From the NCBI GenBank assembly GCA_014896455.1, contig JADBKJ010000009.1, forward strand, positions 1-64,000: a DNA stretch of 64,000 bases, in the 5' to 3' direction. Below, piece after piece: positions 1 through 64,000 of the stretch (the stretch's first letter is position 1; every line of letters starts with the position of its first letter). Origin of the DNA: Thermoanaerobacter sp. (GTDB lineage Bacteria > Bacillota > Thermoanaerobacteria > Thermoanaerobacterales > Thermoanaerobacteraceae). Position numbers and translations under genes: made by a program. The notes beneath the pieces are model-generated. The model had not been told where the DNA came from. It was given only the letters and a program-made list of their open reading frames with translations, and made no database searches.

Positions 1-403
1 TCCGCAGTATATGATAACAAAAGATATGGGAGCAGCCTATGTAATAGCAAGAAGAGGATTAGGACTACAAGAAAAGATACCAGATAATTATATAAAGTTT
101 CTCAACGCATTGACTGTAGACGAGTTAGAAGAATTAAAAGAGCATGTAAAGAAAACAGTCAGGAACAAGTACTTAAAGAAGAAACACCTGAGAGAGATAA
201 AGAAAGCGTTAGAGATTTTACAAAGCCTTGAGAGTGAGCAAGGAAGGGTGCTAAAACCTCTGGATGGAACAAGTTTTAGTGCCTATGATTTCTGGCGAGT
301 TCTTAAGGTAGCGGTGGTGACTCCACTCTCTCCTGAGAAGGTAAAAAGAGACTTCTCTGCCCTGAGGGAATTATTAATTCAGGGCAAGTGGGGAGACCCG
401 TAA
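1..403 (+). pseudogene. tnpB: TnpB (IS607-type), C-terminal part, cut by window edge
   Basis: Open frame entering from outside the window and ending at TAA 401-403. It is nearly identical to the C-terminal 130 residues of the TnpB copy at 32467-33905. TnpB is the RuvC-fold RNA-guided nuclease carried by IS605/IS607 elements. The visible part starts at the RuvC-III segment (KDMGAAYVIARRG, with the expected catalytic Asp) and continues into a helical, basic tail ending in LIQGKWGDP. The TYTSxxCSxCG zinc-finger motif usual just before RuvC-III is not in the visible part, and is absent from the sister copy. Whether the rest of the gene is intact cannot be judged here. Confidence 0.85.
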
Positions 404-543
404 GGGCGCAAGTTCCTGCTTCTTGGGGCAGGGGCTATGGCTTTCCCAAATACCGCCTGCTGGGGCTGGGAAAGTCTGAAGGGCGGACTACAAATACCCC
501 AGCTATCTAAACTGTACATTTTTGTACAGTTTGGGTAACCAGG
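404..543 (+). ncRNA. Putative omega-RNA (reRNA) region and right end of IS607-type element, copy 1
   Basis: About 140 nt directly 3' of tnpB, almost base-for-base identical to 33906-34044 behind the second tnpB. It is markedly GC-richer than the host. It contains pairing runs (GGGGCAGGGGC, CTGCTGGGGCTGGGAAAG) and, near the end, a stem AAACTGTACA / TGTACAGTTT. Identity between the copies stops after GTAACCAGG, which defines the element end; IS607 recombinases join at GG dinucleotides, in keeping with that GG. TnpB-associated guide RNAs normally overlap the tnpB 3' end and read into the flank, so the guide here would be the sequence after 543. The RNA is inferred from family knowledge. Confidence 0.6.
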
Positions 544-551
544 GGATAAAA

Positions 552-1991
552 GTGAAAAGAATTGCCTTAGTATTGATAGGTTTATTTATTTTGACACTAT
601 CGGGGTGCTTTGCGAAAGTTAATAACAATGATGAAAATGCTCCTATAAATCCAAAGCCTATGGTACAAGACGTGTCAAAAGAGATTTCCCTTTATTTTTT
701 AAATGATAAAATGAATGGACTTATTTTAGAAAAAAGACTTATTTCTAAGGACGCTGATGTTTTAAAACAAGTTGTAATTGAAATGATTAAAGGGCCGACA
801 GATGAATACGCAAAATCGGTATTCCCTAATGGCACAAAGCTAATCTCTATAGAATTACAAGAGGGAACCGCTTTTGTAAATTTATCCAAAGAATTTTTAC
901 AAGACAGTGAAGATGAAGAAATAGACAAATTAAGAGTTGCGGCACTCATAAATGCTTTGACCGATATACCCGGAGTTGACAGTGTTCAAATACTGGTAGA
1001 GGGAAATAAAATTGATGCGGTAGGGAAATATAAAATAGGTTTAGATCCTTTAAAAAGAATGATATTAATAGGAGATGTATACAATAATCCAGATAGGATA
1101 AAGAAATTACAAGAGAGAGCAGATTTAGGAAAAGAAACATGGCGTTTTGACCCTATCCAACTCCTTAGAAAAGAAGGCGGGATAATAGGGATTGGAAGTG
1201 AAGATGATCTGACTTTAAAAAGCGAAGATAATGGTGTAGCTTATGTAGAGGCAATACACGATAACAAAATGTACAGCATAACATTGGTTCAGCCTCTTGG
1301 CAAAGGGAATAACTTTATTTGGGTTATAGATAATGTCAAAGCCAAGTTTACTCAAATACCTGAAGCAAATCCTCTTAAAGGAGAATCTTTCATATACGGT
1401 ATAGTGAAGGCTATTGACTATCAAAACAGAATTATAACAATTGAAAGAGAATACCAGGACTCTCAGGATGTAAGAAATCAAGTAGGGCCGGATATAAAGG
1501 TATTGCCTGATGCTATTATACATTTTCAGGCGAAAGTAGGTTATGACAGCCAAGGAGGATTTAAGTATGGGGAAAAAGACATAAACTTTGCAGAAATAAA
1601 AATAGGTGATGAACTGGGTATAATACTAAATAAAGATAAAGAAGCGAGGGCTATAATAGTTTCGGATAGGAGTAACATATCTTATGAGCCTAATATAAAA
1701 GTAATATCTCCTGTAAGAAACAATGTTGTGACAAGCCCATTTAAAGTAATAGGCAAAGCGAGAGTATTCGAAGGGAATGTAAATATAAGGCTTGTTGACA
1801 GCAATGGAAATGTTTTGAGTGAGACTTTTGTACAAGCAAGTAATGCTGCTCCTTCTTGGGGAGATTTTGAAGCTATAATTTCTTATAAACCTTTGAAAGA
1901 GCCTCAAAACGGTATTCTGCAGGTTTTCTCTTTAAGTCCTAAAGATGGTTCTGTGCAAAACCTCGTTTCTATCCCATTAAAACTTAAGTGA
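552..1991 (+). CDS. GerMN-domain lipoprotein with C-terminal Gmad2 domain
   Basis: Secreted lipoprotein of the spore/germination GerMN family. From GTG 552 the protein starts VKRIALVLIGLF, with a lipobox LSGC at about residues 16-19. A GerMN domain follows (about 50-160: ISLYFLNDKMNGL, FVNLSKEF, VDSVQILVEGN), then a middle region and an Ig-like Gmad2 domain at the C-terminus (IKVISPVRNNVVTSPFKVIG). An in-frame ATG at 522 lies inside the IS607-type end and would put a non-signal stretch ahead of the signal peptide, so GTG 552 is preferred, with AGGGGAT at 541-547 as ribosome site. Part of that site comes from the inserted element, so the native promoter has been displaced. It is convergent with yyaC, 2 bp away. 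The exact role is unknown. Confidence 0.85.
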   Translation: MKRIALVLIGLFILTLSGCFAKVNNNDENAPINPKPMVQDVSKEISLYFLNDKMNGLILEKRLISKDADVLKQVVIEMIKGPTDEYAKSVFPNGTKLISIELQEGTAFVNLSKEFLQDSEDEEIDKLRVAALINALTDIPGVDSVQILVEGNKIDAVGKYKIGLDPLKRMILIGDVYNNPDRIKKLQERADLGKETWRFDPIQLLRKEGGIIGIGSEDDLTLKSEDNGVAYVEAIHDNKMYSITLVQPLGKGNNFIWVIDNVKAKFTQIPEANPLKGESFIYGIVKAIDYQNRIITIEREYQDSQDVRNQVGPDIKVLPDAIIHFQAKVGYDSQGGFKYGEKDINFAEIKIGDELGIILNKDKEARAIIVSDRSNISYEPNIKVISPVRNNVVTSPFKVIGKARVFEGNVNIRLVDSNGNVLSETFVQASNAAPSWGDFEAIISYKPLKEPQNGILQVFSLSPKDGSVQNLVSIPLKLK

Positions 1992-1993
1992 AT

Positions 1994-2503
1994 TTAGTAT
2001 TTCAAAGCTAATTGAATACTTTTGGCAATTACTTCGGCTATGTCAAATACAAACCCTAATCTTACGGAATTTAAAAGAATTGAGTCATATACATCGACAA
2101 TGCCTACTATTGAAATATCTCCAACAGGAGGAAGCATTTTCCCCACACCTTTTCCAGGGTACAGTGGGGCTTTTTTTATTGAGATTTTTCCTATACTTTC
2201 TTTATTTCCCAACGAAGCATCTATAGCTATAATTTTACTATTAGTATGTTTCTTTTTTATGTATTTTATATTTTCTTCTAAGTTCATAGCATGAATCGGA
2301 GACTTTAATGTGCCGTAAACGAAATAATTTGATGGAATAGTTTTGGAAAGTAAGTCACCCACAATAGGTCCTAATGAGTCGCTTATGAATTTGTCTGTGC
2401 CGATACATAAAAAAATTGAATTAGGACTTAAATATGTACTTAAAAAATTTGATATGAAATAAATTGCATTTGAGTCGTCATATTTAAGTCTTAATTCCTC
2501 CAT
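1994..2503 (-). CDS. yyaC: YyaC-family sporulation protein (GPR-like, DUF1256)
   Basis: Small cytoplasmic protein of about 169 residues, recognised by the family motifs FLCIGTDKFISDSLGP, YGTLKSPIHAMNL, IIAIDASLG and PGKGVGKMLPPVGDISIVG. The fold is related to the spore protease GPR/HybD phosphorylase-hydrolase superfamily; the conserved Asp residues in GTDKFISDSLGP and AIDASLG are present. The biochemical role is not established. I start it at ATG 2503 because AAAGGAGGC lies about 9 nt upstream on the minus strand; a longer frame back to 2572 adds 23 residues with no ribosome site. It is divergent from the gene at 2591. Confidence 0.85.
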   Translation of the reverse strand: MEELRLKYDDSNAIYFISNFLSTYLSPNSIFLCIGTDKFISDSLGPIVGDLLSKTIPSNYFVYGTLKSPIHAMNLEENIKYIKKKHTNSKIIAIDASLGNKESIGKISIKKAPLYPGKGVGKMLPPVGDISIVGIVDVYDSILLNSVRLGFVFDIAEVIAKSIQLALKY

Positions 2504-2590
2504 ATATAAATAGCCTCCTTTAAAATAAGCTGAATTAAAACCTTTACGATAAGCAATAATAAAAATGTGCAATATTAATGAAAGGAATGG

Positions 2591-3202
2591 TTGTTGGTGA
2601 AGGGGCTAAAATATTTGGCTTTGATTACTGCAATTGCTCTTTTTACTACTATGTTTATGTTGAAGACAAAGTTTGAAGAACCTATTTATTTCTCTCAACA
2701 AGATTTGTGGGATAAAAGTGAAAACCAACTTACAAAAGGAAGTGAGGCAGTTTGTAAAGAAGAGCTAACTGCCAGTTCAAAAGTAGATAAAGAAGATAAA
2801 GAAATGGCAAAAAGAAATCAAGGAAGTGAAAATGCCAGAAAAGTAAGGATTTTCAAAGAGAAAATGTTAGAGGACCTGCTTAAACAAAAAAACAGAGAAG
2901 TTTATGATTTGGAAAATAACAAAAAAACGCAAAAGGAAAATAGTGGCGATGACAACATAATAATTACTACAGAAAAGATTTTACAAGTGCAAAATGAAAT
3001 GGAACCTTCACAAAAAATCAAAGTAATGAGTATTATACTTAAATTAGGAACAGATGATATGAACGAAATTATGAAAATGGCTCAGAAGGGTTTGACACAA
3101 AAGGATAATGACAAAATAATGGAAATATTAAAAAATAAGCTTTCCTCTGAAGATGTTCAGTACCTTGTAGAAATAGCAAATGAATATTTTGCAAAAAAAT
3201 AA
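2591..3202 (+). CDS. Hypothetical membrane-anchored charged protein
   Basis: 203 residues, family not recognised. One N-terminal hydrophobic segment (about residues 7-24, ALITAIALFTTMFML) is followed by a very charged, Lys/Glu-rich, probably helical stretch (about 45-130) and a short C-terminal helical domain (about 150-203). The topology is a single-pass anchor with most of the protein outside. The start is uncertain: TTG 2591, TTG 2594 and GTG 2597 all follow AAAGGA at 2581-2586. The stop codon abuts the terminator hairpin carrying repeat element A. It is divergent from yyaC, so a spore or envelope role is possible but not shown. Confidence 0.65.
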   Translation: MLVKGLKYLALITAIALFTTMFMLKTKFEEPIYFSQQDLWDKSENQLTKGSEAVCKEELTASSKVDKEDKEMAKRNQGSENARKVRIFKEKMLEDLLKQKNREVYDLENNKKTQKENSGDDNIIITTEKILQVQNEMEPSQKIKVMSIILKLGTDDMNEIMKMAQKGLTQKDNDKIMEILKNKLSSEDVQYLVEIANEYFAKK

Positions 3203-3227
3203 ACCCCTCCTTAAAATTAGAAGGGGT
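3203..3227. terminator. Intrinsic terminator hairpin, left copy of a duplicated 25-bp unit
   Basis: ACCCCTCC...AAGGGGT inverted repeat immediately after the stop at 3202. The same 25 bp recurs at 3609-3633, where it is followed by a T-run. The two copies bracket repeat element A, so the hairpin was duplicated on insertion. Confidence 0.85.
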
Positions 3228-3608
3228 CAGTTTGTTGACAAAGTTAAAAAATATTCAAAGGAGATATTTTGCATCGGCTCCGATGTTCCAAAGCGACAAA
3301 ACTAAGCTCGACCTTCGGGCTCCGGCAGGGTACCGGGCACATTCGACATCCTTGTCTTAGTGCCCGCCTCCGCCATCCGTGGCTACGGCCCTGCCTCCAC
3401 CCTTGGTCTCGCTAAGTTTTGTTGCCACTTTGTCACAAGTCGCACCGATTGCAAAATATCTCCTTTACGAAAGTTTGTCTACAGTCTGTCCGCCATCCGT
3501 GGCTACGGCCCTGCCTCCACCCTTGGTCTCGCTAAGTTTTGTTACCGCTTTGTCACAAGTCGCTCCGATTGCAAAATATCTCCTTTACGAAAGTTTGTCT
3601 ACAGTCTG
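3228..3608 (+). mobile_element. Terminator-associated MITE-like element, copy A (with duplicated right arm)
   Basis: Non-coding 381-bp element with ends CAGTTTGTTGACAAAG and GTTTGTCTACAGTCTG, which are imperfect inverted repeats. The inner part of each arm carries AAAGGAGATATTTTGCA or its complement. The core is GC-rich (CTCGACCTTCGGGCTCCGGC, GGTACCGGGCAC), unlike the host. The right arm occurs twice in tandem (3369-3488 and 3489-3608, each 120 bp with a few mismatches). It is flanked by a perfect 25-bp duplication of a terminator hairpin. No transposase is encoded, so any movement must be driven in trans. Related copies lie at 37198, 37985, 42669, 49604 and 59397. Confidence 0.8.
3369..3608 (+). 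repeat. Two tandem 120-bp units inside element A
   Basis: Both units begin TCCGCCATCCGTGGCTACGG and end CTACAGTCTG. They differ at a few positions (for example TTGCCACTTT against TTACCGCTTT, and GTCGCACCG against GTCGCTCCG). Each unit is a complete right arm of the element. The duplication arose after or during insertion, since the other copies have only one. Confidence 0.9.
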
Positions 3609-3636
3609 ACCCCTCCTTAAAATTAGAAGGGGTTTT
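3609..3636. terminator. Intrinsic terminator, right copy of the duplicated hairpin
   Basis: Identical 25-bp hairpin to 3203-3227, followed by TTTTAAA. It lies between the unknown gene ending at 3202 and the convergent gene ending at 3651. Confidence 0.8.
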
Positions 3637-3650
3637 AAATTTCGCTAAAT

Positions 3651-6014
3651 TTATTTATTTATGAGATTTTTAAACTGATAGTTTACTTCTTTGCCGTTTA
3701 CCATTACAGAAATGAAGCCAAAGTCATTGTATATGTCATTTGTATTGCCTTCTACGTCTGTACCATAAGTTGTGATGTATCTTATTTCATCATTTAAAGT
3801 AGTGTAAAACTTGTTTTTGCTGTTATATATAATCCACACATTTTTACCTGTATTTTTGTTAAATTCTTTTAGAGTCTCTTCAAATAAAGTAGCTTCTTTT
3901 ACGTCTTTAAAACCATCACTTCCCCATACTGGTTTAGGAAGTATGACAAAAAGGTTATCTCCTTTTACGTTGCTGAGCTGTTCTTTAAACCAAGTCCATT
4001 GGTTTTTATCAGGACTTAAAAGACTTCCACTGCGATTGTTAAGTACAATAAATGTTGAATTGTTATAATTATATACCTCATACTTCTCATTGGTGGTAAT
4101 GTATTTAACCTTCAAATTATTTAAAACTTTTTCATCTACATCTCCTAAAAATATAGCCAGTGGGTATTCTTTGTTTGCAATATCAGCCGCTTTTAAAGAT
4201 ATTTGCAACTTCAAAAGGGTATTGTATTTTGTATCACCAAATACCATAAATTTAAAAGAATTAGAAGTATTTTTCACAGGCACTTCTTTGTTAGCTGGGT
4301 CTATTTGTGTAAACTCTGTAACTTTAGGAAGTACTGACGTGTCAAATTCTGAACCTTGCCCTACTTTAACGGGTAAAATGGCTTTTTCTCCCAGTATATT
4401 TGCGACAAGTGCACCACTCGCATCGAAATTAGAGGATATAAATACTCCCTTACTATCTATATTGCCAATGTTGTTATAAACATCCCAAGTGATATCTTGC
4501 GGTTCTATTAAAGCTCTGTAGCCTTTTATGTTCTTTGCAGTGACTGTTATGGGTACTGCTTTGTTTTTATCAACGACTATATTAGCTGGATTAAATCGTA
4601 TGTCTACAGGTTTGTCAAGTGAAGTTATCTTGATAGTCCCAATAGCATTTCCTACTCTTGCAGTTATAACACCTTCTCCTACGCTTGTTGGCATAAAAGC
4701 ATTACTACTAAATACTCCAGTAATTCCACTTACTGAAAACAAAACTTCTTCAGGATTAATTATGACAGGATTGTAATTTTCATCGTATCCTTTAACTGTA
4801 ATTGTCCTGTGAAGTCCTTTAAACACGTTAGTATTTGATACTTCTAATTTTAAAGCGTATAGATTTCCCTTAGGAGCTGTGTTAAATATTCCTATTCCAT
4901 TTGCTACTTTTCTTTCATAGCCTTCAGGAGCATAATTTGCAAGTTTAGCGTCAGTATCCCCTATTGGTCTTATTGCCATTTGTGTTGACCCGCCACCGTC
5001 TAAGTTTAAAGCATCATATGCACCTAAGGATATCATTAAATTTGCCATTTCTGTTTGTGTCATTCCACGGCTTGAAGTACCGTCAACAGTGGCGATGATC
5101 AAATATTTTTTGTCTTGAGTATAGCCTATTGCTGTTCGTGCTGTGTAGCCTTTTATTTCATGAGTGAAAGGCGCAATTTTTCCGTCTTTTACAAGGATTG
5201 TGCCGCCACTTACAGCCATTTTGAGATTTTGAAAGGGAGGATTTGTATTTATGTCTTTTTGTATTATATCTCCTGGCTTTAAAGTGAGTAAATTTTTACC
5301 TACATAACCTGCACCAGCCAACACATATCCGCCTTGTGGTATTTCGACAGAAGGCTGTCCTTGACGCACTTCTAATACTCTGTCATTTTCATCTACAACG
5401 ACTTCTACCAATTGAGGTACATTTTCATTTGCTCCCGGAGATGTTGTAAACCAATCCCTTGTGTACATTACTAAATACTCAAAAGTATTGCTTATTTTAT
5501 TTATTGCGGCAAGAGGAAGTTTCGTGCCGTTTGGAAGAGTAACGGACATACTTTTTGACCAATATTCTATAGAGGGAACTCCATTTGCGTCAATGGAGAA
5601 AGTGGCCAGTTTACCCTCATTTGAAGGGTCTGTTATTAACTTTCCATCTTTTACTGTTGCTCCTATTACGAATCCTGTTTTTGTATCGAAGAAATCGCCG
5701 TTCACAGCAGCCACAGCACCATAAGAATTTGCCATTTCACGCACTGGCATTCTATCTTTTATGCCAGTAGGATTGAAAATTACTGATACATCAGTATATT
5801 TATCAGTTAAGTCCACTTTTAACACGTTAATGTTTATCCATCCTTCAGTCGTAAAATAGGTTATATTTTTATGTACTACTCCTTTACTTAAATTTTGTGC
5901 AAATTCTTTTGCCTCAAGGATTGTATATGTATCGGCCTTTACATTTTGCATTGGAAAAGCTAAAAATAGTAGAAGAGAGCTGATGCATAAAGATAAGATT
6001 TTTTTAATTCTCAA
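3651..6014 (-). CDS. Secreted phosphodiester glycosidase (NAGPA/DUF2233) family protein with degenerate C-terminal phosphatase-like domain
   Basis: 787 residues with a signal peptide (MRIKKILSLCISSLLLFLAF..., cleavage near NVKADT). The NAGPA/DUF2233 domain covers about residues 60-390: AAVNGDFFDT, VGKNLLTLKPGD, ARTAIGYT, and LNLDGGGSTQMAI, whose acidic residues match the active-site region of phosphodiester glycosidases. Ig-like or Big-type repeats follow (about 390-540). The C-terminal part (about 570-787) resembles a calcineurin-type phosphatase (FMVFGDTKYN, AIFLGDVDE), but the histidine-rich metal motifs are missing, so it is probably non-catalytic. The start has a good ribosome site (GGAGGGATATAATTG). 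It is likely involved in surface glycan or wall metabolism; the substrate is unknown. Confidence 0.8.
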   Translation of the reverse strand: MRIKKILSLCISSLLLFLAFPMQNVKADTYTILEAKEFAQNLSKGVVHKNITYFTTEGWININVLKVDLTDKYTDVSVIFNPTGIKDRMPVREMANSYGAVAAVNGDFFDTKTGFVIGATVKDGKLITDPSNEGKLATFSIDANGVPSIEYWSKSMSVTLPNGTKLPLAAINKISNTFEYLVMYTRDWFTTSPGANENVPQLVEVVVDENDRVLEVRQGQPSVEIPQGGYVLAGAGYVGKNLLTLKPGDIIQKDINTNPPFQNLKMAVSGGTILVKDGKIAPFTHEIKGYTARTAIGYTQDKKYLIIATVDGTSSRGMTQTEMANLMISLGAYDALNLDGGGSTQMAIRPIGDTDAKLANYAPEGYERKVANGIGIFNTAPKGNLYALKLEVSNTNVFKGLHRTITVKGYDENYNPVIINPEEVLFSVSGITGVFSSNAFMPTSVGEGVITARVGNAIGTIKITSLDKPVDIRFNPANIVVDKNKAVPITVTAKNIKGYRALIEPQDITWDVYNNIGNIDSKGVFISSNFDASGALVANILGEKAILPVKVGQGSEFDTSVLPKVTEFTQIDPANKEVPVKNTSNSFKFMVFGDTKYNTLLKLQISLKAADIANKEYPLAIFLGDVDEKVLNNLKVKYITTNEKYEVYNYNNSTFIVLNNRSGSLLSPDKNQWTWFKEQLSNVKGDNLFVILPKPVWGSDGFKDVKEATLFEETLKEFNKNTGKNVWIIYNSKNKFYTTLNDEIRYITTYGTDVEGNTNDIYNDFGFISVMVNGKEVNYQFKNLINK

Positions 6015-6305
6015 TTATATCCCTCCAGTTGGTTTTTATTGTGTTTTTACAGGTTAATTGTACCATTGCATTATTACAGGTGTATTACAAAAACATAAAT
6101 ATTTGGTTAATATATATATTATTTGCTGAGCAGATAAAGTTAAAACATTAAGCTTATCCTAAGGATAGAGTTAGTTTGAAGAAAATTAAAAAATTCTTTA
6201 CTTCTATTTTAAATCAATTGATTTAAAATATGACGTATTCTTAAAAAATTTAAAGATTACAAGCGATAAATCAATAAAACGGCCATTTTTAAGCTTCTAT
6301 GCCTA
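6015..6305. other. AT-rich intergenic region
   Basis: About 290 bp between the upstream end of the divergent secreted protein gene and the tRNA promoter. It holds a palindromic AATCAATTGATT at about 6212-6223. No ORF with a ribosome site and no recognised RNA family was seen. Confidence 0.6.
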
Positions 6306-6334
6306 TTGTGAAATTTCATTTTTTCTATTATAAT
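6306..6334 (+). promoter_or_regulatory. Sigma-A promoter of the tRNA cluster
   Basis: TTGTGA (6306-6311), 17-bp spacer, TATAAT (6329-6334), ending about 18 bp before the first tRNA. Confidence 0.65.
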
Positions 6335-6352
6335 TTATTTCGTCACTGATGT

Positions 6353-6428
6353 CGGGATGTGGCGCAGTTGGTAGCGCACGTGCTTTGGGAGCATGGGGTC
6401 GGGGGTTCAAGTCCCTCCATCCCGACCA
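6353..6428 (+). tRNA. tRNA-Pro (UGG)
   Basis: 76 nt including encoded CCA. The acceptor stem CGGGATG/CATCCCG pairs perfectly. Anticodon stem GTGC/GCAT flanks the loop TTTGGGA, giving anticodon TGG. The T-arm is GGGGGTTCAAGTCCCTC. First gene of a three-tRNA cluster. Confidence 0.95.
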
Positions 6429-6432
6429 TTGT

Positions 6433-6509
6433 GGTCGTATAGCTCAGCTGGGAGAGCACCTGCCTTACCAAGCAGGGGGTCATAGGTTCGAGTCCTATTG
6501 CGACCACCA
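6433..6509 (+). tRNA. tRNA-Val-like (UAC) with an 8-nt anticodon loop; isotype uncertain
   Basis: 77 nt with encoded CCA. Acceptor GGTCGTA/TGCGACC, D-arm GCTCAGCTGGGAGAGC, T-arm ATAGGTTCGAGTCCTAT. The anticodon stem CCTGC/GCAGG is perfect but encloses eight bases, CTTACCAA, not seven. The body (TAGCTCAGCTGGGAGAGCA, variable GGGTC, discriminator A73) is that of bacterial tRNA-Val(UAC), whose loop is normally CTTACAA, so one extra C is present. Reading the loop as TTACCAA would give ACC (Gly), but A73 and G1-C72/G2-C71 argue against tRNA-Gly. Confidence 0.7.
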
Positions 6510-6530
6510 GGATCAAAACTTTTTATTTCT

Positions 6531-6616
6531 GGAGGGATACCCAAGTGGCCAAAGGGGGCAGACTGTAAATCTGTTGGCTGTCGCCTTCGATGGTTCAAAT
6601 CCATCTCCCTCCACCA
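6531..6616 (+). tRNA. tRNA-Tyr (GUA)
   Basis: 86-nt class II tRNA with a long variable arm and encoded CCA. Acceptor GGAGGGA/TCCCTCC. Anticodon stem CAGA/TCTG with loop CTGTAAA, giving anticodon GTA. Confidence 0.95.
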
Positions 6617-6662
6617 TATGAGGAAGTCTGTTTGTCACTTTTATTTTTCTTCTTCAAATATC

Positions 6663-6690
6663 TTGACATGGTAAAAAAGTGTAGTATAAT
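6663..6690 (+). promoter_or_regulatory. Sigma-A promoter of rubrerythrin
   Basis: TTGACA (6663-6668), 16-bp spacer, TATAAT (6685-6690), about 60 bp upstream of the start codon. Confidence 0.75.
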
Positions 6691-6750
6691 ATTATTTGAA
6701 AGAGAAAATAATTATTTATTAATAAAAATTTGATTAAGGAGGAATCTTTT

Positions 6751-7254
6751 ATGAGAGAAATGACGAGACACAATCTTAGTGAAGCCTATGCAGGAGAGAG
6801 CCAAGCTCACATGAGATATCAAATTTTTGCTGATGTAGCTGAAAAAGAAGGCAAACCTAATATTGCAAGACTTTTCAGGGCTATTTCCTATGCTGAATTG
6901 GTACATGCCACAAATCATTATAAAACTCTTGGAGAAGTTGGAAATACAGTAGAAAATCTTGAAAAAGCTATAGAAGGGGAAACCTTTGAAGTAGAAGAGA
7001 TGTATCCTGCTTATAATGCTGTTGCAGAACTTCAAGAGGAATCTGGAGCTAAAAAAAGCATACATTATGCTATTGAGGCTGAAAAAATACATGCAAAATT
7101 GTACACTGAAGCAAAAGAAGCAGCATTAAAGGGAGAAGATATAAAGATATCAAAAGTTTACATATGTCCTGTTTGCGGATATACCTCTGTTGATGTATTG
7201 CCAGAAAAATGTCCTGTATGTGGAGTTCCTGGAGAAAAATTTGTAGCATTTTAA
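6751..7254 (+). CDS. rbr: Rubrerythrin
   Basis: 167 residues from ATG 6751, preceded by AAGGAGGA; the frame opens 21 nt earlier, but that stretch contains the ribosome site. The N-terminal four-helix diiron domain shows ligand motifs EAYAGESQAHMRY, AELVHATNHY and EAEKIHAKLY. The C-terminal rubredoxin-like domain has CPVCGYTSVDVLPEKCPVCG for one iron. It is a cytoplasmic peroxidase that reduces hydrogen peroxide with electrons from NADH-linked carriers, as expected of a strict anaerobe. Monocistronic, with its own promoter and terminator. Confidence 0.95.
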   Translation: MREMTRHNLSEAYAGESQAHMRYQIFADVAEKEGKPNIARLFRAISYAELVHATNHYKTLGEVGNTVENLEKAIEGETFEVEEMYPAYNAVAELQEESGAKKSIHYAIEAEKIHAKLYTEAKEAALKGEDIKISKVYICPVCGYTSVDVLPEKCPVCGVPGEKFVAF

Positions 7255-7259
7255 AAGAT

Positions 7260-7287
7260 AAGAGCATGTTTTAGCATGCTCTTTTTT
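7260..7287 (+). terminator. Intrinsic terminator after rubrerythrin
   Basis: AGAGCATG-loop-CATGCTCT followed by TTTTTT. Confidence 0.85.
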
Positions 7288-7301
7288 GATGCCAAAAATA
7301 T

Positions 7302-7330
7302 TTGACATAGTATGTAAAGTGTGCTATAGT
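7302..7330 (+). promoter_or_regulatory. Sigma-A promoter of the SAM riboswitch-metK unit
   Basis: TTGACA (7302-7307), 17-bp spacer, TATAGT (7325-7330), starting transcription just before the riboswitch. Confidence 0.75.
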
Positions 7331-7355
7331 AGACATCAGAAAATTTAATAACATG

Positions 7356-7459
7356 CTCTTATCAAGAGAGGTGGAGGGAAAGAGCCCGATGAAACCCAGC
7401 AACCTGTCCTATAGGACAAGGTGCTAATTCTCTCAGAAGCATGCTTCTGAAAGATGAGG
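7356..7459 (+). ncRNA. SAM-I (S-box) riboswitch
   Basis: The S-box core is visible: CTCTTATCAAGAGAGGTGGA, GATGAAACCCAGCAACC, AAGGTGCTAATTC, then the closing GATGAG pairing with CTTATC of P1. It senses S-adenosylmethionine and here precedes metK, whose product makes SAM, giving feedback control. Confidence 0.95.
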
Positions 7460-7466
7460 GTATGTG

Positions 7467-7500
7467 CCTCTTCTTTTGGAAGGGGTTTTATTTTGTTTTT
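7467..7500 (+). terminator. Expression-platform terminator of the SAM riboswitch
   Basis: CCTCTTC TTTT GAAGGGG followed by TTTTATTTTGTTTTT, between the aptamer and the metK start. SAM binding should favour this hairpin. Confidence 0.8.
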
Positions 7501-7518
7501 AAGGAGGAATAGGAAAAA

Positions 7519-8706
7519 ATGCGTAGACTGTTTACATCTGAATCAGTCACAGAGGGGCATCCTGATAAAATCTGCGATCAGATTTCTGACGCAATATTAG
7601 ATGAAATTTTGAAAAAAGATCCTTATGCCAGAGTTGCTTGTGAGACTGCTGTAACTACCGGTTTGGTTTTAGTAATGGGAGAAATTACTACTCAGTGCTA
7701 TGTAGATATTCCGAAAGTTGTAAGGAAAGTAGTAGAAGAAATTGGCTATACTAGAGCAAAATTCGGTTTTGACGCTGATACTTGTGCGGTTATCACTTCT
7801 ATTGATGAGCAATCACCGGATATTGCCCTCGGTGTGGACAAGGCATTAGAAGCTAAAAGAGGAGAACTTTCAGATTCGGAAATTGAGGCTATTGGCGCGG
7901 GAGACCAGGGTTTAATGTTTGGTTTTGCTTGCGATGAAACAGAAGAATTAATGCCTATGCCTATAATGCTAGCTCACAAGCTTGCAAGAAGACTGGCTGA
8001 AGCTAGAAAGAACGGGACATTAAGCTATTTAAGACCAGATGGTAAAACACAAGTAACAGTAGAGTATGAAGATGACAGGCCTGTGAGGGTAGATTCTGTT
8101 GTAGTATCAGCTCAACATGCACCTGAGGTTGACCATGATACTATTGAAAGAGATATTATTGAACATGTAATAAAACCCATAATTCCTGAAAATATGGTAG
8201 ATAATAGGACTAAAATTTTTGTAAATCCCACAGGAAGGTTTGTAATTGGTGGACCTCAAGGTGATAGCGGACTTACAGGAAGAAAAATTATTGTAGACAC
8301 CTATGGCGGATATGCAAGGCACGGTGGCGGAGCTTTTTCTGGTAAAGACCCTACAAAAGTTGATAGATCCGCAAGTTATGCTGCAAGATATGTGGCAAAA
8401 AATATTGTGGCAGCAGGACTTGCTAAGAAGTGTGAAGTGCAATTAGCTTATGCGATAGGTGTTGCTACACCTCTTGAAATAGGTATTGATACTTTTGGCA
8501 CAGGCAAAATACCAGATGAAAAGATTTCGGAAATTGTAAAACAAGTTTTTGATTTAAGACCTGCGGCTATAATTAGGGACTTAGATTTAAGAAAACCTAT
8601 TTATAGACAAGTTGCAGCTTATGGCCACTTTGGAAGACACGACTTAGACCTCCCATGGGAGAAAACAGACAAAGTAGATATATTAAAAAAGTTGGCAGGA
8701 ATATAA
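7519..8706 (+). CDS. metK: S-adenosylmethionine synthetase
   Basis: 395 residues, the usual length. It converts methionine and ATP into SAM, pyrophosphate and phosphate in the cytosol. Diagnostic segments: [20 protein letters not shown] at the N-terminus, [16 protein letters not shown] (signature 1), [20 protein letters not shown], and [17 protein letters not shown] (signature 2). The start ATG 7519 has AAGGAGGA 9 nt upstream. Controlled by the upstream SAM-I riboswitch and followed by a strong terminator. Confidence 0.98.
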
Positions 8707-8712
8707 ATTTGA

Positions 8713-8733
8713 AAGCCCGGGTAAACCCGGGCT
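8713..8733 (+). terminator. Hairpin after metK
   Basis: AGCCCGGGT-AA-ACCCGGGCT is a near-perfect GC-rich stem 7 nt after the stop. The T-run is weak and comes later (GGCATTTTTA), so termination strength is uncertain. Confidence 0.65.
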
Positions 8734-8903
8734 TATGGCATTTTTATATATCTTTTTTAATGCCATAGAATTTATGTTTTGTAAACGCTTCGCTACCTTA
8801 ATTATACCACAAAAATTGAAAAAAAGAAATGAATTGGCTTTAATTTGCTTTAAATATAAGGTAAAATTAAATAAAGAAAAGAATTAAAACAGGAGAATCG
8901 GCT

Positions 8904-11111
8904 ATGATTGACATAGAGGGTGTAGTTGAAGAAATAATTTTTAGAAATGAACAAAATGGTTATACGGTTTTAGAATTAAGTACCCAAGGTTTAGTAGTCA
9001 CTGCTGTAGGTTATATGCCTTATGTAAACATTGGGGAAAGAATTAAAATTGAAGGAGAATGGGTAGAACATCCTGATTATGGTGAGCAAATTAGGGTTTT
9101 AAATTATGAAACCTTGGCTCCCACCACTTTAGAAGGAATAGAAAAGTTTTTATCTTCTGGCTTAATTCCTGGAATAGGTCCTATTACAGCAAGAAAAATT
9201 GTAAAAAAGTTTGGCGTTGATTCTTTACATATAATTGAAACTGCACCAGAAAGATTAAAAGAAATAAAAGGTCTAAGCGATGAGAAGATAAAAAGAATTT
9301 GTGAAGCTTATGAAATGCAAAAGGGCATAAAAGAAGTGATGGTGTTTTTGCAGGGGTACGGTATTTCCACTGCAATGGCTATAAAGATTTATAAAGAATA
9401 TGGAAACAACGCGATTGAAATTATTAAGCAAAACCCTTACAGATTGGCTGACGATATATTTGGAATAGGATTTAAAACTGCAGACAAAATAGCAGAAAAC
9501 CTGGGAGTTGACCCTCATTCTCTATATCGCATATCTTCTGGTACTCGATATGTTTTGATGCAGTATGCGGCAAATGGTCACACCTATGTGCCGAAAGAAC
9601 TTCTAAAAAAAGAAGCAGCAAGTTTGTTAGAAGTAAGCGAAGAAGAAGTAGAAGATTCTTTTGTGCTTTTAGTACAAAATGAAAAAATACATATTGAAAC
9701 TTTTGAAGATAATACTGTAGGAATCTACTATATACCTTACTATATAGCTGAATTACACACAGCAGAGAGATTATTTAACATGACACTAATGGAAAATGAA
9801 GATTTAGGCATAGATGTCCAAAAAGAAATTAGAAATTTTGAAAAAGAAACAGGTATTTTGTTGGCAGAAAATCAAAAATTGGCTGTAGAAGAAGCTGTTA
9901 AAAATTCTGTTGTGGTCATAACGGGAGGTCCAGGCACAGGGAAGACTACGATAATAAATTGTATAATACGTATTTTTGAAAAAGCTGGTAAAAAAGTGGC
10001 TCTTGCAGCCCCAACAGGAAGAGCTGCAAAAAGGATAACGGAAGCTACTGGAAAAGAGGCTAAGACTATTCATAGGCTTTTAGAATATACTTATTCGGAG
10101 GAAGAAGGGAAGGGCTTTAACAAAAATGAAAAAGACCCATTAAAATACGACGTTATAATAGTTGACGAAGCTTCAATGGTAGATATATTGCTTATGAATG
10201 CTCTATTGAAAGCCATACCTATAGGGGCAAAACTGATTTTAGTAGGGGATGCTGATCAGCTTCCATCTGTTGGAGCGGGAAATGTCCTAAGAGATATAAT
10301 AGACAGTGGTATAGTAAAAGTGATACGTTTAAAAGAAATTTTTAGACAACAAAAGCAAAGCTTGATAGTAATAAATGCTCACAAGATAAATAGTGGAGAA
10401 TATCCCATCTATAACGATAAAAATAGTGATTTCTTTTTTATGAATGCCAACACTCAAGAAGATATATTAAAAACCATATTGGAGCTTGTGACAAACAGAC
10501 TTCCTAAAGCTTATGGATTTCATCCTATTAATGATATTCAAGTACTTACCCCTATGAGAAAAGGGATAATTGGTGTTCACAATTTAAATTTAGAGCTGCA
10601 AAAAGCATTAAATCCCCACGACAAAACTAAAGCCGAAAAAATAATGAAGGAGTTTGTCTTCAGAGTAGGGGATAAAGTGATGCAAATAAAAAATAATTAC
10701 AAGATAAAATGGAAAAAAGGCGAGGAAGAAGGAGAAGGAGTGTTTAATGGAGATATAGGAATAATCCAATCAATAGACGAAGAATTACAGGAATTGACTA
10801 TATATTTTGACGATGAAAAATTTGTCACTTATGACTTTTCTGATTTGGATGAACTAAATTTGTCTTATGCTATAACAGTGCACAAAAGCCAAGGCAGTGA
10901 ATTTCCTGTTGTCATAATGCCAATTACTTATGGGCCTCCTATGCTACTTACAAGAAACCTTTTGTACACCGCCGTTACAAGGGCAAAGAAATTGGTTATT
11001 TTGGTAGGTCAAGAGAAATATTTGAAATTTATGATTGACAACAATAGAATCTCAAAAAGATATTCGGGGCTTCTTTCAAGGCTTAAAAAAGCACTTTTGT
11101 ATGTAAATTAA
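8904..11111 (+). CDS. recD2: RecD2-type ATP-dependent 5'-3' DNA helicase
   Basis: 735 residues, typical of RecD2 outside RecBCD. Order: N-terminal OB-like region (VEEIIFRNEQNGYTVLEL), helix-hairpin-helix repeats (about 75-210: IPGIGPITARKIVKKFG, IFGIGFKTADKIAENLG), then SF1 helicase motifs: Walker A ITGGPGTGKTT (about 340), APTGRAAKRI (Ia), VDEASMVDI (II), GDADQLPSVGAGNVLRD (III), IFRQ (IV), and ITVHKSQGSEF with LLYTAVTRAKK (V/VI). It functions in DNA repair and recombination. Stands alone between the metK unit and the comF operon. Confidence 0.95.
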   Translation: MIDIEGVVEEIIFRNEQNGYTVLELSTQGLVVTAVGYMPYVNIGERIKIEGEWVEHPDYGEQIRVLNYETLAPTTLEGIEKFLSSGLIPGIGPITARKIVKKFGVDSLHIIETAPERLKEIKGLSDEKIKRICEAYEMQKGIKEVMVFLQGYGISTAMAIKIYKEYGNNAIEIIKQNPYRLADDIFGIGFKTADKIAENLGVDPHSLYRISSGTRYVLMQYAANGHTYVPKELLKKEAASLLEVSEEEVEDSFVLLVQNEKIHIETFEDNTVGIYYIPYYIAELHTAERLFNMTLMENEDLGIDVQKEIRNFEKETGILLAENQKLAVEEAVKNSVVVITGGPGTGKTTIINCIIRIFEKAGKKVALAAPTGRAAKRITEATGKEAKTIHRLLEYTYSEEEGKGFNKNEKDPLKYDVIIVDEASMVDILLMNALLKAIPIGAKLILVGDADQLPSVGAGNVLRDIIDSGIVKVIRLKEIFRQQKQSLIVINAHKINSGEYPIYNDKNSDFFFMNANTQEDILKTILELVTNRLPKAYGFHPINDIQVLTPMRKGIIGVHNLNLELQKALNPHDKTKAEKIMKEFVFRVGDKVMQIKNNYKIKWKKGEEEGEGVFNGDIGIIQSIDEELQELTIYFDDEKFVTYDFSDLDELNLSYAITVHKSQGSEFPVVIMPITYGPPMLLTRNLLYTAVTRAKKLVILVGQEKYLKFMIDNNRISKRYSGLLSRLKKALLYVN

Positions 11112-11221
11112 ATTTTGCATTAAATAAAAGGGAATTTAGTGTAAAATGATAATTTTCAATTAATTTTAACAGAAGAGTGCCGATATAGATTATAAGAAAA
11201 AATATTGTAAGGGGTAAAAAG

Positions 11222-11911
11222 ATGATTTTTTTAGACCTTTTATTTCCACCAAAAACAACCTGTATTATTTGTAAAACTGCTATAAAAACAGGATATTTAT
11301 GCGACAAATGCAAAAGCACATTAAAATTTATTGAGGGTAATAGGTGTAATATTTGTGGTAAACCAATAGACTATGAAGGAACATGTCTTGATTGCTTAGA
11401 GCATGGCCATGAATTTAAACAAAATATAAGTCCTTTTGAATACGATGGTGTTGTAAAAGACTTAATAGGGCGGTTCAAATATTTCAAAGAAAGAGAATTG
11501 GCACCTTTTTTTGCAGACTATATGGCTTTTACAGTTAAAAAAATGGACTGGCCTATCGACGTCATAGTACCTGTTCCTCTTCACAAAATTAGGCTTGACG
11601 AAAGAGGTTACAATCAGTCAGAACTTTTGGCAAGAGAACTTTCTTATCGGTTGAATATTTTTATGTCTAAAGCTTTAAGGAGAGTGAGAAATACAACAAC
11701 ACAGACTGCTTTGCACAAAGAAGAGAGGATAGAAAACGTAAAGGGTGCTTTTAAAGTGACTTACAAAGATACTATTGTTGGGAAAAATGCGCTACTGGTA
11801 GATGACGTGTTGACAACAGGTGCTACTTTGGACGAGTGCGCCAAAGTCTTAAAAGAAAATGGGGCAAAAGATGTATATGTGGTTACTATAGCAACTGGCA
11901 AAAATATGTGA
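11222..11911 (+). CDS. comFC: ComF-family phosphoribosyltransferase-like protein
   Basis: 229 residues. An N-terminal four-Cys zinc finger pair (CIICKTAIKTGYLCDKC, CNICGKPIDYEGTCLDC) is followed by a type I phosphoribosyltransferase fold with the PRPP-loop signature VDDVLTTGATLDEC near residue 195. The family is linked to DNA uptake in transformation. First gene of the comF-flagellar cluster, in the same order as B. subtilis comFC-yvyF-flgM; comFA and comFB are not directly upstream here. Confidence 0.9.
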   Translation: MIFLDLLFPPKTTCIICKTAIKTGYLCDKCKSTLKFIEGNRCNICGKPIDYEGTCLDCLEHGHEFKQNISPFEYDGVVKDLIGRFKYFKERELAPFFADYMAFTVKKMDWPIDVIVPVPLHKIRLDERGYNQSELLARELSYRLNIFMSKALRRVRNTTTQTALHKEERIENVKGAFKVTYKDTIVGKNALLVDDVLTTGATLDECAKVLKENGAKDVYVVTIATGKNM

Positions 11912-11948
11912 TGGGGAGTTTGAAGTATCAAAAAGGGGATGAAAGGAA

Positions 11949-12365
11949 ATGGAAATAAGAAATTGTAAAAGGTGCGGAAGGCTTTACACTTATACAGGAA
12001 TTGATTTATGTCCAGAATGTTATAGACAGGATGAAGAAGATTTTATAAAAGTGCGGGATTATTTAGATGCTCACCCTTCAGCTACCATGCTGGAAATATC
12101 TCGAAATACTCAGGTTTCTACAAAGAAAATAATGGATTTTTTAAAGGAAGGAAGGCTTATTTTAACCTCTAATAACCTTAATATAGGTCTTAGGTGTGAA
12201 AAATGTGGTAAACCAATACTTACAGGCAGGTTTTGTGACGAGTGCAAAACCAAATTAGCTAAGGAACTAATGAAAGGCTATTCGATTCAATCCGATGACA
12301 AAGAAGAAGAAAAACAAACAGGAGAAAGGCTGTACGTTTATGAAAACCAAAAAAAGAAAAAATGA
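11949..12365 (+). CDS. yvyF: Flagellar operon protein YvyF/TIGR03826
   Basis: 138 residues. An N-terminal zinc ribbon (CKRCGRLYTYTGIDLCPEC), a winged-helix-like middle (YLDAHPSATMLEISRNTQVSTKKIMDFLKEGRL) and a second Cys pair set (CEKCGKPILTGRFCDEC) match the flagellar-operon protein always found between comFC and flgM. The function is not well defined; B. subtilis YvyF has been proposed to act as a regulator. Confidence 0.85.
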   Translation: MEIRNCKRCGRLYTYTGIDLCPECYRQDEEDFIKVRDYLDAHPSATMLEISRNTQVSTKKIMDFLKEGRLILTSNNLNIGLRCEKCGKPILTGRFCDECKTKLAKELMKGYSIQSDDKEEEKQTGERLYVYENQKKKK

Positions 12366-12374
12366 TTTTTATAT

Positions 12375-12401
12375 TAAACTTTTAAATTATTAAGTCGATA
12401 T
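12375..12401 (+). promoter_or_regulatory. Sigma-28 (SigD) promoter of flgM
   Basis: TAAA (12375-12378), exactly 15 bp, then GTCGATAT (12394-12401), matching the SigD consensus TAAA-N15-GCCGATAW. About 22 bp before flgM. Confidence 0.8.
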
Positions 12402-12423
12402 TAGTAGTACGGGGGTGTTAAAA

Positions 12424-12699
12424 ATGAAAATTTATAACAACAATATTGAAAAAATAATGTCAGTTTATCGAGTAGATCCGGTAGAAAAGGTTACCAGCAA
12501 GAAAGCGGAGATAAAAGATAAAGTTGAGATATCAGAAGAAGCAATTAAACTTGCACAAAGTTCAAATGAATTTGAAAAGATTAAGAATCAAAAGATTGAA
12601 AACATAAAGTCAATGCTTAATGCAGGAACTTACAATGTAAAAGCTGAAGATGTGGCGGATGCTATTCTTAAGGGAATATTGTTGAATAAAAAAATTTAA
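12424..12699 (+). CDS. flgM: Anti-sigma-28 factor FlgM
   Basis: 91 residues from ATG 12424 with GGGGGTG upstream; an in-frame GTG at 12415 overlaps that site and is rejected. The C-terminal sigma-binding helices fit FlgM: DKVEISEEAIKLAQ, IENIKSMLNAGTYNVKAEDVADAIL. It holds SigD inactive until the hook-basal body is finished. Its own SigD-type promoter implies autoregulation. Confidence 0.9.
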   Translation: MKIYNNNIEKIMSVYRVDPVEKVTSKKAEIKDKVEISEEAIKLAQSSNEFEKIKNQKIENIKSMLNAGTYNVKAEDVADAILKGILLNKKI

Positions 12700-12715
12700 A
12701 AAGGGTGTGCTGGCA

Positions 12716-13192
12716 ATGGCTAATAGCCAAAAGCTTGTAGATGTATTAAGGGGAGAAACAGAAATTTACAAAGTTTTATTAGACTTAGCGATAAAAAAAA
12801 CTGATATTATAATTGCAGGGAAAGTAAAAGAATTAGATGAAATAGTTCAAATAGAGAAGCAACTTATAAAAAAACTTATGGAATTAGAAGAACAAAGAGA
12901 GGATATATTGGAGAAGATTGATATAGAAGGCAAAATGACAATAACCGACTTGATAGAATCCATTTCTTCAGAAGAAGCAGAAAACCTAAAAGATATCAAA
13001 TATAATCTGACTAATATTTTAAAAGAACTTGAAGAAAGAAACAAATTAAATGCTGCTTTAATTGAACAAGCGTTAGAATATATAAACTATTCTATTCAAA
13101 CAATATCAAGTGCCTTAGAAAGTGATGATGGTGTTTATGGGAATAGTGGCAATATAAAAAGATACACCAGCCTAATTGACAAAAAGGCATAG
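12716..13192 (+). CDS. flgN: FlgN-family flagellar chaperone
   Basis: 158 residues, all-helical, with the FlgN signature region QLIKKLMELEEQREDIL and NLTNILKELEERNKLNAALIEQALEYI. It binds the C-termini of the hook-associated proteins FlgK and FlgL before export, and flgK and flgL follow directly. ATG 12716 is preferred over GTG 12707 because of spacing to AAGGG (12701-12705). Equivalent of B. subtilis yvyG. Confidence 0.85.
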   Translation: MANSQKLVDVLRGETEIYKVLLDLAIKKTDIIIAGKVKELDEIVQIEKQLIKKLMELEEQREDILEKIDIEGKMTITDLIESISSEEAENLKDIKYNLTNILKELEERNKLNAALIEQALEYINYSIQTISSALESDDGVYGNSGNIKRYTSLIDKKA

Positions 13193-13202
13193 GGGGATGA
13201 AG

Positions 13203-14645
13203 ATGTCTACTTTTCAAGGATTAGAAATAGCAAAGACAGGATTGTTTGTAAGCCAAAAGGCTTTGGATGTCACTGGACACAATATTGCAAATGCTAATAC
13301 TCCTGGGTATACTCGTCAAGTAGTAGATATGGCCTCAATTGCACCACCCACTACTTTTGGCATGTATGACCAATGGGGAAAAGCCATAGGAGAAGGCGTA
13401 AAAATACAGGATATAAGACAAATCCGCGACCAATTTTTAGACAACCAATTCAGAAGGGAAAATAAATTTTTGGGTGAATGGGAAACAAAAGCCCAGGTTT
13501 TAGCTGCTGTTGAAGATATATTTAACGAACCTTCGGATAGCGGAATAAATACAGTGCTTAATGACTTTTTTAATTCCCTTCAAGAGTTATCCAAGAGTCC
13601 AGAAAGTTTGACGGTAAGAGCGGAAGTTAGAGAGCGAGCTATTGCTCTTGCTGATACTTTTAATACTGTATATCAGCATCTTTATGATAAATTAAACGAA
13701 TTGAATTCCACCATACAAAGTAGGATTTCAGAAATAAATTCTTATGCCGACAGAATAAGCAAATTAAACAATGAAATATATAGATTTGAACTTACCGGAC
13801 AGACAGCAAATGACCTAAGAGACCAGAGAAATCTCCTTGTCGATCAGCTTTCTAAGTTGGTGAATATTACTACTTATGAAGATTCTAATGGAAATTTCAG
13901 AATCGACATAGCTGGACAAGCTTTAGTTGATGGGTCGACTGCTTTTACTATGAGTATGGATAGCACTGGAAATGTCGTATGGGATTTGACGGGAACCTCT
14001 GTAAACCCTTCAAGTGGTATATTAAAAGGCTTACTTGATATGAGAGATGGAGATGGCACCAACGGGATAAAAGGAGTACCCTATTATATAAATGAATGGA
14101 ATAAACTGGCATATAGCATATCGAAGGAAATAAATGCTGTCCACAAAGCAGGCTATGGGCTTGATGGCTCTAATGGTACACCGCTTTTCACTGATTTTGC
14201 AGATCCATATGACTCTGGAGTTAAATATGCTCAGTTAATTAAAGTGGATTCAGCTATTCTCGATTCAAATGGCTTGCAAAAAATAGCTGCTGCATCAAGT
14301 ACGGCTACTCTTCCGGGCGATAACACAAATGCATTAAAGCTTATTGCTTTAAGGGATCAAGGTAATGCGGTACTAAATGGAGCCACATTTGATGACTTTG
14401 CAAGGTCATTAATATCAAATCTTGGAGTGGATGCACAGCAAGCAAACTTAATGCAAAAAAATCAGGAAGTCATGGTAAAACAAATTGATTTAAACAGACA
14501 ATCGGTATCTGGTGTATCTTTAGATGAAGAGATGACAAACATGTTAAAATATCAGAAATCCTATGCTGCTTCTGCAAGAGTGATAACAGTTATGGATGAA
14601 CTTTTAGATACTCTTATAAATAGGATGGGCATTGTAGGAAGATAA
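13203..14645 (+). CDS. flgK: Flagellar hook-associated protein 1
   Basis: 480 residues from ATG 13203, which has AGGGGG 6 nt upstream; earlier in-frame ATGs at 13176 and 13197 lie in or before that site. The N-terminal rod/hook motif LEIAKTGLFVSQKALDVTGHNIANANTPGYTRQ and the C-terminal motif SVSGVSLDEEMTNMLKYQKSYAASARVITVMDELLDTLI mark FlgK. It forms the hook-filament junction. The start lies 10 bp after the flgN stop. Confidence 0.95.
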   Translation: MSTFQGLEIAKTGLFVSQKALDVTGHNIANANTPGYTRQVVDMASIAPPTTFGMYDQWGKAIGEGVKIQDIRQIRDQFLDNQFRRENKFLGEWETKAQVLAAVEDIFNEPSDSGINTVLNDFFNSLQELSKSPESLTVRAEVRERAIALADTFNTVYQHLYDKLNELNSTIQSRISEINSYADRISKLNNEIYRFELTGQTANDLRDQRNLLVDQLSKLVNITTYEDSNGNFRIDIAGQALVDGSTAFTMSMDSTGNVVWDLTGTSVNPSSGILKGLLDMRDGDGTNGIKGVPYYINEWNKLAYSISKEINAVHKAGYGLDGSNGTPLFTDFADPYDSGVKYAQLIKVDSAILDSNGLQKIAAASSTATLPGDNTNALKLIALRDQGNAVLNGATFDDFARSLISNLGVDAQQANLMQKNQEVMVKQIDLNRQSVSGVSLDEEMTNMLKYQKSYAASARVITVMDELLDTLINRMGIVGR

Positions 14646-14647
14646 TA

Positions 14648-14695
14648 TGTCATCCTGAGACGAAGCCGAAGGATCTCAGACCCAAGAGGAATACC
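14648..14695 (+). repeat. Dispersed TGTCATYCTGAG-type repeat, flgK-flgL gap
   Basis: GTCATCCTGAGACGAAGCCG, AAGGATCTCAGACC, then AGAGGAATACC. The same family occurs three times at 16206-16372 and once at 29942-29990, always intergenic. It can form a stem (CTGAGA/TCTCAG). Confidence 0.8.
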
Positions 14696-14726
14696 ATACA
14701 GTATTAGACTAAGGCAGGTGTAAAAA

Positions 14727-15620
14727 ATGAGAATTACAGATAACATGCTTATAACGAATTTTTTAAACAACTACAACAATAACCTTGAACGATTACAAAA
14801 AAATCAAAACATGTTATCTACAGGCAAAAGAATATCGAGGCCTTCTGATGACCCTGTTGCAGTAGCTACAAGCCTACGTATTCGAACAGATATGGCAAGA
14901 AATGATGCTTATACCAAAAATGCCGATGATGCAAAATCCTGGTTGGACATAACTGATACTGCTTTAAGTCAATTGAATGACCTGTTACAACGCACAAGAG
15001 AATTAGCAGTTGAGGGATCTAATGGGACTTTGACACAAACAGATATGCAAAAAATAGCTAACGAGATAGAGCAGTTAAAAGCGCAGATGATACAAGTAGG
15101 GAATACTCAATACAATGGAAGGTATATATTTGCAGGTTTTAAAACTACAACCCAGCCTTTTAGTGAGACCAATAATTCTTATAGTGGTGATAATGGTGTA
15201 ATAGAGTTTGAAGTAGGAGCAGGAGGAAACAAAATAGCTGTAAATGTAACTGGAGATAAAGTTTTTAATGTAGATTCGACAGGAATTTCTCAACTTCTTA
15301 CTGTGATGGATAAACTAAAAAATGCATTAGACTCGGGAGATCACCAGGCTGTAAGTAATTTAATAGCTGATATAGATAAACAATTAGAAAATGTACTGGC
15401 TGCAAGAGCAGAAGTAGGCGCAAAATCAAACAGACTTGACCTTATACAAAATAGGCTCCAAGATGATAATTATAACTTTACGGCTTTACTTTCAAAAAAT
15501 GAAGATGTAGATTTAGCGCAGGTTATTACAAATCTTCAAATGGATGAAAATGTGTATAGAGCATCCTTAGCGGCAGGGGCTCGTATTATGCAGCCCAGCC
15601 TTATAGACTTTTTAAGGTGA
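14727..15620 (+). CDS. flgL: Flagellar hook-associated protein 3
   Basis: 297 residues with flagellin-like ends: N-terminal MRITDNMLITNFLNN, QKNQNMLSTGKRISRPSDDPV, and C-terminal SLIDFLR. It connects FlgK to the flagellin filament. AAGGCAGG lies upstream of ATG 14727. A repeat sits between it and flgK. Confidence 0.95.
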   Translation: MRITDNMLITNFLNNYNNNLERLQKNQNMLSTGKRISRPSDDPVAVATSLRIRTDMARNDAYTKNADDAKSWLDITDTALSQLNDLLQRTRELAVEGSNGTLTQTDMQKIANEIEQLKAQMIQVGNTQYNGRYIFAGFKTTTQPFSETNNSYSGDNGVIEFEVGAGGNKIAVNVTGDKVFNVDSTGISQLLTVMDKLKNALDSGDHQAVSNLIADIDKQLENVLAARAEVGAKSNRLDLIQNRLQDDNYNFTALLSKNEDVDLAQVITNLQMDENVYRASLAAGARIMQPSLIDFLR

Positions 15621-15624
15621 TAAT

Positions 15625-16182
15625 ATGAACATAGTGATACATCAAACTTTTGGCAGGATAGGTATAGAAACTTTTCCTGCCCAAATTTCTATAGAAAGCC
15701 AAAAAGCAGACCTTGAAATAAAACAAATACCTGCAAAAATGGAAATAGACCAAAAACTTCCTCAAGTATATATAGACCAGTATCAGTGTTTTTATGAATC
15801 AGGGCTTAAAAGTATTTTTGACCTTGTCCATGATGAAGCCCAGATGAGCAAACAAATAGCTCTTGAAGCAATAGGTAAAATTGCTGAAGAGGGGCGTTTT
15901 CTTGCCTCTATAGAAAACCATCAAAATGCTATTGCAGAGTTAGCTAAAAAAGCGATGGAGCATGAGGTTACATTTACAATTGACCTCATGCCAAAATCAA
16001 GACCTAAAATATGGCTTGAGGGATATTTAAACATAAATTGGGAATTAGGCGGTGCAGAAATAAAAGCAATACCACATAAGCCTCAAATATCCGCAATACC
16101 AGGCCATATAAACATTTACATGAGACAATATCCTTCAATAAAAATAGAACATGTGGGAAACAATTTTGATAAAACGGTTTAG
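15625..16182 (+). CDS. yviE: DUF6470 protein (YviE homologue) of the flagellar operon
   Basis: 185 residues. Beta-rich beginning (VIHQTFGRIGIETFPAQISIESQKADLEI) and the conserved KIWLEGYLNINWELG near the end, as in the protein between flgL and fliW in Bacillus. The stop of flgL and this start are 4 bp apart. No function is known. Confidence 0.8.
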   Translation: MNIVIHQTFGRIGIETFPAQISIESQKADLEIKQIPAKMEIDQKLPQVYIDQYQCFYESGLKSIFDLVHDEAQMSKQIALEAIGKIAEEGRFLASIENHQNAIAELAKKAMEHEVTFTIDLMPKSRPKIWLEGYLNINWELGGAEIKAIPHKPQISAIPGHINIYMRQYPSIKIEHVGNNFDKTV

Positions 16183-16205
16183 CTTTTATTGTTTTCCTGT
16201 TTTCC

Positions 16206-16372
16206 GTGTCATTTTGAGACTGAGCGTAAGCGAAGTGGAAGAAATTTATACTTTTTCTCTCATGTCATTCTGAGACTGAGTGTAAACAAATTCGAAGAAT
16301 CTATACATTTTCTCTTATGTCATTCTGAGGAGTGCGAAGCACTTCGAAGAATCCCAGACCAGAGAGGAATAC
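16206..16372 (+). repeat. Three tandem-spaced copies of the TGTCATTCTGAG repeat
   Basis: Copies start at about 16207 (TGTCATTTTGAGACTGAGCG), 16263 (TGTCATTCTGAGACTGAGTG) and 16318 (TGTCATTCTGAGGAGTGCG), roughly 55 bp apart, each with CGAAG and GAAGAAT-type tails. The third keeps the full CCCAGACC..GAGGAATACC tail and the inverted repeat GTGCGAAGCAC. They fill the yviE-fliW gap. Confidence 0.85.
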
Positions 16373-16407
16373 CTATAAAACCCGAATATGAAAGTGAGGA
16401 ACTGATT

Positions 16408-16860
16408 ATGCAAATAAATACAAAAAACTTTGGCATCATAGAATACAATCCTGAAGACGTCATTTACTTTGAAGAAGGAATACCAGGTTTTGAAGACTTA
16501 CACAATTTTTTAATAATTACTGACAACGAAGAAAACATGCCTTTTAAATGGCTTCAAGCAATTGATAATACAGATATAGCTTTTGTAGTTATTGACCCTA
16601 GAGTTTTTAAGCCTAATTATACCTTTGAAATTGATGAAGAATTAATACAAGCTCTTCAAATAGAGGATGTGAACCACCTTCTCATATACGTAATTGTAGT
16701 AATCCCCGATGAAATAGAAAAAATGTCAGCAAACCTAAAAGCCCCTATAATTATAAATGCTAAAAATAACAAAGGTAAACAAGTCATTCTTGACAATGAC
16801 GAATACCTCATAAAACATCCAATATTGGAGGAACTCAAAAATGCTTATTCTAACGCGTAA
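16408..16860 (+). CDS. fliW: Flagellar assembly factor FliW
   Basis: 150 residues from ATG 16408 (GTGAGGA upstream); the frame opens earlier, but that part is repeat DNA. Motifs: YNPEDVIYFEEGIPGFEDLHNFLII, MPFKWLQAIDN, LKAPIIINAKNNKGKQVILDNDEYLIKHPI. FliW binds flagellin and antagonises CsrA, coupling flagellin translation to assembly. It overlaps csrA by 20 bp, supporting translational coupling. Confidence 0.95.
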   Translation: MQINTKNFGIIEYNPEDVIYFEEGIPGFEDLHNFLIITDNEENMPFKWLQAIDNTDIAFVVIDPRVFKPNYTFEIDEELIQALQIEDVNHLLIYVIVVIPDEIEKMSANLKAPIIINAKNNKGKQVILDNDEYLIKHPILEELKNAYSNA

Positions 16861-17113
16861 AGTAGGTCAAGCCATAATTATAGGGGAAGACATAGAAATT
16901 AAAATATTAGAAATTGTTGATGGCCAAATAAAATTGGGGATTACTGCGCCAAAAAATATATCTGTTTTAAGAAAAGAGCTTATAGAAATCAAAGGCGAAA
17001 ACTTAAAAGCTGCATCTGTAAACAAAGAGGTTTTGAGCAAATTAGAAAATTTTATTAAAAACGCTAAAGTGAATGCAAAATATATCGATATATATAGTGA
17101 AAACAAAAGATGA
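16841..17113 (+). CDS. csrA: Carbon storage regulator CsrA
   Basis: 90 residues. MLILTRKVGQAIIIGEDIEIKIL and IKLGITAPKNISVLRKEL are diagnostic. It is an RNA-binding dimer that blocks ribosome access at GGA-containing hairpins. The start lies inside fliW with GGAGG upstream. It sits directly before flagellin, whose leader carries matching sites. The C-terminal extension (about residues 60-90) is longer than in enteric CsrA. Confidence 0.95.
   Translation: MLILTRKVGQAIIIGEDIEIKILEIVDGQIKLGITAPKNISVLRKELIEIKGENLKAASVNKEVLSKLENFIKNAKVNAKYIDIYSENKR
17065..17091 (+). promoter_or_regulatory. Sigma-28 promoter of flagellin, inside the csrA 3' end
   Basis: TAAA (17065-17068), 15 bp, ATCGATAT (17084-17091). 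It lies about 105 bp before the flagellin start, allowing a roughly 95-nt leader. Confidence 0.7.
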
Positions 17114-17114
17114 A

Positions 17115-17188
17115 ACAGTTGGCCAACTGTGAGTCTTAAAATCTTTCAAAACCATGGCAAGGATGCCAAATAAAAAATTCAAGGAGGA
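17115..17188 (+). promoter_or_regulatory. Flagellin leader with CsrA-type binding sites
   Basis: A perfect 16-bp palindrome ACAGTTGGCCAACTGT (17115-17130) is followed by a small hairpin GGC-AAGGAT-GCC (17156-17167) presenting GGA in its loop, and by CAAGGAGG (17180-17187), the ribosome site. This two-site layout, one loop GGA and one at the ribosome site, matches the known CsrA control of hag in Bacillus. Binding is inferred. Confidence 0.65.
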
Positions 17189-17195
17189 AGGTAAA

Positions 17196-18050
17196 ATGAT
17201 TATCAACCACAATTTAAGTGCTTTAAACGCATGGAGAGCACTTTCAATTAACACTTCAAACACACAAAAAGTGCTAGAGAAACTTTCATCAGGTTACAGA
17301 ATAAATAGAGCAGGGGATGACGCAGCAGGTCTTGCAATTTCAGAAAAAATGAGAGGGCAGATAGCTGGCTTGAATCAAGCTCAAAGAAATGCTCAAGACG
17401 GTATATCGCTCATTCAGACAGCTGAAGGTGCATTGAATGAAACTCATGCAATACTTCAAAGAATGAGAGAACTCGTTGTACAAGCATCAAACGATACGAA
17501 TACTCTTACTGATAGGCAAAATATTCAAAAGGAGATTGACCAGCTTAAGAAGGAAATAAATAGAATTGCTTCAACAACGCAGTTTAACACTAGGAATCTT
17601 TTAAATGGTTCTTTGGCTGCTACTGCTGCTGCGCTTACGTTCCAGATTGGCGCTAATAGTCAACAAGTACTTAAATTAAATATAGCTACAATGACTGCAT
17701 CGGCGTTGAAAGGTACTGCTGCTGGAGCTATATCAATGGCAAGTATTAATGTAGCTACTAATAAGGCTTCTGTTATTAGTGCCCAAATTAATTCTATTGA
17801 TGCAGCAATAAATAAAGTGTCTGGTCAAAGGGCTGACCTTGGTGCGGTACAAAATAGGCTTGAACATACAATAAACAACCTGGGTACAGCATCAGAAAAC
17901 CTAACAGCAGCAGAATCACGTATAAGAGACGTTGATATGGCACAAGCTATGATGGAATTTACAAAAGACAACATACTAAACCAGGCAGCGACAGCAATGC
18001 TTGCCCAGGCGAATCAATTACCACAAACGGTTTTACAATTACTCAGATAA
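17196..18050 (+). CDS. hag: Flagellin
   Basis: 284 residues from ATG 17196 (AAGGAGG upstream); an in-frame ATG at 17154 lies across the CsrA-like hairpin and is not the start. Conserved D0/D1 ends: [42 protein letters not shown], and C-terminal [20 protein letters not shown]. The variable centre is short (about residues 140-200). It is exported by the flagellar type III apparatus and is probably the acceptor for the glycosylation genes downstream. Confidence 0.97.
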
Positions 18051-18055
18051 TACAA

Positions 18056-18081
18056 AAGGGAGGTCGTACCTCCCTTAAATT
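18056..18081 (+). terminator. Intrinsic terminator after flagellin
   Basis: AAGGGAGGT CGT ACCTCCCTT, then AAATTATTTTTT. Confidence 0.85.
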
Positions 18082-18154
18082 ATTTTTTGCCTTTTTATTG
18101 AAATGTCTTTTTATAATATAATTAAATAATAAGCGGATTATTTTCTAAAAGTCT

Positions 18155-18180
18155 TAAATTATAATTATTTGTGACGATAA
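18155..18180 (+). promoter_or_regulatory. Possible sigma-28 promoter of the glycosylation island
   Basis: TAAA (18155-18158), 14 bp, GACGATAA (18173-18180). Spacing is one short of ideal unless read as ACGATAAT. It lies 25 bp before the next gene. Confidence 0.5.
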
Positions 18181-18205
18181 TTTATATAGCAAAGGGGGTG
18201 TTAAA

Positions 18206-18559
18206 ATGTTTAATGAGCTTATGAAAGAAACAATGGAAGAGAGCTTTAAATATATCCCAAAGTTGATAAAAGGAATAGACAAAGAAATAGAATATATTAG
18301 CAATGGAGAATATGAAGAGGCAATTTTTTTGTTAGCAAATATTATAGAAGGTCTTGATTGGTCAATACAAGCTATTGCTTTAACGGAGCCTTTACATGGT
18401 TTTAATATAGATATTTATAAAACTAACGAAAATCTGAATATATTGCTTGGAGCTATTGAAAATTCTGATTATCAATTAATATCTGATATACTAAATTACG
18501 AACTTAAAGTTATTTTATATGAGTATATAAATCATTGCCAAAAGGGAAAACTTAACTGA
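18206..18559 (+). CDS. Small acidic helical protein of the flagellar glycosylation island, unknown function
   Basis: 117 residues, family not recognised. Predicted helical and acidic (MFNELMKETMEESFKYIPKL, IEGLDWSIQAI). AAAGGGGGTG precedes the ATG. A decayed paralogue (20420-20773) with the same start pattern lies immediately before the Maf glycosyltransferase, as this one lies before another glycosyltransferase. That repeated pairing suggests an accessory or chaperone-like role for glycosyltransferases, which is an inference. Confidence 0.7.
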   Translation: MFNELMKETMEESFKYIPKLIKGIDKEIEYISNGEYEEAIFLLANIIEGLDWSIQAIALTEPLHGFNIDIYKTNENLNILLGAIENSDYQLISDILNYELKVILYEYINHCQKGKLN

Positions 18560-18621
18560 TGAGTTTATTTGAAATTGTAAATCCAATTGTATATTCATAA
18601 TATGAAGGAGAGTAACATATA

Positions 18622-19809
18622 ATGAAAAGAAGTATTGTTTTATTTAAAGGGCAAAGCAGATACGATGTATTGCGCTATTTTGTAGATTACTTGTCTGAAG
18701 GTTTTGTTGAGTTAGGCTATGAAACAAAAATAGTAGATTTTTTACAAGATGACTTTAGTAATGATTTAGTAAAAGTATTTGAAAATAATGATGTTTTAAG
18801 TGTTGTTTCCTTTAATGCGATAGGTTGCGATTTACGCATAGACCAAAAATCATTATATGATTATTTGAATATTCCATTTGTAGCTTTTATGGTTGATCAT
18901 CCAATGTATCATATTTCAAGATTAAACTCAAACATTTCAAATATGATCATCACTTGTGTAGATAAAAGTCATATAGATTATATTCAAGGGATTATGAATT
19001 TAGATAAAACGCTTGCTTTTATTCCTCATGCTGGAATTCCTAAAAGATTATCATTAGACACAAAACCAGCAGAAGATAGAAGCATAGATATATTATTTTG
19101 TGGGAGTTTTGAAAACCCCAATGAAATTAGAAGGAAATGGAAAGAAGGAGTAGGTGGATGGTTATCAGAATTTATAGATTATTTTGTTGAATATATATTG
19201 CAATTTGAGTATATTTCATATACAGAAGCTTTTTTTGATATTTTAAAAAACAATGATATTTTTTTAAACAAAGATAACATAAATAAATTATTTTCATTAT
19301 TACCTTTAATAGATAAATTTATCAGGGCATATAGAAGAGCAGGAATAATAGACGAATTAGCAGATTTTAATTTACATATTTACGGTAATGGGTGGTCTGA
19401 TTTTATTAAAAACCCTTTACATTTAAAAGTTTATGATTCTGTTGATTACAATAGAGTTATTGAACTTATGAAAGACAGTAAAATTGTGCTTAATATTAAT
19501 CCATTTTTTCCTTATGGAAGTCATGAAAGAGTTTTTTCCGCAATGCAATGTGGGGCAGTTGTTGCTTCAGATAAAAATGGTTATTTATTACGTGAATTTA
19601 AAGATAAAGAAAATATCATTTTTTATGAGTGGAGCAATATAGATAATTTTAAAAGTGTATTAAGTAATTTACTTTTAAATACAGACAAATTGAATTTGAT
19701 TGCAACATCAGGGAAAAAAATTGTTGAAGAAAAACATCTTTGGGTTAATAGAGCCCAGAAAATATTAGATTTGATCTATTTGACAACTGTTACAAAATTA
19801 TTGAACTAA
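18622..19809 (+). CDS. Glycosyltransferase-like protein (CgeB/Glyco_trans_1_2 type)
   Basis: 395 residues, GT-B-like. The N-terminal half carries the donor-side pattern seen in CgeB-like proteins (VAFMVDHPMYH, CVDKSHIDY). The C-terminal half has the Glyco_trans_1_2 signature region: LHIYGNGW, KIVLNINPFFPYGSHERVFSAMQCGAVVASD, ENIIFYEW. ATG 18622 has GAAGGAGAG upstream. The position between flagellin and Maf suggests flagellin glycan assembly. Sugar and acceptor are unknown. Confidence 0.75.
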   Translation: MKRSIVLFKGQSRYDVLRYFVDYLSEGFVELGYETKIVDFLQDDFSNDLVKVFENNDVLSVVSFNAIGCDLRIDQKSLYDYLNIPFVAFMVDHPMYHISRLNSNISNMIITCVDKSHIDYIQGIMNLDKTLAFIPHAGIPKRLSLDTKPAEDRSIDILFCGSFENPNEIRRKWKEGVGGWLSEFIDYFVEYILQFEYISYTEAFFDILKNNDIFLNKDNINKLFSLLPLIDKFIRAYRRAGIIDELADFNLHIYGNGWSDFIKNPLHLKVYDSVDYNRVIELMKDSKIVLNINPFFPYGSHERVFSAMQCGAVVASDKNGYLLREFKDKENIIFYEWSNIDNFKSVLSNLLLNTDKLNLIATSGKKIVEEKHLWVNRAQKILDLIYLTTVTKLLN

Positions 19810-20419
19810 CAATTAATCAAAAAAATTATATTTTTTAGGAATTTTTATTGGAATTTTTTGAATTTATGTTTTTTTTGAATTTATGTTTAAGATTATGGTA
19901 GATGATTTGGTATGTTTTTTTAAAAAGAATGCTTAATTTGACTTACGTTTATGTCGATATATCTAAAGAGTAGGTATCAAGTAAATATATATATATATAT
20001 ATATGGGGATAATAGTGTGAAAGTGAAATAGTGAAATTTAGGCACGCCAAAAAGGGCACCAAATAAAGCCACTCAAAACCAAATAATGGTAATATATAAT
20101 GGTGTTTAATAATTTAAAGGATAAAAATCAAAATATATAGACATTGACTGAATATACAGCACATAAAACACTAAGGAATTGTTTATACAATGATTAGTGT
20201 ACGTGATCAAAGTCACAATTTATTTGTGTGCTTGAGAAGATATTCTACACATGTTAAAATGCGGACTTGAGTCCAATAGTGGGAGAAAGAATTCCACTCC
20301 ATCCTCCGTGCTTTGCAGTATATCTATATATTTTAAATAAATTATATCAAAAAATATCGCTCAGTAGCATACTTTCATTACAATTTGTGCTTGAGCAAAG
20401 CGAAAGGATGCGGGTTAAA
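19810..20419. other. 610-bp AT-rich non-coding stretch
   Basis: No supported gene. Contains T-rich near-repeats (GAATTTATGTTTTTTTTGAATTTATG at 19859-19884), an (AT)n run at about 19986-20003, and sequence resembling decayed coding DNA. An 85-codon open frame from 20267 merely runs into the pseudogene at 20420 and lacks a ribosome site. Probably the scar of a deletion or duplication. Confidence 0.6.
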
Positions 20420-20773
20420 ATGATTAATGATCTTATGAGAGATACTATGGAAGAAAGTCTTGCATATATACCCAAATTAATAGAAAGAATTGATAGGGGA
20501 ATAAGGTATATCAAGGATGGATAATATACAAATGCAACTTCTTTGTTACCTTATATTATTGATGGAATAAATTGGTCAATAGAAGCTATTACTTTAATTT
20601 TTCCCCTAATGGTTATGAAATAGATATTGCAAAATTTAACGAAAAATTTAAATTTATTACTGATAGCAATTAAAAATTTAGATTTTCACTTATTATCATA
20701 TGTTTTAAATTATGAAATAAAAGACGTTTTAATTGACTATTTGAATCATTTCAAAAAAGGGGAGCTTAATTAA
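20420..20773 (+). pseudogene. Decayed paralogue of the small protein at 18206
   Basis: ATG 20420 opens INDLMRDTMEESLAYIPKLI, parallel to NELMKETMEESFKYIPKLI at 18206. A TAA stop appears at about 20522, and two frameshifts follow (near 20600 and 20645) before the matching C-terminus VLNYEIKDVLIDYLNHFKKG. Similarity persists across all three frames to the stop at 20771-20773, which overlaps the Maf start. It marks an ancestral duplication of a small-protein plus glycosyltransferase module. Confidence 0.85.
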
Positions 20774-22551
20774 TGGAAGGTTTTGAAATTATAGATGCAA
20801 AAGATAAAAATAAGACTTTGGCTGTAATAAACGATGGGAAGAAATATTTTATGCACAGCTCTTATTACCCTTTAAAAGAATCACAGGAATGGGCAGAGGA
20901 ATTTGAGTTTAATAATGATTCAATAATATTAGTTTACGGGATAGGACTTGGGTATCATGTAAATTTTCTTTTAGATAGGTTAAACCTAGATAACAGGTTA
21001 ATTTTGATTGAACCTTCAAAGGAAATATTTGAATATGCAATAAATAATGGGTACTATGACAAGTTTAAAAATAGATCTAATACATTTTTTATTATCGATG
21101 ATTCTGAAGAACGTATAAAAGAATTATTATCAATATATATCCCATGGGATGATTTTGAAAAAGTAATTTATAAAGATTTTAAGCAGTATCCCAAAGTTTT
21201 TGAAAAGCATCACAAGAAATTTAGCAATTGTTTAATTGAAACTATAAACTCTATGAGAATAAATAGAAATACAGCATTATATTTTGCTTCACAGTGGCAA
21301 TCAAACTTTATGGAAAACATAGAATTTATTTTTAGAAGTACTCCTGTTAAAGCATTTTTTAACTCATTTAAAAATATACCAGCAGTGATAGTATCAGCGG
21401 GTCCTTCGCTGGATAAAAATATTAGATTTTTGAAAGAAGCAAAAGACAAAAGTATAATTATATGTGTAGGTACAGCTTTAAAGGCACTTGTAAAAGAAAA
21501 AATTGAACCAGATTTTGTTGTTTCAATAGACGGAGGTGAAAACAACTTTAAGCATTTTGAGGGATGTTCGGTTAATGCACCATTATTATATGACCTTACA
21601 GTATATCCAAAAATATTAAAAGAATACGAAGGACCTTTAATTATTGGGGAAATTGCTTCGGGATTCTTGCCTTTAATTGAGGAAAAATTATCTGTAGAAT
21701 TTGGTAGTATGAGTGCAGGACCATCTGTAGCCAATTTATCTTTAGATTTTGCTTATAAAATGGGATGCAATCCGATTATATTCATAGGACAGGACCTTGC
21801 ATATCTAAACAACAGAACACATGCTTCAGGTACAACTTATGAAAAAAACAGAATAAAAGGAAGTTCTGATAAAAAAGAATACATCTACGTTGATGGTAAT
21901 TATGAAGATAAGGTTTTAACAGACCGGGTTTTACTTTCATTTAAGACGTGGTTTGAAAATTATATATATACCCATCCAGATAGGATTTACATAAATGCAA
22001 CAGAAGGTGGTGCACTTATAAAAGGAACACAAATAATGAGTTTTAAAGATTCAATTGAGAAGTATATGAATATCAATTTAAATATAAATCAAAGAATTAA
22101 TGATATATTAGTAAATAAAAAAATAAAACCGGAACCGGAAAGAGTAAGTGCTCTTCAAAAAGAATTTGAAAATACAATTAAAAGATTAAGAATAATAAAA
22201 TGGGATTGCATGCGAGGTGCAAAACTATCAAAAAAAATGTATAATGAATATGAAAAAGATATTAATGCTGATGTAACGCGAATACTTGCACTCTTGGATA
22301 AAATTGATGCGAAATTGAAAGATTCTAAAGAAAGTTTTTCTTTTATATCCTCTATGTTAAATATAGTAACAACAAAAGTTCTTAAAGGATTTAAAGCTGA
22401 AAAAAATGAAACAGAAAGGGAAAAGAAACTGCGAATATCTATGATGTCGTACACACTTTATCATGGTATTTATGAAGCAATAGTGCAATCAGAAAAAAGT
22501 CTTGAGAAGGCATTAAATACAATAAAAAGTTTAAATTCTGAAAATATTTAG
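20773..22551 (+). CDS. maf: Motility-associated factor (Maf) glycosyltransferase
   Basis: 592 residues. The core DUF115/MptE-like domain is recognisable: NMRINRNTALYFASQW-like SMRINRNTALYFASQWQSNF, then PAVIVSAGPSLDKNIRFLKEA, IICVGTALKALVKEKIEPDFVVSIDGGE, PIIFIGQDLAYLNNRTHASG and INATEGGALIKGTQ. Maf proteins transfer nonulosonic acids (pseudaminic or legionaminic) from CMP-sugars to flagellin Ser/Thr. The helical C-terminus (about 420-592) is typical. CMP-sugar genes follow directly. The start overlaps the preceding pseudogene's stop, suggesting former translational coupling. Confidence 0.9.
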   Translation: MEGFEIIDAKDKNKTLAVINDGKKYFMHSSYYPLKESQEWAEEFEFNNDSIILVYGIGLGYHVNFLLDRLNLDNRLILIEPSKEIFEYAINNGYYDKFKNRSNTFFIIDDSEERIKELLSIYIPWDDFEKVIYKDFKQYPKVFEKHHKKFSNCLIETINSMRINRNTALYFASQWQSNFMENIEFIFRSTPVKAFFNSFKNIPAVIVSAGPSLDKNIRFLKEAKDKSIIICVGTALKALVKEKIEPDFVVSIDGGENNFKHFEGCSVNAPLLYDLTVYPKILKEYEGPLIIGEIASGFLPLIEEKLSVEFGSMSAGPSVANLSLDFAYKMGCNPIIFIGQDLAYLNNRTHASGTTYEKNRIKGSSDKKEYIYVDGNYEDKVLTDRVLLSFKTWFENYIYTHPDRIYINATEGGALIKGTQIMSFKDSIEKYMNINLNINQRINDILVNKKIKPEPERVSALQKEFENTIKRLRIIKWDCMRGAKLSKKMYNEYEKDINADVTRILALLDKIDAKLKDSKESFSFISSMLNIVTTKVLKGFKAEKNETEREKKLRISMMSYTLYHGIYEAIVQSEKSLEKALNTIKSLNSENI

Positions 22552-22582
22552 TATAATTGGGTAAGGAATAGGAGGTAGAAAT

Positions 22583-23581
22583 TTGAATTTTAGTAATAAA
22601 GTAATTTTAATAATCGGTGGTACAGGAACAATTGGACAAGCACTTATAAAGAAATTACTAAAATATAATCCCAAAGTAATAAGGATATATAGTCGTGATG
22701 AATACAAACAATTTGTCATGCAACAAGAGCTTGCAGAATATAAAAACTTGAGGTTTTTGCTTGGTGATGTAAGAGATAAAGAAAGATTAAATAGAGCCAT
22801 GAAAGGAGTAGACATTGTATTTGATTTAGCCGCAATAAAGCATGTACCAGCAGCAGAATATAATCCTTTCGAAGCAGTAAAAACAAATGTATTAGGGACA
22901 CAAAATGTTATTGAATGTGCGATAGAAAACAAAGTAGAAAGGGTAATATACACAAGTTCAGATAAAGCTGTCTCACCAACCAATACAATGGGAGCAACCA
23001 AATTACTTGCAGAAAGACTTATTGCATCAGCTGATTACTATAAAGGTGGTGATAAACCAATATTTGCTGGAGTTAGATTTGGGAACGTAATAGGGTCAAG
23101 AGGTTCAGTGATACCATTATGGGTAAAACAAATCAAAGAAAAAAGAGAAATTACATTGACACATCCAGAAATGACGAGATTTATGATGACCATTGACGAA
23201 GCAGTTGACCTTGTATTAAAAGCATGCGAAATAGCAACAGGAGGAGAAATATTTATCTTAAAAATGCCTGTAGTAAAATTAGGAGACTTAGCTGATGTAG
23301 TTATTGACATAGCATGTAAAAAATATAATATTGACAAATCTAAAATAATCAAAAAAATTATAGGATTAAGACCAGGAGAAAAAATGTATGAAGAACTAAT
23401 GAATTGCAAAGAGCTAAAAGAATCAATCGAATACGAAAAAATGTTTGCCGTATTCCCTTCTCATAAACTAGATCTTCTTGACTCATATGATAGGAAACCC
23501 AATAGAAGCACATATTCATCAAACGATGAAAAACCCCTATCAAAAGACGAAATTTATGAACTTATTAAAGATATTATTTAA
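22583..23581 (+). CDS. Nucleotide-sugar 4,6-dehydratase of the CapD/PseB type
   Basis: 332-residue short-chain dehydrogenase fold. NAD-binding GGTGTIGQAL, DLAAIKHVPAAEYNPFEAVKTNVLGTQNV, SSDKAVSPTNTMGATKLLAERL, RFGNVIGSRGSVIPLW. In context it should make UDP-4-keto-6-deoxy-HexNAc from UDP-GlcNAc, the first step to pseudaminic acid (PseB role). The usual catalytic Tyr of YGATK is Met here, as in CapE and WbpM-type dehydratases, so C5 stereochemistry cannot be told from sequence. GGAGGTAG precedes the start (TTG 22583). First of seven tightly packed genes. Confidence 0.8.
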   Translation: MNFSNKVILIIGGTGTIGQALIKKLLKYNPKVIRIYSRDEYKQFVMQQELAEYKNLRFLLGDVRDKERLNRAMKGVDIVFDLAAIKHVPAAEYNPFEAVKTNVLGTQNVIECAIENKVERVIYTSSDKAVSPTNTMGATKLLAERLIASADYYKGGDKPIFAGVRFGNVIGSRGSVIPLWVKQIKEKREITLTHPEMTRFMMTIDEAVDLVLKACEIATGGEIFILKMPVVKLGDLADVVIDIACKKYNIDKSKIIKKIIGLRPGEKMYEELMNCKELKESIEYEKMFAVFPSHKLDLLDSYDRKPNRSTYSSNDEKPLSKDEIYELIKDII

Positions 23582-23597
23582 ACTTAGGAGGAGAATC

Positions 23598-24536
23598 ATG
23601 AAAATATTAGTAACAGGTGGAGCGGGATTTATAGGTAGATGGGTGGTAAAAAAACTACTAGAGGATGGCCATGAAGTTTGGATACTAGACAACCTTTCAA
23701 ATGGTAGGAGAGAAAACATCGACGAATTTTCATGTAATCCATTATTAAAAGACTTTATAATAGGTGATATAAAAGACAATGAATTATTAACAGACATATT
23801 TAAAAATAAATTTGACATATGCTATCACTTAGCAGCAAGCATAAACGTTCAAGACAGCATCGATGATCCAAAAACAACCTTTTATAACGATACCGTAGGG
23901 ACATTTAATGTTTTAGAACAAGCAAAAAAACACAACACAAAAATAACATTTATGAGCACATGTATGGTATATGACAAAGCAACTGACGAAAGGGGCATAA
24001 CAGAAGAGCATCCTACGAAACCGGCATCCCCTTATGCAGGTTCCAAAATAGCAGCTGAGAACATGGTATTATCATACTGGTACACATATAAATTACCTGC
24101 AGTAGTCGTAAGACCCTTCAATACATACGGTCCATTTCAGAAGACAAATGGAGAAGGCGGAGTAGTAGCAATATTTATAAAAAACGCCTTAGAAGGAAAA
24201 ACTCTTAACATTTACGGAGATGGAACCCAGACAAGAGATTTGTTATATGTAGAAGATTGTGCAAGATTTGTAGTAGAGGCAGGCTATTCAGACAAAACAA
24301 ATGGAGAGATAATAAATGCAGGTTCTGGCAGAGACATATCAATCAATGACTTAGCATTGCTAATAGCAAAAGATGAAAAACTAATAAAACATGTCCCACA
24401 TATACACCCACAAAGCGAAATACAAAAACTGTTGTGCAATTACAGTAAAGCAGAAAGACTATTAGGTTGGAAACCGCAATACACTCTTGAAGAAGGGATT
24501 AAAAAGACAAGAGAATGGATAGAAACCACGATTTAA
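23598..24536 (+). CDS. NAD-dependent sugar epimerase/dehydratase (extended SDR)
   Basis: 312 residues from ATG 23598 (TTAGGAGGAG upstream); the frame opens earlier inside the previous gene. TGGAGFIGRWVVKKL, DNLSNGRRENI, catalytic SPYAGSKIAAEN (YxxxK), VVRPFNTYGPFQ, GDGTQTRDLLYVEDCA. It is like GalE/RmlB-type sugar-nucleotide enzymes. There is no equivalent in the minimal six-step pseudaminic pathway, so it may supply a second sugar or adjust stereochemistry of the dehydratase product. Exact substrate unknown. Confidence 0.75.
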   Translation: MKILVTGGAGFIGRWVVKKLLEDGHEVWILDNLSNGRRENIDEFSCNPLLKDFIIGDIKDNELLTDIFKNKFDICYHLAASINVQDSIDDPKTTFYNDTVGTFNVLEQAKKHNTKITFMSTCMVYDKATDERGITEEHPTKPASPYAGSKIAAENMVLSYWYTYKLPAVVVRPFNTYGPFQKTNGEGGVVAIFIKNALEGKTLNIYGDGTQTRDLLYVEDCARFVVEAGYSDKTNGEIINAGSGRDISINDLALLIAKDEKLIKHVPHIHPQSEIQKLLCNYSKAERLLGWKPQYTLEEGIKKTREWIETTI

Positions 24537-24562
24537 CAATTTAAAATAAAGGGGTATGTAAA

Positions 24563-25753
24563 TTGGAAGAATTAGCAATAAACGGAGGGAAACCCGTTAG
24601 GAATACATATCTACCCTATGGTAGACAATGGATTGACGACGAAGACATAAAAGAAGTTATAAACACATTAAAAAGCGATTACTTAACGACAGGACCAAAG
24701 ATAAAAGAATTTGAAGAAAAAGTAGCAGCATATACAAAGACACAATACGCAGTTGCAATAGTAAACGGAACAGCAGCATTACATGCAGCATGTTTTGCCG
24801 CAGGTATAGGACCTGGAGATGAAGTAATAACGACACCGATAACCTTTGCAGCATCAGCAAATTGCATATTATACTGTGGAGCAAAGCCAGTTTTTGCAGA
24901 TATAGACCCAAGAACATACAATATTGATCCAGAGGACATAAAAAGAAAAATAACACCAAAAACAAAAGCCATAATACCTGTACATTACACAGGTCAACCA
25001 GTAGACATCGACGAAATAAACAAAATCGCCAAACAAAACAATCTAATCGTTATAGCAGACGGAGCCCATGCTTTAGGAGCTGAATACAAAGGTAGTATAG
25101 TAGGTCCACAGACAGACATGATGACATTAAGCTTTCATCCTGTAAAACATATAACCACAGGAGAAGGAGGCATGATATTAACAACTAACAAAGACTATTA
25201 TGAAAAACTAAAGCTTTTTAGGGCACATGGGATAACAAGAGATAAAAACTTGATAACAAAAAATGAAGGACCATGGTACTATGAACAACAATATTTAGGA
25301 TATAACTATAGAATAACTGACATACAAGCTGCACTTGGCATAAGCCAAATGAACAAATTAGATAACTTTCTCAAAATAAGAAGAAAATATGCACAAATGT
25401 ATAATAACGCATTTAAAGATATAGAAGAATTGATAATTCCATATCAATTACCTTATACCAACTCAAGTTGGCATATATATGTACTTCAATTAAGATTAGA
25501 AAAACTAAAAGTTGGTAGAAGAGAAATATATGAAGCACTCTTAAAAGAAAACATAGGTGTAAATGTACACTATATTCCAGTATATTACCATCCATATTAT
25601 AAGAAATTAGGTTATAAAAAAGGACTATGTCCAAATGCTGAACATTTATATGAAAGAATAATAACATTGCCTTTATTTCCCAAGATGACTGAAGAAGATG
25701 TTCACGATGTTATAACTGCAGTAAAAAAAGTGATAAATTACTACAAGAAATAG
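24563..25753 (+). CDS. pseC: DegT/DnrJ/EryC1-family sugar aminotransferase (PseC-like)
   Basis: 396 residues, PLP-dependent. Motifs: TGPKIKEFEEKVAAYT, NGTAALHAACFAAGIGPGDEVI, PVFADIDPRTYNIDPEDI, DGAHALGA, and the PLP lysine in SFHPVKHITTGEGG. It is predicted to aminate the 4-keto group of the UDP-4-keto-6-deoxy sugar (PseC step). TTG 24563 with AAAGGGG upstream. PseC is preferred to LegC because the downstream hydrolase is PseG-like, not NeuC-like. Confidence 0.85.
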   Translation: MEELAINGGKPVRNTYLPYGRQWIDDEDIKEVINTLKSDYLTTGPKIKEFEEKVAAYTKTQYAVAIVNGTAALHAACFAAGIGPGDEVITTPITFAASANCILYCGAKPVFADIDPRTYNIDPEDIKRKITPKTKAIIPVHYTGQPVDIDEINKIAKQNNLIVIADGAHALGAEYKGSIVGPQTDMMTLSFHPVKHITTGEGGMILTTNKDYYEKLKLFRAHGITRDKNLITKNEGPWYYEQQYLGYNYRITDIQAALGISQMNKLDNFLKIRRKYAQMYNNAFKDIEELIIPYQLPYTNSSWHIYVLQLRLEKLKVGRREIYEALLKENIGVNVHYIPVYYHPYYKKLGYKKGLCPNAEHLYERIITLPLFPKMTEEDVHDVITAVKKVINYYKK

Positions 25754-25761
25754 GTGAGAGT

Positions 25762-26511
25762 ATGAAAAAAATTGCAATAATACAAACACGAATGGGGTCA
25801 ACAAGATTGCCAGGAAAAGTAATGAAAATAATAATGGGCAAGCCAGTAATAGAACATGTAGTAAATCGAGTAAAAGCTGCAAAAGAGATAGATGACATAA
25901 TAATAGCGACAACCACAAAAAAAGAAGATGATATTATTGTAGAAGAAGCTAAAAAATTAAATGTTAAATATTTTAGAGGCAGTGAAGATGACGTACTCTC
26001 CCGTTATTATTATGCAGCAAAAGAAAACAATGCAGATATAGTTATAAGGATAACTTCAGACTGCCCCCTTATAGATCCCAAAATTATTGATAAAATAATA
26101 AAAACGTTTATTGAAATATCAAAAAAAGAAAAAATAGATTATTTAAGCAATACAATTGAAAGAACATATCCAAGGGGATTAGATGTTGAAGTATTCACCT
26201 TTGAAACCTTAGAAAAAGCATTTAAAGAAGCGGACAAACCTTATCAAAGAGAACATGTAACACCATATATCTATGAGAATCCGGGAATATTTAAAATAAA
26301 GCAATTCAAAAACGATGTCGATTATTCTAATTACAGGTGGACCTTAGATACAGTAGAGGACTTTGAATTTATTAAAATAATATACAAAAACTTATATAAG
26401 GAGAAGGAACTATTTTATATGGAAGATATATTAAAATTTCAAGAAGAACATCCTGAAATAACGAAAATAAATGAAAAAGTAAAGCAAAAGAGTTATTTAT
26501 CAAATCAGTAA
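25762..26511 (+). CDS. pseF: Nonulosonic-acid cytidylyltransferase (PseF/SpsF)
   Basis: 249 residues. CTP-binding start IQTRMGSTRLPGKVMKIIMGKPVIEHV, then ATTTKKEDD, FRGSEDDVLSRYYYAAKE and RITSDCPLIDP, all typical of SpsF/PseF. It makes the CMP-activated sugar used by Maf. 9 bp after the aminotransferase. Confidence 0.85.
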   Translation: MKKIAIIQTRMGSTRLPGKVMKIIMGKPVIEHVVNRVKAAKEIDDIIIATTTKKEDDIIVEEAKKLNVKYFRGSEDDVLSRYYYAAKENNADIVIRITSDCPLIDPKIIDKIIKTFIEISKKEKIDYLSNTIERTYPRGLDVEVFTFETLEKAFKEADKPYQREHVTPYIYENPGIFKIKQFKNDVDYSNYRWTLDTVEDFEFIKIIYKNLYKEKELFYMEDILKFQEEHPEITKINEKVKQKSYLSNQ

Positions 26512-26534
26512 ATAAAGGAGGGTAGTTTTGTAAA

Positions 26535-27149
26535 GTGAATATTCTTTTCTTAACGAACAATGAGCTCTCTTTTTCTTTATATAATTGGCTAAAAGATGAT
26601 GCCAAAGAAAATGTAATTTTATTTGAAAATAAACTTAATATGGATGAAGTAGTTTCTTTAAAACCAGATTTGATAATAAGTTATAATTATCGTTATTTAA
26701 TTAAAAAAGATATTATAGAGTATATGAAAAAAAGAATAATAAATTTGCATATATCTTTATTGCCATGGAATAGAGGTGCACATCCTAATTTATGGAGTTT
26801 TTTAGATGATACCCCGAAAGGAGTTACAATACACTTAATAAATGAATTAATAGATGCAGGTGATATATTGTTTCAAAAAGAGGTTTTTTTTGATGAAGAA
26901 AATGAAACCCTGAAAACCACATACTTTAAATTACATGATGAAATACAAAATTTATTTAAATCCAATTGGTATAAAATAAAAAGAGGAGATTACGAATTAA
27001 TTCCTCAGAAAGAGGATGGAAGTATACATTATTTAAAAGATTTTGAAAATTTAAAAGATGCTATTGGATTAAATGACTGGAATATATCAATTATTGAATT
27101 AAAAAAAAGGTATAAAAATTATAAGCAAGGATATGGAAATATAGAGTAA
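26535..27149 (+). CDS. Formyltransferase-fold protein, possible sugar N-formyltransferase
   Basis: 204 residues, related to methionyl-tRNA and sugar formyltransferases. The catalytic Asn-His-Asp triad pattern is present: IINLHISLLPWNRGAHPNLW and INELIDAGDILF. It lacks the C-terminal OB domain of Fmt. In pseudaminic pathways an acetyltransferase (PseH) normally modifies the new 4-amino group between PseC and PseG; no PseH is seen here and this gene occupies the operon in its place, so it may add a formyl group from N10-formyl-tetrahydrofolate. GTG 26535; AAAGGAGGG upstream. Confidence 0.75.
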   Translation: MNILFLTNNELSFSLYNWLKDDAKENVILFENKLNMDEVVSLKPDLIISYNYRYLIKKDIIEYMKKRIINLHISLLPWNRGAHPNLWSFLDDTPKGVTIHLINELIDAGDILFQKEVFFDEENETLKTTYFKLHDEIQNLFKSNWYKIKRGDYELIPQKEDGSIHYLKDFENLKDAIGLNDWNISIIELKKRYKNYKQGYGNIE

Positions 27150-27192
27150 TGGTAGTATACTATGAATAATAATAAGAGAAGGAGGAGAGAGA

Positions 27193-28227
27193 GTGGGAAT
27201 ACCAATAGGTATTAATTATCGTACATTCATAATTGCAGAATTATCAGCAAATCACAACCAAAGTTTTGATAATGCAGTAAAACTTATCAAAGAAGCAAAA
27301 AAAGCGGGAGCTGACGCTGTAAAACTGCAAACATATACGCCAGACACTATTACAATAAACTGCAGTAATGAATACTTTCAAATAAAACAAGGGACCATTT
27401 GGGACGGAAAGACTCTTTATGACCTATATAAAGAAGCATATACTCCATGGGAATGGCAACCCAAACTTAAAGAAATTGCGGAGAATGAAGGTTTAATATT
27501 TTTTTCAACACCCTTTGACAAAACAGCGGTAGACTTTTTAGAAGATATGGATGTACCCGCATATAAAGTTGCTTCATTTGAAATTACTGACATACCACTT
27601 ATAGAATACATAGCTTCAAAAGGAAAACCAATAATAATTTCTACAGGAATTGCCACACTCAGTGATATAGAAGAAGCCATTAATGCTTGCAGAAGAATGA
27701 ACAATAATCAAATAGCACTATTAAAATGTACAAGTGCATATCCTTCTCCTTTAGAAGAAGTGAACTTAAAAACAATTCCAAATATGATTGAGACGTTTAA
27801 AACAATTGTAGGATTGTCTGATCATACCTTAGGTATTTCCGTACCAGTAGCAGCAGTAGCTCTTGGAGCAAAAATAATAGAAAAGCATTTTACACTTAGT
27901 AGAGGTATGGGTGGACCGGATGCTGCATTTTCCTTAGAACCAGAGGAATTTAAACAAATGGTTAGATCTGTAAGAGAAGTTGAAAAAGCATTAGGAGATG
28001 TTTCATACGAATTGTCGGAAAAGACAAAGAAAAGTAGAGAATTTTCAAGGTCTCTTTTTGTTGTTAAAGATATTAAAAAGGGAGACGTTTTTACAGAAGA
28101 AAATGTACGTTCAATAAGGCCGGGTTTCGGATTACATCCAAAGTATTACAAAGATGTATTGGGTAAAAAAGCGACAAAAGACATAAAAAAAGGAACGCCG
28201 TTGAATTGGAATTTAATAGGATGGTGA
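27193..28227 (+). CDS. pseI: Pseudaminic acid synthase (NeuB family)
   Basis: 344 residues. NeuB barrel motifs: FIIAELSANHNQSFDNAVKLI, GADAVKLQTYTPDTITI, FFSTPFDKTAVDFLEDM, YKVASFEITDIPLI, STGIATLSDIEEA, GLSDHTLGISVPVAAVALGAKIIEKHFTL, plus a C-terminal SAF (antifreeze-like) domain. It condenses a 2,4-diamido-hexose with phosphoenolpyruvate. The start is GTG with GGAGGAGAGA upstream. Confidence 0.92.
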   Translation: MGIPIGINYRTFIIAELSANHNQSFDNAVKLIKEAKKAGADAVKLQTYTPDTITINCSNEYFQIKQGTIWDGKTLYDLYKEAYTPWEWQPKLKEIAENEGLIFFSTPFDKTAVDFLEDMDVPAYKVASFEITDIPLIEYIASKGKPIIISTGIATLSDIEEAINACRRMNNNQIALLKCTSAYPSPLEEVNLKTIPNMIETFKTIVGLSDHTLGISVPVAAVALGAKIIEKHFTLSRGMGGPDAAFSLEPEEFKQMVRSVREVEKALGDVSYELSEKTKKSREFSRSLFVVKDIKKGDVFTEENVRSIRPGFGLHPKYYKDVLGKKATKDIKKGTPLNWNLIGW

Positions 28228-28230
28228 ATC

Positions 28231-29262
28231 ATGTTAAAAGTTGCAATTAGGGTTGACGGTGGGCCCAAGATAGGGATGGGACACATAACAAGATGTTTAG
28301 CTTTGGCAGAGGAACTTGCAAATAACGATTGTAACATTACATTTATAACCCGAAATGATATATCTTCGATAACAAAAATAAAAGAATATGGTTTTGATGT
28401 GAATGTAATTGATATTTTTACAATTGATGAAGAAATAAATTATATAACAAGGATTATAAACCAATTTGATATATTAATAACGGATTCATATGAGATTGAC
28501 TATAACTATTTATGTGCAATGAAAAAAACAGGAGTGTTTTTAGTATCGATAGATGATTTAAATGAACATGATTTTCCATGTGACATTGTCATAAATGGTA
28601 ATATTTACGCTGAGGATTTAAACTATAAAGATGTAACAGGAAAAACTCGCTTTTTGCTAGGTCCTAAATATGTATTAATGCGAAAAGAATTTAGGGATTT
28701 ACCTAAAAAACAAATTAAAAATAAAGTAGAAAACATATTAATTACAATGGGTGGTAGTGACCCTAAAGGAGTAACTATAAAAGTATTAAAAGCGTTAATG
28801 AGTGATAGAAATTTAAGGAGCTTAAATATTGATGTAGTTATTGGACCTTCATTTAATAAAGAGCTAGTAACTGAAATTAATGAATTTGCGAAAAATAATA
28901 AAAATATCTCAACTTACTATAATGTGAATGCAACTATTATGAGAGAGTTAATGATAAAAGCTGACATTGCTATTTCCGCTGGAGGCAGTACTTTATATGA
29001 ATTAGCTGCTGCAGGAGTACCTACTATTGCTGTTATAACTGCTGATAATCAAATTAGAAATGTGGAATATATGAATAATATTGGTGTTGTATACAATTTG
29101 GGCTTTGAAATATATGGGGATATTTTAATAAGAGCTTTTAATGAACTGTTATATGATTATAATAAAAGAAAACAAATAAGCGAAAAGGCACAAAGTTTAG
29201 TAAATGGTAAAGGTACAGAATTGTGTGCTCAAAAAATAATTTTCTATAAAGGTCTGTTATAG
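28231..29262 (+). CDS. pseG: UDP-sugar hydrolase PseG
   Basis: 343 residues, GT28-like. AIRVDGGPKIGMGHITRCLALAEEL at the N-terminus is the PseG/SpsG signature, with LGPKYVLMRKEF, ITMGGSDPKGVT and AISAGGSTLYELAAAGVPTIAV. It removes UDP from the diamido sugar before PseI. 3 bp after pseI. Last intact gene of the island. Confidence 0.9.
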   Translation: MLKVAIRVDGGPKIGMGHITRCLALAEELANNDCNITFITRNDISSITKIKEYGFDVNVIDIFTIDEEINYITRIINQFDILITDSYEIDYNYLCAMKKTGVFLVSIDDLNEHDFPCDIVINGNIYAEDLNYKDVTGKTRFLLGPKYVLMRKEFRDLPKKQIKNKVENILITMGGSDPKGVTIKVLKALMSDRNLRSLNIDVVIGPSFNKELVTEINEFAKNNKNISTYYNVNATIMRELMIKADIAISAGGSTLYELAAAGVPTIAVITADNQIRNVEYMNNIGVVYNLGFEIYGDILIRAFNELLYDYNKRKQISEKAQSLVNGKGTELCAQKIIFYKGLL

Positions 29263-29343
29263 AGGGGAAGATGTTCCTTTTTTTGTTTTATAGTTGATGA
29301 TATAATTATTCTAAAGACAAGCTTAAAAGGATGTGGTGACAAA

Positions 29344-29523
29344 ATGCAGGGTTTAAATTCAAAAGGGACTTTATACAGACAATTTAGTGTTTTATATAAT
29401 GCTAAGCCTTTTTTAAAATGGGCAGGCGGAAAAACACAGTTATTAGATGAGTTATATAAGAGGTTGCCATTCTCTTTAATACAAAGTGGTAAAATAGAGA
29501 GATATGTTGAGCCTAAAACTTAA
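29344..29523 (+). pseudogene. DNA adenine methyltransferase (Dam family), N-terminal fragment
   Basis: 60 codons from ATG 29344. AKPFLKWAGGKTQLLDELYKRLP contains motif I (FLKWAGGK) of D12-class adenine methyltransferases. The frame stops at TAA 29521-29523 within a region where the real enzyme would continue about 200 more residues. Methylation is impossible. Confidence 0.85.
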
Positions 29524-29647
29524 ACAAGAATGTGAGAATAGAGGGATAAAACCTTTTATTTATACTTTTGGTCAAATTGAGAAGTCACGTAAATATACTT
29601 TAGAAGACTTGAAACGAAAACTTCAACTTTTAAAAATCGAGCTATAA
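29524..29647 (+). pseudogene. Unidentified C-terminal gene fragment
   Basis: About 40 sense codons (GIKPFIYTFGQIEKSRKYTL, EDLKRKLQLLKIEL) ending at TAA 29645-29647. No start, and it joins directly to the Dam fragment. Possibly the end of a restriction enzyme or other partner; family not recognised. Confidence 0.45.
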
Positions 29648-29681
29648 TATTAAACAAAAAAGGTGATAATCAAATGTATAT

Positions 29682-29879
29682 GTGGAAAATAAGTTGATTT
29701 CGAAGTCTATGGAAGATATTATAAAAGTTCAACATAATTGTAAGTCTACACCTTATTGGGAAAGACAGGTAGAGAAATATAACTTTTATATGATTATGCA
29801 TGAACATTTATTTATATTTAGAAAGCCTAAAAAAGATGAAAATTTAAATAAAATAAAATATAGCACGGGATTATACTAA
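29682..29879 (+). pseudogene. C-terminal fragment of a DNA methyltransferase-like protein
   Basis: 65 codons; STPYWERQVEKYNFYMIMHEHLFIFRKP resembles the end of adenine DNA methylases (MHEHLFIFRK). No adequate ribosome site or N-terminal domain. With the two preceding fragments it suggests a collapsed restriction-modification locus. Confidence 0.5.
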
Positions 29880-29941
29880 ATGGCGGGGATTTCCCGCCAT
29901 TTTCAGTAGAATATTTTGGATATTTTTTACTTCCGCCTCTT

Positions 29942-29990
29942 TGTCACCCTGAGCCGAAGACGAAGGATCTCAGATCCTATAGAAACACCT
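29942..29990 (+). repeat. Dispersed TGTCATYCTGAG-type repeat
   Basis: TGTCACCCTGAGCCGAAGAC, GAAGGATCTCAGATCC, AGAAACACC; same family as 14648 and 16206. Confidence 0.75.
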
Positions 29991-30021
29991 ATTGTGTTCA
30001 TAACAATGACTCACAATTTTA

Positions 30022-31863
30022 CTACACTATAGAAATTTTATAATCTTTTAGCCACATATTTATTTGTACGAGGTAAGCGAAAAGTTGGGCGGAGCCCATA
30101 AGCTGTGAAAACCAGGCAGGGTCATAGGCTTTTGCATCTGTTTCTATAAGTTCTGCGATTGCTTTTTTATCTACAAGTTGTAATAAAGGCGATGTACTGT
30201 CATCAATTATTTGTTTTAGCCATTCTTTAACGATGTTTTTAAACACCGGATTGTGTGTTTTAGGGTAGGGACTCTTTTTTCTTTCAATTACTTCCTCTGG
30301 GATGTAACCTTTTAGAGCGTATCTAAGTATTCCTTTTTCCCTTCCGTTTAAATTTTTCATTTCCCACGGTATGTTCCATACATATTCTACAAGTCTGTAG
30401 TCTAAAAAAGGTACTCTTGCTTCAAAACCTACTGCCATGCTCATTCTATCCATTCTATCAAGAAGCATAGGCATAAATCTTGTTATGTTAAGGTAAAACA
30501 TTTCCCTCATTCGAGCATTATATGGGTCTTCTCCGCTAAGTTTTGGCACTTCATTTAAAGCCTCGTTATATCTATCATTTAAATACTCTATAGGTCTTAT
30601 ATATTTTACAACTTCTGGCAAAAGCAATTTCATGCGTTCATTGACCATTCTTATCCATGGGAAGGTGTGACTTTCAATTGCTTCTTTGTTTCTAAACCAG
30701 GGATAACCTCCAAAAACTTCATCAGCACCTTCTCCTGATAGAGCGACTGTTGCTCCTTTTTTTACTTCTTTTAAAAATAGATATAAAGATGAATCTATAT
30801 CTGCCATACCAGGAAGGTCTCGAGCGTACAAGGCTGGCTTTAGAGCATGTGCAAGTTCTTCGTTATCTATAAATACATAATTATGGTTTGTGTCAAGTTT
30901 ATTTGCAACAAATTTTACCCAGTCTGCGTCAGAGTTTGGTTGAAATTCGTTTGGCGTAAAATATTTATCATTACCCACATAATCTACAGAGTATGTTATA
31001 AGTTTTTGACCTTTTTGTTTTAATTCTTCATTTGCGAAGAAAGATACAGCAGTTGAATCAAGTCCACCTGATAGCAATGAACATAAAGGTACGTCTGAAA
31101 CAAGTTGTCTTACTGATGAATCTTTAAGGAGATACCTTATTTTTTCACCTGTTTTCTTAAGGTCATCGTCATGGGGAAGACTTTGTAATGACCAGTATTT
31201 GCTTATGTTTGCTCCATTTTTAGTGAATATGAGGTAATGCCCGGCTTTTAATTCTTTAATGTCTTTAAAGACACCACATCCGGGAGTTCTTGAAGGTCCC
31301 ATTACAAATATTTCTGCAAGACCTTGTGAGTCTATCTCTGGTTTTACATGAGGATGTGCTAATATTGCTTTAATCTCTGAACCGAATATCAAAGACCCGT
31401 TTTTAATGGTATAAAATAGTGGCTTTATTCCGAGATGGTCCCTGGCAATAAAAAGCCTATTTTGCACTTCATCCCATATTGCAAAAGCAAATATTCCATT
31501 AAATTTTTTAACACATAAAGGACCCCATTCTATATAAGATGTCAAAATAATTTCAGTATCTGAACGGGTTTTAAAAGTATATCCCAAGGATATGAGTTCG
31601 TTTTTCAATTCATCCATATTGTAGAGTTCTCCATTGTGGATGATGACAAAATTTTTTTCACCGTATTTTTTTATCATTGGTTGACTTCCACCTTCTGGAT
31701 CTATAACAATTAAACGGCGGTGACCTAAAGCACAATGTTTTGACAACCATACCCCAGAACCGTCAGGTCCTCTTTTTTTAAGAGTGTATGTCATTTTTTC
31801 GATTACTTCATTTTGAAGTGATAAGTCCATATTAAAGTTAACCCAGCCCGCTATTCCACACAT
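30022..31863 (-). CDS. asnB: Asparagine synthetase B, glutamine-hydrolysing
   Basis: 613 residues from ATG 31863, so the catalytic Cys2 follows Met (MCGIAGWVNF); a longer frame back to 31977 is rejected because Cys2 must be N-terminal and TTTTAGGAGG precedes 31863. The glutaminase domain (RGPDGSG, HRRLIVIDPEGGSQPM, HNGELYN) is followed by the synthetase domain with the PP-loop LLSGGLDSTAV, SGEGADEVFGGY and RMDRMSMAVGFEARVPFLD. It makes asparagine from aspartate, glutamine and ATP, or could amidate a surface glycan. Monocistronic. Confidence 0.95.
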   Translation of the reverse strand: MCGIAGWVNFNMDLSLQNEVIEKMTYTLKKRGPDGSGVWLSKHCALGHRRLIVIDPEGGSQPMIKKYGEKNFVIIHNGELYNMDELKNELISLGYTFKTRSDTEIILTSYIEWGPLCVKKFNGIFAFAIWDEVQNRLFIARDHLGIKPLFYTIKNGSLIFGSEIKAILAHPHVKPEIDSQGLAEIFVMGPSRTPGCGVFKDIKELKAGHYLIFTKNGANISKYWSLQSLPHDDDLKKTGEKIRYLLKDSSVRQLVSDVPLCSLLSGGLDSTAVSFFANEELKQKGQKLITYSVDYVGNDKYFTPNEFQPNSDADWVKFVANKLDTNHNYVFIDNEELAHALKPALYARDLPGMADIDSSLYLFLKEVKKGATVALSGEGADEVFGGYPWFRNKEAIESHTFPWIRMVNERMKLLLPEVVKYIRPIEYLNDRYNEALNEVPKLSGEDPYNARMREMFYLNITRFMPMLLDRMDRMSMAVGFEARVPFLDYRLVEYVWNIPWEMKNLNGREKGILRYALKGYIPEEVIERKKSPYPKTHNPVFKNIVKEWLKQIIDDSTSPLLQLVDKKAIAELIETDAKAYDPAWFSQLMGSAQLFAYLVQINMWLKDYKISIV

Positions 31864-32049
31864 AAAAATCCTCCTAAAATTTAAATCTATAAATAAATAT
31901 ATTCTCTTTTTTTGCCATTGATACATGTTATAATTTTCTAACGAACTTTTAATTTCTACATGATACAATAAAAACATAAATGTTTTAGGAGGTCAAAGCA
32001 GCTGAAATTGGTAGTAAAAAATGATATAATTTTAATTAAGTGATGACAA

Positions 32050-32486
32050 ATGTTATTACCTATAAAAAAGGTTAAAGAGCTGTATGATATGGTGAGAATT
32101 ACATTAATAACCTGGGAAAAGGAAGGATTAATAACCCCAGTTAGAACACCAAAAGGAAGGAAAATGGCAGTATGAAGTCATACATGAGATAGCAAGTGGG
32201 GTAAATGAAAATAGAAGAGGCTTATTAAAGCTTTTGAACAAGATAAAAAGAGGAAAAGTCGAAAAAGTTGTAATAGAATTATCTTGATAGACTTGCGAGA
32301 TTTGGCTTTGGATATCTCAAATTTTTCATGGAAAGCTTTGGGGTGTAGCTTATAGTTTTAAACGGAAAAGAAAAAGAAGAAGATGTAAATAAAGAGCTAG
32401 CAGAAGACTTGATAGCAATAGTAACATCTTTCGCAGCAAGAATTTACGGGCAAAGGGGCAAAAAGCATGATAGTAATACAGGCTAA
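32050..32486 (+). pseudogene. tnpA: IS607-family serine recombinase TnpA, broken
   Basis: The MerR-like HTH start is intact (LLPIKKVKELYDMVRITLIT, WEKEGLITPVRTPKG) and stops at TGA 32173-32175. Coding similarity resumes at YEVIHEIASGVNENRRGLLK, then after another frameshift DRLARFGFGYLKFFMESFGV, a stop, and LAEDLIAIVTSFAARIYGQR. The segment that should hold the catalytic Ser (YARVSTxxQ) is deleted. The end overlaps the tnpB start, the usual IS607 layout. Confidence 0.85.
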
Positions 32487-33905
32487 ACTCATTTTTCTAA
32501 ACCAACAAGACAAACAAATAGTATTAGACTTAATGAGAAGATGGTCCTCCTGCATGAGATTTGCATACAAAAGGCTTCTAGAAGGTTATGATAGAAAAAC
32601 ATTAAAAAGAGACCTTCAGGGGATGTTTGATTTAAACTCAAGATATGTAGATGATGCAATAATGAAAGCAAGAAGCACACTAGAATCTGCTAGAGAATTA
32701 GGCAAAAATCCAAAGAAAGTCATTTTTGGAGGAAGAGACTTATTTAGAAAACTAAAAAAGCGCCATATAAACGGGAAAGAGTATAAAAAATTAAAAACAA
32801 AATGGCAAGAGAAAAGAAAAGGGAATCTCTATTCAAGAGGGGATAAAAGCAAAAAAGGAAATCTCAACACAAGAATAGAAGTAAAAGAAAATGGCACCTT
32901 CTTAAGGATAAATGTAGGAGAAAGAAAATATGTGTATGCCAAAATAGAAGCAGGTTATAAAAAGAATAAAAAAAGAGAAGAACTTCTTAAGGAAGTTGCT
33001 AAATCAAACATACCCTGCTCTGTAGAATTAAAACTCAAAAACGGCAGCATATATGCCTATTTTGCTATTGAAGAAGAATATCCAGAAATAAAAATAACAA
33101 AAGAAAAAGGAGCAATAGGAATAGACATAAACGCATATCCAGAAAACATATCATGGGCAGAAGTAGATGAAAAAGGCAATCTAATAAGAGTTATGGCAGT
33201 ATACCGATGCCAGAGCTTGCAAGTGGAGACAAAGACAAAAGAGAATATTTCAGATGGCAGTATGCTCATGAAATAGTAAAAATAGCAAAAGAAAAAGGAA
33301 AAGCAATAATAATTGAAGAATTAGAAATAAAAGAAAAAGGTAAAAGAGGAAACTATTCAGGGAGAAAATCAAGAAGGATAAGACATAACTTTAGCTATAA
33401 ATCACTTCTTTCAAAAATAAAAACACTAGCAAAAAGAGGAGGGATAGAAGTAATAGAGTTAGACCCTTCTTACACCTCAATAATAGGGATGTTAAAATAT
33501 TCTCCACAGTATATGATAACAAAGGATATGGGAGCAGCCTATGTAATAGCAAGAAGGGGATTAGGCAAAGAAGAAAAGATACCAGATAATTATATAAAGT
33601 TTCTCAACGCATTGACTGTAGATGAATTAGAAGAATTAAAAGAGTACGTAAAAAATACTGTCAAAAACAAGTATTTGAAGAAAAGGCACTTAAAAGAGAT
33701 AAACAAAGCAATAAAACTCATACAAAGCCTTGAGAGTGAGTCAGGAAGGGTGCTAAGACCTCTGTATGGAACAAGTTTTAGTACCTATGATTTCTGGCGA
33801 GTTCTCAAGGTAGCGGTGGTGACTCCACTCTCTCCTGAGAAGGTAAAAAGAGACTTCTCTACCCTGAAAGAGTTACTAATTCAGGGTAAGTGGAGAGGCC
33901 CTTAA
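32467..33905 (+). pseudogene. tnpB: IS607-type TnpB with one frameshift
   Basis: Frame 1 (32467 to about 33200) gives the N-terminal domain and RuvC-I GIDINAYPENISWAEVD. At about 33195-33207 the frame shifts, and frame 2 continues from SIPMPELASGDKDKREYFRW through RuvC-II (IIIEELEIKEKGKRGNYSG) to RuvC-III (KDMGAAYVIARRG) and the C-terminus. All three catalytic acidic residues are present across the two frames. No CxxC zinc finger lies between RuvC-II and III (SYTSIIGMLKYSPQYM). Repairing one indel would restore about 480 residues. Confidence 0.88.
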
Positions 33906-34044
33906 GGGCGCAAGTTCCTGCTTCTTGGGGCAGGGGCTATGGCTTTCCCAAATACCGCCTGCTGGGGCTGGGAAAGTCTGAAGGGCGGACTACAAATACC
34001 CCAGCTATCTAAACTGTCAATTTTGTACAGTTTGGGTAACCAGG
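33906..34044 (+). ncRNA. Putative omega-RNA region and right end, copy 2
   Basis: Nearly identical to 404-543 apart from a small change in the last stem (AAACTGTCAATTTTGTACAG). Conservation of an untranslated segment in both copies, while the proteins decay, is what a structural or guide RNA would leave. The guide would be the flank starting at 34045. Confidence 0.6.
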
Positions 34045-34055
34045 CGCAATATATT

Positions 34056-34238
34056 ATGGAAGTGATAAAAGAGCATTATTACGAAGAAAACGGCATTGCT
34101 GAAAGAATAAAGCTTTTAAAAAAGAAATCAAATGAATGCAATACAGAGTTTCCTAAAGCTTTATAGCTGAGCCGTGAATTAGACGAATTGATTGTTATGT
34201 ACATGAAAGGAGAAAAACAAGTAAAACAGGTAAAATAA
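34056..34238 (+). pseudogene. Spo0E-like aspartyl-phosphate phosphatase gene with internal TAG
   Basis: In-frame ATG 34056 to TAA 34238. RIKLLKKKSNECNTEFPKAL, TAG (34164-34166), then LSRELDELIVMYMKG. The second part holds the Spo0E signature SxELDxLI. Spo0E proteins dephosphorylate Spo0A-P and restrain sporulation. One stop codon splits the helical hairpin, so the gene is probably dead. The IS607-type end lies 12 bp before the ATG and has removed the upstream region. Confidence 0.75.
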
Positions 34239-34259
34239 AGTACTGTTTTACTTGTTTTT
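34213..34259 (+). terminator. Intrinsic terminator, 17-bp stem
   Basis: AAAAACAAGTAAAACAG ... CTGTTTTACTTGTTTTT, perfect pairing, overlapping the end of the spo0E-like frame. Symmetric A/T tracts make it potentially bidirectional. Confidence 0.75.
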
Positions 34260-34289
34260 CTTTTTGCGTCAAAATTACATAAAAAAATT

Positions 34290-34316
34290 TAAACTTTTTA
34301 AAATATATGTCGATAT
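34290..34316 (+). promoter_or_regulatory. Sigma-28 promoter of the flaG-fliD-fliS operon
   Basis: TAAA (34290-34293), 15 bp, GTCGATAT (34309-34316); identical in form to the flgM promoter. Confidence 0.8.
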
Positions 34317-34380
34317 TTATAATAGCAAAAAGGAAAGTTGTTACAAATGATAAATTTTTATTCCAGGAGGTAATAATGGC

Positions 34381-34722
34381 ATGTTGCAGGGGATAAGTAC
34401 TGCGGGAACGGGGCAAGTAAATTCGCAGTTTAAAAGAGATAGTGCGTTAGTAGAGGAAATAAAAGTAGTAAAAGATATACTTAGTAAACCTGTGGATGAA
34501 GACAAACTTAATAGTGAGCTTAATAAAGAAAATAGAAAAATAAGCATTAACGATCATACATATTTTGAATTTTCTGTACACAAGCCTACAAACACAATAG
34601 TAGTCAAAATTGTTGATAGCGATACAAATGAAGTTATTGACGAGATTCCTCCTGAAAAAATACTTGACCTTGTGGCAGGATTATGGAGAATAGCTGGACT
34701 TTTTGTGGATAGAAAAATATAG
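34381..34722 (+). CDS. flaG: FlaG-family flagellar protein
   Basis: 113 residues. The FlaG core is HTYFEFSVHKPTNTIVVKIVDSDTNEVIDEIPPEKILDLVAGLWRIAG. The variable N-terminus is polar. The family affects filament length; precise role unclear. AGGAGGTAATA precedes ATG 34381. Same position as yvyC before fliD in Bacillus. Confidence 0.9.
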   Translation: MLQGISTAGTGQVNSQFKRDSALVEEIKVVKDILSKPVDEDKLNSELNKENRKISINDHTYFEFSVHKPTNTIVVKIVDSDTNEVIDEIPPEKILDLVAGLWRIAGLFVDRKI

Positions 34723-34737
34723 TTGGGGGTATGAAAA

Positions 34738-36297
34738 ATGGATCCAATAAGTATGAATAGCTACAATGTGAGCAATTTATTGAGAGTCGGTGGTCTTGCA
34801 ACAGGACTCGATACGGATTCTATTGTACAACAGTTAATAAGAGCTGCCAGTATTCCTCTTGATAGGTTGGAACAACAAAAGCAATGGTATCAATGGCAAC
34901 AAGAAGATTTAAGGGATATAAACACACAGCTTATGTCACTCCGAAATGACATTGTTTTTAAACTCAAACTACAGGGGACTTTTATGGCAAAAACTGTTAC
35001 ATCGTCAAATCCTTCAGTTGCAACGGCTACAGCAGGAGCAAATGCAATAAATGGAACTTATACTATATCAGTAACACAATTAGCTCAAGCTGCTACAACT
35101 GTAAGTACAGATAAAATTGGTGCTGCAACTAAAAATTCTGATGGAACATATACGTATAATACACTTAATAATACAGGAAACGATATATACCTTTATTTAA
35201 AGGGATTAGACGGTACAGATAAACAAATAGTAATAAGAAATGGTGCAACAATAAATGATGTAGTTACTGCTATAAATGCTCAGAGCAATGCGACAGGCGT
35301 AATTGCTACATATGACCCGGGTTTAGATAGGCTGTTTTTGGTATCAAATTTTACCGGAGCAAATTCAATGATTGATTTTAGTGGTACTACAGATTTAACT
35401 GCCCAAAATTTTTTAACAACTACGTTAAAGTTAGATTCAAATCTTTTGAACGCTGGAGGTATAACAGGACAAGATGCCAAATTTACTTTTAACAATGTTC
35501 AAATGACAAGTTCAACTAACAATGTGACAGTGGCAGGAATAAATATTACCCTCACAGGAACAAGTAATAGCACAACAACCATTACTGTTTCAACTGATGT
35601 TGACAAAATATATAACACAATAAAAAGTTTTGTTGACACTTACAATGATATAATCACAAAAATTAATACAAAGCTTACAGAAAAAAGGTATTACGATTAT
35701 CCACCTTTGACTTCTGAACAAAAGCAAGCTATGAAAGACAGCGACATAACTTTATGGGAACAAAAAGCCCGCTCTGGGGATTTGGCTAATGACGAAACTC
35801 TTATGCAACTATATTACTCCATGAGAAAAGTTGTTTCATCTACAGTTTCCAGTGTAGGCTCTTTAAGTTCAATTGGCATCACTACTGGTCAATGGTATGA
35901 AGGTGGGAAGTTATATATTGATGAAACTAAGCTTAGAGATGCTATCGCAAATAATCCTGATACTGTAATGAAGATATTTTCAGGTGTTTATCAGACAGAT
36001 TCTAATGGAAACACTACTTTGATTACTAAAGGTATTGCACAAAATTTGTACGACACCTTAAACAGTGGCATTGATGCCCTAACTCAAAAAGCAGGTAGTA
36101 CCACACAGCTTTATGATACAAGTTTTATAGGAAACAGAATAAGAGAAATAGATGATAGGATTGCTCAAATGCAAGATTATCTAAATAATCTTGAACAGAG
36201 ATATTATGCACAATTTACACAGTTAGAGATGTATGTAAGCCAAATGAATTCACAAAGTGCGTGGCTAAGCCAGCAAATTGGTGTTATGATGAAATAA
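34738..36297 (+). CDS. fliD: Flagellar filament cap protein FliD
   Basis: 519 residues. The N-terminal FliD domain LRVGGLATGLDTDSIVQQLI and C-terminal domain (TDVDKIYNTIKSFVDTYNDI, LDRL, IGNRIREIDDRIAQMQDYLNNLEQRYYAQFTQLE) are clear. It caps the growing filament and helps fold exported flagellin. 15 bp after flaG. Confidence 0.95.
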   Translation: MDPISMNSYNVSNLLRVGGLATGLDTDSIVQQLIRAASIPLDRLEQQKQWYQWQQEDLRDINTQLMSLRNDIVFKLKLQGTFMAKTVTSSNPSVATATAGANAINGTYTISVTQLAQAATTVSTDKIGAATKNSDGTYTYNTLNNTGNDIYLYLKGLDGTDKQIVIRNGATINDVVTAINAQSNATGVIATYDPGLDRLFLVSNFTGANSMIDFSGTTDLTAQNFLTTTLKLDSNLLNAGGITGQDAKFTFNNVQMTSSTNNVTVAGINITLTGTSNSTTTITVSTDVDKIYNTIKSFVDTYNDIITKINTKLTEKRYYDYPPLTSEQKQAMKDSDITLWEQKARSGDLANDETLMQLYYSMRKVVSSTVSSVGSLSSIGITTGQWYEGGKLYIDETKLRDAIANNPDTVMKIFSGVYQTDSNGNTTLITKGIAQNLYDTLNSGIDALTQKAGSTTQLYDTSFIGNRIREIDDRIAQMQDYLNNLEQRYYAQFTQLEMYVSQMNSQSAWLSQQIGVMMK

Positions 36298-36311
36298 AAG
36301 GGGGTGCAGCA

Positions 36312-36698
36312 ATGGTAAATCCGTATCAGCAATATAAAGAGAATGCAATTTTGACTGCTAGTCCTGAAGAGCTTGTTTTAATGCTTTATAATGGTATAGT
36401 AAGGTTTATAGAAGAAGCAAAAGGGGCGATAGAAAAAAAAGATTACATGGCAGCTAATAACAGCATACAGAGGGCACAAGACATTATTACAGAGCTTATG
36501 CTTACCTTGGATATGAATTATGACATATCTAAAAACTTGTACAGCCTCTATGACTATATGTTAAGAAGGTTAATTGATGCCAATGTAAAAAAAGATGTGG
36601 TAATTTTGGAAGAAGTAAAAGGGTTTGCAATAGAATTAAGGGATACTTGGAGTGTAGCTCTTAATAAAGTTAGAGAGAGAGTCTATGCGAAAGGTTGA
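36312..36698 (+). CDS. fliS: Flagellin export chaperone FliS
   Basis: 128 residues from ATG 36312 (GGGGTG upstream). NPYQQYKENAILTASPEELVLMLYNGIVRFI is the family signature. It binds the flagellin C-terminus in the cytoplasm. An in-frame ATG at 36261 falls inside fliD and is rejected. Confidence 0.95.
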   Translation: MVNPYQQYKENAILTASPEELVLMLYNGIVRFIEEAKGAIEKKDYMAANNSIQRAQDIITELMLTLDMNYDISKNLYSLYDYMLRRLIDANVKKDVVILEEVKGFAIELRDTWSVALNKVRERVYAKG

Positions 36699-36702
36699 TG
36701 AG

Positions 36703-37173
36703 ATGAATAATGTTGTAGAAAAGCTTACTCAACTTGTGCAAGATAAAATTCAGAAATTGAAAGAGATTTGTGAGGTTACTGAAAAGATAGGTATTGCCAT
36801 AGCTTCTAACAATTTAGAAGAATTAAAAAATCTTCTTATTACAAAGCAAAAAATTATAGAAGAAATTGACAAATTAGATGCCGATTTTATCCCTTTGTAT
36901 AATGTTTTTAAAAAGGAAAATAAAGTGGAAAGTATTTTTGCCTTGGAAGGGAAAGTTACGGAAGAAATAAGTAAATTGAAAGCACTCTTTATAGAAACAA
37001 AAGCTCTTTTGGAAAAAATAAAAGAAAAAGACGATAAAAATCTTCAAAATATAACTGCTATTTTCGAAAAAATAGAAAACAAATTAGAGGAATTGTCAAA
37101 GAATAAAGAAGGGTATATAGAATATCTTAAATACTATACACCTGACAGTTATTTTTTAGATAAAAAACGCTAA
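36703..37173 (+). CDS. FliT/FlgN-like flagellar protein
   Basis: 156 residues, entirely helical coiled-coil type (IQKLKEICEVTEKIGIAI, LITKQKIIEEIDKLDADFIP). Position directly after fliS is that of fliT in Bacillus. The start may instead be ATG 36685, overlapping fliS by 14 bp; ATG 36703 has AAAGG about 9 nt before it. Probably an export chaperone. Confidence 0.7.
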   Translation: MNNVVEKLTQLVQDKIQKLKEICEVTEKIGIAIASNNLEELKNLLITKQKIIEEIDKLDADFIPLYNVFKKENKVESIFALEGKVTEEISKLKALFIETKALLEKIKEKDDKNLQNITAIFEKIENKLEELSKNKEGYIEYLKYYTPDSYFLDKKR

Positions 37174-37174
37174 A

Positions 37175-37197
37175 AGAAGCGGTAAATTACTGCTTCT
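37175..37197 (+). terminator. Hairpin after the fliT-like gene
   Basis: AGAAGC-GGTAAATTACT-GCTTCT; it forms the left flank of repeat element B. Confidence 0.6.
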
Positions 37198-37398
37198 CAA
37201 TTTGTTGACAGACAAAGTTACAAAATATCCAAAGGAGATATTTTGTATCGTATGCTTCAAAGCGGCCTGCCACTCAAGTAAGTATGCTTTTTTTATATTT
37301 TTGCTTTATTAAACTCTCTCACTTGAGTGCCGGGCTGCTTTGTCACAAGTCGCACCGATTGCAAAACATCTCCTTTACGAATGTTTGTCAACGGTCTG
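37198..37398 (+). mobile_element. Terminator-associated MITE-like element, copy B (diverged)
   Basis: Left end CAATTTGTTGACAGACAAAG with AAAGGAGATATTTTGTATCG; right end GATTGCAAAACATCTCCTTT to GTCAACGGTCTG. The interior differs from other copies: an inverted repeat CCACTCAAGT / ACTTGAGTGCCGG around a T-rich stretch. The left flank is a hairpin, but no matching hairpin remains on the right, suggesting age. Confidence 0.7.
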
Positions 37399-37512
37399 AA
37401 AAATTTTATTAAAATTTTATTGATATTTAAAGTTTAAGGTGATATAATACACCTATAATATAATCGAAAGATTATATTGAACCAAAAATTCAAAGTGAGG
37501 GGATTATTAGTT

Positions 37513-37710
37513 ATGTATCAAGACAAAGTGTTAGTGTGCAAAGATTGTGGAAAAGAGTTTGTGTGGACAGCAGGAGAACAACAGTTTTATGCGGAGAAAG
37601 GCTTTCAAAATGAGCCTGTAAGGTGTAAAGCGTGCAGAGAAGCGAAAAAAAGAAGAAACCATCAGTACAATGCTAGAAGAGACAAGAAAGCTTTTGGCAT
37701 GAGCAGATAA
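37513..37710 (+). CDS. Small zinc-ribbon protein
   Basis: 65 residues from ATG 37513 (GTGAGGGGA upstream). It has two Cys pairs (VCKDCGKEF and VRCKACREAKK) around a WTAGEQQFYAEKGF core, then a basic tail (KKRRNHQYNARRDKK). This matches the probable zinc-ribbon family of small cytosolic proteins in Firmicutes. The basic tail suggests nucleic acid contact. Function unknown. Confidence 0.8.
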   Translation: MYQDKVLVCKDCGKEFVWTAGEQQFYAEKGFQNEPVRCKACREAKKRRNHQYNARRDKKAFGMSR

Positions 37711-37776
37711 TCCCCTTACTTTTTCGCAAGAAAAGTAAAGAGGATTATACAAAAGACACCATTTTGGTGTCTTTTT
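37709..37776 (+). terminator. Two successive hairpins after the zinc-ribbon gene
   Basis: First TAATCC..TTACTTTTT-CGCA-AGAAAAGTAA..GGATTA (37709-37746), then AAAGACACCA-TTT-TGGTGTCTTT followed by TTT (37752-37776). Confidence 0.8.
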
Positions 37777-37790
37777 TACACTTCAGAACT

Positions 37791-37852
37791 TTTTCCACAT
37801 TGTTAAAAGCGAATTTAAAAGTTATTCACAAACTTATCCACATTATCCACAG
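37791..37852 (+). promoter_or_regulatory. DnaA-box cluster
   Basis: TTTTCCACA (37791), TTATTCACA (37822), TTATCCACA (37834) and TTATCCACA (37844), all in the same orientation. The last two are exact matches to the DnaA consensus. No replication gene or obvious unwinding element is beside it, so a DnaA-titrating or regulatory site is more likely than an origin. Confidence 0.55.
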
Positions 37853-37902
37853 ATTTTTATTTCACAAAATATTTTTTCTTTCTTAAAAAATTCTTGTCCT
37901 CT

Positions 37903-37983
37903 TTAGGCGGTCAAAAGCAACGGCTTACAATTGCAAGGGCATTGGCTATGCAGCTAGATGCTATGCTTTTTGACGAACCCACA
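37903..37983 (+). pseudogene. Fragment of an ABC-transporter ATPase
   Basis: 27 codons: LGGQKQRLTIARALAMQL then DAMLFDEPT, i.e. the signature loop to Walker B of an amino-acid-type ABC ATPase. No start, no Walker A and no downstream part. It joins directly to a repeat-element remnant at 37984. Confidence 0.8.
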
Positions 37984-38058
37984 ATCGCCATCCGTGGCTC
38001 CAGCCCCCTCCGTACTTCACAAAATGTCAATCTTGCAAAATAGCCTGTCCATAGTCTG
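37984..38058 (+). mobile_element. Remnant right arm of the MITE-like element, copy F
   Basis: CGCCATCCGTGGCT (37987-38000), AGCCCCCTCC, TTGCAAAATAGC and CTGTCCATAGTCTG follow the right-arm order of copies A, D and E with substitutions and a deletion. It ends at CTG and is followed at once by the hairpin ACTCC-GAAAA-GGAGT. Confidence 0.6.
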
Positions 38059-38059
38059 G

Positions 38060-38084
38060 TACTCCGAAAAGGAGTGTTTTTTGT
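38060..38084 (+). terminator. Intrinsic terminator next to copy F
   Basis: TACTCC-GAAAA-GGAGTG then TTTTTTG; the typical flank of this element family. Confidence 0.75.
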
Positions 38085-38160
38085 TTCCACATATTGCAGG
38101 AATATTATTTTTTATGTAGAATTATATTAAATAGAAGGATAATGAGAGGGGTTTGATACT

Positions 38161-38706
38161 ATGAATATCACAGTAAGCGGTAAAAATGGCATGACAATTA
38201 CGGATGGACTAAGGGATGCGGTTATAAAAAATGTGAGCAAGCTAAGCAAATACTTTCCACAAGATACTGAAGTGAGGACTGTTTTAAGTGTACAGAAAAA
38301 CAATCACATTGCGGAAATCACGATACCTTTTAAGGGTATTATATTTAGAGCTGAAGAAGTCAGCGATGACATGTATGTGTCAATTGATAGGGTTGTAGAC
38401 AAAATAGAAAAACAAATACTTAAACACAAGGCAAAGCTTAAAAATAGATTTGGTGCTAATGAGTCAATAAGGTTTGAAATTCCACCTTTTTATGGAGAAG
38501 CTAAGGGAGAAGAGGAAGAGGGTTCCTTTGAAATAGTTAAGACAAAGAGGTTCCCCATAAAGCCTATGTCACCTGAGGAAGCAATTCTTCAGATGAACCT
38601 TTTGGGACATAACTTCTTCGTATTTACAAATGCCGACACTGACACTATAAATGTTGTATACAAAAGAAAAGATGGGAAATATGGCTTAATAGAGCCAATA
38701 GAATAA
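38161..38706 (+). CDS. hpf: Ribosome hibernation promoting factor, long form
   Basis: 181 residues: N-terminal S30AE/YfiA domain (MNITVSGKNGMTITDGLRDA, RAEEVSDDMYVSIDRVVDKIEKQILKHKAKLK) and the C-terminal dimerisation domain (RFPIKPMSPEEAILQMNLLGHNFFVFTNADT) of the long type that forms 100S ribosome dimers. GAGAGGGG upstream of ATG 38161. In Bacillus hpf (yvyD) also follows the fliD operon. Confidence 0.95.
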   Translation: MNITVSGKNGMTITDGLRDAVIKNVSKLSKYFPQDTEVRTVLSVQKNNHIAEITIPFKGIIFRAEEVSDDMYVSIDRVVDKIEKQILKHKAKLKNRFGANESIRFEIPPFYGEAKGEEEEGSFEIVKTKRFPIKPMSPEEAILQMNLLGHNFFVFTNADTDTINVVYKRKDGKYGLIEPIE

Positions 38707-38727
38707 AACTGCATAAGAAGTTAAAAA

Positions 38728-38757
38728 TTGGGGATAAGCTCTATTCCCAATTTTTTT
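38728..38757 (+). terminator. Intrinsic terminator after hpf
   Basis: TTGGGGATA-AGC-TCTATTCCCAA followed by TTTTTTT. Confidence 0.75.
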
Positions 38758-38834
38758 GTCTAAAAAGAAGGAATTTTAAATTTTGTATAGAATATATTTT
38801 TAGTGTGGACAAATTTTAATAGGGTGTGAATATA

Positions 38835-39476
38835 ATGGGTGAAATAACAAAAGATACAGTAAATTTGATGGAAGAGTATATAAATAAAATTCAAGGAGTA
38901 CTATCCAGTAGGGTAGTTGTAGAAAATGGTGAGATAACAGAAATTCACGTGTTGGCTGACAGTACAAGAAATGCAAAGCAAATTGCAAGAGATGTACAAT
39001 CTGTCATAATCGCGCAGTTTGGAATTGATATAAATCACAAGATTGTCAGTGTAGCGCAAATTGATACTGGAGAAAATCTCCAAGGAGAACATAGGCTTGT
39101 TTTTTCAAGCTATTCATTTATAAATAATGGACTTACCAGTGAAGCAAGAGTTATCCTCACAAGAGGCGATGAGGTTTTTGAAGGATATGCTGAAGGACCT
39201 AATACTGCAAGTAATAAATATAAAATAATTGCCAATGCTACTTTAGACTCTATTTCTAAATTGATTCCCAAAAACCATTTATTTTTATTGGAAGATGTCG
39301 ATATATTTAATATAGCGAAAAGTAGGATAATAGTTGTAGGGGTTACTCATGTGACAAATAACCAGGAGGAACTCCTTACCGGGTCTTGTCTTATAAAAAA
39401 AGATGAAGGGGAGGCTGTGGTAAAAGCCACATTGGATGCCGTAAACAGGCGCGTCATGTCGATTACATCTCTTTAG
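38835..39476 (+). CDS. Conserved hypothetical protein, two-part alpha/beta
   Basis: 213 residues, name not recognised. The N-terminal half (NGEITEIHVLADSTRNAKQI, ARDVQSVIIAQFGIDINHK, SVAQI) is a conserved block found in clostridial proteins of unknown function. The C-terminal half (YAEGPNTASNKYKIIANATL, GVTHVTNNQEELLTGSCLIK, ATLDAVNRRV) has an alternating strand-helix pattern. No signal peptide or membrane segment. ATG 38835 with AGGGTGTGA upstream. Confidence 0.7.
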   Translation: MGEITKDTVNLMEEYINKIQGVLSSRVVVENGEITEIHVLADSTRNAKQIARDVQSVIIAQFGIDINHKIVSVAQIDTGENLQGEHRLVFSSYSFINNGLTSEARVILTRGDEVFEGYAEGPNTASNKYKIIANATLDSISKLIPKNHLFLLEDVDIFNIAKSRIIVVGVTHVTNNQEELLTGSCLIKKDEGEAVVKATLDAVNRRVMSITSL

Positions 39477-39487
39477 TTTTTTAACAC

Positions 39488-39661
39488 CCAAACCGCTTAA
39501 AAGTTGCTTAGCGTAGCGTTACCTGAAGCCTAAGGGCAGAGAGTTTAACAGTAAAGGAGGGTTTCAGGATGAATAAAGCGACACTTATAAAAATATTGCT
39601 GGCTTTAATGGCACTTGCATTAGCTGGAGGTGCAAATTTAATGTGGGGTTAAGGCGGTTTG
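39488..39661 (+). ncRNA. Putative structured RNA ahead of the HD-GYP gene
   Basis: Ends pair as CAAACCGC (39489-39496) with GCGGTTTG (39654-39661), extended by TTAA on each side. Inside, CCTGAAGCC (39522-39530) pairs over 9 bp with GGTTTCAGG (39560-39568), whose 3' strand sits between AAAGGAGG and the ATG at 39569. CTTAG (39507) can pair with CTAAG (39530), which would compete with or knot this stem. No known riboswitch core was recognised. Confidence 0.4.
39569..39652 (+). CDS. 27-residue hydrophobic peptide
   Basis: ATG 39569 to TAA 39652, preceded by a near-perfect AAAGGAGG 8 nt upstream, better than most genes here. The product has a short basic start (MNKATLIK), a membrane-length hydrophobic run (ILLALMALALAGGA) and ends NLMWG. 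It could be a small membrane protein or a leader or signal peptide. The HD-GYP gene starts 43 bp downstream. Real translation is not proven. Confidence 0.5.
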   Translation: MNKATLIKILLALMALALAGGANLMWG

Positions 39662-39695
39662 AGGTGTTTTTTAGATTGAAAATAGGAGGTCTATT

Positions 39696-40970
39696 ATGCT
39701 TAACAAAAGAGTAAAAATATATATTTCTATAATAATAGCATTAGGGTTGTCTTTTATTATTTATTCTATACTAAACACACCTATAAATAGAATTATAGAT
39801 ATAATTTTATTTGGATTTTTTGCTGTTTTAGCGGAGTCAATGCCAATATATATATCAAAAGAGATTACTGTGTCCGTTGCTTTTGCAGTTGATTTAATGG
39901 CACTTTTAATTTTTGGACCATATGAAAGTGCCTTAATAGCAGGTATAGGAACTGCTTTTCAGATTAGTAAATATGTAGATGGGAGAGTACGACATATATT
40001 TAATTTTCCTTATTATAAAACATTGTTTAATATATCACAAATAGCTTTAAGTGTGGGCATTGCTGGTTTAATATATGAATATACGGGAGGTATTCCAGGT
40101 AATCACATATATCCTCAACACCTTTTATCTGCAATATTTGCAGCAATTGTATATTATCTCTTAAATACTTCTATTGTATCTATATTATTATCTTTTTTAT
40201 CTAATAAATCACTTACATATGTTTTAACAAAAGAGATTAAATGGATGATCCCGAATTTTCTTTTTCTTGCTTTTTTAGGCATAGTCATGTCAGAAGCTTT
40301 TATAAGGATAGGGTACATAAGTTTTATTTTACTTTTCATACCCCTTTTTATGATACGATATATGTTTAAGCTTTACATGGACTCAAAGCAGTCTTATTAC
40401 GATACAATAAATGTGCTTGTAAAGGCTCTTGATGCAAAGGATAAATATACAGCAGGGCATTCAAAAAATGTAGAAAAAATTTCGGCTTTACTTTGTAGAG
40501 AATTTGGTTTTAGTGAGTCTCACACTGAAATGGTGAGGATTGCATCACTTTTACATGACATAGGCAAGATTGGAGTAAAAGAAGAGGTTTTAAATAAACC
40601 AGGTAAGTTAACTGATGAAGAATTAAGCATAATAAGAGAACATCCCCAAAAAAGCTATGAAATTTTAAGAGATGTTCCGGCTTTAAAGGAGGCCTCTCTA
40701 TGGGTGAAATACCATCACGAGTGGTACGATGGAAGTGGATATCCTGATGGCATAAAAGGTGACGAAATACCATTGGAAGCGCAGATACTTTCTCTCGCAG
40801 ACGTTTTCGATGCTTTAGTTTCAGACAGGCCCTACCGAAAGGCTTTTTCACAAGAGGAAGCATATAGAATAATTGTGGCAAATGAAGGGACACAGTTTAG
40901 CCCTAAAATAATAAACGCCTTTAAAAAAGCTTTTGAAAAGAATAGGGAGGAGTTTAAGCATGATATTTGA
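39696..40970 (+). CDS. HD-GYP domain protein with N-terminal membrane sensor
   Basis: 424 residues. Six or more N-terminal membrane helices (about 1-215) form an MASE-like sensor. The HD-GYP domain follows (about 235-420): DAKDKYTAGHSKNVEKIS, LLHDIGKIGVKEEVLNKPGKL, YHHEWYDGSGYPDG, LSLADVFDALVSDRPYRKAF. HD, GYP and the metal ligands are intact, so c-di-GMP hydrolysis is predicted. ATAGGAGG upstream of ATG 39696. The end overlaps the next gene by 11 bp. Confidence 0.93.
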   Translation: MLNKRVKIYISIIIALGLSFIIYSILNTPINRIIDIILFGFFAVLAESMPIYISKEITVSVAFAVDLMALLIFGPYESALIAGIGTAFQISKYVDGRVRHIFNFPYYKTLFNISQIALSVGIAGLIYEYTGGIPGNHIYPQHLLSAIFAAIVYYLLNTSIVSILLSFLSNKSLTYVLTKEIKWMIPNFLFLAFLGIVMSEAFIRIGYISFILLFIPLFMIRYMFKLYMDSKQSYYDTINVLVKALDAKDKYTAGHSKNVEKISALLCREFGFSESHTEMVRIASLLHDIGKIGVKEEVLNKPGKLTDEELSIIREHPQKSYEILRDVPALKEASLWVKYHHEWYDGSGYPDGIKGDEIPLEAQILSLADVFDALVSDRPYRKAFSQEEAYRIIVANEGTQFSPKIINAFKKAFEKNREEFKHDI

Positions 40971-41544
40971 TTCACTTGGTGCTTCTCTAATTTACGGAAC
41001 TTTAAGAAGAGGGAAAATTAGCGGAATTGCTGATATTGACATAAAAAAACCCATCCTTTTTATAGCTGCTTTTGTTTTGGAGTTTGGTATGTTAAACCTT
41101 GCTAATAAGTTTCACGTCATTATGGAATACCGGTCTTATATCCACTTCTTTGTTTATCTTTTGCTTTTCATAGGATTGTGGTACAATAAAGATAACAGGT
41201 ATTTTAGAATAATAAGCATTGGAGTGCTTTTAAATTTTATAGTTATATTTGCAAACGGAGGAAGAATGCCTGTCTCTGTTGATGCTTTAAAGGCAGCGGG
41301 ACTTAATAATCTCATCCTTGACCTTCAGTCAAATAAAATTGCTACACATCAGGTTTTGACAAGTTCTACACGGTTAAAATTTTTAGCAGATGTCTTAGTG
41401 TTGCCAAAACCTTATCCATTGCCAAAAACTTTTAGCATAGGAGATTTTATAATGGCGACAGGCACATTTTTACTTATTACAAACGCAATGTTTAAAAAGG
41501 TGAAAAATCATGACGGCACAAGAGCGAAGGAACAAAATAGTTGA
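40960..41544 (+). CDS. DUF5317 membrane protein
   Basis: 194 residues from ATG 40960 (AGGGAGGAG upstream, inside the HD-GYP gene). About five membrane helices, with the conserved ANGGRMPVSVDALKAAGL and LADVLVLPKPYPLPKTFSIGDFIMATGTF that mark DUF5317. Function unknown; often beside HD-GYP genes in clostridia. It overlaps niaR by 35 bp. Confidence 0.8.
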   Translation: MIFDSLGASLIYGTLRRGKISGIADIDIKKPILFIAAFVLEFGMLNLANKFHVIMEYRSYIHFFVYLLLFIGLWYNKDNRYFRIISIGVLLNFIVIFANGGRMPVSVDALKAAGLNNLILDLQSNKIATHQVLTSSTRLKFLADVLVLPKPYPLPKTFSIGDFIMATGTFLLITNAMFKKVKNHDGTRAKEQNS

Positions 41545-42022
41545 AATTTTAAAGGACGCTAAAGAGCCTATATCCGGCTCTGACCTTGCTAAAAGGTTTG
41601 GAGTGACAAGGCAAATTATTGTGCAAGATATAGCTATTTTAAGGGCTAAAGGGATTAAAATATTGTCTACCCCTCAAGGTTATATAGTAGACATTGTAAA
41701 AGAAAACACTGTAAAAAGGGTTTTTGCTGTCAAACACGGATACGACAGGACAGAGGAGGAGTTAAATTTAATAGTTGACAATGGCGGAAAGGTGCTAGAT
41801 GTAATTGTAGAGCATCCCTTCTATGGGGAGATAAAAGGGCTTTTAATGCTTTCTTCAAGGTATGATGTAAGTAAATTCATGGGATTTGTAAAAGAAGGAA
41901 AAGCGACCCTTTTGTCTTCTCTGACGGATGGAGTGCACCTTCACACTGTTGAAGGGGAAAATAAAGAGGTACTAGATAGAATACAAAAGGTCTTAAAGGA
42001 AAAAGGCTTTTTAATAGAATAA
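41510..42022 (+). CDS. niaR: Niacin-responsive transcriptional repressor NiaR
   Basis: 170 residues: N-terminal HTH (RNKIVEILKDAKEPISGSDL, RFGVTRQIIVQDIAILRAKG) and C-terminal 3H domain with its three conserved His regions (VKHGYDR, VEHPFYGEIKG, GVHLHTVEG) for metal and nicotinate. The niacin transporter gene lies next, its likely target. A decayed inverted copy of the niaR start is found at 42679-42867. Confidence 0.88.
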   Translation: MTAQERRNKIVEILKDAKEPISGSDLAKRFGVTRQIIVQDIAILRAKGIKILSTPQGYIVDIVKENTVKRVFAVKHGYDRTEEELNLIVDNGGKVLDVIVEHPFYGEIKGLLMLSSRYDVSKFMGFVKEGKATLLSSLTDGVHLHTVEGENKEVLDRIQKVLKEKGFLIE

Positions 42023-42026
42023 GGAC

Positions 42027-42065
42027 TTAACCACTTTAAAAATTTTTTAAAAGTGGTTATTTTAT
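42027..42065 (+). terminator. Intrinsic terminator after niaR
   Basis: TAACCACTTTAAAA ... TTTTAAAAGTGGTTA followed by TTTTATTATT. Confidence 0.75.
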
Positions 42066-42067
42066 TA

Positions 42068-42102
42068 TTGACATGTGTATATACATCTGTGTATACTATA
42101 AT
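42068..42102 (+). promoter_or_regulatory. niaX promoter with repeated half-sites, likely NiaR operator
   Basis: TTGACA (42068-42073), 18 bp, TATACT (42092-42097). Within it GTGTATATACA and TGTGTATAC repeat the motif TGTGTATA about 14 bp apart, in the position expected of a repressor site. Confidence 0.5.
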
Positions 42103-42131
42103 TGTGAAAAGTAAAAAATGGGGGTTTTAAC

Positions 42132-42632
42132 GTGAAGACAAGAGAAATTACTATTGGAGGGCTTTTAGCAGCACTATCCCTTATTATACCTTTGGCTTTT
42201 GGAGGAGTTTTAGGGATAGTTATTCCGCCTTTCTCAGCCACACTGGCATCCCATGTACCTGTAATGCTGGCAATGCTTATAAGTCCTGCAACAGCGGTAT
42301 TTGTGGGTGTTGTATCTGCGATAGGATTTTTAATAAAATTGGGACCTATAATAGCAGCAAGAGCAGCGGTTCACGCAGTGTTTGGTTATGTTGGAGCTAA
42401 AATGATACAAAAAGGATATTCTTTTCCCGTGGCGTTAGCTGTTACACTTCCAATACATGCTGTTTTAGAAGCAATTGTGGTGATGCCTTTTGGATTTGAT
42501 TTTTACAAAGCTTTTGTGGTTGTAGGAGTAGGGACAATGATTCACCACACAATAGATTCTGCAATTGCATTGGCGCTATTTTATGTATTAAATCCTATTT
42601 TGAAGTTTAAAGCTGTGGATATAAAAAATTAA
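42132..42632 (+). CDS. niaX: Niacin transporter NiaX (ECF S-component)
   Basis: 166 residues, about five to six membrane helices. LAALSLIIPLAFGGVLGI, ATLASHVPVMLAMLISPATA, VSAIGFLIKLGP and GTMIHHTIDSAIALALFYVL fit ECF substrate-binding subunits of the NiaX type. It needs the shared EcfAA'T module encoded elsewhere. Adjacent niaR supports niacin as ligand. Confidence 0.82.
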   Translation: MKTREITIGGLLAALSLIIPLAFGGVLGIVIPPFSATLASHVPVMLAMLISPATAVFVGVVSAIGFLIKLGPIIAARAAVHAVFGYVGAKMIQKGYSFPVALAVTLPIHAVLEAIVVMPFGFDFYKAFVVVGVGTMIHHTIDSAIALALFYVLNPILKFKAVDIKN

Positions 42633-42645
42633 CTTTTTAAAAAGG

Positions 42646-42668
42646 AAACGTCTTATTTTGAGACGTTC
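42646..42668. terminator. Hairpin after niaX, left copy
   Basis: AACGTCT-TATTTTG-AGACGTT; an identical 23-bp unit lies at 42927-42949 with a T-run. The pair brackets element C. Confidence 0.85.
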
Positions 42669-42926
42669 CAGTTTGTTGACAAAGCTCCAAACCTTAGCAA
42701 GGTCAGAGCCGGATATAGGCTCTTTAGCGTCCTTTAAAATTTCAACTATTTGTTCCTTCGCTCTTGTGCCGTCATGATTTTTCACCTTTTAAACATTGCA
42801 TTTGTAATAAGTAAAAAATGTGCCTGTCGCCATTATAAAATCTCCTTATGCTAAAAGTTTTTGGCAATGGATAAGAGTCGCACCGATTGCAAAATATCTC
42901 CTTTACGAAAGTTTGTCTACAGTCTG
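42669..42926 (+). mobile_element. Terminator-associated MITE-like element, copy C, carrying captured host DNA
   Basis: Ends CAGTTTGTTGACAAAG and GATTGCAAAATATCTCCTTT...GTCTACAGTCTG, flanked by a 23-bp hairpin duplication. Instead of the usual GC-rich core, about 42679-42867 is the reverse complement of 41411-41600 (end of the DUF5317 gene and start of niaR), about 1.1 kb away. The captured copy differs by several one-base indels in homopolymer runs and a few substitutions. Confidence 0.85.
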
Positions 42927-42956
42927 AAACGTCTTATTTTGAGACGTTCTTTTTTG
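42927..42956 (+). terminator. Hairpin after niaX, right copy
   Basis: Same 23-bp unit as 42646-42668, followed by TTTTTTG. Confidence 0.85.
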
Positions 42957-43072
42957 TGAAAATTGTATGAAGAGAGTGTAAAATATTCTTGAAAAAAACT
43001 GCTTTTTATTGTCATAAAGACTGCATAGTGATATAATATATAGTTGATTAATAACCTTAGAAGGTGATAAAA

Positions 43073-45766
43073 ATGTTGGGCTTAGTTGAAAAAATATTTG
43101 GCAGCTACAGTGAAAGAGAAGTTAAGAGATTGGAACCAATTGCCGATAAGGTTTTGTCATATGAAGATCAAATGGCAAGACTTACGGATGCAGAGCTTAG
43201 GGCGAAAACAGATGAATTTAAAAATAGATTGAAAAACGGTGAAACTCTTGATGATATACTTCCCGAGGCTTTTGCGGTGGTAAGAGAGGCCGCTTGGAGA
43301 ACCCTTAAAATGAAACATTTTAGAGTGCAGGTGATAGGCGGCATTGTCCTTCACCAAGGACGCATTGCTGAAATGAAAACTGGTGAAGGTAAAACCCTTG
43401 TCGCGACATTACCTGCATATCTTAATGCTTTAGAGGGCAAAGGAGTTCACATTGTAACTGTCAATGATTACTTGGCAAAAAGAGACCGCGATTGGATGGG
43501 CAAGATATACGAGTTTTTAGGTTTAAGCGTTGGGGTAATACTTCACGATATGGGCCCTGAAGAGAGAAAAAAAGCCTATGCTGCTGATATAACCTATGGA
43601 ACCAATAACGAATTCGGTTTTGATTACTTAAGAGACAACATGGTTATATACAAAGAAGACATGGTGCAAAGAGAACTTAATTATGCTATAGTAGACGAGG
43701 TAGATAGCATATTGATAGACGAAGCAAGGACTCCTCTTATCATATCTGGCATAGGTGAAAAATCCACAGACATGTATAAGTTAGCCGACAGATTTGTGAG
43801 GACTTTGAGAAAAGATGAAGATTATATAGTTGATGAAAAAGCAAAGGCTGTAAGTTTAACTGAAAAAGGTGTAGTTAAGGCAGAAAAATTTTTTGGAATT
43901 AAAAACCTTGCTGATATTGAAAATATAGAAATTTCTCACCACATTAACCAAGCCTTAAAGGCCCATGCTATAATGAAAAGAGATATAGACTATGTGGTAA
44001 AAGATGGTCAAATCATCATAGTGGATGAATTTACAGGAAGGCTTATGTTTGGGAGAAGGTACAGTGAAGGCCTCCATCAGGCTATTGAGGCAAAGGAAGG
44101 GGTTAAGGTAGAAAGAGAAAGCAAAACTTTAGCCACTATAACATTCCAGAATTACTTTAGAATGTATAAAAAATTAGCTGGTATGACAGGTACAGCTCAA
44201 ACAGAAGAGCAAGAATTTAGGGCTATTTATGGATTAGATGTTGTAGTAATACCGACTAATAAGCCGATGATAAGAATAGACCATCCTGATGTGATATACA
44301 AAACAGAAGAAGCCAAGTTTAAAGCTGTTGTTGAGGACATTGTAGAACATCATAAAAAAGGTCAGCCTGTTCTAGTTGGTACAATTTCTATTGAAAAATC
44401 TGAAAAATTAAGCGCCATGTTAAAGAAAAGAGGGATACCTCATCAAGTATTAAATGCAAAGTACCATGAAAAAGAAGCAGAGATAATAGCACAGGCAGGA
44501 AGAAAAGGAGCAGTTACAATTGCTACAAACATGGCAGGACGTGGTACTGATATTCTTTTAGGAGGTAATCCTGAATTTATAGCTAAGAAAAAGATGCTTG
44601 AGGAGGGCTACTCAAAAGAAATTATTAACGAAGCTGCAGGATATGGCCCTGTTTCAGGCGAGGAAGTTAAAAAAGCCCGCGAAAGATATTTTGAACTTCT
44701 TGAAGAGGCGAAAAAAGAGACTGAAAAAGAACACGATGAGGTTGTAAAACTGGGTGGACTTTACATTATAGGTACTGAAAGGCACGAAGCTAGGAGAATA
44801 GACAATCAGTTGAGAGGACGTGCTGGCCGTCAAGGTGACCCAGGAGAATCAAGATTTTATATATCTTTAGAAGACGACCTTATGAGACTTTTTGGTTCAG
44901 AAAGAGTAAAAAACATGATGGACAGTTTGGGAATTGATGATGACCAGCCCATAGAGCATAAGATTTTGACAAAACAAATAGAACAAGCTCAGAAAAAGGT
45001 AGAGGGTATAAACTTTGACACTAGAAAACACGTTTTGCAGTATGACGATGTAATGAACAAACAAAGAGAGATAATATATGCCCAAAGGAGAAAGGTACTT
45101 GAAGGTGAAAACTTAAAAGAGTCTATTCTTGAGATGGTAAAAAGTATAATAGAGAGAAATGTAGAAATTTATACTGCAGGAAGTAAGTATCCTGAGGAAT
45201 GGGATATAAAAGGGCTTTTAGACCATCTTTACGACATGTTCCTTGAAAAAGACAGCGTGGTTATTGATATTGATATAGACAGGCTTGACAAAGAGGTTTT
45301 GACTGACATAATATATGAAGAGGCAGTAAGACAGTATGAGAAAAAAGAGGCAGAAATTGGTCCAGAACAAATGAGGGAAATCGAAAGAATAGTCCTTTTA
45401 AGAGTTGTAGATACTAAGTGGATGGACCACATAGACGAAATGGACCAATTGCGTCAAGGCATAGGCTTAAGAGCTTATGGACAGGTAGACCCTCTTATTG
45501 AGTACAAAAAAATAGCTTTTGATATGTTTGAAGACTTGATACAAAGCATACAAGAGGATACTGTAAAATTCTTGTATCACATTCAAATTAATAAAGACAA
45601 TATGATTCAAAGAGAACAGGTGGCGAAACCTATTTCCACTAATCTAGACGCAGAAGAGAAAAAACAGCCAGTTGTTAAAGGGAAAAAAGTTGGCAGAAAT
45701 GACCCCTGTCCTTGTGGCAGTGGTAAAAAATATAAAAAATGTTGTGGTGCCAATATAAAATACTAA
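43073..45766 (+). CDS. secA: Preprotein translocase ATPase SecA
   Basis: 897 residues from ATG 43073 (AAGGTG upstream). Nucleotide-binding motifs [81 protein letters not shown]-terminal zinc motif [14 protein letters not shown]. It drives secretion through SecYEG. Position before prfB is as in Bacillus. Confidence 0.98.
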
Positions 45767-45782
45767 AAAGGAGAGATGCGGT

Positions 45783-46884
45783 TTGTTGCAAGACTACAAA
45801 GCAGAAGTTTCAAACATGATTGAAGAAATAAAAGAAATGGGGGTTTCTCTTTGACATAGAAAGTGTCAAAAGAGAAATAGAAGAAATAGACAAAAAGATG
45901 TCTGATCCTGCTTTTTGGAGCGATATAAAAAAGTCACAGGAATTAGCTAAAAAACAAAAAGCCTTAAAAGAACTTTTAGAAGAGTACAATTCTCTTGTGT
46001 CAAAATGGGAAGACTTAAGTACACTTATTGAATTGGGTTTAGAAGAAGGGGATGAGTCGATAACTGATGAAGTAGACAAGGAATACAAAGAGCTCAAAAA
46101 AAAGTTAGAGGATTTAAAGATAAAAACCCTATTAAATGGCCCCTATGATAAAAACAATGCTATACTTTCTATTCATGCAGGCTCAGGTGGTACAGAGGCT
46201 CAAGACTGGGCGGAGATGTTACTTCGCATGTATACAAGATGGGCTAATGACAAAGGTTTTGAAGTAGAAACCCTTGACTATTTGCAAGGAGAAGAAGCGG
46301 GGATAAAAAGTGTCACTCTTATGATAAAAGGGCCTTTTGCCTATGGATATCTTAAATCAGAGGCGGGTGTTCACCGCCTTGTGAGGATATCTCCTTTTGA
46401 TGCGGCCGGTAGAAGGCATACTTCATTTGCACTTGTGGAAGTACTTCCTGAATTAGAAAATGATATTGAAGTGGAAATAAGGCCTGAGGATTTAAAAATT
46501 GACACTTATAGGGCTTCGGGTGCGGGAGGACAGTATGTAAATAAGACGGAGTCTGCTGTAAGGATTACCCACCTTCCAACAGGCATAGTGGTTTCATGTC
46601 AAAGTGAAAGGTCTCAGATTCAAAACAGAGAAACTGCCATGAAAATGCTTAAAGCTAAACTTTTGGACCTCATGATGAAGGAGAAGAAAGAAAAAATCGA
46701 AGACTTAAAAGGAGAGCATAGAGAGGCAGCATGGGGTAACCAAATAAGGTCTTATGTTTTCCAGCCTTATACCCTTGTTAAAGACCACAGGACAAATTAT
46801 GAAGAAGGAAATGTCAATGCTGTAATGGATGGAGAAATAGATGGATTTATAAACGCTTATTTAAAGCAAAAGAGCGCATCCTGA
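45783..46884 (+). CDS. prfB: Peptide chain release factor 2, with programmed +1 frameshift
   Basis: Starts at TTG 45783 (AAGGAGAG upstream) with LQDYKAEVSNMIEEIKEMGV. The frame meets TGA at 45852-45854 in CTT-TGA-C, preceded by GGGGG; slipping +1 at CTT continues as DIESVKREIEEIDKKMSDPAFW to 46884. The GGQ motif (GAGGQYVNKTESAVRITHLP) and the SPF stop-recognition motif (RISPFDAAGRRHTSF) are present. This is the classic autoregulated RF2 shift, sensing low RF2 at UGA. Confidence 0.95.
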
Positions 46885-46993
46885 TGGACGCCTCTTTTTT
46901 ATTTTTGCCAAAAAAATTTTTCTTACTACCCCTAAAAATTTCGATTCCCTTCCGAAATAATATAGTGAAAACAAAAACAAAGGAGGAAGGGAT

Positions 46994-47662
46994 ATGAGAA
47001 GAGTTTTAGCGTTAGTTTTAGTGGTTCTTTTAGTTTTTTCAGCAGGTATTACTGTTTACGCTAAACCAAACAAAGAAAAGCATGAGTTAAAAATTGAGAC
47101 AAAGACCAAGTTAGAATCAAAAGGAGAGAGTAAAGAAAACAAACTAGAGCTTGAGTTACATACTAAATTTGAACCAAAGGCAGGTGTAGAGACTTTTAAG
47201 GGAGAAATCAAAATAAATGGGCAAAAGTCCAAATTTGATATTCCCCCTGTAATAAAAGATGGAAGAACTTTGATTCCTGTAAGAGCAGTAATGAATAGCC
47301 TCGGAGCTAAAGTGGAGTGGGACCCTGATACTAAAACTGTAACAATCACGAAAGGAGACACTGTGGTTCAGTTTGTGCTGGGTGAAAACAAAGTAATTGT
47401 AAATGGCCAAGAAATAACACTTGACGTTCCAGCAATTGAGATAAGCAACAGAACTTTTGTGCCCTTGAGGTTCCTCTCAGAAATTTTTGGTGAAAAAGTA
47501 AAATACGATGAAAAGACAGGAAACATAGAAATTGAAGAAGAGACCCAGATAGAAATAGAAAATGAAGAAAATACAGTTTCTCAAGAGGTATATGGGAGCA
47601 CCACTGAGACAGTTTCTGGAAGTGTGTATGATAACAGTGAAGAAGTAGAAAAAAATGAATAA
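46994..47662 (+). CDS. Secreted protein with copper-amine-oxidase N-terminal-like (stalk) domain
   Basis: 222 residues. Signal peptide RRVLALVLVVLLVFSAGITVYA, a charged linker, then the stalk domain (about 75-185): INGQKSKFDIPPVIKDGRTL, IPVRAVMNSLGAKVEWDPDT, NRTFVPLRFLSEIFGEKVKY. An acidic Glu-rich tail follows. The domain usually attaches secreted proteins to the cell surface and is not an enzyme. AAAGGAGGAAGG upstream. Followed by a terminator. Confidence 0.85.
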   Translation: MRRVLALVLVVLLVFSAGITVYAKPNKEKHELKIETKTKLESKGESKENKLELELHTKFEPKAGVETFKGEIKINGQKSKFDIPPVIKDGRTLIPVRAVMNSLGAKVEWDPDTKTVTITKGDTVVQFVLGENKVIVNGQEITLDVPAIEISNRTFVPLRFLSEIFGEKVKYDEKTGNIEIEEETQIEIENEENTVSQEVYGSTTETVSGSVYDNSEEVEKNE

Positions 47663-47670
47663 TAGAACAG

Positions 47671-47712
47671 CCCCCAAAACTGGTTAAAAGGCCGTTTTGG
47701 GGGTTGTTTTAT
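47671..47712 (+). terminator. Intrinsic terminator
   Basis: CCCCCAAAACTGG ... CCGTTTTGGGGG then TTGTTTTATT. Confidence 0.85.
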
Positions 47713-47781
47713 TGACAAAAAAGGGCAAAAACTTTATAATTGGTTTAACAATGTAAAAGCAAACAATGGGGGGCGAAGGGA

Positions 47782-48081
47782 ATGGTAAAAAAAGGGCTCT
47801 TAAGAGATAGAAGAGGTAGAGCTGGTTTTGTTTTCGGTGCATTTGGTCCGGGCTATAAGAGTGTAATTAGGAGGCCTCTCAGAAAAATTATTACTTACGG
47901 CTTAGGTGCTGGGCTTATATGGGGAGCAGAAAAGAAATATGGTAGAAGGCTTTCTTCTAAGCTTCTGCCTTTTGTGAGGGGAAAAGGTAGAAGGTATCTG
48001 CGCTACGCAAAAGTAGCCTTGACACAGCTTTACAATTACCTGGTGAGTAAGGGGAAAGAGGGGGAAGGAAGTGAAAAATAG
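47782..48081 (+). CDS. Small basic hypothetical protein
   Basis: 99 residues, strongly basic (VKKGLLRDRRGRAG, KYGRRLSSKLL, RGKGRRYLRYAK) with a glycine-rich central stretch ITYGLGAGLIWGA that could be membrane-associated. Family not recognised. GGGGGGCGAAGGG precedes ATG 47782. Its last codons overlap the adenosyltransferase start, so the two are likely co-translated. Confidence 0.65.
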   Translation: MVKKGLLRDRRGRAGFVFGAFGPGYKSVIRRPLRKIITYGLGAGLIWGAEKKYGRRLSSKLLPFVRGKGRRYLRYAKVALTQLYNYLVSKGKEGEGSEK

Positions 48082-48598
48082 AAAAGGTCTTGTGATGGTC
48101 TATACTGGCGATGGGAAAGGAAAAACAACAGCTGCTTTAGGACTTGCTCTAAGGGCAATTGGACATGGTGAAAAAGTGTACATGATTCAGTTTATGAAAG
48201 GTAGCCCTAATTACGGGGAAATAAAGGCAGAAAAATACCTTCCTAATTTCCAAATAGTGCAAAAAGGAAGAGATGCTTTTGTAAAAAAGAATGAACCTCT
48301 TCAAGAGGATTTAAAGCTTGCTCAAGAAGGAATGGAACTTGCTCGCGAAATTATTTCACAAGGAGAGTATGATTTAGTTATCTTGGATGAAATAAATGTG
48401 GCAGTTGATTATGGTTTAGTTAAAGAAGAAGAGGTTTTAAATTTAATTGAGTTAAAACCTGAATGGGTGACTTTGGTTTTGACAGGGCGTTATGCCCATG
48501 AGAAGATTTTAGAGAAAGCTGATATGATAAGTGATGTGAAAGAGGTAAGACATCACTATCAAAAGGGAATTGAAGCACAAGCGGGAATAGAGTATTGA
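48071..48598 (+). CDS. cobO: Cob(I)alamin/cobyrinate adenosyltransferase, CobO/BtuR type
   Basis: 175 residues from GTG 48071. P-loop VYTGDGKGKTTAALGLALRA, QFMKGSPNYGE, LVILDEINVAVDYGLV, VTLVLTGRYAHEKILEKADM. It transfers the adenosyl group of ATP to cobalt in corrinoids. No other cobalamin gene is adjacent. Confidence 0.92.
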   Translation: MKNRKGLVMVYTGDGKGKTTAALGLALRAIGHGEKVYMIQFMKGSPNYGEIKAEKYLPNFQIVQKGRDAFVKKNEPLQEDLKLAQEGMELAREIISQGEYDLVILDEINVAVDYGLVKEEEVLNLIELKPEWVTLVLTGRYAHEKILEKADMISDVKEVRHHYQKGIEAQAGIEY

Positions 48599-48621
48599 AA
48601 GTATTTAATGAGGTGTAGTAT

Positions 48622-49293
48622 ATGAAAATCAATCTATGGAATTTGCTTTTGATAGTTCTTTTCGTTATAGCATTAGGAGTGGCTGTGATGACTTTTGGGA
48701 ATAACCTGACGGTGATGGTGAGTGACCCAGAAAGATTTAGAAATTGGATAAGTAGTTTTGGTAGATTAGGAGTTCTGGTATTTATAGGCGTTCAAGTTCT
48801 TCAGGTTGTAGTGTTTGTAATACCGGGAGAAGTGGTGCAAGTCGCAGGTGGATACCTTTATGGTACGATTTTAGGGACTTTGTACTCTGTAATAGGCATT
48901 ACACTAGGCTCTCTTATTTGCTTTTCAATTGCTAGGATTTTGGGATATGATTTTGTGAAAAACATTGTGTCGGAGGAGAAACTTAAAAAATTTGATTATC
49001 TCATAAATAACCCTAAAGGGGAAACGGTACTTTTTTTGTTATTTTTCATTCCAGGAATGCCAAAGGATGCTCTTTCTTACATCGCTGGCATTACTCCTGT
49101 GAAATTTTACAATTTCTTTATGATAACTCTTTTTGCAAGGCTGCCGGGGATATTCTTTTCTGCCTATATAGGTTCAAATTTGGGAAGTAAAAATTATCTT
49201 ATGGCTGGCTTAGTGGCTGTTATAGCGCTAGTATTGTTTTTGGCAGGAGTGTATAAAAGAGATGTGATTATTGAGAGATTAAAAAGGATATGA
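48622..49293 (+). CDS. TVP38/TMEM64 (VTT/DedA-like) membrane protein
   Basis: 223 residues, five to six membrane helices. The VTT domain shows VFVIPGEVVQVAGGYLYGTILGTLYSVIGITLGSLI, LLFFIPGMPKDALSYIAGIT and RLPGIFFSAYIGSNLG. The family includes lipid scramblases; substrate here unknown. Confidence 0.85.
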   Translation: MKINLWNLLLIVLFVIALGVAVMTFGNNLTVMVSDPERFRNWISSFGRLGVLVFIGVQVLQVVVFVIPGEVVQVAGGYLYGTILGTLYSVIGITLGSLICFSIARILGYDFVKNIVSEEKLKKFDYLINNPKGETVLFLLFFIPGMPKDALSYIAGITPVKFYNFFMITLFARLPGIFFSAYIGSNLGSKNYLMAGLVAVIALVLFLAGVYKRDVIIERLKRI

Positions 49294-49298
49294 GATAA

Positions 49299-49585
49299 GG
49301 ATTTCATATAGAAGTTCTGGGTAGGATAACTGCTTCACACAAGGCTTATTTTAATTATAATTTTGGAAAAGAAAATTTTTTGAATTACAAGTACAGGATA
49401 ATAGACATAGGAAAAGTAAAATTTGAAGATATTGTTAAAACCGAGTATTACGATTTATATGCATTTTTACCATTGGTGGATGGAGAAAAGAGGGAAAAAG
49501 AGGGAGAGAAATATCTTAAAAAGTGTGCTGAAGTGATAAGAGATATGCCAGTAGATAGGAAGAAAATATACAATAATAAAAGAGA
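49299..49585 (+). pseudogene. C-terminal remnant of an unidentified protein
   Basis: An open frame without a start continues from 49299 (GFHIEVLGRITASHKAYFNY, YDLYAFLPLVDGEKREKEGE, YLKKCAEVIRD) directly after the TVP38 stop and runs into element D. The sequence is protein-like and resembles the end of a Rpn/PD-(D/E)XK transposase-nuclease type protein, but that is uncertain. The 5' part has been lost. Confidence 0.5.
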
Positions 49586-49602
49586 GTATACGAAATACTC
49601 TC
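49581..49602. terminator. Hairpin, left copy flanking element D
   Basis: GAGAGTAT-ACG-AAATACTCTC; an identical 22-bp unit is at 49869-49890 followed by TTTTTC. The same hairpin sequence lies beside element E at 59663-59684. Confidence 0.8.
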
Positions 49603-49603
49603 G

Positions 49604-49868
49604 CAGTTTGTTGACAAAGTTAAAAAATATTCAAAGGAGATATTTTGCATCGTCGCTCCGATGTTCCAAAGCGACAAAACTAAAGCTCGACCTTCGGGCT
49701 CCGGCAGGGTACCGGGCACAATCGGCCTCCTTGCCTCAGGTGCCCGCCTTCGCCATCCATGGCTTCGGCCCTGCCTCCACCCTCAGTCTCGCTAAGTTTT
49801 GTTACCGCTTTGTAACAAGTCGCACCGATTGCAAAATATCTCCTTTGCGAAAGTTTGTCTACAGTCTG
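49604..49868 (+). mobile_element. Terminator-associated MITE-like element, copy D
   Basis: 265 bp, CAGTTTGTTGACAAAG ... GTCTACAGTCTG, with the standard GC-rich core. Left and right halves are imperfect inverted repeats for roughly 80 bp, so the whole element can fold on itself. Flanked by a 22-bp hairpin duplication. Nearly identical to the inverted copy E. Confidence 0.85.
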
Positions 49869-49897
49869 AGAGAGTATACGAAATACTCTCTTTTTCT
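49869..49897 (+). terminator. Hairpin, right copy flanking element D
   Basis: Same 22-bp unit as 49581-49602, followed by TTTTTCTCTTT. Confidence 0.8.
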
Positions 49898-49958
49898 CTT
49901 TCTATCTTTGCATATAGTGGTATAATTGTTATTGTATTACAAAAACAGGGGGGATTAT

Positions 49959-51110
49959 ATGTACCTTTTAAAAGGCGGAAGAGTTTACACAATGACTGGA
50001 AAGGTTTATGAGAAAGGAGATGTGCTTATAGATGGTGATAAAATTGTCGATGTAGGAGAAGACCTAATAGCTCCGCTCGATGCGGAAGTGATAGATGTTA
50101 CGGGGCTTACCGTGATGCCAGGACTCATCGATGCTCACACTCATTTGGGTATGTGGGAAAATGCAGTCGGCTTTGAAGGAGCAGATGGAAATGAAGCAAC
50201 AGACCCTGTGACGCCTCAATTAAGAGCAATTGACGGGGTAAATCCGATGGATAAGTATTTTGAGGAGGCTTATCAGGCAGGGGTTACGACTGTTGCGACA
50301 GGTCCCGGAAGCGCAAATGTAATAGGAGGTCAGTTTGCTGTCATAAAGACTTATGGCAAAAGGATAGACGACATGATTGTGAAAGAACCAGCAGCGATAA
50401 AAGTTGCTTTTGGTGAAAATCCTAAATCCGTTTACCATGAGCAGCATAAAATGCCTTCAACTAGAATGGCGGTTGCGGCTCTTTTAAGGCAAGAGCTTAT
50501 AAAAGCTCAGGAGTACATGGAAAAGATGGAGCATGCAGAGGAAGACAAAAAGCCTGAAAGGGACTTAGGTCTTGAAGCATTGGCAAAAGTATTAAAGAGA
50601 GAAATTCCACTAAAAGCTCATGCTCATAGAGCAGATGATATTTTTACAGCTTTAAGAATTGCAAAAGAATTTAATGTAGATATAACCATTGACCATTGTA
50701 CTGATGGCCATTTAATTGTTGATGAATTGGTGAAAGAAAATGCTAAAGTTATTGTGGGACCTTCATTGTCTGAAAGGTCGAAGATTGAGCTTGTAAATCT
50801 AAGCTTTAAGACAGCTGGTATTCTTTCAAAAGCAGGACTTACAGTTGCGATAATGACGGACCATCCTGTAATACCTCTCAATTACTTGTCTTTATGTGCT
50901 GCTTTAGCTGTAAAGGATGGTATGGATGAAATGGAGGCTTTAAAAGCCATCACCATAAACCCTGCGAAAATTTTAGGAGTTGACGACAGGTTGGGAAGCA
51001 TTGAAAAAGGGAAAGACGCTGATATTGTAATCTTTGATGGAGATCCATTGGAAGTGAAGACAAGGACAAAATATGTGTTTATTAATGGGGAATTAGTACA
51101 TAAAGCATAA
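49959..51110 (+). CDS. Amidohydrolase (imidazolonepropionase-like)
   Basis: 383 residues from ATG 49959 (AGGGGGGAT upstream); the frame opens earlier without a ribosome site. Amidohydrolase barrel motifs: VMPGLIDAHTHLGM (HxH metal site), LKAHAHRADDIFTALRIAKE, TIDHCTDGH, VAIMTDHPVIPLNYLSL, ITINPAKILGVDDRLGSIEKGKDADIVIFDGDPL. Substrate not deducible. Confidence 0.88.
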   Translation: MYLLKGGRVYTMTGKVYEKGDVLIDGDKIVDVGEDLIAPLDAEVIDVTGLTVMPGLIDAHTHLGMWENAVGFEGADGNEATDPVTPQLRAIDGVNPMDKYFEEAYQAGVTTVATGPGSANVIGGQFAVIKTYGKRIDDMIVKEPAAIKVAFGENPKSVYHEQHKMPSTRMAVAALLRQELIKAQEYMEKMEHAEEDKKPERDLGLEALAKVLKREIPLKAHAHRADDIFTALRIAKEFNVDITIDHCTDGHLIVDELVKENAKVIVGPSLSERSKIELVNLSFKTAGILSKAGLTVAIMTDHPVIPLNYLSLCAALAVKDGMDEMEALKAITINPAKILGVDDRLGSIEKGKDADIVIFDGDPLEVKTRTKYVFINGELVHKA

Positions 51111-51117
51111 ACTGTCA

Positions 51118-51160
51118 TGAGGCTATTTATTTAGAGGAGTCTAATAAATAGCCTCATAAT
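51118..51160 (+). terminator. Intrinsic terminator after the amidohydrolase
   Basis: GAGGCTATTTATTTAGA ... TCTAATAAATAGCCTC followed by ATAATTTTTTAT. Confidence 0.85.
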
Positions 51161-51441
51161 TTTTTATAACTTTAAAAAATTTTTTATGCAGTCTGATATT
51201 CTATGATTTATTTTTATTCATGCCATGTTTTATTTGGGGAATTTTTAAGGCTTTTTCTTGGGATATTTGAATAATTATTTAAAACTTTACAAACAAAAGA
51301 TTTTTTTAAATTATTTTTATACAAAACGTTTACATTAATTTACTGAGTTAAATTGCAAAAGTTATTTTATTAGTTTATACTATAGGTGTATAAAGTTGAT
51401 GGGTAGGTAGTATAGTAAAAGGGACAGAGGGGGTTATAGAG
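51161..51441 (+). promoter_or_regulatory. Leader region of the arginine deiminase operon
   Basis: About 280 bp AT-rich. TTTATACTATAGG at 51375-51387 offers a -10-like TATACT. ACAAAACGTTTACA (51321-51334) resembles a catabolite-repression (cre) site with two mismatches. No clear ARG box was identified by eye. Confidence 0.35.
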
Positions 51442-52668
51442 TTGGAGAAAAACACAAATTGTTTGCGAGTCTATTCTGAGATTGGAAAATTAAATTCTGT
51501 CCTCCTTCATAGGCCTGGTAAAGAATTAGAAAGGTTGACCCCTGAGTTTTTAAGTGAACTTCTTTTTGATGATATTCCCTGGCTTAAAAGGATTCAGGAG
51601 GAACACGACAAATTTGCGGAGGCTTTAAAAGAAAATGGAGTGACAGTTTATTATTTAGAAGATTTATTGGAAGAGATTTTACAGGATACTGGAATAAAAG
51701 AGTTTTTTATATATGATTTGGTTTCATATATGAATACTTCTTTAGAAGTTAAGAAAACAATTGCAAATTTTTTAAAGGAGAGAACTCCCAAGGAAATAGT
51801 GGACTACGCTATTGCAGGACTTTTGAAAAAAGAAGTGCAGGAGGTGGAGCCTCAATCTTTGGTGGATTATGTCTACAAGGATTCCCCATTTTTTATAAAT
51901 CCTTTGCCAAACTGCTATTTTATGAGAGACCCTGCTGCGGTCATTGGCAATGGTGTAATGATAAGCAGTATGAAGACAACTGCTCGAAAAAGAGAAGCCA
52001 TGTTGCTTAAGTATGTTTTCAAGCATTCTAAGACTTTAAAAGTACAGGAGAATCTATTGTGGTATGATTATCGTTCAGAGTATCCTATTGAGGGGGGAGA
52101 CGTGTTAGTTCTCAGCAAAAAGGTAATAGCGATTGGAATAAGTGAAAGAACCTCCCCCCAGGCAATTGAAGAAATTTCTCTTACTCTTTTAGATAGAGGA
52201 GAAGAGTTACAAGAGATAATTGCTTTAGAAATTCCAAAAAAACGAACTTTTATGCATCTTGATACAGTTTTTACTATGGTGGATGTGGACAAATTTTTAA
52301 TATATCCTGGTATAAAAGAAGAATTGAAGGCTTATAGGATTACAAGAGGAGAAAAGGGAACAATTAGAGTGAAGGTAGAAGAAGACTTTACAAAAGTTTT
52401 AGAGACTTCATTGGGTCTTGATAAAGTCAATTTAATTGAAAGTGGAGGAGGTGACGAGATAACAGGAGCAAGGGAACAGTGGAATGACAGCACGAATACC
52501 TTGGCCATTGCTCCAGGAGTTGTAATAGCATATAACAGAAATGAGATAACCAATACCACCTTAGTAAATCATGGAATAAAAGTTATTGAAATTGAAGGTT
52601 CTGAATTAGTGAGGGGACGCGGTGGCCCAAGGTGTATGTCGATGCCTTTAAAGAGAGAAGATATATAA
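51442..52668 (+). CDS. arcA: Arginine deiminase
   Basis: 408 residues, TTG start (GAGGGGG upstream). LLHRPGKELERLTPEFL, FFINPLPNCYFMRDPAAVIG, EGGDVLVLS, GISERTSPQAIE, FMHLDTVFTMVD, and the catalytic Cys in RGRGGPRCMSMPL near the C-terminus. It converts arginine to citrulline and ammonia. First gene of an ADI operon that yields one ATP per arginine. Confidence 0.96.
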   Translation: MEKNTNCLRVYSEIGKLNSVLLHRPGKELERLTPEFLSELLFDDIPWLKRIQEEHDKFAEALKENGVTVYYLEDLLEEILQDTGIKEFFIYDLVSYMNTSLEVKKTIANFLKERTPKEIVDYAIAGLLKKEVQEVEPQSLVDYVYKDSPFFINPLPNCYFMRDPAAVIGNGVMISSMKTTARKREAMLLKYVFKHSKTLKVQENLLWYDYRSEYPIEGGDVLVLSKKVIAIGISERTSPQAIEEISLTLLDRGEELQEIIALEIPKKRTFMHLDTVFTMVDVDKFLIYPGIKEELKAYRITRGEKGTIRVKVEEDFTKVLETSLGLDKVNLIESGGGDEITGAREQWNDSTNTLAIAPGVVIAYNRNEITNTTLVNHGIKVIEIEGSELVRGRGGPRCMSMPLKREDI

Positions 52669-52735
52669 ACCTTTTGACTAATGGGGTAAGATAATATAAA
52701 ATTAATAAAGTAAAATTACTAAAAGGAGGATAATT

Positions 52736-53677
52736 ATGGCATTTAATTTAAAGGGCAGGAGTTTATTAACTTTAAAAGATTATACTCCTCAAGAAATAAC
52801 ATATATTTTAGACATTGCTAAACAAGTAAAAGCAGAGAGGAAAGCAGGGGTTGTACATCAAAGATTTTTAGGTAAGACTATTGCTCTCATTTTTGAAAAG
52901 AGGTCTACAAGAACGAGGTGCGCTTTCGAAACTGCCTTTGGTGAAGAAGGAGGACACCCAGTTTTTTTATCAACAGATGACATTCAGTTGGGAGCTAAAG
53001 AATCAATAGAGGATACTGCAAGGGTTTTAGGGAGGATGTTTGATGCAATAGAATTTAGAGGGTTTAAACAGGAAACCGTAGAAATTTTAGCAAAATATGC
53101 AGGTGTTCCTGTGTACAATGGTTTAACTGACGAATATCATCCAACTCAAGTTTTGGCTGACCTTATGACAATAGAAGAAGAATTTGGGAGTTTAAAAGGA
53201 AGAAAGCTTGTATTTGTAGGGGACGGAAGGAATAACATGGCTAATACTTTAGCGGTAGGCTGTGCTAAGATGGGGATGCATTATGTGATTAATTCTCCAA
53301 AAGAATTGTGGCCTTCACAAGACTTCATAGATGAAATCAGGCAAATGGCAGCTGAAAATGGAGGAACTTTTGAACTTACTAGTGTGCCAGGAGAGGGCCT
53401 TGAAGGTGCAGATGCTATTTATACCGATGTGTGGGCGTCAATGGGAGAAGAAGCAAAGACTACAGAGAGGGAAGCTCTTTTGAGACCTTTCCAAGTGAAT
53501 GAGAAAATAATGAAAAAGACAGGAAGAGAAGATACTATATTTTTGCATTGTTTGCCCGCAGTAAAAGGACAAGAAGTTACTTTTGATGTTATAGAAGGTA
53601 AACAATCTAGAGTGTGGGACCAAGCAGAAAATAGAAAACACACAATTAAAGCTGTGATGATTGCTACTCTGCTTTAA
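52736..53677 (+). CDS. argF: Ornithine carbamoyltransferase
   Basis: 313 residues. Carbamoyl-phosphate motif FEKRSTRTRCAFE, DDIQLGAKESIEDTARVLGR, EYHPTQVLADLMTI, FVGDGRNNMANTL, and ornithine site FLHCLPAVKGQEVT. Placed between arcA and arcC, so catabolic (citrulline to carbamoyl phosphate and ornithine), though it could also serve arginine synthesis. AAAAGGAGG upstream. Confidence 0.95.
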   Translation: MAFNLKGRSLLTLKDYTPQEITYILDIAKQVKAERKAGVVHQRFLGKTIALIFEKRSTRTRCAFETAFGEEGGHPVFLSTDDIQLGAKESIEDTARVLGRMFDAIEFRGFKQETVEILAKYAGVPVYNGLTDEYHPTQVLADLMTIEEEFGSLKGRKLVFVGDGRNNMANTLAVGCAKMGMHYVINSPKELWPSQDFIDEIRQMAAENGGTFELTSVPGEGLEGADAIYTDVWASMGEEAKTTEREALLRPFQVNEKIMKKTGREDTIFLHCLPAVKGQEVTFDVIEGKQSRVWDQAENRKHTIKAVMIATLL

Positions 53678-53700
53678 AATTGGTTACAGGGGAGGACATT

Positions 53701-54642
53701 ATGAGGGAAAAAGTTGTTATTGCCTTAGGAGGGAACGCTCTGCAGGATGTGAATACGCCTCCTACTGCAGAGGCTCAAATGGAAGTAGTGAAGAGGACAG
53801 CGGGGTATTTAGTGGATATAATTGAAAAAGGGTATTCTGTTGTAATTACTCATGGCAATGGTCCTCAGGTGGGGAATATAGTTATACAAAATGAAGTCGC
53901 ATCAAAAGTTGTCCCTGCAATGCCTTTTGATGTGTGTGGGGCGGAGAGTCAGGGTATGATAGGATATATGATTCAACAGGCATTAGGGGAAGTTTTAAAA
54001 GAGAGAAATATCAGAAAAGAAGTAGCAACTATCATAACACAAGTTGTAGTGGATAAAAATGACCCTGCTTTTGAAAGACCTACAAAGCCAATAGGACCTT
54101 TTTATACAAAAGAGGAAGCTGAAGTTTTAATAAAAGAAAAAGGTTATGAAATGGTGGAAGACAGTGGGAGAGGATACAGAAGAGTTGTTCCCTCCCCTGA
54201 CCCCAAAGAAATTGTAGAACTTAATACAATAAAGTTACTTGAAAAAAATGGGGTAATAGTAATAACGGTTGGGGGAGGAGGAATCCCTGTTATTAAGGAA
54301 AATGGCAGTTTAAAAGGAGTAGCTGCCGTAATAGACAAGGATTTGGCCTCTGAAAAATTGGCAGAAGATATTGATGCAGATGTGCTGTTAATTCTTACTG
54401 CTGTTGAAAAGGTAGCAATAAATTACAACAAGCCAAATCAAAAGTTTCTTGACAAAATGACAGTGGAAGAGGCAATAAAATACATGGAAGAAGGCCATTT
54501 TGCGCCAGGCAGTATGTTTCCAAAAGTCAAAGCAGCAGTGAGGTTTGCAAAGTCAAAAGTAGGAAGGCGAGCTATAATTACTTCTTTAGGCAAAGCATTA
54601 GAAGCTTTAGAGGGTAAAGCAGGCACAGTTATAAGCTTATGA
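53701..54642 (+). CDS. arcC: Carbamate kinase
   Basis: 313 residues from ATG 53701 (GGGGAGGA upstream; an in-frame upstream start at 53680 is unlikely). ALGGNALQD, VVITHGNGPQVGNI, VPAMPFDVCGAESQGMIGYM, ITVGGGGIPVI, GHFAPGSMFPKVKAAVRF. It transfers phosphate from carbamoyl phosphate to ADP. No arginine/ornithine antiporter gene (arcD) is adjacent. Confidence 0.96.
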   Translation: MREKVVIALGGNALQDVNTPPTAEAQMEVVKRTAGYLVDIIEKGYSVVITHGNGPQVGNIVIQNEVASKVVPAMPFDVCGAESQGMIGYMIQQALGEVLKERNIRKEVATIITQVVVDKNDPAFERPTKPIGPFYTKEEAEVLIKEKGYEMVEDSGRGYRRVVPSPDPKEIVELNTIKLLEKNGVIVITVGGGGIPVIKENGSLKGVAAVIDKDLASEKLAEDIDADVLLILTAVEKVAINYNKPNQKFLDKMTVEEAIKYMEEGHFAPGSMFPKVKAAVRFAKSKVGRRAIITSLGKALEALEGKAGTVISL

Positions 54643-54729
54643 AAATAAATTAAAAATTTTTCACAAAAACTATTGACAAAGAGAGATAAAAGTGAGAAAA
54701 TAAAACTAAAATTGAATAAGATGAAGGTA

Positions 54730-54843
54730 AATCTTCGGGGCAGGGTGAAATTCCCGACCGGCAGTGAAAGCCTGCGAGCCGCACATGCGGTTGATTTGGT
54801 GAAATTCCAAAGCCGACAGTGAAAGTCTGGAGGGGAGAAGATT
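54730..54843 (+). ncRNA. FMN riboswitch (RFN element)
   Basis: AATCTTCGGGGCAGGGTGAA, ATTCCCGACCGGC, GTGAAAGCCTGCGAGCC, then CCGACAGTGAAAGTCTGG and closing GAGAAGATT pairing with AATCTTC. It controls ribU. A -35-like TTGACA lies at about 54673. Confidence 0.97.
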
Positions 54844-54879
54844 TTCTTTTTGTGCCTATTTTTGTGAAATAAATCACAA

Positions 54880-54912
54880 AACCCTGAAGATTTATCTTCA
54901 GGGTTTTTTTAG
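54880..54912 (+). terminator. Expression-platform terminator of the FMN riboswitch
   Basis: AACCCTGAAGAT-TT-ATCTTCAGGGTT followed by TTTTT. The AAGAT arms can also pair with the aptamer P1, providing the switch. Confidence 0.88.
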
Positions 54913-54936
54913 TAAATAAAATTGGAGGGATGAATT

Positions 54937-55521
54937 GTGGAAAAAACCAAAACACAAGCCATGGTAAAAGTGGGATTTCTTTCTGCTACAGCTTTTATAC
55001 TGATGTACTTAGAATTTCAGGTACCTCTATTCCCTGGCTTTTTAAAGCTGGATTTTAGTGACGTGCCTGCATTAGTTGCTTCTTTTGCTATGGGACCTTT
55101 ATATGGTGTAATGGTCGAGCTTATTAAAAACATAATTCATGCTACTATAACTCAATCGGGTGGCATTGGAGAAATTGCAAATTTTTCTGTGGGTTCTATA
55201 TTTGTATATACAGCAGGCATAATATATCAATTCAATAAGACGCGAAAAAATGCTATCATATCTATGGCAATTGCTACAGTAGTGATGGCTTTTACTGCTT
55301 CGCTTTTGAATTATTATGTTTTTCTGCCTTTGTACCAAAAAGTTATGGGATGGCCTATGGATGCTATCATTGGTATGAGTAAAGCTGCAAATAAAAACAT
55401 AGTGGATGTTAGGACCCTTATAGCTTATGGTATTTTTCCTTTTAATGTGCTAAAAGGAATTATGCTTTCGTTAATCACTTTCTTGATATATAAAAAGCTT
55501 TCACCAGTTTTGAAACATTGA
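54937..55521 (+). CDS. ribU: Riboflavin transporter RibU (ECF S-component)
   Basis: 194 residues, about six membrane helices. Conserved MYLEFQVPLFPGFLKLDFSDVPALVASFAMGPLYG and ELIKNIIHATITQSGGIGEIANFSVG fit RibU. GTG 54937 with GGAGGGA upstream. The FMN riboswitch confirms the flavin role. It depends on the shared ECF energising module. Confidence 0.92.
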   Translation: MEKTKTQAMVKVGFLSATAFILMYLEFQVPLFPGFLKLDFSDVPALVASFAMGPLYGVMVELIKNIIHATITQSGGIGEIANFSVGSIFVYTAGIIYQFNKTRKNAIISMAIATVVMAFTASLLNYYVFLPLYQKVMGWPMDAIIGMSKAANKNIVDVRTLIAYGIFPFNVLKGIMLSLITFLIYKKLSPVLKH

Positions 55522-55531
55522 TTTTTTTGAG

Positions 55532-55560
55532 AATCCTCAGCGCATGCTGGGGATTATTTT
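55532..55560 (+). terminator. Intrinsic terminator after ribU
   Basis: AATCCTCAGC-GCAT-GCTGGGGATT followed by ATTTTTATTTTT. Confidence 0.8.
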
Positions 55561-55620
55561 TATTTTTAATTTGTTAAAAGATAGTATATAATAAAGTTAT
55601 AACGAGTGGGGTGAGAATTG

Positions 55621-56082
55621 GTGAAGAAGACTTATATTTGCAAAAATAAAGATGAGACCATTGCCTTAGGAGAAAAATTAGGAAGGCTGTTAAGAAGTGG
55701 AGATATAATTCTTTTATATGGTGAGCTGGGAAGTGGCAAAACTGTTTTTACAAAGGGAATTGCAAAGGGGTTAGAAATAAATGGACCAATTACCAGCCCG
55801 ACTTTTACTTTAGTCAATGAACATAGAGGAAGGATTTCTCTCTATCATTTTGATTTATATAGGTTGGATGATTATACGGCCCTTTATGACATAGGTTATG
55901 AGGAATATTTTTATGACGAAGGAGTTTGTGCAGTTGAATGGCCTGAAAGGTTGGGACCTTTACTTCCGAAAGAAAGGTTAGAAGTGATAATTCAAAAAGG
56001 AGAAAAAGAAGATGAAAGAGTTATTTTATTTAAAGATTTTGGAAGGCGATATGAAGAGCTTTTAAAGGAGATGGAGCAATGA
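55621..56082 (+). CDS. tsaE: tRNA t6A biosynthesis ATPase TsaE
   Basis: 153 residues. Walker A YGELGSGKTVFTKGIAKGL, TSPTFTLVNEH, YHFDLYRLDD, GVCAVEWPERLG. GTG 55621 with GGGGTGAG upstream. First gene of tsaE-tsaB-rimI-tsaD; it overlaps tsaB by 4 bp. TsaE drives the TsaBDE complex that makes t6A37 in ANN-decoding tRNAs. Confidence 0.94.
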   Translation: MKKTYICKNKDETIALGEKLGRLLRSGDIILLYGELGSGKTVFTKGIAKGLEINGPITSPTFTLVNEHRGRISLYHFDLYRLDDYTALYDIGYEEYFYDEGVCAVEWPERLGPLLPKERLEVIIQKGEKEDERVILFKDFGRRYEELLKEMEQ

Positions 56083-56771
56083 AAATTTTAGCAATAGATT
56101 CTTCTTCTAAAACTGCTACTGTTGCATTGGTAGATGAAAAGGGGATAATAGGAGAATACTCTATAAATTATCTAAGGCATTCGGTAATTTTAATGCCTAT
56201 GATAGATGAACTACTTAAAAAGTGTGAAGTGCCGATAAATCAAATAACTCATGTGGCTGTTTCAGAAGGACCGGGCTCTTTTACAGGGCTTAGAATTGGT
56301 GCTGCTACTGTAAAAGGTTTGGCTCATGCTCTTAACATACCTATTGTAGGAGTATCTTCTCTTTTAGCTCTTGCATATAATGTCAGTGAATTTGAAGGAT
56401 TAATATGCCCTGTCATAGATGCTTTAAATGAAAATGTTTATGGAATGCTGATAAGAGGGGGTAATTTTGAAGTTTTAATAGATGCTGGGGTGTATTCTTT
56501 AGAGGAAATTACGGAGTTGGTAAGCAATTATTCTGACAAAGTGTTGTTTGTAGGAGAGGGTGTTTATTCCTATAAAGATAAATTACAAGAGATGATAAGG
56601 GATAAAGCTTTATTTGCAAAGGGCAAAGATAACATGGCAAGAGCAGCTTCCATAGGAGAGCTTGCTATTCAAAAGATAAAAAAAGGAGAAGTGATTAGTT
56701 ACTTTGATTTCAAGCCGATGTATATAAGGAAATCGACTGCTGAAATTCGTTTAAGTGGCGAGGGGAGTTAA
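56079..56771 (+). CDS. tsaB: tRNA t6A biosynthesis protein TsaB
   Basis: 230 residues. KILAIDSSSKTATVALVD, HSVILMPMIDELL, VAVSEGPGSFTGLRIGAATVKGLAHA. ASKHA-fold partner and scaffold of TsaD. Starts within tsaE (ATGA overlap). Confidence 0.94.
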   Translation: MKILAIDSSSKTATVALVDEKGIIGEYSINYLRHSVILMPMIDELLKKCEVPINQITHVAVSEGPGSFTGLRIGAATVKGLAHALNIPIVGVSSLLALAYNVSEFEGLICPVIDALNENVYGMLIRGGNFEVLIDAGVYSLEEITELVSNYSDKVLFVGEGVYSYKDKLQEMIRDKALFAKGKDNMARAASIGELAIQKIKKGEVISYFDFKPMYIRKSTAEIRLSGEGS

Positions 56772-56774
56772 TTA

Positions 56775-57221
56775 ATGGATGTTATTATAAGGCCTATGAG
56801 GAAAGAGGATGTGGAGGAGGTATTGGAAATTGAAAAGCTAAGTTTTAGCACTCCTTGGTCTAAAGAAGCTTTTATAAGTGAAGTTACAAAGAACAGCTGT
56901 GCTAAGTATATAGTGGCGGAAGTTGACAACAAAATTGTGGGTTATGGAGGATTTTGGGTGGTTGTAGATGAAGGTCATATAACCAATATAGCAGTTCATC
57001 CGAACTACAGATCTAAAGGAATTGGAAGAAAAATTATGGAAGGTTTAATTGACCTTGCTAAGAAAAATGGAATAACTGCCATGACTTTAGAGGTGAGAGA
57101 ATCAAATATAACAGCGCAACATTTGTATGCAAAATATGGCTTTAGACAATTAGGTAGAAGAAAAGGCTATTATCAAGATAATAATGAGGATGCAATTATA
57201 ATGTGGAAATATGACTTGTGA
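56775..57221 (+). CDS. rimI: Ribosomal-protein-alanine N-acetyltransferase RimI
   Basis: 148 residues, GNAT fold. [53 protein letters not shown] (acetyl-CoA loop), [29 protein letters not shown]. It acetylates the N-terminus of ribosomal protein S18 in enteric bacteria. Usual position beside tsaB/tsaD. Confidence 0.93.
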
Positions 57222-57234
57222 TGGTGGTGGAATA

Positions 57235-58257
57235 ATGGAGAAAGACATAATTATTTTAGGGATAGAATCTTCCTGCGATGAAACAGCTGCAGGAGTTGTA
57301 AAAAACGGCAAAGAAGTATTGTCGAACGTAATATATTCTCAAATAGAGATTCACAAAAAATATGGTGGGGTAGTGCCAGAAATAGCTTCAAGAAAGCATA
57401 TTGAAGTAATATCTTTCATAGTTGCAGAAGCATTAGAAAAAGCCCGACTATGCCTTGATGAAGTAGATGTAATTGCGGCTACATATGGACCAGGATTAGT
57501 TGGTGCTCTTTTAGTCGGTTTGTCATATGGTAAAGCTTTAGCCTATGCAAAAAATAAGCCTTTTGTAGGAGTAAATCATATAGAAGCCCACATAGCTGCA
57601 AATTACTTAGGGGGTAATTTTGCTCCTCCTTTTATTTGTCTTGTAGCTTCCGGTGGACATAGCCACATTGTTTTTGTAAAAAATTATGGAGAGTACGAAG
57701 TAATGGGACAGACAATGGACGATGCAGCAGGAGAAGCCTTTGACAAAGTTGCAAGAGCTTTAGGATTGGGATATCCTGGAGGACCTGCTATTGAAAGGGC
57801 TGCAAAGCTGGGGAATATGGAAGCTATTGAGTTTCCAAAATCTTTTATGGAGGAAGGAAATTTTGATTTTAGTTTTAGTGGGCTTAAAACAGCAGTTTTA
57901 AACTATTTAAACAGACAAAAGCAAAAAGGAGAAGAGGTGAATATTTATGATGTGGCGGCTAGTTTTCAAAGAAATGTGGTGGAGGTTTTGGTAAAAAAAT
58001 TAATTGATGCAGCAAAGAAGAAAAATATTGGCAAAATTTCTATAGCAGGAGGGGTAGCTTCTAATAGTTTTTTGAGGGAAAAATTAGGAGAAGAAGCGAA
58101 GAAAATTGGAATAAGAGTCCATTATCCTGATAAAATTTATTGTACAGACAATGGGGCCATGGTAGCTGCTGCCGCTTATTATGACTTTATAAACGGGAAA
58201 ACATCTAGCTTGGATTTAAATGCCATTCCTTACTTAAAGATTGGGGAAAAAATTTGA
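57235..58257 (+). CDS. tsaD: tRNA N6-threonylcarbamoyltransferase TsaD
   Basis: 340 residues from ATG 57235. [15 protein letters not shown], the metal motif [72 protein letters not shown]. Catalyses transfer of the threonylcarbamoyl group. Its start overlaps no gene but lies 13 bp after rimI. Confidence 0.97.
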
Positions 58258-58267
58258 CTGTTGAAAA

Positions 58268-58332
58268 TGTGGAAATCTGTCGAAGTTTACGATGTACTGC
58301 CCTTTGAGGTCTGTGGATAACTCTGTGGATAT
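58268..58332 (-). promoter_or_regulatory. DnaA-box cluster, second
   Basis: TGTGGAAAT (58268), TGTGGATAA (58312; exact consensus) and TGTGGATAT (58324), all pointing to the minus strand. The last two are 12 bp apart, as are two boxes in the cluster at 37822-37852. Confidence 0.5.
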
Positions 58333-58426
58333 TGTGATTAAATATATTTCATTGTATTTACTGTAATAAAATAGAATGAAAATATATTAAAAATAAATCA
58401 AAATTTTAAAACTTAGGGGGGTTATT

Positions 58427-59377
58427 ATGAGAAATATTTTGCTTTTCACAAAATTAAATGACAATTACATAAAAGAAATTAAAGAGCAAATGGAGGGATA
58501 TGACGTTCTTTACGTTCAAAATGAGGAAGAGGCTGAAAAGTATGTAAAAGATACAGAGATTATCATAAGCTTTGACTTTGAATTTTATTCCAATATTGTG
58601 GACAAGGCTTCAAACTTAAAATGGATTCATCTTTTGAGTGCAGGTGCAGATACTCTTCCTTTTGAAAAACTGAAAGAAATGAAGGTAATAGTTACTAATT
58701 CTAGAGATGTCCACAAATATCAAATTTCACAACAAGTCATAGGCTATATGCTTATGTTTGAGAGAGCCCTTAACGTTTTTGTAAAAAATCAAATGAAAAA
58801 AGTATGGGATAGATCTGTTAGGGTTTCAGAGCTTACAGGTAAGACTGCTTTGATAATAGGAGTAGGAAGCATAGGAGAGGAAATTGCAAGACTTTTAAAA
58901 GAATTTGGCATGAAGGTCTATGGTATAAGAAATTCGGGCAAACCTTCTTTGTATGTGGAAAAAATGTATACCACTATTGAAGATTGTGATATATTGCCAC
59001 TTGCCGATTATGTAATATCTATACTTCCTTTGACTAAAGATACTTATCATTTGATAGGAGAAAATGTGTTTAATAAAATGAAAAATGATAGCTATTTTAT
59101 AAATGTGGGAAGAGGCAAAGTAGTAAATGAAAAAGCTTTAATAAATGCCCTCAAGAATAAAGCTATAAAGGGAGCTGCGTTGGATGTGTTTGAAGAAGAG
59201 CCTTTAAGTGAGGACAGCCCTTTGTGGGATATGGAAAATGTGATAATCACTCCCCACATGGCAGGGGTCACGCCTTTATACATGAAAAGAGCGATGGAAA
59301 TTTTAAGAGAAAATTTGATAGCTTATAAAGAAGGAAGAGATTTGAAAAATATTGTAAATTTATATAAAGGATACTAA
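58427..59377 (+). CDS. D-isomer-specific 2-hydroxyacid dehydrogenase family protein
   Basis: 316 residues. NAD fold ALIIGVGSIGEEIARLLKEFG; catalytic Arg region LLSAG and NVGRGKVVNEKALI; Glu in ALDVFEEEPLSEDSPLW; His in VIITPHMAGVTPLY. It reduces or oxidises a 2-keto/2-hydroxy acid; substrate unknown. AGGGGGG precedes ATG 58427. Confidence 0.9.
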   Translation: MRNILLFTKLNDNYIKEIKEQMEGYDVLYVQNEEEAEKYVKDTEIIISFDFEFYSNIVDKASNLKWIHLLSAGADTLPFEKLKEMKVIVTNSRDVHKYQISQQVIGYMLMFERALNVFVKNQMKKVWDRSVRVSELTGKTALIIGVGSIGEEIARLLKEFGMKVYGIRNSGKPSLYVEKMYTTIEDCDILPLADYVISILPLTKDTYHLIGENVFNKMKNDSYFINVGRGKVVNEKALINALKNKAIKGAALDVFEEEPLSEDSPLWDMENVIITPHMAGVTPLYMKRAMEILRENLIAYKEGRDLKNIVNLYKGY

Positions 59378-59396
59378 AGCGGGTTTTTACCCGCTT
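59377..59396 (+). terminator. Hairpin after the dehydrogenase gene
   Basis: AAGCGGGTTTTTACCCGCTT, overlapping the stop codon's last base; left flank of element E. Confidence 0.75.
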
Positions 59397-59661
59397 CAGA
59401 CTGTTGACAAACTTTCGTAAAGGAGATATTTTGCATAAGGAGCGACTTGTTACAAAGCGGTAACAAAACTTAGCGAGACTGAGGGTGGAGGCAGGGCCGA
59501 AGCCATGGATGGCGAAGGCGGGCACCTGAGGCAAGGAGGCCGATTGTGCCCGGTACCCTGCCGGAGCCCGAAGGTCGAGCTTTAGTTTTGTCGCTTTGGA
59601 ACATCGGAGCGACGATGCAAAATATCTCCTTTGAATATTTTTTAACTTTGTCAACAAACTG
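59397..59661 (-). mobile_element. Terminator-associated MITE-like element, copy E (inverted)
   Basis: 265 bp, reverse complement of copy D with very high identity. It starts CAGACTGTTGACAAACTTTC and ends ...CTTTGTCAACAAACTG. It lies exactly between two different terminator hairpins of convergent genes (59377-59396 and 59663-59684), not between two copies of the same hairpin. Confidence 0.85.
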
Positions 59662-59662
59662 C

Positions 59663-59684
59663 GAGAGTATTTCGTATACTCTCT
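59663..59684 (-). terminator. Hairpin after the ABC-F gene
   Basis: GAGAGTATTTCGTATACTCTC; on the minus strand it equals the hairpins at 49581 and 49869. It lies 1 bp from the ABC-F stop. Confidence 0.75.
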
Positions 59685-59685
59685 T

Positions 59686-61566
59686 TTATTTTTCCCATTC
59701 TTCATACATTTGTTCTAATTTGCTTTTAAGGGCATTGTATTCTTTTTGTATTTCTACAATTTCTCCTGTTTTATAAATTTTAGCATCACACATTTTTTCT
59801 TCCAAATATTTCATTCTTTCTTCAGCTTGATAAATTGAATTTTCAAGGTTTTTCAGACACTCTTTTTGCTGCTTTAACTTAAGTTTAGCTAATCTTTCTT
59901 TATACCTTTCGTTTTTTATCTGTGTTTTTGTCTTTTTAATTGTTTCTTCTTCTTCGTTAAGCTGGTTTTTCTTTTCTATATAATAGCTGTAATTACCTAA
60001 GTATATTTCTACACCTTGAGGTGTCAAAATCATCACTTTTGTAGCAATTTTGTCTATAAAATATCTGTCATGGGAGACAAATAATAAAGTTCCAGTATAA
60101 TCTAACAAAGCTTCTTCTAATACTTCTTTTGCTTTTAAATCTAAATGGTTAGTTGGTTCATCCATAAGTAGAAAATTCGCTTTTGAAAGGATGAGCTTTA
60201 GCAATGAAAGCCTTGCCTTTTCACCACCACTTAGTGTAGAGATAGTTTTAAAGACATCTTCATCTCTAAAAAGAAAAGAAGCTAATAATGTCCTCACTTC
60301 TGTTTGAGTAAGATATGGATTTTCATCCCATATTTCATCAATGACTGTTTTTTCAGCATTTAAACTTTTAAATTCTTGTTCGTAATAACCTGTTATTACG
60401 TTTGTGCCAAATTTAATTTCCCCTTCAAAATTGTCAATTTCCCCCACTAATATTTTTAAAAGAGAGCTTTTTCCTATTCCGTTTGGCCCTAAAAGGGCAA
60501 TTTTTTCCCCTTTTTTTATTTCAAAAGATACATTGGAGAAAATTTGTCTATCAAAGCGTAAAGACAAATTTTTGACTGTCAATACATCATTTCCGCTTTC
60601 TAAATCGAAATCAAAACGCAAGTTGATAGATTTATTATTTATCACTGGCTTTTCTATTATTTCCATTTTTTCTAATAGTTTTTGCTTGCTTTCTGCCATT
60701 TTTACTGACTTTTCTGTTCTACGGCTTTTTTGAATCTGTATAATTGATTTAATTCTTTTTATTTCTTTTTGCTGTTCTTCATAAGCTTTTAACTTTGCTT
60801 CCATTTCCAATTTTTTTCTTTTTAAATATTCGGTGTAATTGCCTTCGTAAACACTTAAATGAGTATTTTCAATTTCAAATATTCGAGTGACAATTTTATC
60901 CAAGAAATACCTATCATGGGATATAATTAAAATTGTACCATTATAAAATTTTAAATATTGTTCTAGCCATTCTATTGAGTTTATGTCTAAGTGATTGGTA
61001 GGCTCGTCTAATAATAGGACATCTGGACTTAAAAGTAAAGTTTTTGCCAGCATAAGACGGGTTTTTTGACCACCGCTTAAAGTTGATACAGGTGTATCAA
61101 ATTGGGACACGTCAAATCCTAATCCATTTAAAACTCCTCTTATTTTACTTTCTACAGAATAACCATCTAATTCATTGTACTTTTCTGTTAAAAAGGAATA
61201 TTCTAAAAAAAGTTTATCAAGTAGATGGGAATCTTTTGTTTGTGAGATTTTTTCCTCTAGAGATTTAATTTGCTTTTCTAATTGGAATATTTCATCAAAA
61301 ACTGTTTTTACTTCTTCATATATACTTTTTTCAGATTCAATTACAGTGTTTTGCTGTAGATATCCAATTTTATTTGCAGAAATTGAAATTGTTCCACTGT
61401 CAACTTCACTAAAACCGCCTAAAAGGTTAAAAAGAGTGGATTTTCCAGCACCATTTTCGCCTATTACTCCTATTTTGTCTCCTTCATTGATTATAAAAGA
61501 AATATTTTGTAGAATTATATCGATACCGTAACTTTTTGTCACGTTGCTTACTGTTATGATTGCCAT
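59686..61566 (-). CDS. ABC-F family ATPase
   Basis: 626 residues, two ABC domains in one chain without membrane segments. Walker A GVIGENGAGKSTLFNLLGG and ALLGPNGIGKSSLLKILVG; signatures LSGGQKTRLMLAKTLL and LSGGEKARLSLLKLIL; Walker B DVLLLDEPTNHLD and NFLLMDEPTNHLD; a charged inter-domain linker (about 235-300) and a C-terminal coiled coil (about 530-626). These bind the ribosomal E site. B. subtilis ydiF occupies the same place after gcp (tsaD). AGGAGGTTAT upstream. Confidence 0.93.
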   Translation of the reverse strand: MAIITVSNVTKSYGIDIILQNISFIINEGDKIGVIGENGAGKSTLFNLLGGFSEVDSGTISISANKIGYLQQNTVIESEKSIYEEVKTVFDEIFQLEKQIKSLEEKISQTKDSHLLDKLFLEYSFLTEKYNELDGYSVESKIRGVLNGLGFDVSQFDTPVSTLSGGQKTRLMLAKTLLLSPDVLLLDEPTNHLDINSIEWLEQYLKFYNGTILIISHDRYFLDKIVTRIFEIENTHLSVYEGNYTEYLKRKKLEMEAKLKAYEEQQKEIKRIKSIIQIQKSRRTEKSVKMAESKQKLLEKMEIIEKPVINNKSINLRFDFDLESGNDVLTVKNLSLRFDRQIFSNVSFEIKKGEKIALLGPNGIGKSSLLKILVGEIDNFEGEIKFGTNVITGYYEQEFKSLNAEKTVIDEIWDENPYLTQTEVRTLLASFLFRDEDVFKTISTLSGGEKARLSLLKLILSKANFLLMDEPTNHLDLKAKEVLEEALLDYTGTLLFVSHDRYFIDKIATKVMILTPQGVEIYLGNYSYYIEKKNQLNEEEETIKKTKTQIKNERYKERLAKLKLKQQKECLKNLENSIYQAEERMKYLEEKMCDAKIYKTGEIVEIQKEYNALKSKLEQMYEEWEK

Positions 61567-61633
61567 AAATATAACCTCCTGTTCATATTAAATATATCAA
61601 AAAAAATTTATTTTGTAAAAGTGTAGTAAACTA

Positions 61634-61660
61634 TAACTTTTTTTTAATATGTGTCGATAA
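61634..61660 (+). promoter_or_regulatory. Sigma-28 promoter of motAB
   Basis: TAAC (61634-61637), 15 bp, GTCGATAA (61653-61660), about 38 bp before the start. Confidence 0.65.
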
Positions 61661-61697
61661 AATTAATGAGTGTATTTTTAAATGGAAGGTGATGGAC

Positions 61698-62513
61698 TTG
61701 GATATAGCTACAATAGTGGGTATAGTGATTGGAGTAGGTTCTTTGATTTATGGATTTACATTAGAAGGCGGTACTGTTGCTTCCTTAATAGGGGTTTCTG
61801 CTGCTATAATAGTTTTTGGGGGTACTATAGGGGCTACTATAACTTCTTATTCTATGGATGAAATTAAAAAGGTGCCGGGACTTTTAGTGAGAGCTTTTAA
61901 AAATGAAAAGGATAATTACCTTGAGATAATAAAGTATTTTACTTATTTGGCCCAAAAAGCAAGAAGCGAAGGACTTTTAAGCCTCGAATCAGAGATTGAG
62001 TCTGAAGAAATAAAAAAATTTGACCCTATTTTAAAGGAAAGTTTAGAATTAGTTGTTGATGGTTCTGATATGGAACTTATTAGAACGACAATGGAGAATA
62101 AAATATATATAGAGGATATGGAAGCAAAAAAGGAAGCAGGTATTTTTGAATCTGCGGGTGGTTATGCACCCACAATGGGTATCATAGGAACAGTTATGGG
62201 ACTCATTCACGTTTTAAGTAATTTAAGTGAACCAGACAAATTAGGCTCTTCTATAGCGCTAGCTTTTATAGCTACACTGTATGGTGTCAGCTCTGCAAAC
62301 TTGTTGTGGCTTCCTATTGCTCAAAAATTAAAAAATAGAGCTCATATTAAAAGGACGGAAAGAGAATTGATATTAGAAGGAAGTCTTTCACTGCAAGCTG
62401 GTGAAAATCCAAAGATTTTAGAGAGAAAGTTAATGACATTTATTACACAAGCGCAGCGCAAAAATATGCCTCAGAAAGGTAGTGTTGAATTAAATGAAGA
62501 GGTGGGAAGATGA
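61698..62513 (+). CDS. motA: Flagellar stator protein MotA
   Basis: 271 residues from TTG 61698 (GGAAGG with 8-nt spacing); GTG 61689 and ATG 61692 are too close to that site. Four membrane helices: DIATIVGIVIGVGSLIYGF, ASLIGVSAAIIVFGGTIGA, then the cytoplasmic loop, then GGYAPTMGIIGTVMGLIHVL and SIALAFIATLYGVSSANLLWLP, with the conserved Pro. Overlaps motB by 20 bp. Confidence 0.94.
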   Translation: MDIATIVGIVIGVGSLIYGFTLEGGTVASLIGVSAAIIVFGGTIGATITSYSMDEIKKVPGLLVRAFKNEKDNYLEIIKYFTYLAQKARSEGLLSLESEIESEEIKKFDPILKESLELVVDGSDMELIRTTMENKIYIEDMEAKKEAGIFESAGGYAPTMGIIGTVMGLIHVLSNLSEPDKLGSSIALAFIATLYGVSSANLLWLPIAQKLKNRAHIKRTERELILEGSLSLQAGENPKILERKLMTFITQAQRKNMPQKGSVELNEEVGR

Positions 62514-63207
62514 ATCAAAGCCAAATCACGAAAGATGGCTGCTTACTTATTCTGATATGATTACTTTACTTTTAATATTTTTTATAGTGATGTATACTAT
62601 AAGTAATATTAATGCTACCAAATTTGCTCAAATTGCCAGTTCTTTAAGCAAAACTTTTACTGGAACTGATTACGTGATAGGCCAGTATAGTGGGAACAGT
62701 TTTGTTCAAGGTAATAGTGGAGACAAAAATAGTTTGGGAGAAATTGAAAAGCAATTGCGCGGTTTTATAAAAGAAAACAATCTTCAAGGTATGGTAACAG
62801 GTTATATAGATGAAAGAGGACTTGTAATAAGTATGCAGGATTCTCTTCTTTTTGATTTAGGTTCTGCTGATGTACATCCGGAAGAGAAAGATGTTTTAAT
62901 AAAAATAGGTAATATGTTAAAAACTCTTCCAAACCATATTAGAGTGGAAGGATTTACAGATGACCTTCCTATACACAACAGTAAATTCGATTCAAATTGG
63001 GAATTGTCTGTTATAAGAGCAACTAATGTGGTAAAAATATTGGTAAATGAAGTAGGAATAGAACCCCAGAGAATTTCAGCAGTAGGATATGGGGAATACA
63101 GGCCTGTTGTTCCAAATGACTCAGAAGAACATAGAAGACTTAATAGAAGAGTAGATATTGTCATTATGAATACAGAATATAATAAATGGGAGCCTAAAAG
63201 CCAGTAA
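62494..63207 (+). CDS. motB: Flagellar stator protein MotB
   Basis: 237 residues. NHERWLLTYSDMITLLLIFFIVMYT holds the single helix with the ion-binding Asp; the C-terminal OmpA-like peptidoglycan domain shows IRVEGFTDDLPIHNSKFDSNWELSVIRATNVVKIL and RRLNRRVDI. It anchors the stator to the wall. Confidence 0.94.
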   Translation: MKRWEDESKPNHERWLLTYSDMITLLLIFFIVMYTISNINATKFAQIASSLSKTFTGTDYVIGQYSGNSFVQGNSGDKNSLGEIEKQLRGFIKENNLQGMVTGYIDERGLVISMQDSLLFDLGSADVHPEEKDVLIKIGNMLKTLPNHIRVEGFTDDLPIHNSKFDSNWELSVIRATNVVKILVNEVGIEPQRISAVGYGEYRPVVPNDSEEHRRLNRRVDIVIMNTEYNKWEPKSQ

Positions 63208-63277
63208 AATTAAAAAATTTTAGTGCTATTACAGAAATTTTTTAGAATTCCTCATATTCTACTATGTTTTTGTTACG

Positions 63278-63306
63278 TTGACAAAAAATTTACAATATTA
63301 TATAAT
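63278..63306 (+). promoter_or_regulatory. rex promoter with overlapping Rex operator
   Basis: TTGACA (63278-63283), 17 bp, TATAAT (63301-63306). TTGACAAAAAATTTACAA (63278-63295) matches the clostridial Rex consensus TTGTTAANNNNTTAACAA at 11 of 14 defined bases and covers the -35, implying autorepression. Confidence 0.65.
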
Positions 63307-63336
63307 TCAATTACATAGTAGAATGAGGTGAGGACA

Positions 63337-64000
63337 GTGAGCAAAAAGACTATAGTATCAATGGCTGTAATAAGAAGGCTCCCAAGATATCATAGATATC
63401 TTGAAGAACTTCTTAAAAACGATGTAAAGCGTATTTCTTCTAGAGAATTAAGCGAAAAGATGGGAGTTACTGCTTCTCAAATTAGGCAAGATTTAAATAA
63501 TTTTGGCGGTTTTGGACAGCAGGGATATGGCTATAATGTAGAAGAGCTTTATAATAATTTGACTAAGATTTTAGGCCTTGATAAAACTTATAATACTATC
63601 ATCATAGGAGCAGGAAATCTTGGTCAAGCGATTGCCAATTATACTAGCTTTGAAAAATCTGGCTTTAATTTAAAGGGGATTTTTGATATTAATCCTCGTT
63701 TATTTGGGCTTAAAATTAGAGATGTTGAAGTGATGGACGTAGAAACAGTAGAAAATTTTATAGCCCGTAATAAAATCGACATAGGTATTTTATGCATTCC
63801 CAAAGATAATGCTCAATATACTGCTGACAGACTGGTGAGGGCGGGAATTAAGGCGATTTGGAATTTCTCGCCAATAGATTTAAAGGTGCCTGATGATGTA
63901 ATTTTAGAAAATGTTCATTTAAGTGATAGTTTATTTACTGTATCATATAGATTAAATGAAGAAGAGTTCTTTAAAAAGTTAAAAGGAGAAACTGCTAAAA
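63337..64000 (+). CDS. rex: Redox-sensing repressor Rex, 3' end beyond window
   Basis: GTG 63337 (GAGGTGAGGA upstream), 221 codons to the window edge with no stop. Winged helix (IRRLPRYHRYLEELLKNDVK, SRELSEKMGVTASQIRQDL, FGGFGQQGYGYNVEEL) and Rossmann domain (IIIGAGNLGQAIANY, GIFDINPRLFG, WNFSPIDLKVPDDV, ENVHLSDSL). It senses the NADH/NAD+ ratio and represses fermentation genes. Confidence 0.96.
   Translation, partial: MSKKTIVSMAVIRRLPRYHRYLEELLKNDVKRISSRELSEKMGVTASQIRQDLNNFGGFGQQGYGYNVEELYNNLTKILGLDKTYNTIIIGAGNLGQAIANYTSFEKSGFNLKGIFDINPRLFGLKIRDVEVMDVETVENFIARNKIDIGILCIPKDNAQYTADRLVRAGIKAIWNFSPIDLKVPDDVILENVHLSDSLFTVSYRLNEEEFFKKLKGETAK

Follow-up and report, generated by a model that had tools for sequence, protein, structure and literature searches.

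A candidate peptide pheromone precursor encoded within a conserved structured RNA ahead of a MASE9-HD-GYP c-di-GMP phosphodiesterase in Thermoanaerobacter

Introduction

Signal-peptide-type pheromones, those of the SHP/Rgg systems among them, occur in streptococci and enterococci, where their receptors are cytosolic transcription regulators. In ComX/ComP and AgrD/AgrC, the signal and the sensor domain diversify and are exchanged jointly, while the catalytic half of the receptor and the flanks are conserved. The locus described here lies in a 64,000-nucleotide stretch of a Thermoanaerobacter sp. contig (JADBKJ010000009.1, positions 1 to 64,000, forward strand), referred to below as the window. 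As in SHP/Rgg, its putative precursor belongs to a group of about 22-27 residues with a positive N-terminus, a hydrophobic core, small residues and a short C-terminal signal, and the gene of the cognate receptor adjoins that of the precursor. Unlike SHP/Rgg, the proposed receptor is not of the Rgg type but joins a membrane sensor and a c-di-GMP phosphodiesterase in one protein, and the precursor gene is placed inside a conserved structured RNA. The polymorphism of signal and sensor amid conserved flanks and a conserved catalytic half is a resemblance to ComX/ComP and AgrD/AgrC, from which the locus departs in its proposed output, c-di-GMP hydrolysis. According to Pfam and NCBIfam scans, the immediate neighbour proteins are an HD-GYP, a DUF5317, an S30AE and an uncharacterised protein; they include neither a maturation enzyme (ComQ, AgrB) nor a histidine kinase. 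The system works like the SHP/Rgg, ComX/ComP and AgrD/AgrC pairs but is a member of none of them, as the receptor type and the maturation genes differ.

The closest described relatives of the receptor are proteins with MASE9 sensors (Pfam PF20972) and HD-GYP phosphodiesterases, since it matches both families as well as solved HD-GYP structures. We know of no ligand for MASE9, and a literature search for this word returned nothing related to the present system. The predicted sensor fold is like that of the ECF S-components (BioY, RibU, ThiT, FolT, NikM), with Z about 12-14 over 150-190 residues, and differs from them in being fused to an HD-GYP enzyme and in the proposed sensing of a peptide instead of vitamin import. 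As regards the RNA, c-di-GMP riboswitches (Rfam families RF01051 and RF01786) occur near c-di-GMP genes; unlike these, the RNA place in the window and in 18 relatives matches no Rfam family. No description of the system was found in the titles and abstract openings searched, a scope that left bioRxiv and most subscription journals outside.

Organization of the locus

The features of the locus are listed in Table 1. All elements named in the original prediction (the pair of ends, the 9-bp stem, the CTTAG/CTAAG pairing, the Shine-Dalgarno sequence, the ATG and the ORF) are present, each at or within one base of where it had been placed. The small hydrophobic ORF, described there as embedded in the RNA, recurs in all 24 of the order's genomes that were compared and is tied to the HD-GYP gene. 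The assignment of the next gene to HD-GYP was likewise confirmed, its product scoring above the Pfam cut-offs for HD_5 (3.5e-41; 141.2 bits, cut-off 27.2) and for MASE9 (4.2e-10; 40.3 bits, cut-off 24.3). The DUF5317 gene comes next in the window, and the source genome holds one copy each of the locus and of MASE9.

Table 1. Positions in the window of the features of the small ORF locus.
Feature	Position	Strand	Basis or remark
Upstream gene (UPG), function uncharacterised, possible RNA partner	38835-39476	+	
P1 5' arm of the outer stem enclosing the small ORF, AACACC-CAAACCGCTT	39483-39498	+	sequence, fold, own versus mismatched partner test in relatives
CAAACCGC, pairing with GCGGTTTG	39489-39496, 39654-39661		ends named in the original prediction
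RNA 5' domain: AGCGNAGCG motif, P2/P3 region, ribosome-binding site	39505-39568	+	covariance model R2 match; P2/P3 covariation in relatives
CTTAG, CTAAG	39507-39511, 39530-39534		
Start-proximal stem, 5' arm CCTGAAGCCT	39522-39531	+	sequence, fold, recurrence test
CCTGAAGCC, pairing with GGTTTCAGG	39522-39530, 39560-39568		9-bp stem core
Shine-Dalgarno of the small ORF, AAAGGAGGG	39553-39561	+	sequence; final GGs within start-proximal stem
Shine-Dalgarno core AAAGGAGG	39553-39560		
Start-proximal stem, 3' arm GGGTTTCAGG	39559-39568	+	abuts ATG; sequence, recurrence test
Small ORF MNKATLIKILLALMALALAGGANLMWG, 27 aa, ATG at 39569	39569-39652	+	proposed precursor of a signal-peptide-type pheromone
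Proposed mature tail NLMWG, after A22	codons 23-27, 39635-39649	+	
P1 3' arm AGGCGGTTTG-a-GGTGTT	39652-39668	+	sequence, fold, helix in relatives
T6 run following P1, terminator-like, separating the small ORF from the receptor gene	39667-39672	+	sequence; T-runs at relatives
MASE9-HD-GYP c-di-GMP phosphodiesterase, proposed pheromone receptor	39696-40970	+	Pfam, AF2 model, fold matches

Distribution and linkage to the receptor gene

At E<=10, the peptide was detected in 31 of 61 relatives and in none of the 13 neighbouring-family genomes in the search; the three neighbouring-family genomes with matches in the profile search (E 0.35-0.86) were taken as chance. The profile, built from 28 peptides and searched over 398 genomes of the phylum, matched 210 genomes at E<=1 and gave 76 matches at E<=1e-3, and MASE9 was found 145 times over the same genomes. 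Among these 76 peptide matches, 68 lie at most 900 nt upstream of a MASE9 match on the same strand. The remaining eight consist of four which adjoin an HD-GYP gene falling below the MASE9 threshold (G020, G149, G279, G114), three at or near contig ends (G055, G310, G141) and one that looks spurious (G311). The peptide accompanies 76 of 107 MASE9 ORFs shorter than 550 aa and none of the 38 longer ones, a boundary that was picked after the lengths had been seen. Of the 31 short MASE9 genes lacking a profile match, 18 were fetched and 14 were readable, the other four being cut off or giving no receptor and hence left out of the count; a diverged small ORF was recognised by eye at 12 of these 14 loci and was missing at two (G210, G305).

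A set of named genomes, which overlaps with the 398 (G002, G007 and G009, for example, are in both), provided 80 upstream-gene loci kept of 552 found, 71 of them with enough downstream sequence. HD-GYP is the next gene in 67 of the 71, and the small ORF and HD-GYP occur together in 64. Thermoanaerobacter, Thermoanaerobacterium, Desulfosporosinus, Thermincola, Symbiobacterium, Carboxydocella, Caproiciproducens and an Armatimonadota bin are represented among these loci. On the reverse strand of L007 (G007), a frameshift or a sequencing error divides the receptor ORF into two parts of 320 and 118 aa.

In family f3 (L022, L023) the small ORF and HD-GYP are still found together, at a distance from the upstream gene and without the RNA, which is thus dispensable in one family; this persistence of the pair alone, without UPG or RNA, was counted in favour of reading the peptide as a pheromone. 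In f3 the small ORF and receptor are relocated behind phosphate-binding-type genes (L022, 1501-2900; L023, reverse strand), and a hairpin terminator was noted by eye between the small ORF and the HD-GYP gene.

Anatomy of the peptide and selection

The 27-residue ORF is a real gene. Comparison of 135 distinct products of 20-31 residues allowed 130 to be parsed as three parts, namely a leader, a core of small residues and a tail, the last measuring 4-8 residues. The core reads AGGA in 102 of the 130, and its second and fourth residues, at -3 and -1 relative to the tail, are small in 129. Small residues at these two positions suit signal peptidase I, so that the core is compatible with putative cleavage by this enzyme. 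The tails are distinct in 116 of the parsed peptides, with an aromatic residue in 127, a tryptophan in 93 and a tryptophan at the fourth tail position in 87. In the window, a signal-peptide-like N-terminal segment is followed by the small-residue motif LALAGGA and then by the tail NLMWG. Family f22 has ORFs of 19-20 aa, in which the hydrophobic stretch is charged and interrupted, a composition atypical for a signal peptide.

Codons 2-22 are under purifying selection and the 4-8 residue tail is hypervariable. With pN/pS taken as uncorrected proportions, ten Thermoanaerobacter genomes gave 0.18 for codons 2-22 versus 1.15 for codons 24, 25 and 27, while the corresponding values in eight Thermoanaerobacterium genomes were 0.04 and 1.48. 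A hypervariable mature part behind a conserved leader is a criterion for pheromones, and this contrast was observed in both genera.

Joint switching of tail and sensor domain

Among close Thermoanaerobacterium species, the flanking genes, the leader and codons 1-22 are 94-100% identical and the HD-GYP half 98-100%; MASE9 identity is 56-68% across different tails and 94-96% in two same-tail pairs (94 in G014/G017 and 96 in G013/G018). For the pair G010/G014, with tails NYTWG and NLQWN, identity amounts to 99% in HPF, 98% in the upstream gene, 100% of nucleotides in both the leader and codons 1-22, 98% in HD and 99% in DUF5317, with MASE9 at 56%. The three comparisons of G010 with G012, G014 and G017 range over 97-99% (HPF), 98% (upstream gene), 96-100% of nucleotides (leader), 97-100% of nucleotides (codons 1-22), 98-99% (HD) and 96-99% (DUF5317), with MASE9 at 56-57%. 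The MASE9 of G010 (tail NYTWG) shares more identity with that of the other clade, in members bearing xTWG tails (76-78%), than with the MASE9 domains of its own clade. G010 and G016 have the tail NYTWG in common, yet their MASE9 domains are 76% identical, which counts against a strict match of tail and MASE9. Synonymous divergence (pS) in MASE9 reaches 0.56-0.71 between types versus 0.12-0.42 in the flanks and HD half, and therefore the segments have been exchanged and not merely selected.

Partial Mantel tests of tail distance against MASE9 distance, given the flanks, gave r=0.88 (p=0.0009) for eight Thermoanaerobacterium genomes, in which the controls (HD, upstream gene, HPF, DUF5317) correlated with the tail at r 0.07-0.15, not significant. 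For ten Thermoanaerobacter genomes, r was 0.56 (p=0.0014), with the tail also correlating with the upstream gene, HPF and DUF5317 (r 0.49-0.55; p 0.006-0.02 in 3 of 4 controls). Over 19 genomes the value was 0.21 (p=0.024), and over 12 Desulfosporosinus-type loci 0.28 (p=0.023); G019 was excluded from receptor comparisons because its contig ends, and G011 entered the 19-genome test only. In the Desulfosporosinus-type pair L234/L235, identity is 95% in the upstream gene, 90% in HD and 50% in MASE9, and a counter-example is provided by L234/L255, where both tails are SFRI and MASE9 is just 52% identical. Co-diversification of a linked cognate receptor with the signal, a further criterion for pheromones, was thus found, more weakly in the Desulfosporosinus-type loci. 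At the level of sequence, the switching of tail and MASE9 together amid constant flanks and a constant HD half is the signature of a pheromone-receptor pair. By the same comparisons it is the peptide, and not the RNA, that co-evolves with the sensor domain of the HD-GYP protein, and this was the main point missed in the original prediction.

The strict adjacency of the two genes, the hydrophobic helix and the covariation of tail and MASE9 would also be consistent with a possible alternative in which the ORF product stays uncleaved in the membrane as a lasting subunit of one helix, its tail touching MASE9 on the extracytoplasmic side and evolving jointly with that domain; the short f22 forms without a clear signal peptide point the same way. 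This is considered unlikely, given that a structural tail is not expected to show pN/pS above 1 and 116 distinct forms among 130, nor its alleles to be exchanged as cassettes among close species, and that the core is compatible with signal peptidase I in 129 of the 130 parsed sequences.

The MASE9-HD-GYP receptor

The proposed receptor consists of MASE9 (residues ~1-225) and HD-GYP (~230-424). An AF2 model made with 61 sequences has a pLDDT of 92, and its C-terminal half matches a c-di-GMP-bound HD-GYP structure with Z 26.5. Residues 27-207 of the model match ECF S-components with Z values of 14.2 (4hzu_S), 14.2 (NikM-type, 4m5b), 14.1 (RibU), 13.8 (BioY), 13.5 (FolT) and 12.0 (ThiT). These matches (Z 12-14, rmsd 3.0-4.0, 152-188 residues) are of a predicted model and concern the fold only, and helical folds may reach Z about 13 by chance with this aligner. 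As many different S-components are listed and Foldseek ranks them directly after HD proteins, MASE9 is likely, on this modelling, to have the six-helix ECF S-component fold. The ligands of S-components are small and are bound on the outward side, in a pocket that is normally open there, and a peptide of four to eight residues would fit the size of their ligands. The domain also occurs in the 38 long proteins without the ORF, which indicates that it can sense something else.

The structured RNA

The region 39483-39672 folds as a long stem, P1, around the ORF (z = -2.3, with 3 of 200 shuffles equally stable). The outer stem is longer than originally described, with an AACACC/GGTGTT extension and, after it, a T6 run. 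Between lineages P1 differs in length (8-22 bp) and in sequence. Over 96 loci, the helix score of its own pairs averages 30.1, compared with 19.7 when the partners are mismatched and 18.4 in shuffles, exceeding the 95th percentile of shuffles at 88 loci and of mismatches at 75. A column test on 45 distinct rows in register counted 144 cells with changes in both partners, versus 61.6 +- 7.2 in shuffles; the rows were chosen for an in-register core, which favours pairing, a bias that the mismatched-partner test is free of. A T-run of at least 4 just after P1 is found in 55 of 90 loci versus 14% of control windows, so that P1 with its U-run resembles, in sequence, an intrinsic terminator between signal and receptor gene. 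A local scan of the plus strand from the ORF to the receptor gene found no short-loop terminator, and promoter-like sites in it were not above shuffles. At loci L193-L197 (family f22), where the peptides have shrunk, a run of G facing a run of C (GGGGGGGC/GCCCCCCC) stands in place of P1.

Inside P1 are the motif AGCGRAGCGG, P2 and P3, the last a hairpin whose loop reads UAGCGGA; both motifs are conserved and unpaired. RNA covariance models span P2/P3 only, P1 having been tested by scripts. A model seeded with 8 rows matched 52 of 94 loci, always just upstream of the ORF, and 12 of 13 P2/P3 pairs in these 52 change on both sides (114 cells versus 33.6 +- 4.8 in shuffles). Paired cells make up 88.6% versus 64.5 in shuffles in an alignment fitted to the structure, and shifting the partners by 1-3 columns gives 28-42%. 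The rebuilt model matched 57 of 398 genomes, once each and all at this one locus type: 52 have a profile-detected ORF within 60 nt, and the other five have, as read by eye, a diverged ORF and a MASE9-type receptor, or at any rate the beginning of one. At the threshold of this search the model misses Thermoanaerobacter, the genus of the window; against the 64-kb window alone, model R2 matches 39505-39568 with 22.8 bits (E=0.0037), the window copy being among the 52 training rows. The structured RNA of the original prediction is thus supported by fold stability and by covariation in relatives, a check proposed beforehand and found for P1, P2 and P3, which indicates that the RNA is a real conserved structured element.

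The earlier reading had matched the RNA to no known riboswitch class, and this agrees with the Rfam search, where no family was found at this place at the gathering score or at E<=5 and 18 relatives gave 0 matches to any family. The best sub-threshold match, PreQ1-like on the minus strand (E 0.86), was rejected as chance. A CsrA-type sponge was also rejected, since CsrA binding follows the rule ANGGA, which the repeated AGCGGA misfits. Compact, conserved and unpaired motifs between covarying helices could suggest a riboswitch that binds c-di-GMP or another nucleotide and acts on the ORF or the HD-GYP gene, an idea compatible with a pheromone precursor. It appears rather improbable, as Rfam matches are lacking, all 57 genome matches lie at one locus type, and the motifs are equally explicable as a protein-binding site, with UPG at 94 of 96 loci and P1 absent where UPG is absent. 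A c-di-GMP riboswitch finds no support here, and in f3 the RNA is dispensable. As for the suggested translational switch, the start-proximal stem fits translational control and recurs, with other sequences, above the 95th percentile of mismatched partners at 20 of 87 loci, while switching or a ligand lacks support; by this test the stem is real in part of the lineages and weak or missing in the rest.

The UPG gene, highly conserved, encodes a protein without a Pfam or NCBIfam family, and comparison of its sequence with solved structures gave nothing significant. The AF2 model (pLDDT 95) has its best fold match in a LeuA regulatory domain (E 1.5e-6, TM 0.41), dsRBD proteins being matched weakly. 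Two loci lack both UPG and P1. Within the order, UPG is missing from the same two genomes as the RNA, and these keep ORF and receptor. Because the genomes without UPG are those without the RNA, the 5' domain may act through the UPG protein, a possible RNA partner.

The position of the ORF within a structured RNA, the terminator-like P1 and U-run ahead of the receptor gene, the Shine-Dalgarno sequence partly in a stem and the frequent Trp codon near the stop (W in 93 of 130 tails) recall a dispensable leader peptide, whose translation would control the HD-GYP gene via a switching RNA through attenuation or coupling. The chance of this seems slim: codons 2-22 are strongly conserved as protein while the tail is diversified, peptide and receptor survive without the RNA in f3, and in Thermoanaerobacterium the tail tracks MASE9 and neither the HD half nor the flanks. 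The C-terminus is variable here, unlike in arrest-type leaders, which to our knowledge conserve it. A short hydrophobic peptide with a long-distance 5'-3' stem is also reminiscent of type I toxin-antitoxin systems, in which P1 would act as in structured toxin mRNAs; a toxin is extremely improbable, considering that the ORF is kept across the order ahead of the same receptor gene and that tail diversification is tied to the receptor.

Proposed mechanism

Taken as a whole, it is probable that the small ORF encodes a pheromone precursor whose released tail gates c-di-GMP hydrolysis by the adjacent MASE9-HD-GYP protein. According to this model, the transcript would mostly end after P1, so that precursor message would be plentiful and receptor scarce. 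Translation of the precursor would be tuned by the 5' domain and start-proximal stem, perhaps via the UPG protein. The precursor would insert in the membrane with its tail outside, and the tail (NLMWG here) would most likely be freed on the external side of the membrane by a cut after the core. The freed tail could then bind the MASE9 pocket, on the same or neighbouring cells, with a resulting change of HD-GYP activity, in either direction, that would couple the density of kin to c-di-GMP. Ligand and sensor would be swapped together between species as a specificity cassette.

A broader claim, that these loci constitute an undescribed and widespread Bacillota signalling class, in which a pheromone of 4-8 residues gates c-di-GMP hydrolysis through the S-component-like pocket of a one-component receptor and the precursor is encoded within a structured RNA of a new family, perhaps under regulation by the UPG protein, is one on which we are evenly divided. 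If true, population sensing would be tied straight to c-di-GMP, with neither a kinase nor a transcription factor in between, MASE9 would gain a ligand, and the vitamin-uptake fold would have been reused as a pheromone receptor. The RNA family, with its coding core, would be new, as would this form of cell-to-cell signalling in anaerobic Gram-positive bacteria. The many natural alleles of tail and receptor make specificity testable, in thermophiles that are non-pathogenic, with short synthetic peptides.

Other features of the window

The segment 42588-42867 on the minus strand repeats, inverted and in degraded form, the stretch where DUF5317 meets the regulator gene that follows it (41400-41600), and the ORFs within this segment repeat KNHDGTRAKEQ and EILKDAKEPISGSDLAK. 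At the Rfam gathering score, the window also contains an FMN riboswitch (54727-54846) and a SAM riboswitch (7356-7460).
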